Source of the DNA: an uncultured Oscillospiraceae bacterium
GTDB lineage: Bacteria > Bacillota > Clostridia > Oscillospirales > Ruminococcaceae
NCBI GenBank assembly: GCA_934446565.1
Contig: CAKSEO010000062.1
Coordinates: 1-13,448 of the forward strand
Reading direction: 5' to 3'
Length of the DNA: 13,448 nucleotides
Shown: positions 1 to 13,448 of the stretch, one piece after another
Layout of the letters: each line of letters opens with the position of its first letter
Position numbering within the stretch: the stretch's first letter is position 1
Notes under the pieces: model-generated
Databases searched by the model: none
What the model saw: the letters and a program-made list of their open reading frames with translations, nothing else
Told to the model about the DNA's origin: nothing
Program-made: the position numbers and the translations under genes

Positions 1-77
1 CTAAATACCACATATCCCCGCTGTAGAAATACTGCGGGGATCGTTCGTTACATTAAATATAACGCGAACTTATTGCA
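1..77. repeat. 77-bp direct repeat, copy 1 (cut by window edge)
   Basis: All 77 bases are identical to 3147-3223. In copy 2 the first four bases are the last base of the penultimate codon plus the TAA stop of the LRR/Fn3 gene. Copy 1 may therefore be the tail of a related gene lying left of the window. The match stops at base 77, immediately before the left end of the insertion sequence. The repeat contains the hairpin at 14-41. Confidence 0.9.
14..41 (+). terminator. Terminator-like hairpin (copy 1)
   Basis: ATCCCCGC pairs with GCGGGGAT (8 bp). Inside is a T-T mismatch, then GTA/TAC closed by a GAAA loop. It follows the putative stop codon at 2-4. There is no real T-run after it, so it could act as a 3' RNA stabiliser rather than a strong intrinsic terminator. 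Confidence 0.55.
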
Positions 78-78
78 C

Positions 79-100
79 TGTAGGTTTGTCAATGATTTTG
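79..100. repeat. Left terminal inverted repeat of the IS
   Basis: It starts TGTAG and pairs imperfectly with 1101-1123. It overlaps the last codons of the transposase, whose stop is the complement of 89-91. Confidence 0.55.
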
Positions 101-1009
101 TAGGAATTCAACGGGAGAAAGCCAACCAAGAGGACGCATCGGACGATTATTAGACCGAGCGAGATGGTCTTTTAACTGCTGATTAAGGTCATCACAAGAA
201 GAAAAATTGTGGCAGGAATAGAATTTGTTATGATCTTCGTGGTGGCTGCGTTCAACCTTGCCGTTGTGGCGAGGAGTATAGGGCTTTATAAGCTTGTGGT
301 ATATACCGAGTTTGGCAGCGGTAGTCTGGAACAGCGTAAGCTTTTCCTTTAAGCCTTGAATAAACCTTGTCGTAAATTCAGGACCATTGTCGGTCTGAAC
401 GCATTCAATCCTTATGCCACGGCGTTTATACCATTTCACAGCTCGTATAAGGAAATCAGCCGAAGAATAAGTGCTGTGTTCCTCATAGCCATAAACAAAG
501 CGAAGTCTGGAAAATTCGTCAATAGCAGTGTATTGATAGAGCTTCTGTTCCTTATTGGCGAGGCAGCCCACAGGGACAAACTTGACATCTATTTGGATAC
601 GCTCTCCCGGATAAGTCATTTGTTCGTAGGGCTTGGGCTTATAGGTTAGCTTTGCTGGAGCTTGCGGAAGCAAAGCCAACCTTTTAAGGACTCGATAGAG
701 GCTCTCGACCCGGCGGGTATAACCACGTTTGCGAAGCCTGTGCCAAAGCTCGGTTAGACCGAGCTTTGGGTTGCGCCGCCGTATATCTCTGATGAGCTTT
801 AGCTCATCAGGAGTGTGCTCGTTCGGGTGGTGATGAGGGCGCTTTGATTGTTCTGCAAGGGATTCAGCTGTTCCGTCCCAGCGAGCTTTCCAGAAATATA
901 TGTACGAACGACTCTTGTTGTATTTCCTTGAGGCTCTTTTTACTCCGTACTTTTCGGAATATTTCATTAGGGATTGACGAAACCGCATTTCCTGTGTTAT
1001 ACTGTTCAT
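89..1009 (-). CDS. IS481-family DDE transposase
   Basis: This 306-residue protein catalyses movement of the surrounding insertion sequence. The N-terminal region (about 12-45) is a helix-turn-helix DNA-binding segment (YGVKRASRKYNKSRSYIYFW). The integrase-core catalytic domain follows from about 130, with D141 (IQIDVKF), D207 (QTDNGPEF) and E253 (NGKVERSHHED) as the likely DDE triad. D207 and E253 lie 45 residues apart, about ten more than the classical spacing, with the extra residues around 215-232. PYTPRHNGKVER is a hallmark of IS481/IS3-like cores. The ATG at 1007-1009 is preceded by AGAAGG (complement of 1021-1026), 11 bases upstream. The frame is uninterrupted, so the enzyme could be active. 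It is transcribed away from the LRR gene. Confidence 0.9.
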   Translation of the reverse strand: MNSITQEMRFRQSLMKYSEKYGVKRASRKYNKSRSYIYFWKARWDGTAESLAEQSKRPHHHPNEHTPDELKLIRDIRRRNPKLGLTELWHRLRKRGYTRRVESLYRVLKRLALLPQAPAKLTYKPKPYEQMTYPGERIQIDVKFVPVGCLANKEQKLYQYTAIDEFSRLRFVYGYEEHSTYSSADFLIRAVKWYKRRGIRIECVQTDNGPEFTTRFIQGLKEKLTLFQTTAAKLGIYHKLIKPYTPRHNGKVERSHHEDHNKFYSCHNFSSCDDLNQQLKDHLARSNNRPMRPLGWLSPVEFLQNH

Positions 1010-1053
1010 TGAGAGATAGACCTTCTTTCATTTGAATACGGTGTGGTAACTTT

Positions 1054-1082
1054 ATTCTAGCAGATTTTGGTCTATCTCTCAA
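1054..1082 (-). promoter_or_regulatory. Probable transposase promoter
   Basis: On the minus strand TTGAGA (complement of 1077-1082) lies exactly 17 bases from TAGAAT (complement of 1054-1059). Each hexamer matches the sigma-A consensus at 5 of 6 positions. It lies inside the IS, about 45 bases before the transposase start. Confidence 0.6.
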
Positions 1083-1100
1083 CCTTTTTTCTTACTTTGT

Positions 1101-1123
1101 CCAATATCTATTGTAGCACTACA
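1101..1123. repeat. Right terminal inverted repeat of the IS
   Basis: It ends CTACA at 1123 and is the imperfect complement of 79-100. It also contains a small internal palindrome, TGTAG-CA-CTACA, at 1112-1123. Confidence 0.55.
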
Positions 1124-1153
1124 GTTTTTTACAGCGCCTTTTTTCTGAATCAC

Positions 1154-1182
1154 TTGACATTTGTTCGATATAGTAATATAAT
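1154..1182 (+). promoter_or_regulatory. Promoter of the LRR surface-protein gene
   Basis: TTGACA (1154-1159) and TATAAT (1177-1182) are both perfect consensus hexamers, 17 bases apart. Transcription should begin near 1189, giving a leader of about 40 bases before the ATG at 1228. The leader holds a small imperfect palindrome at 1194-1209. The promoter sits only about 30 bases right of the IS end but does not use IS sequence. Confidence 0.8.
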
Positions 1183-1227
1183 GGAATATAGGTGATTTGC
1201 ATTGCAATCAAAATTTTGGAGGTAAAT

Positions 1228-3150
1228 ATGAGAAAAGGTACAAAAAGGCTGCTGTCCGGAATATCGGCGGTGGTGATATCACTTTCCGCTGTGAATGCAG
1301 TGGACGTGATTACGGCGGTTTCCGCGTTTGCAGAGGGTGGCATTGCTATCAATGAAGCTAATTTCCCAGATGAGAATTTCAGAAAGTTCATTTCGAGAAA
1401 TATTGACCGTAATTGTGACAATGTTTTATCCGAAAGCGAGATTTCTTCTGTAACAGACTTGAGTGTTAGTCATTACAACATTCAGAGTTTAGATGGTATT
1501 GAATACTTTACATCGCTCACTTATTTGGGCTGCGAAAGCAATCAGTTGACTTCATTTGACGTCAGCAAGAACACTGCGCTCGAATATTTATATTGCTACG
1601 ATAATCAGTTAATTTCACTTGATGTCAGCAAGAACACTGCGCTCAAATATTTAAAATGCTACAATAATCAGTTGGCTTCACTTGATGTCAGTAAGAACAC
1701 TGCGCTCGGCTGGTTATATTGTTACAATAATCAGTTGACATCACTCGATGTCAGCAAGAACATTTCGCTCAACTTTTTAAACTGCGACAGCAATCGGTTG
1801 ACATCACTTGATGTCAGCAAGAACACTGCGCTCACCTTTTTAAATTGCGGCAACAATCAGATGACGTCGCTTGATGTCAGCAAGAACACTGCGCTCGATC
1901 ATTTATATTGCTACAACAATCTGTTGACGTCACTTGATGTCGGCAAGAACACTGCGCTCGAATATTTATATTGCTATGGCAATGAGTTGACTTCACTTAA
2001 TGTCAGCAAGAACACTGTTCTCTATTGGTTATATTGCTACAATAATCAGTTGACGTCACTTGACGTCAGCAAGAACACTGCGCTCAAATTTTTACATTGC
2101 TACAATAATCAGTTGACGTCACTTGATTTCAGCAAGAACGCTGTGCTTACTGAGTTATCTTGCGAAGACAACGAATACATTCTTAAATCCAACAGCCTGA
2201 ACGAACTTACCGAATACGGCTTTGACGGCTCAAAGGCAAGCAACTGGCAGGGTGCAGAATATGACGCGGCAGAAAATTCTCTCAAAAATATCACAAGCGA
2301 TACCATTACATACAGCTATGATTTAGGAAATGGTAAGAGCGAAACATTCACCCTCAAGACCGGTAAGAGCAGCTCCGCCGAACCCACCAAGCCGGTAGTC
2401 ACCGCCGAGCCCACCTACGGCGGCGCCGAGATCACATGGAACTCCATCAAGGGCGCGACAAAGTACCGCATCCGCCGCAATACCGGCAGCGGCTGGGCGA
2501 CACTTGCAACGGTCAGCTCAACATCCTATACTGATACAGCGCCTGCTGTCGGCACTAACCAATATATCGTTATCCCATACATCAACGGAGAATTCAAAAC
2601 CGAATGCCAGTCAGAGATAGAAACAGTCACTATCAAGGCAGAAACTCCTGTTCTTACCGTAAAGGTGCAGGAAAACAAGGTCACAGTCACCTGGGATACC
2701 GTAAAGGGTGCGACAAAGTACCGCATCCGCCGCAACGACGGCAAGGGCTGGACAACTCTCCAGACAAGCACAAAGACAAGCTATGTCGATAACAATGCAG
2801 AAGCAGGAAAGCGTTATACATATGTCGTATATCCGTTCTTCGGGACCACCGCTGGCTCACCCTCCGCAACTGTAAAGGTGGCATTGGTGGGAAAAGCGGG
2901 TTCGGCTGCGGTATCTGCGGCGGATACCGGTAACGGAATCAAGATAAGCTGGGATAAGATCAGCGGCATAACACGTTACCGCGTCCGCCGAAACGATGGC
3001 ACAGGCTGGTATACTATGGCTTCCACCGCAAACCTCTCCTGGACTGACACAACAGCCAAAAGCGGTAATGCATATACTTATGTAGTTTATATCTTCACAA
3101 GCGGCAATACCTACGCAAACCCATCGTCAACTATTACCATCAAGCCCTAA
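1228..3150 (+). CDS. Secreted leucine-rich-repeat and Fn3-like surface protein
   Basis: This 640-residue exported protein probably binds carbohydrate, host or partner proteins at the cell surface. No enzymatic domain is seen. Residues 1-35 form a signal peptide (RKGTKR, hydrophobic core, cleavage likely after SAFA). Residues 42-72 hold a cap with an EF-hand-like loop (D60, N62, D64, V66, S68, E71). Ten tandem 21-residue LRRs cover 95-304 with a partial eleventh after them. Three fibronectin-III-like modules follow at roughly 387-467, 472-556 and 556-640, each with a K(Y)RIRR-type strand. There is no LPXTG motif, dockerin or membrane anchor, so it is either released or held non-covalently. The ATG at 1228 is chosen over an in-frame GTG at 1192 because GGAGG (1218-1222) lies 5 bases upstream. 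It has its own promoter and hairpin, so it is not part of the glycan operon. Confidence 0.85.
   Translation: MRKGTKRLLSGISAVVISLSAVNAVDVITAVSAFAEGGIAINEANFPDENFRKFISRNIDRNCDNVLSESEISSVTDLSVSHYNIQSLDGIEYFTSLTYLGCESNQLTSFDVSKNTALEYLYCYDNQLISLDVSKNTALKYLKCYNNQLASLDVSKNTALGWLYCYNNQLTSLDVSKNISLNFLNCDSNRLTSLDVSKNTALTFLNCGNNQMTSLDVSKNTALDHLYCYNNLLTSLDVGKNTALEYLYCYGNELTSLNVSKNTVLYWLYCYNNQLTSLDVSKNTALKFLHCYNNQLTSLDFSKNAVLTELSCEDNEYILKSNSLNELTEYGFDGSKASNWQGAEYDAAENSLKNITSDTITYSYDLGNGKSETFTLKTGKSSSAEPTKPVVTAEPTYGGAEITWNSIKGATKYRIRRNTGSGWATLATVSSTSYTDTAPAVGTNQYIVIPYINGEFKTECQSEIETVTIKAETPVLTVKVQENKVTVTWDTVKGATKYRIRRNDGKGWTTLQTSTKTSYVDNNAEAGKRYTYVVYPFFGTTAGSPSATVKVALVGKAGSAAVSAADTGNGIKISWDKISGITRYRVRRNDGTGWYTMASTANLSWTDTTAKSGNAYTYVVYIFTSGNTYANPSSTITIKP
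1510..2139 (+). repeat. Ten tandem 63-bp units encoding 21-residue LRRs
   Basis: Each unit encodes a variant of TALxxLxCYNNQ followed by LTSLDVSKN. A cysteine occupies the same place in every unit, and in the partial eleventh. The pattern matches the published 21-residue IRREKO class of bacterial LRRs (LxxLxC form). The DNA is also strongly conserved, for example GTCAGCAAGAACACTGCGCT recurs in most units, so the array could expand or contract by slippage or recombination. Bases that vary cluster in the LxxL-x-C segment. Confidence 0.9.
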
Positions 3151-3223
3151 ATACCACATATCCCCGCTGTAGAAATACTGCGGGGATCGTTCGTTACATT
3201 AAATATAACGCGAACTTATTGCA
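3147..3223. repeat. 77-bp direct repeat, copy 2
   Basis: Identical at all 77 positions to 1-77. It runs from the stop codon of the LRR/Fn3 gene through the hairpin at 3160-3187 and ends 5 bases before the -35 box of the glycan operon. This copy is undisturbed. Confidence 0.9.
3160..3187 (+). terminator. Terminator-like hairpin after the LRR gene (copy 2)
   Basis: Same structure as 14-41: an 8-bp GC-rich stem, one T-T mismatch, a 3-bp inner stem and a GAAA loop. It lies 10 bases after the stop codon and separates the surface-protein gene from the glycan operon promoter. The following CGTTCGTTACATT is only weakly T-rich. Confidence 0.6.
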
Positions 3224-3228
3224 AACTA

Positions 3229-3257
3229 TTGACAAATCAGCACGATTATTGTATAAT
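3229..3257 (+). promoter_or_regulatory. Main promoter of the glycan operon
   Basis: TTGACA (3229-3234) and TATAAT (3252-3257) are perfect hexamers with a 17-base spacer, predicting strong sigma-A transcription from about 3264. The leader of roughly 65 bases contains the palindrome TGTTAACA (3301-3308) and a weak ACATG/CATGT hairpin (around 3281-3302). These might be operator or attenuation elements, but nothing recognisable as a riboswitch is present. Confidence 0.8.
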
Positions 3258-3316
3258 TAATAGAGAGCGTTTGCGCTTAAACATGTGGCTGTCTGTCATG
3301 TGTTAACAATTGATCC

Positions 3317-3321
3317 GGAGG
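3317..3321 (+). promoter_or_regulatory. Ribosome binding site fixing a GTG start
   Basis: GGAGG lies 9 bases before GTG 3331. The nearby ATG at 3324 is in another frame. The alignment of the protein with CMP-sugar synthetases (VPARSGSK near the N-terminus) also requires the GTG. Confidence 0.75.
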
Positions 3322-3330
3322 AAATGACCT

Positions 3331-4341
3331 GTGGAAGTACTGGCGATAGTTCCAGCAAGAAGCGGCTCGAAATCAGTCGTTGACAAAAACATCCGCCCGA
3401 TAAACGGCAAGCCTATGCTCGCATATTCTATTGAGCATGCAAAGGCTTCAAAATATATCAACCGTGTGATACTCAGCACCGACAGCGAAAAGTATGCCGA
3501 GATCGGAAGAAGCTACGGCGCAGAGATCCCATTTATCCGTCCGGCGGAATACGCAACAGATACCGCGCTAGACATAGATGTTTTCCGCCACGCCCTGAAT
3601 TTCCTCAGAGAAAAAGAGGGATACGTCCCGGATATCGTAGTTCAGCTTCGCCCGACATACCCGATACGCCGTCCCGAGGATATCGACAAAATGGTCGAAA
3701 TGCTTATGGAATCGCCGGAAGCTGATTCCGTGCGCTGTATCGCTCCCGCCAAGGAGATCGCTTATAAAATGTGGCGCAAGTCCGATAACGGCAGGATAGT
3801 CCCGCTGCTCGACGATATCAGCGAGGCTTACAACATGCCGCGTCAGGCGCTTCCTAAGATATATTACCAGAACGCCTGCATTGACGTTGTAAGGGCTTCG
3901 GTCATCACAGAAAAGAACTCCATGAGCGGAGATGTCATACTTGGATACGAGATGGATCACAACTTTGACATCGACACTGAAAAGGACTTCGCAGACGCTG
4001 CGTTATACCTGAAGCTGAACCAGGCGCATGACAGCAAGTTCGTATTCGATATCGACGGCGTTATAGCTCAGTACCGTGAGAACCTCGACTATGCTTCGGC
4101 TGGTCCTAACGAAAGAATGATACGAGTTATCAACAAGCTTTACGACATGGGAAATCACATCGTCCTTTTCACTGCCCGCGGATTCGTGACTGGCATAGAC
4201 TGGCGCGAGGTCACGGAAAAGCAGATGAAGGACTGGGGCGTTAAATACCATGAGCTTAGATTCGGAAAGCCAGACGCGACTTTCTACATCGACGATAAAA
4301 TGCTGGATATGAACACATTGATGGACGCATTCGGCAAATAA
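3331..4341 (+). CDS. neuA: CMP-nonulosonate cytidylyltransferase fused to HAD phosphatase
   Basis: This 336-residue bifunctional protein has a first domain (1 to about 230) that resembles NeuA-type CMP-sialic acid synthetases, which transfer CMP from CTP to a nonulosonic acid. Visible motifs are VPARSGSKSVVDKNI (nucleotide loop), LSTDSEKYAEI, QLRPTYPIR and the metal pair D213/D215 (FDIDTEKDF). The second domain (about 236-336) is a compact, cap-less HAD phosphatase of the EcbF/BcbF capsule type. Its DxD nucleophile is D240/D242 (FDIDGVI), then LFTAR and finally GKPDATFYIDDK with the acidic pair. The fusion suggests dephosphorylation and activation of the same sugar acid, as in pathways that make a 9-phosphate intermediate. 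Free NeuA is usually about 220-230 residues, so the extra 100 are the HAD module. It is first in the operon and 35 bases before the NeuB gene. The exact sugar is unknown. Confidence 0.85.
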   Translation: MEVLAIVPARSGSKSVVDKNIRPINGKPMLAYSIEHAKASKYINRVILSTDSEKYAEIGRSYGAEIPFIRPAEYATDTALDIDVFRHALNFLREKEGYVPDIVVQLRPTYPIRRPEDIDKMVEMLMESPEADSVRCIAPAKEIAYKMWRKSDNGRIVPLLDDISEAYNMPRQALPKIYYQNACIDVVRASVITEKNSMSGDVILGYEMDHNFDIDTEKDFADAALYLKLNQAHDSKFVFDIDGVIAQYRENLDYASAGPNERMIRVINKLYDMGNHIVLFTARGFVTGIDWREVTEKQMKDWGVKYHELRFGKPDATFYIDDKMLDMNTLMDAFGK

Positions 4342-4376
4342 TACAACCAACAAACTGAAGAAAAAGAGGAAAGAAA

Positions 4377-5867
4377 ATGGATATTTTTGAAAACCTTATC
4401 ATCTTTGAAATGGCGAACAGCCATCAGGGCAGCGTGGAGCATGGACTTAAAATCATCAGCGAAATGGGAAAGATCGCGAGAAAGTACAACATAAAGGCGG
4501 CTGTAAAGCTTCAGTACCGTAATCTTGACACATTTATCCACCCTGCATATAAGGGAAGAACAGATGTCAAGCATATCCCGCGGTTCGAGAGCACAAGACT
4601 TTCCTACGATCAGTTCACCATCCTCGCTAATGCTATCAAGGACGAGGGAATGATCTCCATGAGCACTCCGTTCGATGAGACCGGCGTTGACTGGTGCGTT
4701 GCGCAGGGTCTGGACATCATAAAGGTCGCAAGCTGCTCCGCTATGGACTGGCCGCTTCTTGAGAAGGTCGCAGCTGCCGGAAAGCCCGTAATTATCTCTA
4801 CCGGCGGAAAGACCGTATCTGATATCGACAAGATCTACAATTTCTTTATACATCGTAATGTGCAGTTTGCATTCATGCACTGCATCGCAGAATACCCAGC
4901 CCCGATGGATCACATCCAGCTCGACTTCATGGAGAAGATGAAGAAGAGATACAGAGGTATCGACATCGGATATTCCGGACATGAGGATCCGGACGATAAT
5001 ATCGTCCCCATGCTCGCTGCCGCCAAGGGCGCAGTTCTTTTTGAGCGCCATGTTGGATATCCTACCGAGACCATCAAGCTCAACGCATATTCCATGAATC
5101 CCGATCAGGCGGATAAGTGGGTCGCTTCCATCCTCAAGGCGCAGGAGATCTGCCGCATGAAGAAGGAAAACGAAAAGTATATCAGCCAGGGCGAGCTCGA
5201 TTCCCTGCGCTCGCTGTGCAGAGGCGTTTTCGTCAAGAAGCCCGTCAAGGCAGGCGAGCCTATCACTGCGGATAATGTTTTCTTCGCAATGCCCTGCCAG
5301 GCAGACCAGATGACCAGCGGCGAATTCAAGGACGGTATCATCGCTACCCGCGATTATGCTGCAAACGACGCGGTTTATGAGATTGTAGCCATCAAGAACG
5401 TAAATATCGCAAGAAGCGTTATCCACGACGCAAAGGGTCTCCTCCTCGAAGCCGGGATAGCTCTCGGCGATAACTTCGAGGTCGAGCTTTCCCACCATTA
5501 TGGAATGGAGAAGTTCAGAGAGACAGGCGCCATCATTATCAGCCTTATCAACCGCGAATACTGCAAGAAGCTTATCATCGTTCTTCCCGGACAGAAGCAT
5601 CCTATGCATTATCACAAGGTCAAGGAGGAAACTTTCCAGCTCCTGTACGGAGACCTCCAGTGCAAGATCGACGGCGTTGAATACGATATGAAGCCCGGCG
5701 ATATCCAGACTGTAAAGAGAAACTCTCCGCACTCCTTTGAGTCAAAGCACGGCGCGATATTTGAGGAAGTATCTACTACTCATATCAAGGGCGATTCCTA
5801 TTATGAGGATCCCAACATTGCCAAGCTCGATCTCATTGAGAGAAAGACTGTTGTCGAAAATTGGTAA
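4377..5867 (+). CDS. neuB: NeuB-type nonulosonate synthase with SAF and C-terminal cupin
   Basis: This 496-residue protein probably condenses phosphoenolpyruvate with a hexose or hexosamine derivative to a nine-carbon 2-keto acid. Residues 1 to about 265 form the TIM-barrel synthase (FEMANSHQG, KLQYRN, STPFDETGVDW, IISTGG, GYSGHEDP). H202 and H225 match the metal-binding histidines of NeuB. An SAF (antifreeze-like) domain at about 278-340 starts SLCRGVFVKKPVKAGEPIT. A cupin at about 345-496 carries the metal site H411-x-H413, E417/E418 and H452 (HPMHYHKVKEE, NSPHSF), and resembles lyxose-isomerase-like cupins. The usual NeuB length is about 340-350, so the cupin is an addition. The segment after H225 (VGYPTETIKLNAYSMNP) lacks the DHxASLEP-like motif of Neu5Ac synthases, hinting at another substrate. 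The ATG follows GAGGA (4366-4370). Confidence 0.85.
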   Translation: MDIFENLIIFEMANSHQGSVEHGLKIISEMGKIARKYNIKAAVKLQYRNLDTFIHPAYKGRTDVKHIPRFESTRLSYDQFTILANAIKDEGMISMSTPFDETGVDWCVAQGLDIIKVASCSAMDWPLLEKVAAAGKPVIISTGGKTVSDIDKIYNFFIHRNVQFAFMHCIAEYPAPMDHIQLDFMEKMKKRYRGIDIGYSGHEDPDDNIVPMLAAAKGAVLFERHVGYPTETIKLNAYSMNPDQADKWVASILKAQEICRMKKENEKYISQGELDSLRSLCRGVFVKKPVKAGEPITADNVFFAMPCQADQMTSGEFKDGIIATRDYAANDAVYEIVAIKNVNIARSVIHDAKGLLLEAGIALGDNFEVELSHHYGMEKFRETGAIIISLINREYCKKLIIVLPGQKHPMHYHKVKEETFQLLYGDLQCKIDGVEYDMKPGDIQTVKRNSPHSFESKHGAIFEEVSTTHIKGDSYYEDPNIAKLDLIERKTVVENW

Positions 5868-5879
5868 TCTAACCTGATG

Positions 5880-5915
5880 ATTCTGACCATGTTCTCTTCT
5901 GAACATGGTCAGAAT
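5880..5915 (+). terminator. 15-bp perfect hairpin inside the glycan operon
   Basis: ATTCTGACCATGTTC (5880-5894) is perfectly complementary to GAACATGGTCAGAAT (5901-5915) around a TCTTCT loop, extended by G-T pairs at the base. TTTGGTGTTT follows. It could be a partial terminator, a stability element protecting the neuA-neuB message, or a protein-binding palindrome. It begins 13 bases after the neuB stop. Confidence 0.6.
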
Positions 5916-5929
5916 TTGGTGTTTATAAT
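5900..5929 (+). promoter_or_regulatory. Possible secondary promoter before the sialyltransferase
   Basis: TATAAT (5924-5929) is a perfect -10 box. TGAACA (5900-5905), 18 bases upstream and inside the right arm of the hairpin, matches the -35 consensus at 4 of 6. The start codon is 35 bases downstream in an AT-rich leader. The support is weak; it may just be AT-rich spacer. Confidence 0.3.
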
Positions 5930-5964
5930 TTAAATTTCTAACGATTTGGTAGGTTATTTTATAT

Positions 5965-7056
5965 ATGATTTTATTCAGAGCTACCTCGCATCATCAGCTT
6001 ATAAATGCTATTGCTATAAAACTCCAGTATTGCCGAGATGAACAGGCAGACCTCATGCTGTCTAATCACACTGATTTTTCCAATATACTTGACAATATCC
6101 GCAGCTGCGGGATATTCAGAAATGTTTACTATGTTGATGATGTCAAGGTTTCGTCCGAGTTCCTTGCGCTGTCTCCGGACCAGAGACTTGAAGCAAGCAA
6201 GCATATCACCAATATGTGGGACGTTGAACCGGACTGTGAATACAGCGACTACTATTACGGACACAACATTCTTGCCAACAAGTTTTACTATTACTACCTT
6301 GTCGGAAAGCAGGGAAGCGTTATACCGCATTCTTTCCAGGAGGGTACCAGTTCTTATCTTGCAGACCCATGGGCTGAATTACAAAAGGGACCGATAGCGC
6401 ATGGGTGCTACGGTGAAAATTCTCTACTGAATAAGCTGGCGGATCTTTACATGTACCTGCCGGATCAGCTCCTTTACACCTCTCCGGTGGAGGTAAAGCC
6501 GATAGATATCAGCACTGATGAGCTACGCAGCATCGTGAAGCAGATATATCAGCCGCCGGCACTTCCGAAGCAGAAATACATATACATAGCGGTCTGCTCT
6601 GAATTCCATAAGCTCTCGTCAAACGAATCTGCCCTCGTTGAATACATCGGCGACCTTGTCGGCAAGGATAACCTTGTTATAAAGAATCATCCGCGCAGCA
6701 GCATCGACAAATTCAGCTATCGCGGCTTCAGCGTTATGGACAGCTCTATCGCGTTCGAGGCTTATCTTATGGACCCTGCGATAAAGGATAAGATTCTCAT
6801 CGCGCCTCTTTCGACTGCGCTCATGTCGGCAGAATTCATGCTGGACGACTTCCGGGCGATCATCTGCAAGGAGCTGCTTGCCTGCGACCATTCAAGATTT
6901 GTTCCCAAGGGCTCTATGAACGTGTTCCTCAAGAATATGACAGAATCCGCCGTGAACAGCGATGGCTCACCGAGCTTTTACTATGCGAAGAATAAGCAGC
7001 ATTTCAGCGATATAATCACATATCTTCGGGGAAAGGAAAAAATGAATGCAAACTAA
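5965..7056 (+). CDS. GT52-like (sialyltransferase-family) glycosyltransferase
   Basis: This 363-residue protein probably transfers the CMP-activated nonulosonic acid made by the two preceding gene products onto a growing glycan in the cytoplasm. The N-terminus LFRATSHHQLINAIAIKLQY resembles the opening strand and helix of bacterial GT52/polysialyltransferase-type GT-B enzymes. Q125-E126-G127 (SFQEGTSSY) fits the acidic (D/E)-(D/E)-G motif. H242-P243 (VIKNHPRS) fits the CMP-binding HP motif. S283-T284 (IAPLSTALM) fits the late serine/threonine motif. There is no signal peptide or membrane segment. A ribosome site before ATG 5965 is weak (TAGG, 5950-5953). The gene overlaps the next one by 11 bases, so the two are probably translated together. 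Assignment to GT52 rather than a neighbouring family is by motif pattern only. Confidence 0.65.
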   Translation: MILFRATSHHQLINAIAIKLQYCRDEQADLMLSNHTDFSNILDNIRSCGIFRNVYYVDDVKVSSEFLALSPDQRLEASKHITNMWDVEPDCEYSDYYYGHNILANKFYYYYLVGKQGSVIPHSFQEGTSSYLADPWAELQKGPIAHGCYGENSLLNKLADLYMYLPDQLLYTSPVEVKPIDISTDELRSIVKQIYQPPALPKQKYIYIAVCSEFHKLSSNESALVEYIGDLVGKDNLVIKNHPRSSIDKFSYRGFSVMDSSIAFEAYLMDPAIKDKILIAPLSTALMSAEFMLDDFRAIICKELLACDHSRFVPKGSMNVFLKNMTESAVNSDGSPSFYYAKNKQHFSDIITYLRGKEKMNAN

Positions 7057-8818
7057 AGAACCTATGATATCCATAATCATCCCCGTATATAATGCTGCCC
7101 AAACGCTGGATCAGTGCGTGGATGCCCTTGTTTATCAGACATATGAGAATATCGAGATACTTATCATGGAGAAAAAATCGACGGATAACTCGCTTGAGAT
7201 AGCCCGTCGGTTCGAGAAGGAATTCCCCGGGAAAGTAAGAGCAATAGAGCTTCCATATACTGAAAACCCCGCACGCGCTATAAATGAGGGCGTGAAAGCG
7301 GCGAAAGGCGATTATGTCTGCTTTAACGACCCTGATGATTATTTCAACCTCGACGCAATGGAGAGCATCGCGAAAAAGATCATGCGTGATCCGTTCGAGA
7401 TGGCTTTCTTTGACGCAAACTTAGTTGACGCCGCCGGTTCGGTGATCCGCGCGTCACATATCGCTCAGCCGTTCTGCAAGAAGAATCTGCTGACCAATAT
7501 GGACCTCATGACCTACTGGCGCACCTGCATTAAACGCGACTTTTTCCTTTCGCATGACCCGGTCATCGAAACATGTAAATATGCGGATCTCACCTGGATA
7601 CCGCTTTTCATTGCAGACGCGAGAAAGATAGAATATATTCCGGAAAGGCTGTACAACTATCTTGCAAACAACGGCTTCACTGCCGCGAATAAAATAAGCA
7701 ACGCCTCCAGCCTTGAAATACTTCAGGGATTCGATCATCTGCTTGAAAAAGCGGACAAGATGTTCTATGATGAGATCGTCATGTTCATAATTACCCGCTT
7801 TGTGCCGATGGCTAAGAACTGGAATCACCATACCTATTTCATGGCGTGGGCTCAGAAGTATAAGGATGTATTTCTGGAAAACAAGTACCTCAAAGAGCGC
7901 CAGGGTTATCGCGATTATCTTGAAAAGGCGTTCGATACGTATGTGGAGGATCATATTCCGTATACGGCCTATATTGATGGATTCTCCTGTTCAGACGATA
8001 TGGAACAGTACAGGGAATACGTGCAGGGTAAGGCGTTCATCAAGGGCGAGGGCGACGTTGTGGCGCTTGACGAAAGCACCTGCGACCTTTCTCAGCTCCC
8101 TCACGCGCAGGAAGCGCTGGACAGCGGAAATACGGAGTATCTTTCTCACTTCTTCGCGCTGAAGAATATATACGAGAACGGCGGCTGCTTTGTCGGAAAG
8201 GATATCAGGTTCACTGCGCAGCTGGATTCCTCCTGCATTTATGACAGCTTTTTTGCGTTCAAAACCGATGAGAGCTTCAATGACCAGATATTTGGCGGAC
8301 ATGCCGGCTCTGAATTTATCAAGCAGCTGCTTGACACTTATCTGACTCCGGATTTCTTTGACGACCCGTTCCTGCCGTTTGCTGACCGTCTCAGGATCAT
8401 AGCAGGCGTAACGCTATCGAAGCTCAAAGTCAACGGACGCGATTCGCTGGTCGATGACAAAATACGATTCTATTCAGTTGAGAAAATGACTTTGGGAGCC
8501 GGTCTGCCGGAGGAGATATGCTATGTTGATTTCTCTTGTCTGGTTTCCGACTCCGATTCCAGAAAGGATATGCTGATAGTTCCGATTGATGTTTTCAATT
8601 CGGCTGAGCTTTCGGTTTCTTCGACCGGAAATTCTCAGAAGCTGAACGACCAGATAAGGGCGCTCAAAAATAGAATCAGCCAGATAGAGGGATCAGATTC
8701 CTATAAGTTCGCAAAACGTCTGAGCCGGTTTGGCAATACTAAATTCGGCACTCCGTTCAAGCGAGTGTTCAAGTGGTTTCTGAAAAAGTACAGGAAAAGA
8801 AAGTACGGCATGGGTTGA
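7046..8818 (+). CDS. GT2 glycosyltransferase with degenerate GT32-like second domain
   Basis: This 590-residue protein has an N-terminal GT-A domain of family 2 (about 7-230): ISIIIPVYNAAQTLDQCVDAL, then the DxD region N94-D95-P96-D97-D98. The usual DDGSTD motif reads E42-K43-K44-S45-T46-D47. A second domain at about 325-470 matches the pattern of GT32 (SDxxR..LYxxGGIYLDxDV), but as S367-H368 and GGCFVGKDI (379-387). The first DxD aspartate and the SD aspartate are therefore lost. A matching later segment, FFAFKTDESFNDQIFGGHAG, supports the relationship. Residues about 530-550 look like a short coiled coil, and the C-terminus is very basic (FKWFLKKYRKRKYG), which could hold it at the membrane. 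The donor and acceptor are unknown. GGGGAAAGG (7028-7036) is a good ribosome site, and the start lies inside the previous gene. Confidence 0.75.
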   Translation: MQTKEPMISIIIPVYNAAQTLDQCVDALVYQTYENIEILIMEKKSTDNSLEIARRFEKEFPGKVRAIELPYTENPARAINEGVKAAKGDYVCFNDPDDYFNLDAMESIAKKIMRDPFEMAFFDANLVDAAGSVIRASHIAQPFCKKNLLTNMDLMTYWRTCIKRDFFLSHDPVIETCKYADLTWIPLFIADARKIEYIPERLYNYLANNGFTAANKISNASSLEILQGFDHLLEKADKMFYDEIVMFIITRFVPMAKNWNHHTYFMAWAQKYKDVFLENKYLKERQGYRDYLEKAFDTYVEDHIPYTAYIDGFSCSDDMEQYREYVQGKAFIKGEGDVVALDESTCDLSQLPHAQEALDSGNTEYLSHFFALKNIYENGGCFVGKDIRFTAQLDSSCIYDSFFAFKTDESFNDQIFGGHAGSEFIKQLLDTYLTPDFFDDPFLPFADRLRIIAGVTLSKLKVNGRDSLVDDKIRFYSVEKMTLGAGLPEEICYVDFSCLVSDSDSRKDMLIVPIDVFNSAELSVSSTGNSQKLNDQIRALKNRISQIEGSDSYKFAKRLSRFGNTKFGTPFKRVFKWFLKKYRKRKYGMG

Positions 8819-8839
8819 TCCAGGCAGAGGGGAGTTTTT

Positions 8840-9625
8840 ATGAAAACAGTTATTCTTGCAGGCGGCTTTGGTACGCGCATTTCCGAGGAGAGTCAGTTCA
8901 AGCCTAAGCCTATGGTGGACCTTGGCGGTATGCCTATTCTTCTGCATATCATGAAGCTTTACAGTGCGTACGGGCACAATGAATTCATAATCTGCGCCGG
9001 CTATAAGCAGCATGTAATAAAGGAATACTTCGCTGATTATTTTCTGCATACGTCAGACGTGACTTTCGATTTCACGAACGGAAAGAACGAGATGACTGTT
9101 CATCAGAATCATTCCGAGCGCTGGAAAGTCACCGTTGTCGATACAGGTCTCCACACTATGACCGGCGGCAGGGTAAAGCGCGTGCGCGACTATATCGGGA
9201 ACGAGCCGTTCATGCTGACCTACGGTGACGGCGTTTCTGACGTGAATATCTCAGAGCTGCTCAAGTTTCACAGATCACACGGCAAGATGGTCACCATGTC
9301 CGCTTACAATGCGGGGCAGCGCTTTGGCGTGCTCGACATCGCGCCTAACGGTCAGATAAAGGAGTTCCGCGAAAAGACCGCCGGCGACGGAAATATGATA
9401 AATATCGGATTCATGGTGTGCCAGCCTGAATTCATAGATTATATCGACGGCGACGATACCGTGCTGGAAAAGGCTCCTCTTGAGACCGCCGCAAAGCTTG
9501 ATCAGCTCATGGCGTACAAGCATGAGGGCTTCTGGCAGTGCATGGATACCGTCCGCGAGAAAGAACAGCTCGAAAAGATGTGGGCATCTGGGAATGCTCC
9601 GTGGAAAGTGTGGTCTGAAAAATGA
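8840..9625 (+). CDS. rfbF: Glucose-1-phosphate cytidylyltransferase
   Basis: This 261-residue enzyme makes CDP-glucose from CTP and glucose-1-phosphate, the first step toward CDP-linked deoxysugars. The nucleotidyltransferase signature AGGFGTR (7-13) is followed by KPKPMVDLGGMPIL, and later by TYGDGVSDV, RFGVLDI, EKAPLE and GFWQCMDTVREKEQLE. All are characteristic of the RfbF/DdhA family rather than of UDP- or dTDP-glucose enzymes. Length agrees with the usual 257 or so. AGGGGAG (8828-8834) lies 5 bases before the ATG. It begins 21 bases after the preceding glycosyltransferase and overlaps rfbG by four bases, so a coupled rfbF-rfbG pair is clear. Confidence 0.93.
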   Translation: MKTVILAGGFGTRISEESQFKPKPMVDLGGMPILLHIMKLYSAYGHNEFIICAGYKQHVIKEYFADYFLHTSDVTFDFTNGKNEMTVHQNHSERWKVTVVDTGLHTMTGGRVKRVRDYIGNEPFMLTYGDGVSDVNISELLKFHRSHGKMVTMSAYNAGQRFGVLDIAPNGQIKEFREKTAGDGNMINIGFMVCQPEFIDYIDGDDTVLEKAPLETAAKLDQLMAYKHEGFWQCMDTVREKEQLEKMWASGNAPWKVWSEK

Positions 9626-10683
9626 ATGCTCTGAAGATTTACGAGGGAAAAACCGTGCTGGTCACCGGACATACCGGATTCAAGGGAAGCTGGATGTGCA
9701 AGGTGCTTGAATTGCTGGGCGCCAGAGTTGTGGGATACGCCCTGGAAGCGCCTACTCAGCCAAGCCTGTTTGAAAAGTCGGGCATAGGCGGCAGCATTAC
9801 CAGCGTCATCGGCGACATCCGCGACCTGAAAAAGCTCAATGAGACGATGCAGCTTTATAAGCCGGAGATCGTGATACACATGGCGGCGCAGCCCATCGTG
9901 CGCGAAAGCTATGCCGACCCGGTTTATACCTACGAGACTAACGTAATGGGCACTGTGAATATATGCGAAGCCGTACGCCTGTGCGACAGCGTAAAGAGCT
10001 TTGTAAACGTCACCACCGACAAGGTGTACAAGAATAACGAATGGGAATGGGGATACCGCGAGAACGACGCGCTTGACGGCTACGATCCTTACAGCAATTC
10101 CAAGTCCTGCTCGGAGCTGGTCACATCGTCATATATCAAGTCGTTTCTGAAAGCAAAGGGGATAGCCGTATCCACCTGCCGTGCGGGTAACGTTATCGGC
10201 GGAGGAGATTTCGCAAAGGACAGGATAATCCCGGACTGCGTTCGTGCGATGGAAAAGGGCGAGGAAATAATCGTTCGAAATCCCTATTCGACGCGTCCCT
10301 ATCAGCATGTGCTGGAACCGGTCGTTACCTACCTTATGCTTGCAGCTATGCAGTACAGCAGACCGGAGCTTGCCGGAAACTACAACGTAGGACCCGACGA
10401 CTGCGACTGTGTGAATACCGGCGATCTTGTTGACATTTTCTGCGAGAAGTGGGGAGACGGTGCGTCATGGAAAAACGTAAGCGAAGCGAATGCTCCGCAT
10501 GAAGCCAATTTTCTCAAGCTTGACTGCTCGCGTATCAAATCCGTTCTCGGCTGGAGACCGCGCTGGCATATAGGAGACGCGATAGATAAGACCGTCGAGT
10601 GGAGCAAGGCGTATCTCGCCGGCGAGGACATCAATGCGGTGATGGAAAAACAGATACTTGAATATCTGGAGGATAGAAAATGA
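9622..10683 (+). CDS. rfbG: CDP-glucose 4,6-dehydratase
   Basis: This 353-residue extended short-chain dehydrogenase converts CDP-glucose to CDP-4-keto-6-deoxyglucose. It shows the NAD-binding loop GHTGFKG (16-22), HMAAQPIVRESYADP, TTDKVY (131-136) and the catalytic Y157-x-x-x-K161 (PYSNSK). The C-terminal TRPYQHVLEP and NVGPDD segments are typical of RfbG/DdhB. Length is close to the usual 355-360. It shares ATGA with both neighbours (rfbF stop, next start), so translation is likely coupled, and no strong ribosome site precedes it. No 3-dehydrase (RfbH type) or its reductase partner is in the window, so a 3,6-dideoxy sugar is not predicted from these genes alone. Confidence 0.93.
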   Translation: MNALKIYEGKTVLVTGHTGFKGSWMCKVLELLGARVVGYALEAPTQPSLFEKSGIGGSITSVIGDIRDLKKLNETMQLYKPEIVIHMAAQPIVRESYADPVYTYETNVMGTVNICEAVRLCDSVKSFVNVTTDKVYKNNEWEWGYRENDALDGYDPYSNSKSCSELVTSSYIKSFLKAKGIAVSTCRAGNVIGGGDFAKDRIIPDCVRAMEKGEEIIVRNPYSTRPYQHVLEPVVTYLMLAAMQYSRPELAGNYNVGPDDCDCVNTGDLVDIFCEKWGDGASWKNVSEANAPHEANFLKLDCSRIKSVLGWRPRWHIGDAIDKTVEWSKAYLAGEDINAVMEKQILEYLEDRK

Positions 10684-11588
10684 AAAAAGCACTTGTGACC
10701 GGGGCGAATGGGTTCCTGGGCTCGCTTCTGACGGCGGAACTACTCAAGAATGGAGTAGAAGTGATCGCAGCCGATATGGATGGCTGCAACAGCAGGATCC
10801 CGGACGGCGCCAGGTTTGCCGCATTTGATATGAGCGTACCATCCTCTCTGGCAAACGCTGTCAGCGACAGGGATATCGACGTTATTTACCACATGGCGTG
10901 GGCAGGTTCATCCGGACCTCAGCGCGCGGATCATGCCCTCCAGCTCAGGAATGCCCAGTATACCTGCGATATGGTCAATGCGGCGGCACAGATGGGAATA
11001 AAGCGCTTTGTCGGCGCCGGGACGCTTGCTCAGTTCGACTGCCAGGCGTATATCCCTGAAAACGGTTCAACTCCCAATGCAGTAAGCTGCTACGGCACGG
11101 CTAAAATCGCGGCGCAGTACATGAGCAAGGCTGTCGCAAATGCGGCAAAGGTAGAGCACGTCTGGTGCATTATTTCCAATACATACGGCGTTGGCAACAC
11201 AACGATGAACTTTGTCAACATGGCGTCAAAAAAGATGCTGTCCGGGGAGCGTGCAGCGTTCACTGCCGGAGAGCAGAATTACGATTTCGTGTATATCACT
11301 GATACTATCCGCGGGTTATATCTCTGCGGAAAAAATGGTAAGCCTAACTGCTCGTACTATCTTGGCAGCGGCAAAGCGCGCAAATTAAAGGATTATATCA
11401 CAGCCATCCGTGATACTATCGACCCGAAAATACCGCTGTATCTTGGGGAGATACCGTTTAACGGACAGTCGCTTCCTATTGAAAAATTCAGCATTGACGC
11501 AGCTGAGACCGACGCCGGATATCAGCCGCAGGTGGACTTTGCAGACGGCATACACCTGACTATTGACTGGCTTAAGGAGCAGAAATGA
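10680..11588 (+). CDS. NAD(P)-dependent SDR, probable CDP-4-keto-6-deoxyhexose reductase/epimerase
   Basis: This 302-residue extended SDR has a Rossmann loop TGANGFLG (about 7-14), the strand YHMAWAGSSGP, and the catalytic pair Y138-x-x-x-K142 (CYGTAKIAAQ). The phrases GIKRFVGAGT and FVYITDTIRGLYL are typical of sugar-nucleotide epimerases and reductases. Its place between rfbG and an RmlC-like gene, with ATGA overlaps on both sides, suggests it reduces the 4-keto group of the RfbG product, before or after 3,5-epimerisation. A pure 4-epimerase role cannot be excluded from sequence alone. The end product is not identifiable. Confidence 0.75.
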   Translation: MKKALVTGANGFLGSLLTAELLKNGVEVIAADMDGCNSRIPDGARFAAFDMSVPSSLANAVSDRDIDVIYHMAWAGSSGPQRADHALQLRNAQYTCDMVNAAAQMGIKRFVGAGTLAQFDCQAYIPENGSTPNAVSCYGTAKIAAQYMSKAVANAAKVEHVWCIISNTYGVGNTTMNFVNMASKKMLSGERAAFTAGEQNYDFVYITDTIRGLYLCGKNGKPNCSYYLGSGKARKLKDYITAIRDTIDPKIPLYLGEIPFNGQSLPIEKFSIDAAETDAGYQPQVDFADGIHLTIDWLKEQK

Positions 11589-12160
11589 TACAGAAATTTG
11601 AATTCCACGAAACAGAAATCCCTGGACTTATAGAGGTCACTCCGTTCAATGCGGACGATATCCGCGGCTGCTTCACAAAGGATTATTCCAAGGAAGTGTT
11701 TGAGGCGAACGGGATAAAGCACGACCTCGCAGAGGTGTTCTATACCACAAGCTATAAGGGCGTTATACGCGCTCTCCACTTCCAGCGGGAGAAGCAGCAG
11801 CCTAAGCTTGTTCGCTGCATTCATGGGCATGTATATGACGTGGTCGTCGACCTGCGAAAGGACAGCCCTACGTTCAGGAAGTGGCTTGCGTTCGACCTTA
11901 TCGGGGAAAAGCACAACGAAATACTTGTGCCCGCTGGCTGCGCTCACGGCTATCTCGTACTTGAGGACAGCATCGTATCGTATAAGTGCGCTGAAAAATT
12001 CTACGGAGAATTTGACGACGGCATCATGTGGAACGATCCGGATATCGCAGTTGACTGGGGTCTTGACAGAGTTGGCGGACTTGACAAGGTGATCCTTGCC
12101 GATAAGGATAAGAATCTTCAGTCCTTTGCTGAATTCATGAGCAAATATGGTGGATTCTGA
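11585..12160 (+). CDS. RmlC/RfbC-like 4-keto-6-deoxyhexose 3,5-epimerase
   Basis: This 191-residue cupin-fold protein belongs to the dTDP-4-dehydrorhamnose 3,5-epimerase family, whose members are usually 180-190 residues. Family marks are GCFTKDY (28-34), GVIRALHFQ with the likely catalytic H65, KLVRCIHGHVYDVVVDLR, LVPAGCAHGYLVLED and the tyrosines Y133 and Y140. IMWNDPDIAVDW is the usual C-terminal signature. The classical substrate is dTDP-linked, but no dTDP-glucose genes are present here and it sits in a CDP-sugar run, so it probably acts on the CDP-4-keto-6-deoxy sugar. AAGGAG (11574-11579) lies 5 bases before the ATG. It overlaps the preceding gene by four bases and the next by one. Confidence 0.85.
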   Translation: MIQKFEFHETEIPGLIEVTPFNADDIRGCFTKDYSKEVFEANGIKHDLAEVFYTTSYKGVIRALHFQREKQQPKLVRCIHGHVYDVVVDLRKDSPTFRKWLAFDLIGEKHNEILVPAGCAHGYLVLEDSIVSYKCAEKFYGEFDDGIMWNDPDIAVDWGLDRVGGLDKVILADKDKNLQSFAEFMSKYGGF

Positions 12161-13326
12161 TGAAAAATTTCAATTATGACGCGCTGGTCGTTGGCTGCGG
12201 TCTGTCTGGAGGAGTTATAGCACGCTTCCTTGCAGAGGAGCTTGGCAAAAACGTACTTGTCATCGACCGCAGAGATCACCGCTCGGGCAATATGTATGAT
12301 TACCGCGATGAGAACGGATTCCTTGTTCAGCAGTATGGTCCGCATTGTTTCCACACGACGAAAAAGGAACTGTTTGATTACATGTGCCGCTATTCCGAAT
12401 GGGACAGGTACGAAGTGACATGCATGGCGCAGATAGACGGAAAATTCACGCCATCTCCGTTCAACTTCCAGACCATTGACGACCTGTATCCTCCTCAGGA
12501 AGCCGAAAAACTCAAAGAGCGTATACGCAGCGTGTACGGAAATGCTGACAAGGCAACGATCGTGGAACTCCTGAACTGCCCGGACGACATGATACGTCAG
12601 TATGCGGAGCTGCTGTTTGAAAAGGACTACAGCCTTTATACGGCGAAGCAGTGGGGCATTTCTCCGTCAGAAATAGACGTCAGTGTTTTGAAGCGCGTTC
12701 CTGTTCTTTTCTCATATAAATTCGGATACTTTGATGATGAATATCAGTATCTTCCGAGAAACGGATTTTCCGCCTTTTTTGACCGGCTGCTGGATCACCC
12801 ACGGATCAGCGTCAAGCTTGATACTCCGGCAGAGAGCATTATGAGCATAAGGGACGGTCAGGTGTTTATCAACGATGAGAAAGCGGATGTCCCGGTGATC
12901 TACACCGGCGCGATAGATGAGCTGCTCGGCTGCCGTTATGGCAGGCTTCCATATCGCTCGCTTCGTTTTGATATGCGCACTGAAAATACCGACAGCTATC
13001 AGGACGCGCCGCTTGTGGCTTACCCCCAGGCGGAGGGCTTTACTAGGATCACGGAATACACGAAGCTTCCTGTTCAGCCCACCAACGGAAAAACCAAAAT
13101 AGCAGTCGAATATCCCATTACATATGACCCCGATAATGGAACGGAGCCTTACTACCCGATACTCACTGACAACAGCGCCAGACTGTATGAACAGTATTTA
13201 AAGGACGCCTCAATGATATCCGGTCTATACCTGTGCGGAAGGCTCGCAAACTTCAAGTATTACAATATGGATCAGGCTTTGGAAAACGCCCTGTCCATGT
13301 GTGAAAGACTCCGCCGGGAGCTTTGA
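12160..13326 (+). CDS. glf: UDP-galactopyranose mutase
   Basis: This 388-residue flavoenzyme interconverts UDP-galactopyranose and UDP-galactofuranose, the donor for galactofuranose residues. It has an N-terminal FAD-binding GCGLSG (12-17), then RDHRSGNMYDY, QQYGPHCFHT and YTAKQWG. Late motifs EYTKL, EYPITYDPDNGTEPYYPI and GRLANFKYYNMDQALENAL fit the family closely. Length agrees with bacterial Glf (about 367-390). The start codon shares its A with the TGA stop of the epimerase (TGATG). It is the last gene of the run, followed after about 20 bases by a strong hairpin. No galactofuranosyltransferase is visible in the window. Confidence 0.95.
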   Translation: MKNFNYDALVVGCGLSGGVIARFLAEELGKNVLVIDRRDHRSGNMYDYRDENGFLVQQYGPHCFHTTKKELFDYMCRYSEWDRYEVTCMAQIDGKFTPSPFNFQTIDDLYPPQEAEKLKERIRSVYGNADKATIVELLNCPDDMIRQYAELLFEKDYSLYTAKQWGISPSEIDVSVLKRVPVLFSYKFGYFDDEYQYLPRNGFSAFFDRLLDHPRISVKLDTPAESIMSIRDGQVFINDEKADVPVIYTGAIDELLGCRYGRLPYRSLRFDMRTENTDSYQDAPLVAYPQAEGFTRITEYTKLPVQPTNGKTKIAVEYPITYDPDNGTEPYYPILTDNSARLYEQYLKDASMISGLYLCGRLANFKYYNMDQALENALSMCERLRREL

Positions 13327-13345
13327 TATCCAGAATACAAAAATG

Positions 13346-13373
13346 ACCCGCTGTACCTTTAGGTATAGCGGGT
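13346..13373 (+). terminator. Terminator hairpin ending the glycan operon
   Basis: ACCCGCTGTACC pairs with GGTATAGCGGGT over 12 bp (one G-U) around a TTTA loop. Only TT follows the stem, so the T-run is short, but stem strength and position after glf favour termination. Confidence 0.7.
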
Positions 13374-13386
13374 TTCAGACCGTCGA

Positions 13387-13408
13387 AAAAGTCACTAAAG
13401 TGACTTTT
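13387..13408. terminator. Second hairpin, possibly a minus-strand terminator
   Basis: AAAAGTCAC (13387-13395) and GTGACTTTT (13400-13408) form a 9-bp perfect stem with a TAAA loop. Read on the minus strand it is followed by a five-T run, so it could end transcription arriving from the right. Confidence 0.5.
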
Positions 13409-13448
13409 CCGCCGAACATCCGCCCTGCGCGCACGGTTTGTCGGCGTT
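13409..13448. repeat. GC-rich palindrome, possibly a dispersed intergenic repeat
   Basis: CGCCGAACA (13410-13418) pairs with TGTCGGCG (13439-13446) with one bulged A. An inner CCG/CGG pairing is also possible. With the two hairpins before it, this makes three successive palindromes in about 100 bases with no coding sequence, a layout like REP-type elements. The window ends inside or just after it. Confidence 0.35.

Follow-up and report, generated by a model that had tools for sequence, protein, structure and literature searches.

A two-gene locus from an uncultured Oscillospiraceae bacterium whose fused domains may form a route to a CMP-activated, KDN-like acid

Two adjacent genes in a 13,448-nucleotide stretch of DNA from an uncultured Oscillospiraceae bacterium (hereafter, the window) encode two fusion proteins, NeuA-HAD phosphatase (protein 1) and NeuB-SAF-cupin (protein 2), which between them may well convert a ketose phosphate into a CMP-activated, KDN-like acid. 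The product would most likely be CMP-KDN or a stereoisomer of it, that is, a nitrogen-free 3-deoxy-2-ulosonate. Within this reading, a deaminated ulosonate as the product is probable, a phosphorylated substrate is somewhat favored, and the assignment of nine carbons, as in KDN, is finely balanced.

Results

Organization of the locus

Both open reading frames lie where the original prediction placed them, separated by 35 bases, and a GGAGG motif is found 5' of the GTG start codon of protein 1 (Table 1). The two-protein architecture is not a chance arrangement, because coverage is nearly full-length in the best 120 relatives of each protein: 89-100% for protein 2 (of 6,034 matches at E <= 0.001) and 96-100% for protein 1 (of 3,339 matches at the same threshold), these totals including other types of NeuB and NeuA. 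The predicted fusion of NeuA to a HAD phosphatase carrying all its motifs was confirmed. In protein 2, the NeuB domain and a cupin with an HxH...E...H site were likewise found as predicted, while the SAF region between them scored under its profile cut-off.

Downstream of protein 2 follows a probable glycosyltransferase, a possible user of the CMP-sugar. Its search returned 10 matched proteins, one of them almost identical to the window's own (99%); P0250, which shares 30% identity with it, carries PF07388. All models assigned in the surface polysaccharide cluster scored above their cut-offs (TIGR02623, 377 bits; TIGR02622, 446 bits; TIGR01221, 171 bits; TIGR00031, 368 bits). In agreement with the original prediction, a scan with curated models found no NeuC, Leg or Pse gene above cut-off in the window, the nearest proteins to LegB being the CDP-glucose dehydratase (79.5 bits) and the SDR (57.7 bits), against a cut-off of 475. 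A profile search of ten window proteins gave no Maf or flagellin genes.

Table 1 Features of the two-gene locus and the genes that follow it
Feature	Positions	Strand	Support
Protein 1 (336 aa, GTG start)	3331-4341	+	
NeuA domain (CMP-ulosonate synthetase), residues 1-228	3331..4014	+	PF02348 E 9e-24
HAD phosphatase domain, EcbF/AfhF kind, residues 229-336	4015..4338	+	9iqw E 2.7e-12; 1xpj E 0.0019
Protein 2 (496 aa)	4377-5867	+	
NeuB TIM-barrel domain, ~residues 1-275	4377..5201	+	PF03102 E 1.4e-43; 3g8r 324 bits
SAF (antifreeze-like) region	5202..5375	+	PF08666 16.1 bits, cut-off 21
Cupin domain, D-lyxose/D-mannose isomerase-like	5376..5864	+	Cupin_2 E 3.1e-10; Lyx_isomer 23.3 bits
Probable glycosyltransferase, distant PF07388 polysialyltransferase likeness	5965..7056	+	E 0.0012, 18.9 bits vs cut-off 23.3
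GT2 glycosyltransferase, long C-terminal part	7046..8818	+	PF00535 E 2.6e-29
Surface polysaccharide cluster: rfbF, rfbG (CDP-glucose), SDR, RmlC-like epimerase, Glf	8840..13326	+	NCBIfam models

The cupin domain resembles sugar isomerases

Profile, predicted fold and HxH..E..H site all point to a cupin sugar isomerase of the D-lyxose isomerase type. The domain exceeds the Lyx_isomer (PF07385) cut-off of 20.8 bits, and its metal site, H411-x-H413...E418...H452, is invariant in 16 of 16 sequences, the window's included; E464 is the putative catalytic base. The AlphaFold2 model (pLDDT 90.5) closely matches D-lyxose/D-mannose isomerases, bearing out the likeness to lyxose isomerases that had been proposed. 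Fold, metal ligands and the C-terminal part are common to the cupin, to these enzymes (2y0o, 7nzo-7nzq) and to the cupin phosphomannose isomerases of Thermococcus (7zvm, 7zvy), which are stand-alone proteins with 23-29% identity to the cupin, whose own activity is predicted.

A class I mannose-6-P isomerase scored above cut-off in 11 of 19 genomes carrying a NeuB-cupin, and therefore a dedicated mannose-6-P isomerase is not needed everywhere. PF20511 was absent from seven of the remaining eight; PF01050 exceeded its cut-off in five of these eight genomes without class I ManA, the exceptions being G001, G004 and G018; the match below threshold in G004 falls inside the NeuB-cupin frame itself. 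Absence of class I ManA is at most suggestive of cupin-made mannose-6-P and was assigned zero weight, because the genomes come without completeness figures and some may make no use of mannose.

The NeuA domain and an unusual HAD partner

Profile matches place the NeuA domain in the CMP-acylneuraminate synthetase family, as NeuA-like rather than KdsB-like. PF02348 (CTP_transf_3) scored 84.9 bits against a cut-off of 22.6, and the best NCBIfam model was TIGR03584 (PseF), with 127.5 bits, under its cut-off of 205.7, while KdsB-type models reached at most 53.3 bits. Matches in the PDB were 6ifd (CMP-Neu synthetase) and 9ftb (NeuA).

The HAD motifs DID240, T281, K313 and DD321 do not vary across the 16 sequences aligned, of which the window's is one. 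The domain belongs with EcbF and AfhF and not with KdsC and BT1713. AfhF of phage HY126 (9iqw), a D-arabinose 1,5-diphosphate phosphatase, was the top Foldseek match of its AlphaFold2 model (pLDDT 79) and, together with EcbF/BcbF, the best match in both sequence and fold, although AfhF is a stand-alone enzyme with a pentose bisphosphate substrate and the TIGR01689 (EcbF-BcbF) score was 20.7 bits against a cut-off of 162. The name AfhF was not found in the open literature searched. Neither NF058599 (KDN-9-P phosphatase) nor TIGR01670 matched the domain at E <= 0.05; 3e81 (BT1713) was not listed by sequence up to E 10 and ranked 22nd in Foldseek (E 6e-3, TM 0.43). The suggested comparison with KDN-9-P phosphatase led to AfhF instead. 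Mammalian CMAS shares with protein 1 the order NeuA then HAD, but its HAD is of the KdsC kind, 3ewi, which we take to be the KdsC-like tail of CMAS, being found among the KdsC relatives.

These relationships bear on the length of the product. In an eight-carbon route, the cupin would convert D-xylulose-5-P to D-lyxose-5-P, or supply another pentose phosphate, NeuB would make an octulosonate 8-phosphate, the HAD would dephosphorylate it and NeuA would activate the Kdo-like acid. On several points this fits nearly as well: D-lyxose and D-mannose have the same configuration at C2-C4, the nearest relatives of the cupin are D-lyxose isomerases, named for lyxose as well as for mannose, and the nearest characterized HAD relative is a pentose enzyme. 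The Maf protein of C. botulinum can, moreover, use Kdo (PMC11339370). Since the NeuA domain favors PseF over KdsB-type models and both the cytidylyltransferase and the transferase partners belong to the nine-carbon type, we regard the eight-carbon product as unlikely.

Distribution of the module in relatives

Relatives of the NeuB-cupin occur in many gut bacteria, near flagellin-glycosylation genes, with Maf-cluster ORFs in 47 of 81 loci (80 relatives and the window). The HAD, with all its motifs, is conserved in loci from several phyla, and it also lies near the NeuB-cupin in some loci that have no NeuA; three Pseudomonadota loci have it as a fusion with an SDR. In the viral set, comprising 22 of 33 loci after the partial matches L227-L237 (23-32%) were left out, the HAD is at most one gene away from the NeuB-cupin in eight, adjoins a second NeuB-like ORF rather than the NeuB-cupin in five (L205, L206, L218, L225, L226) and is missing from nine. 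Its conservation, its proximity in viruses and the three SDR fusions suggest a phosphorylated intermediate.

The HAD is not obligatory, however, as some loci and genomes gave no match to it. Of the 80 loci, 42 had none, comprising 23 that show no NeuA either and 19 of the 57 with NeuA, although some loci are cut off by the end of a contig. Three of the 19 genomes (G001, G004, G011) likewise had no match, and the sole match in G016 is distant (30% over residues 3-284) and has an internal stop. L146, a cupin-less NeuB locus, has no HAD either. Such gaps would suit a route through free sugars, where the cupin interconverts fructose and mannose, NeuB takes free mannose in the way that NmeNeuB takes free ManNAc, and the HAD has some other task or removes phosphorylated by-products; the structures closest to the cupin indeed include complexes of free fructose and of free mannose. 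Against the distribution of an intact HAD described above, this route appears quite unlikely. Very unlikely, too, is a cupin acting after NeuB, for example in opening or epimerizing the ulosonate ring in the manner of KdgF-type cupins.

A divergent NeuB-cupin branch, with viral contigs among its sources, adjoins YerE-like thiamine ligases. One tentative reading, which we hold at less than even confidence, is that NeuB, cupin and HAD form a general module, its isomerase and synthase sharing a polypeptide, that turns central ketose phosphates directly into nitrogen-free 3-deoxy-ulosonates, with either NeuA or a YerE-like ligase at its end. The NeuA end would provide CMP-sugars for flagellin and polysaccharides; at the YerE-like end, in Pseudomonadota and viruses, the acid would be spliced into CDP-linked branched sugars. 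On plasmids, tblastn returned 87 records, none with 80% query coverage, and the best 40 of these had 24-29% identity over 59-67% of the query.

The NeuB domain forms a clade of its own

The NeuB domain matches PF03102 with 149.5 bits (cut-off 22.1) and retains the catalytic and metal residues E11, K44, H202 and H225, equivalent to E25, K53, H215 and H236 of the Nme enzyme and identical in each of the 16 further NeuB-cupins sampled; H16 is likewise kept. Aligned with 1xuu and with 4ipi and 4ipj, the entries for R314A and R314K, Met305 of the SAF region occupies the place of Arg314 of NmeNeuB, and this arginine, which places the N-acetyl group, is lost in 17 of 17 NeuB-cupins sampled, window counted. 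Equivalog scores also fall below cut-off (NeuB_NnaB, 146.8 vs 399.65; PseI, 127.9 vs 340.25). By both measures, protein 2 does not appear to be a Neu5Ac, pseudaminate or legionaminate synthase.

In the tree, the window NeuB falls in a clade of NeuB-cupins, and four KDN-type proxies (NeuBs near KDN-9-P phosphatase genes with NF058599 over cut-off) form their own clade beyond a 100/100 branch. H55, R69 and N236 are specific to the NeuB-cupin clade; H55 occurs in 28 of its 28 rows and R69 in 27, and both are candidate phosphate-binding residues. Position 247 holds Asp in all 24 rows from outside the clade and Asn in 27 of the 28 from inside it, so the sugar contacts differ from those of KDN-type enzymes too. 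The closest solved NeuB, 3g8r (labelled SpsE; 47% identity over the aligned part), belongs to the same clade, but its crystallized chain (350 aa) has no cupin. We take it to be from Chromobacterium violaceum and know of no test of its function.

The search for neuC, leg and pse genes that the original prediction proposed for the genome was made in the genomes of 19 relatives. Nine contain a NeuB-cupin and none of the three markers above cut-off; nine others carry amino-nonulosonate marker genes, and all nine also have a second, ordinary NeuB. This supports the view that an amino-sugar pathway is unnecessary for the NeuB-cupin. Together with the lost arginine, it makes a conventional amino nonulosonate pathway, to Neu5Ac, Leg or Pse, with its first genes elsewhere in the genome highly improbable, even though the markers do occur in those nine relatives and two genomes that lack a second NeuB, G015 and G017, encode LegB-like SDRs (430 and 434 bits) slightly below the cut-off of 475.

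Discussion

We infer KDN as the acid, mannose-6-P as the substrate and the following order of steps. The cupin of protein 2, judging from its fold and metal site, would isomerize fructose-6-P, a ketose phosphate, to the aldose phosphate mannose-6-P. NeuB-SAF would then, by the chemistry of its family, condense this product with PEP, giving an acid like KDN-9-P, presumably with no N-acetyl requirement because of Met305 and the genome content. The HAD of protein 1 would remove the terminal phosphate, in keeping with its intact motifs, phosphatase relatives and co-occurrence, and NeuA, as in its family, would couple the acid to CMP. A glycosyltransferase would finally consume the CMP-sugar, the polyST-like protein here and Maf in many relatives. 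A KDN polymer is known from Streptomyces, teichulosonic acid.

The KDN pathway of Bacteroides thetaiotaomicron includes the KDN-9-P synthase BT1714 and a HAD phosphatase (PMC6200933). Like the window, it combines a NeuB-type synthase, a HAD phosphatase and a CMP-transferase without NeuC, Leg or Pse, and the four proxy NeuBs have no Arg at the 314 place. We assume that BT1713 is the phosphatase and that BT1715 is also part of the pathway. Homology to this pathway, which had been put forward as the parallel, is not supported: the window NeuB is in a different clade from the proxies, which were compared in place of BT1714 itself, the HAD is of another kind, the fused cupin is extra and NeuA and HAD are fused. 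KDN made here would thus be convergent.

In the open literature, most subscription journals lying outside it, we found nothing on the NeuB-cupin fusion or on a laboratory test of this branch. Among the papers found, the one that mentions a cupin domain deals with a Xanthomonas tssM transcriptome; the main text of a paper on Clostridium flagellar NulO (PMC13317340) does not contain the terms Kdn, cupin or NeuB.

If the proposed pathway is correct, a deep branch of the sialic acid synthases, present in many gut bacteria near flagellin genes, makes KDN-like acids, and the label 'N-acetylneuraminate synthase family' misleads for the NeuB-cupins. The route would need only fructose-6-P, PEP and CTP as inputs and would offer a two-protein synthesis of CMP-KDN. 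The link to YerE-like ligases would suggest a source for the polyhydroxy donor acids in branched bacterial sugars, and it would become predictable which gut commensals bear deaminated sialic acids on flagella or on capsules.

Two fusion proteins encode the candidate pathway

ORF listing, profile scans and motif alignments bore out the coordinates, domains and motifs originally given for NeuA-HAD (protein 1) and NeuB-SAF-cupin (protein 2), as well as the lack of any NeuC, Leg or Pse gene over its curated cut-off within the window. The distal gene cluster comprises a CDP-glucose 4,6-dehydratase route, an RmlC-like epimerase and an SDR, with no RfbH seen; judging by gene content, its product is probably a CDP-6-deoxyhexose, in addition to galactofuranose from Glf. 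Nine further members of the polysialyltransferase-like family were found in a search, one of them with PF07388.

Features of the window
Feature	Position	Strand	Remark
ORF, 306 aa	89-1009	-	by its letters looks like an IS transposase/integrase
Leucine-rich-repeat protein	1192-3150	+	internalin-like repeats, weak Fn3 matches
NeuA-HAD	3331-4341	+	profile scans
NeuB-SAF-cupin	4377-5867	+	profile scans
Transferase distantly like polysialyltransferases	5965-7056	+	directly after NeuB-SAF-cupin in gene order
GT2 transferase	after the 5965-7056 ORF	+	profile scans
CDP-glucose, RmlC-like and Glf genes	8840-13326	+	profile scans

The NeuB domain

Arg314, in the SAF part of NeuB from N. meningitidis, is proposed to hold the N-acetyl group of ManNAc in position (available text of PMC6795526). 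Protein 2, aligned with the mutant structures 4ipi and 4ipj, has Met305 in its place; in an alignment of 52 rows, all 16 other NeuB-cupins likewise have Met. The ten rows of the divergent group, a second branch of the same clade, contain Ile (nine) or Phe (one), and 3g8r, the closest solved NeuB, contains Phe. Four NeuBs adjoining, or one ORF from, a protein over the cut-off of the KDN-9-P phosphatase model have Ser. Of 14 other NeuBs, 12 have Arg and two a gap (two row pairs are identical); the meningococcal and SpsE references also have Arg, and four short Bacteroidota NeuBs show a gap. The metal and PEP residues are retained in protein 2, and Asp247 is replaced by Asn in 27 of 28 rows within the NeuB-cupin clade, whereas all 24 rows outside keep Asp. 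A maximum-likelihood tree, with long branches for SpsE and NmeNeuB, separated NeuB-cupins, the divergent group and 3g8r from the KDN-type, short and other types on a 100/100 branch. Together, the residues at the Arg314 place and the tree indicate that NeuB-cupins share the loss of the N-acetyl contact with KDN-type NeuBs, but belong to a different clade.

The short Bacteroidota NeuBs (~290 aa) are frequent, and a KdsC-type HAD lies alongside in five of eight loci (L177-L184). That of L177 scored 138.9 bits against a KDN-9-P phosphatase cut-off of 180, and that of L180 had BT1713 (3e81), the Bacteroides KDN-9-P phosphatase, as its best PDB match.

The cupin and HAD domains

The AlphaFold2 model of the cupin (pLDDT 90.5) matched D-lyxose isomerases from Bacillus and Thermofilum best, the latter having structures with fructose and mannose, followed by an E. 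coli sugar isomerase, Thermococcus phosphomannose isomerases and L-ribose isomerases, in agreement with the isomerase likeness originally predicted. In a profile alignment the metal ligands and one C-terminal Glu line up with 2y0o; the core cupin motif is matched also by quercetin dioxygenases. The modelled fold and this alignment provide good evidence for the cupin of protein 2 as an aldose-ketose isomerase of a free or phosphorylated sugar.

The HAD motifs DxD, T, K and DD were present in all 16 aligned sequences. Both by sequence and by fold (AlphaFold2 model less certain, pLDDT 79), the best match was 9iqw, the phage D-arabinose 1,5-diphosphate phosphatase AfhF. The comparison with a KDN-9-P phosphatase fell short, the KdsC-like 3e81 being a general fold match at rank 22.

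Near NeuB-cupins without NeuA, the HAD takes two forms: an SDR fusion in the Pseudomonadota loci L137, L141 and L143, with a further HAD match in L145, and a separate gene on viral contigs. Among 22 viral loci (L205-L226; some duplicates, 'viral' being the label of the collection), 13 have a HAD match: immediately upstream of the NeuB-cupin in L207, L209 and L210, one gene away in L208, L213, L214, L217 and L221, and adjoining a second NeuB-like ORF instead in L205, L206, L218, L225 and L226. These arrangements suggest that the product of NeuB is phosphorylated, although the NeuB concerned is not in every case the NeuB-cupin. The second NeuB-like ORF (25-28% identity) occurs in these last five loci, with the HAD alongside, and in L224. 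No HAD part was found in three of the 19 relatives' genomes searched, and a fourth had a distant match alone.

Distribution and possible users of the product

At E ≤ 0.001, protein 2 had at least 6,034 relatives among up to 7,999 candidates, and protein 1 had 3,339, totals that take in other NeuB and NeuA types; identity was at least 66% throughout the best 120 of each. A one-genome-per-species scan with a narrow peptide pattern yielded 290 relatives, of which the best 80 were used. These are in the main Lachnospiraceae, together with Chloroflexota, Verrucomicrobiota, one Deltaproteobacterium, one Alphaproteobacterium, Peribacteria and Xanthocytophaga (Bacteroidota); in these six other groups the cupin is attached, at 55-59% identity. 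NeuA matches were found in 57 of the 80 loci and HAD matches in 38 (some loci end at contig ends), with NeuA immediately upstream of the HAD in all 38. A close NeuA was present in 18 of the 19 genomes and the NeuA-HAD fusion in 15; three (G003, G009, G012) lack NeuA at the NeuB locus, yet carry the fusion elsewhere.

Of 81 loci (80 relatives plus the window), 47 contain ORFs of the MptE/Maf-like cluster and 39 contain ORFs of the flagellin cluster, each cluster typed by one representative. A single 776-aa protein (L017:3803-6130) combines Maf N-terminal, MptE-like and NeuA domains, by which it is a predicted flagellin transferase fused to a CMP-sugar synthetase. The C. botulinum Maf accepts both Neu5Ac and Kdo (available portion of PMC11339370). 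Profile scans found no Maf in the window, where the polysialyltransferase-like protein follows NeuB-SAF-cupin instead.

Amino-sugar markers in relatives

The 19 genomes were searched for NeuB, NeuC, PseB and LegB. At least one of the latter three exceeded its cut-off in nine genomes, all of which have a second, ordinary NeuB; none did in the nine genomes with a NeuB-cupin as the only strong NeuB (0/9 versus 9/10 others; p 1.2e-4, a guide only, because the genomes are related and completeness is not given). Weaker matches count against this: SDR matches to PseB and LegB in all 19 genomes, LegB-like proteins of 430 and 434 bits (cut-off 475) in G015 and G017, both NeuB-cupin-only, and NeuC-model matches of 42-110 bits (cut-off 235.9) in six of these nine.

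A second branch beside thiamine enzymes

NeuBs of the NeuB-cupin kind occur in 13 of 398 Pseudomonadota genomes (centre G013 included), 12 with the cupin attached. ORFs of one cluster adjoin NeuB in seven of 12 stretches, and both scanned members (L143, L146) are thiamine-diphosphate enzymes. In a PDB comparison of L143 alone, 8rph, which we take to be the YerE-like JanthE, scored 403 bits versus 265 for acetolactate synthases. The L143 locus also has CDP-glucose and RfbH genes. YerE-like enzymes couple keto acids, hydroxylated in one case, to CDP-4-keto-3,6-dideoxyglucose (available text of PMC12247030). Thiamine enzyme matches were found in 11 of the 22 viral loci.

Divergent NeuB-cupins lie beside or near a thiamine-diphosphate enzyme in L137, L141-L146 (L146 without cupin), L207-L215, L217 and L221, often with a HAD and in some cases with CDP-sugar genes. 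From this gene context, we read the divergent NeuB-cupin as a candidate source of the donor acid for the thiamine enzyme, which suggests that an ulosonate is spliced into branched sugars, on contigs listed as viral as well. The chain length of the substrate may differ within the clade.

As for the KDN-like pathway originally predicted for the two fusions, a nitrogen-free ulosonate pathway contained in two proteins is well supported, and KDN is our best guess for its product rather than a result.
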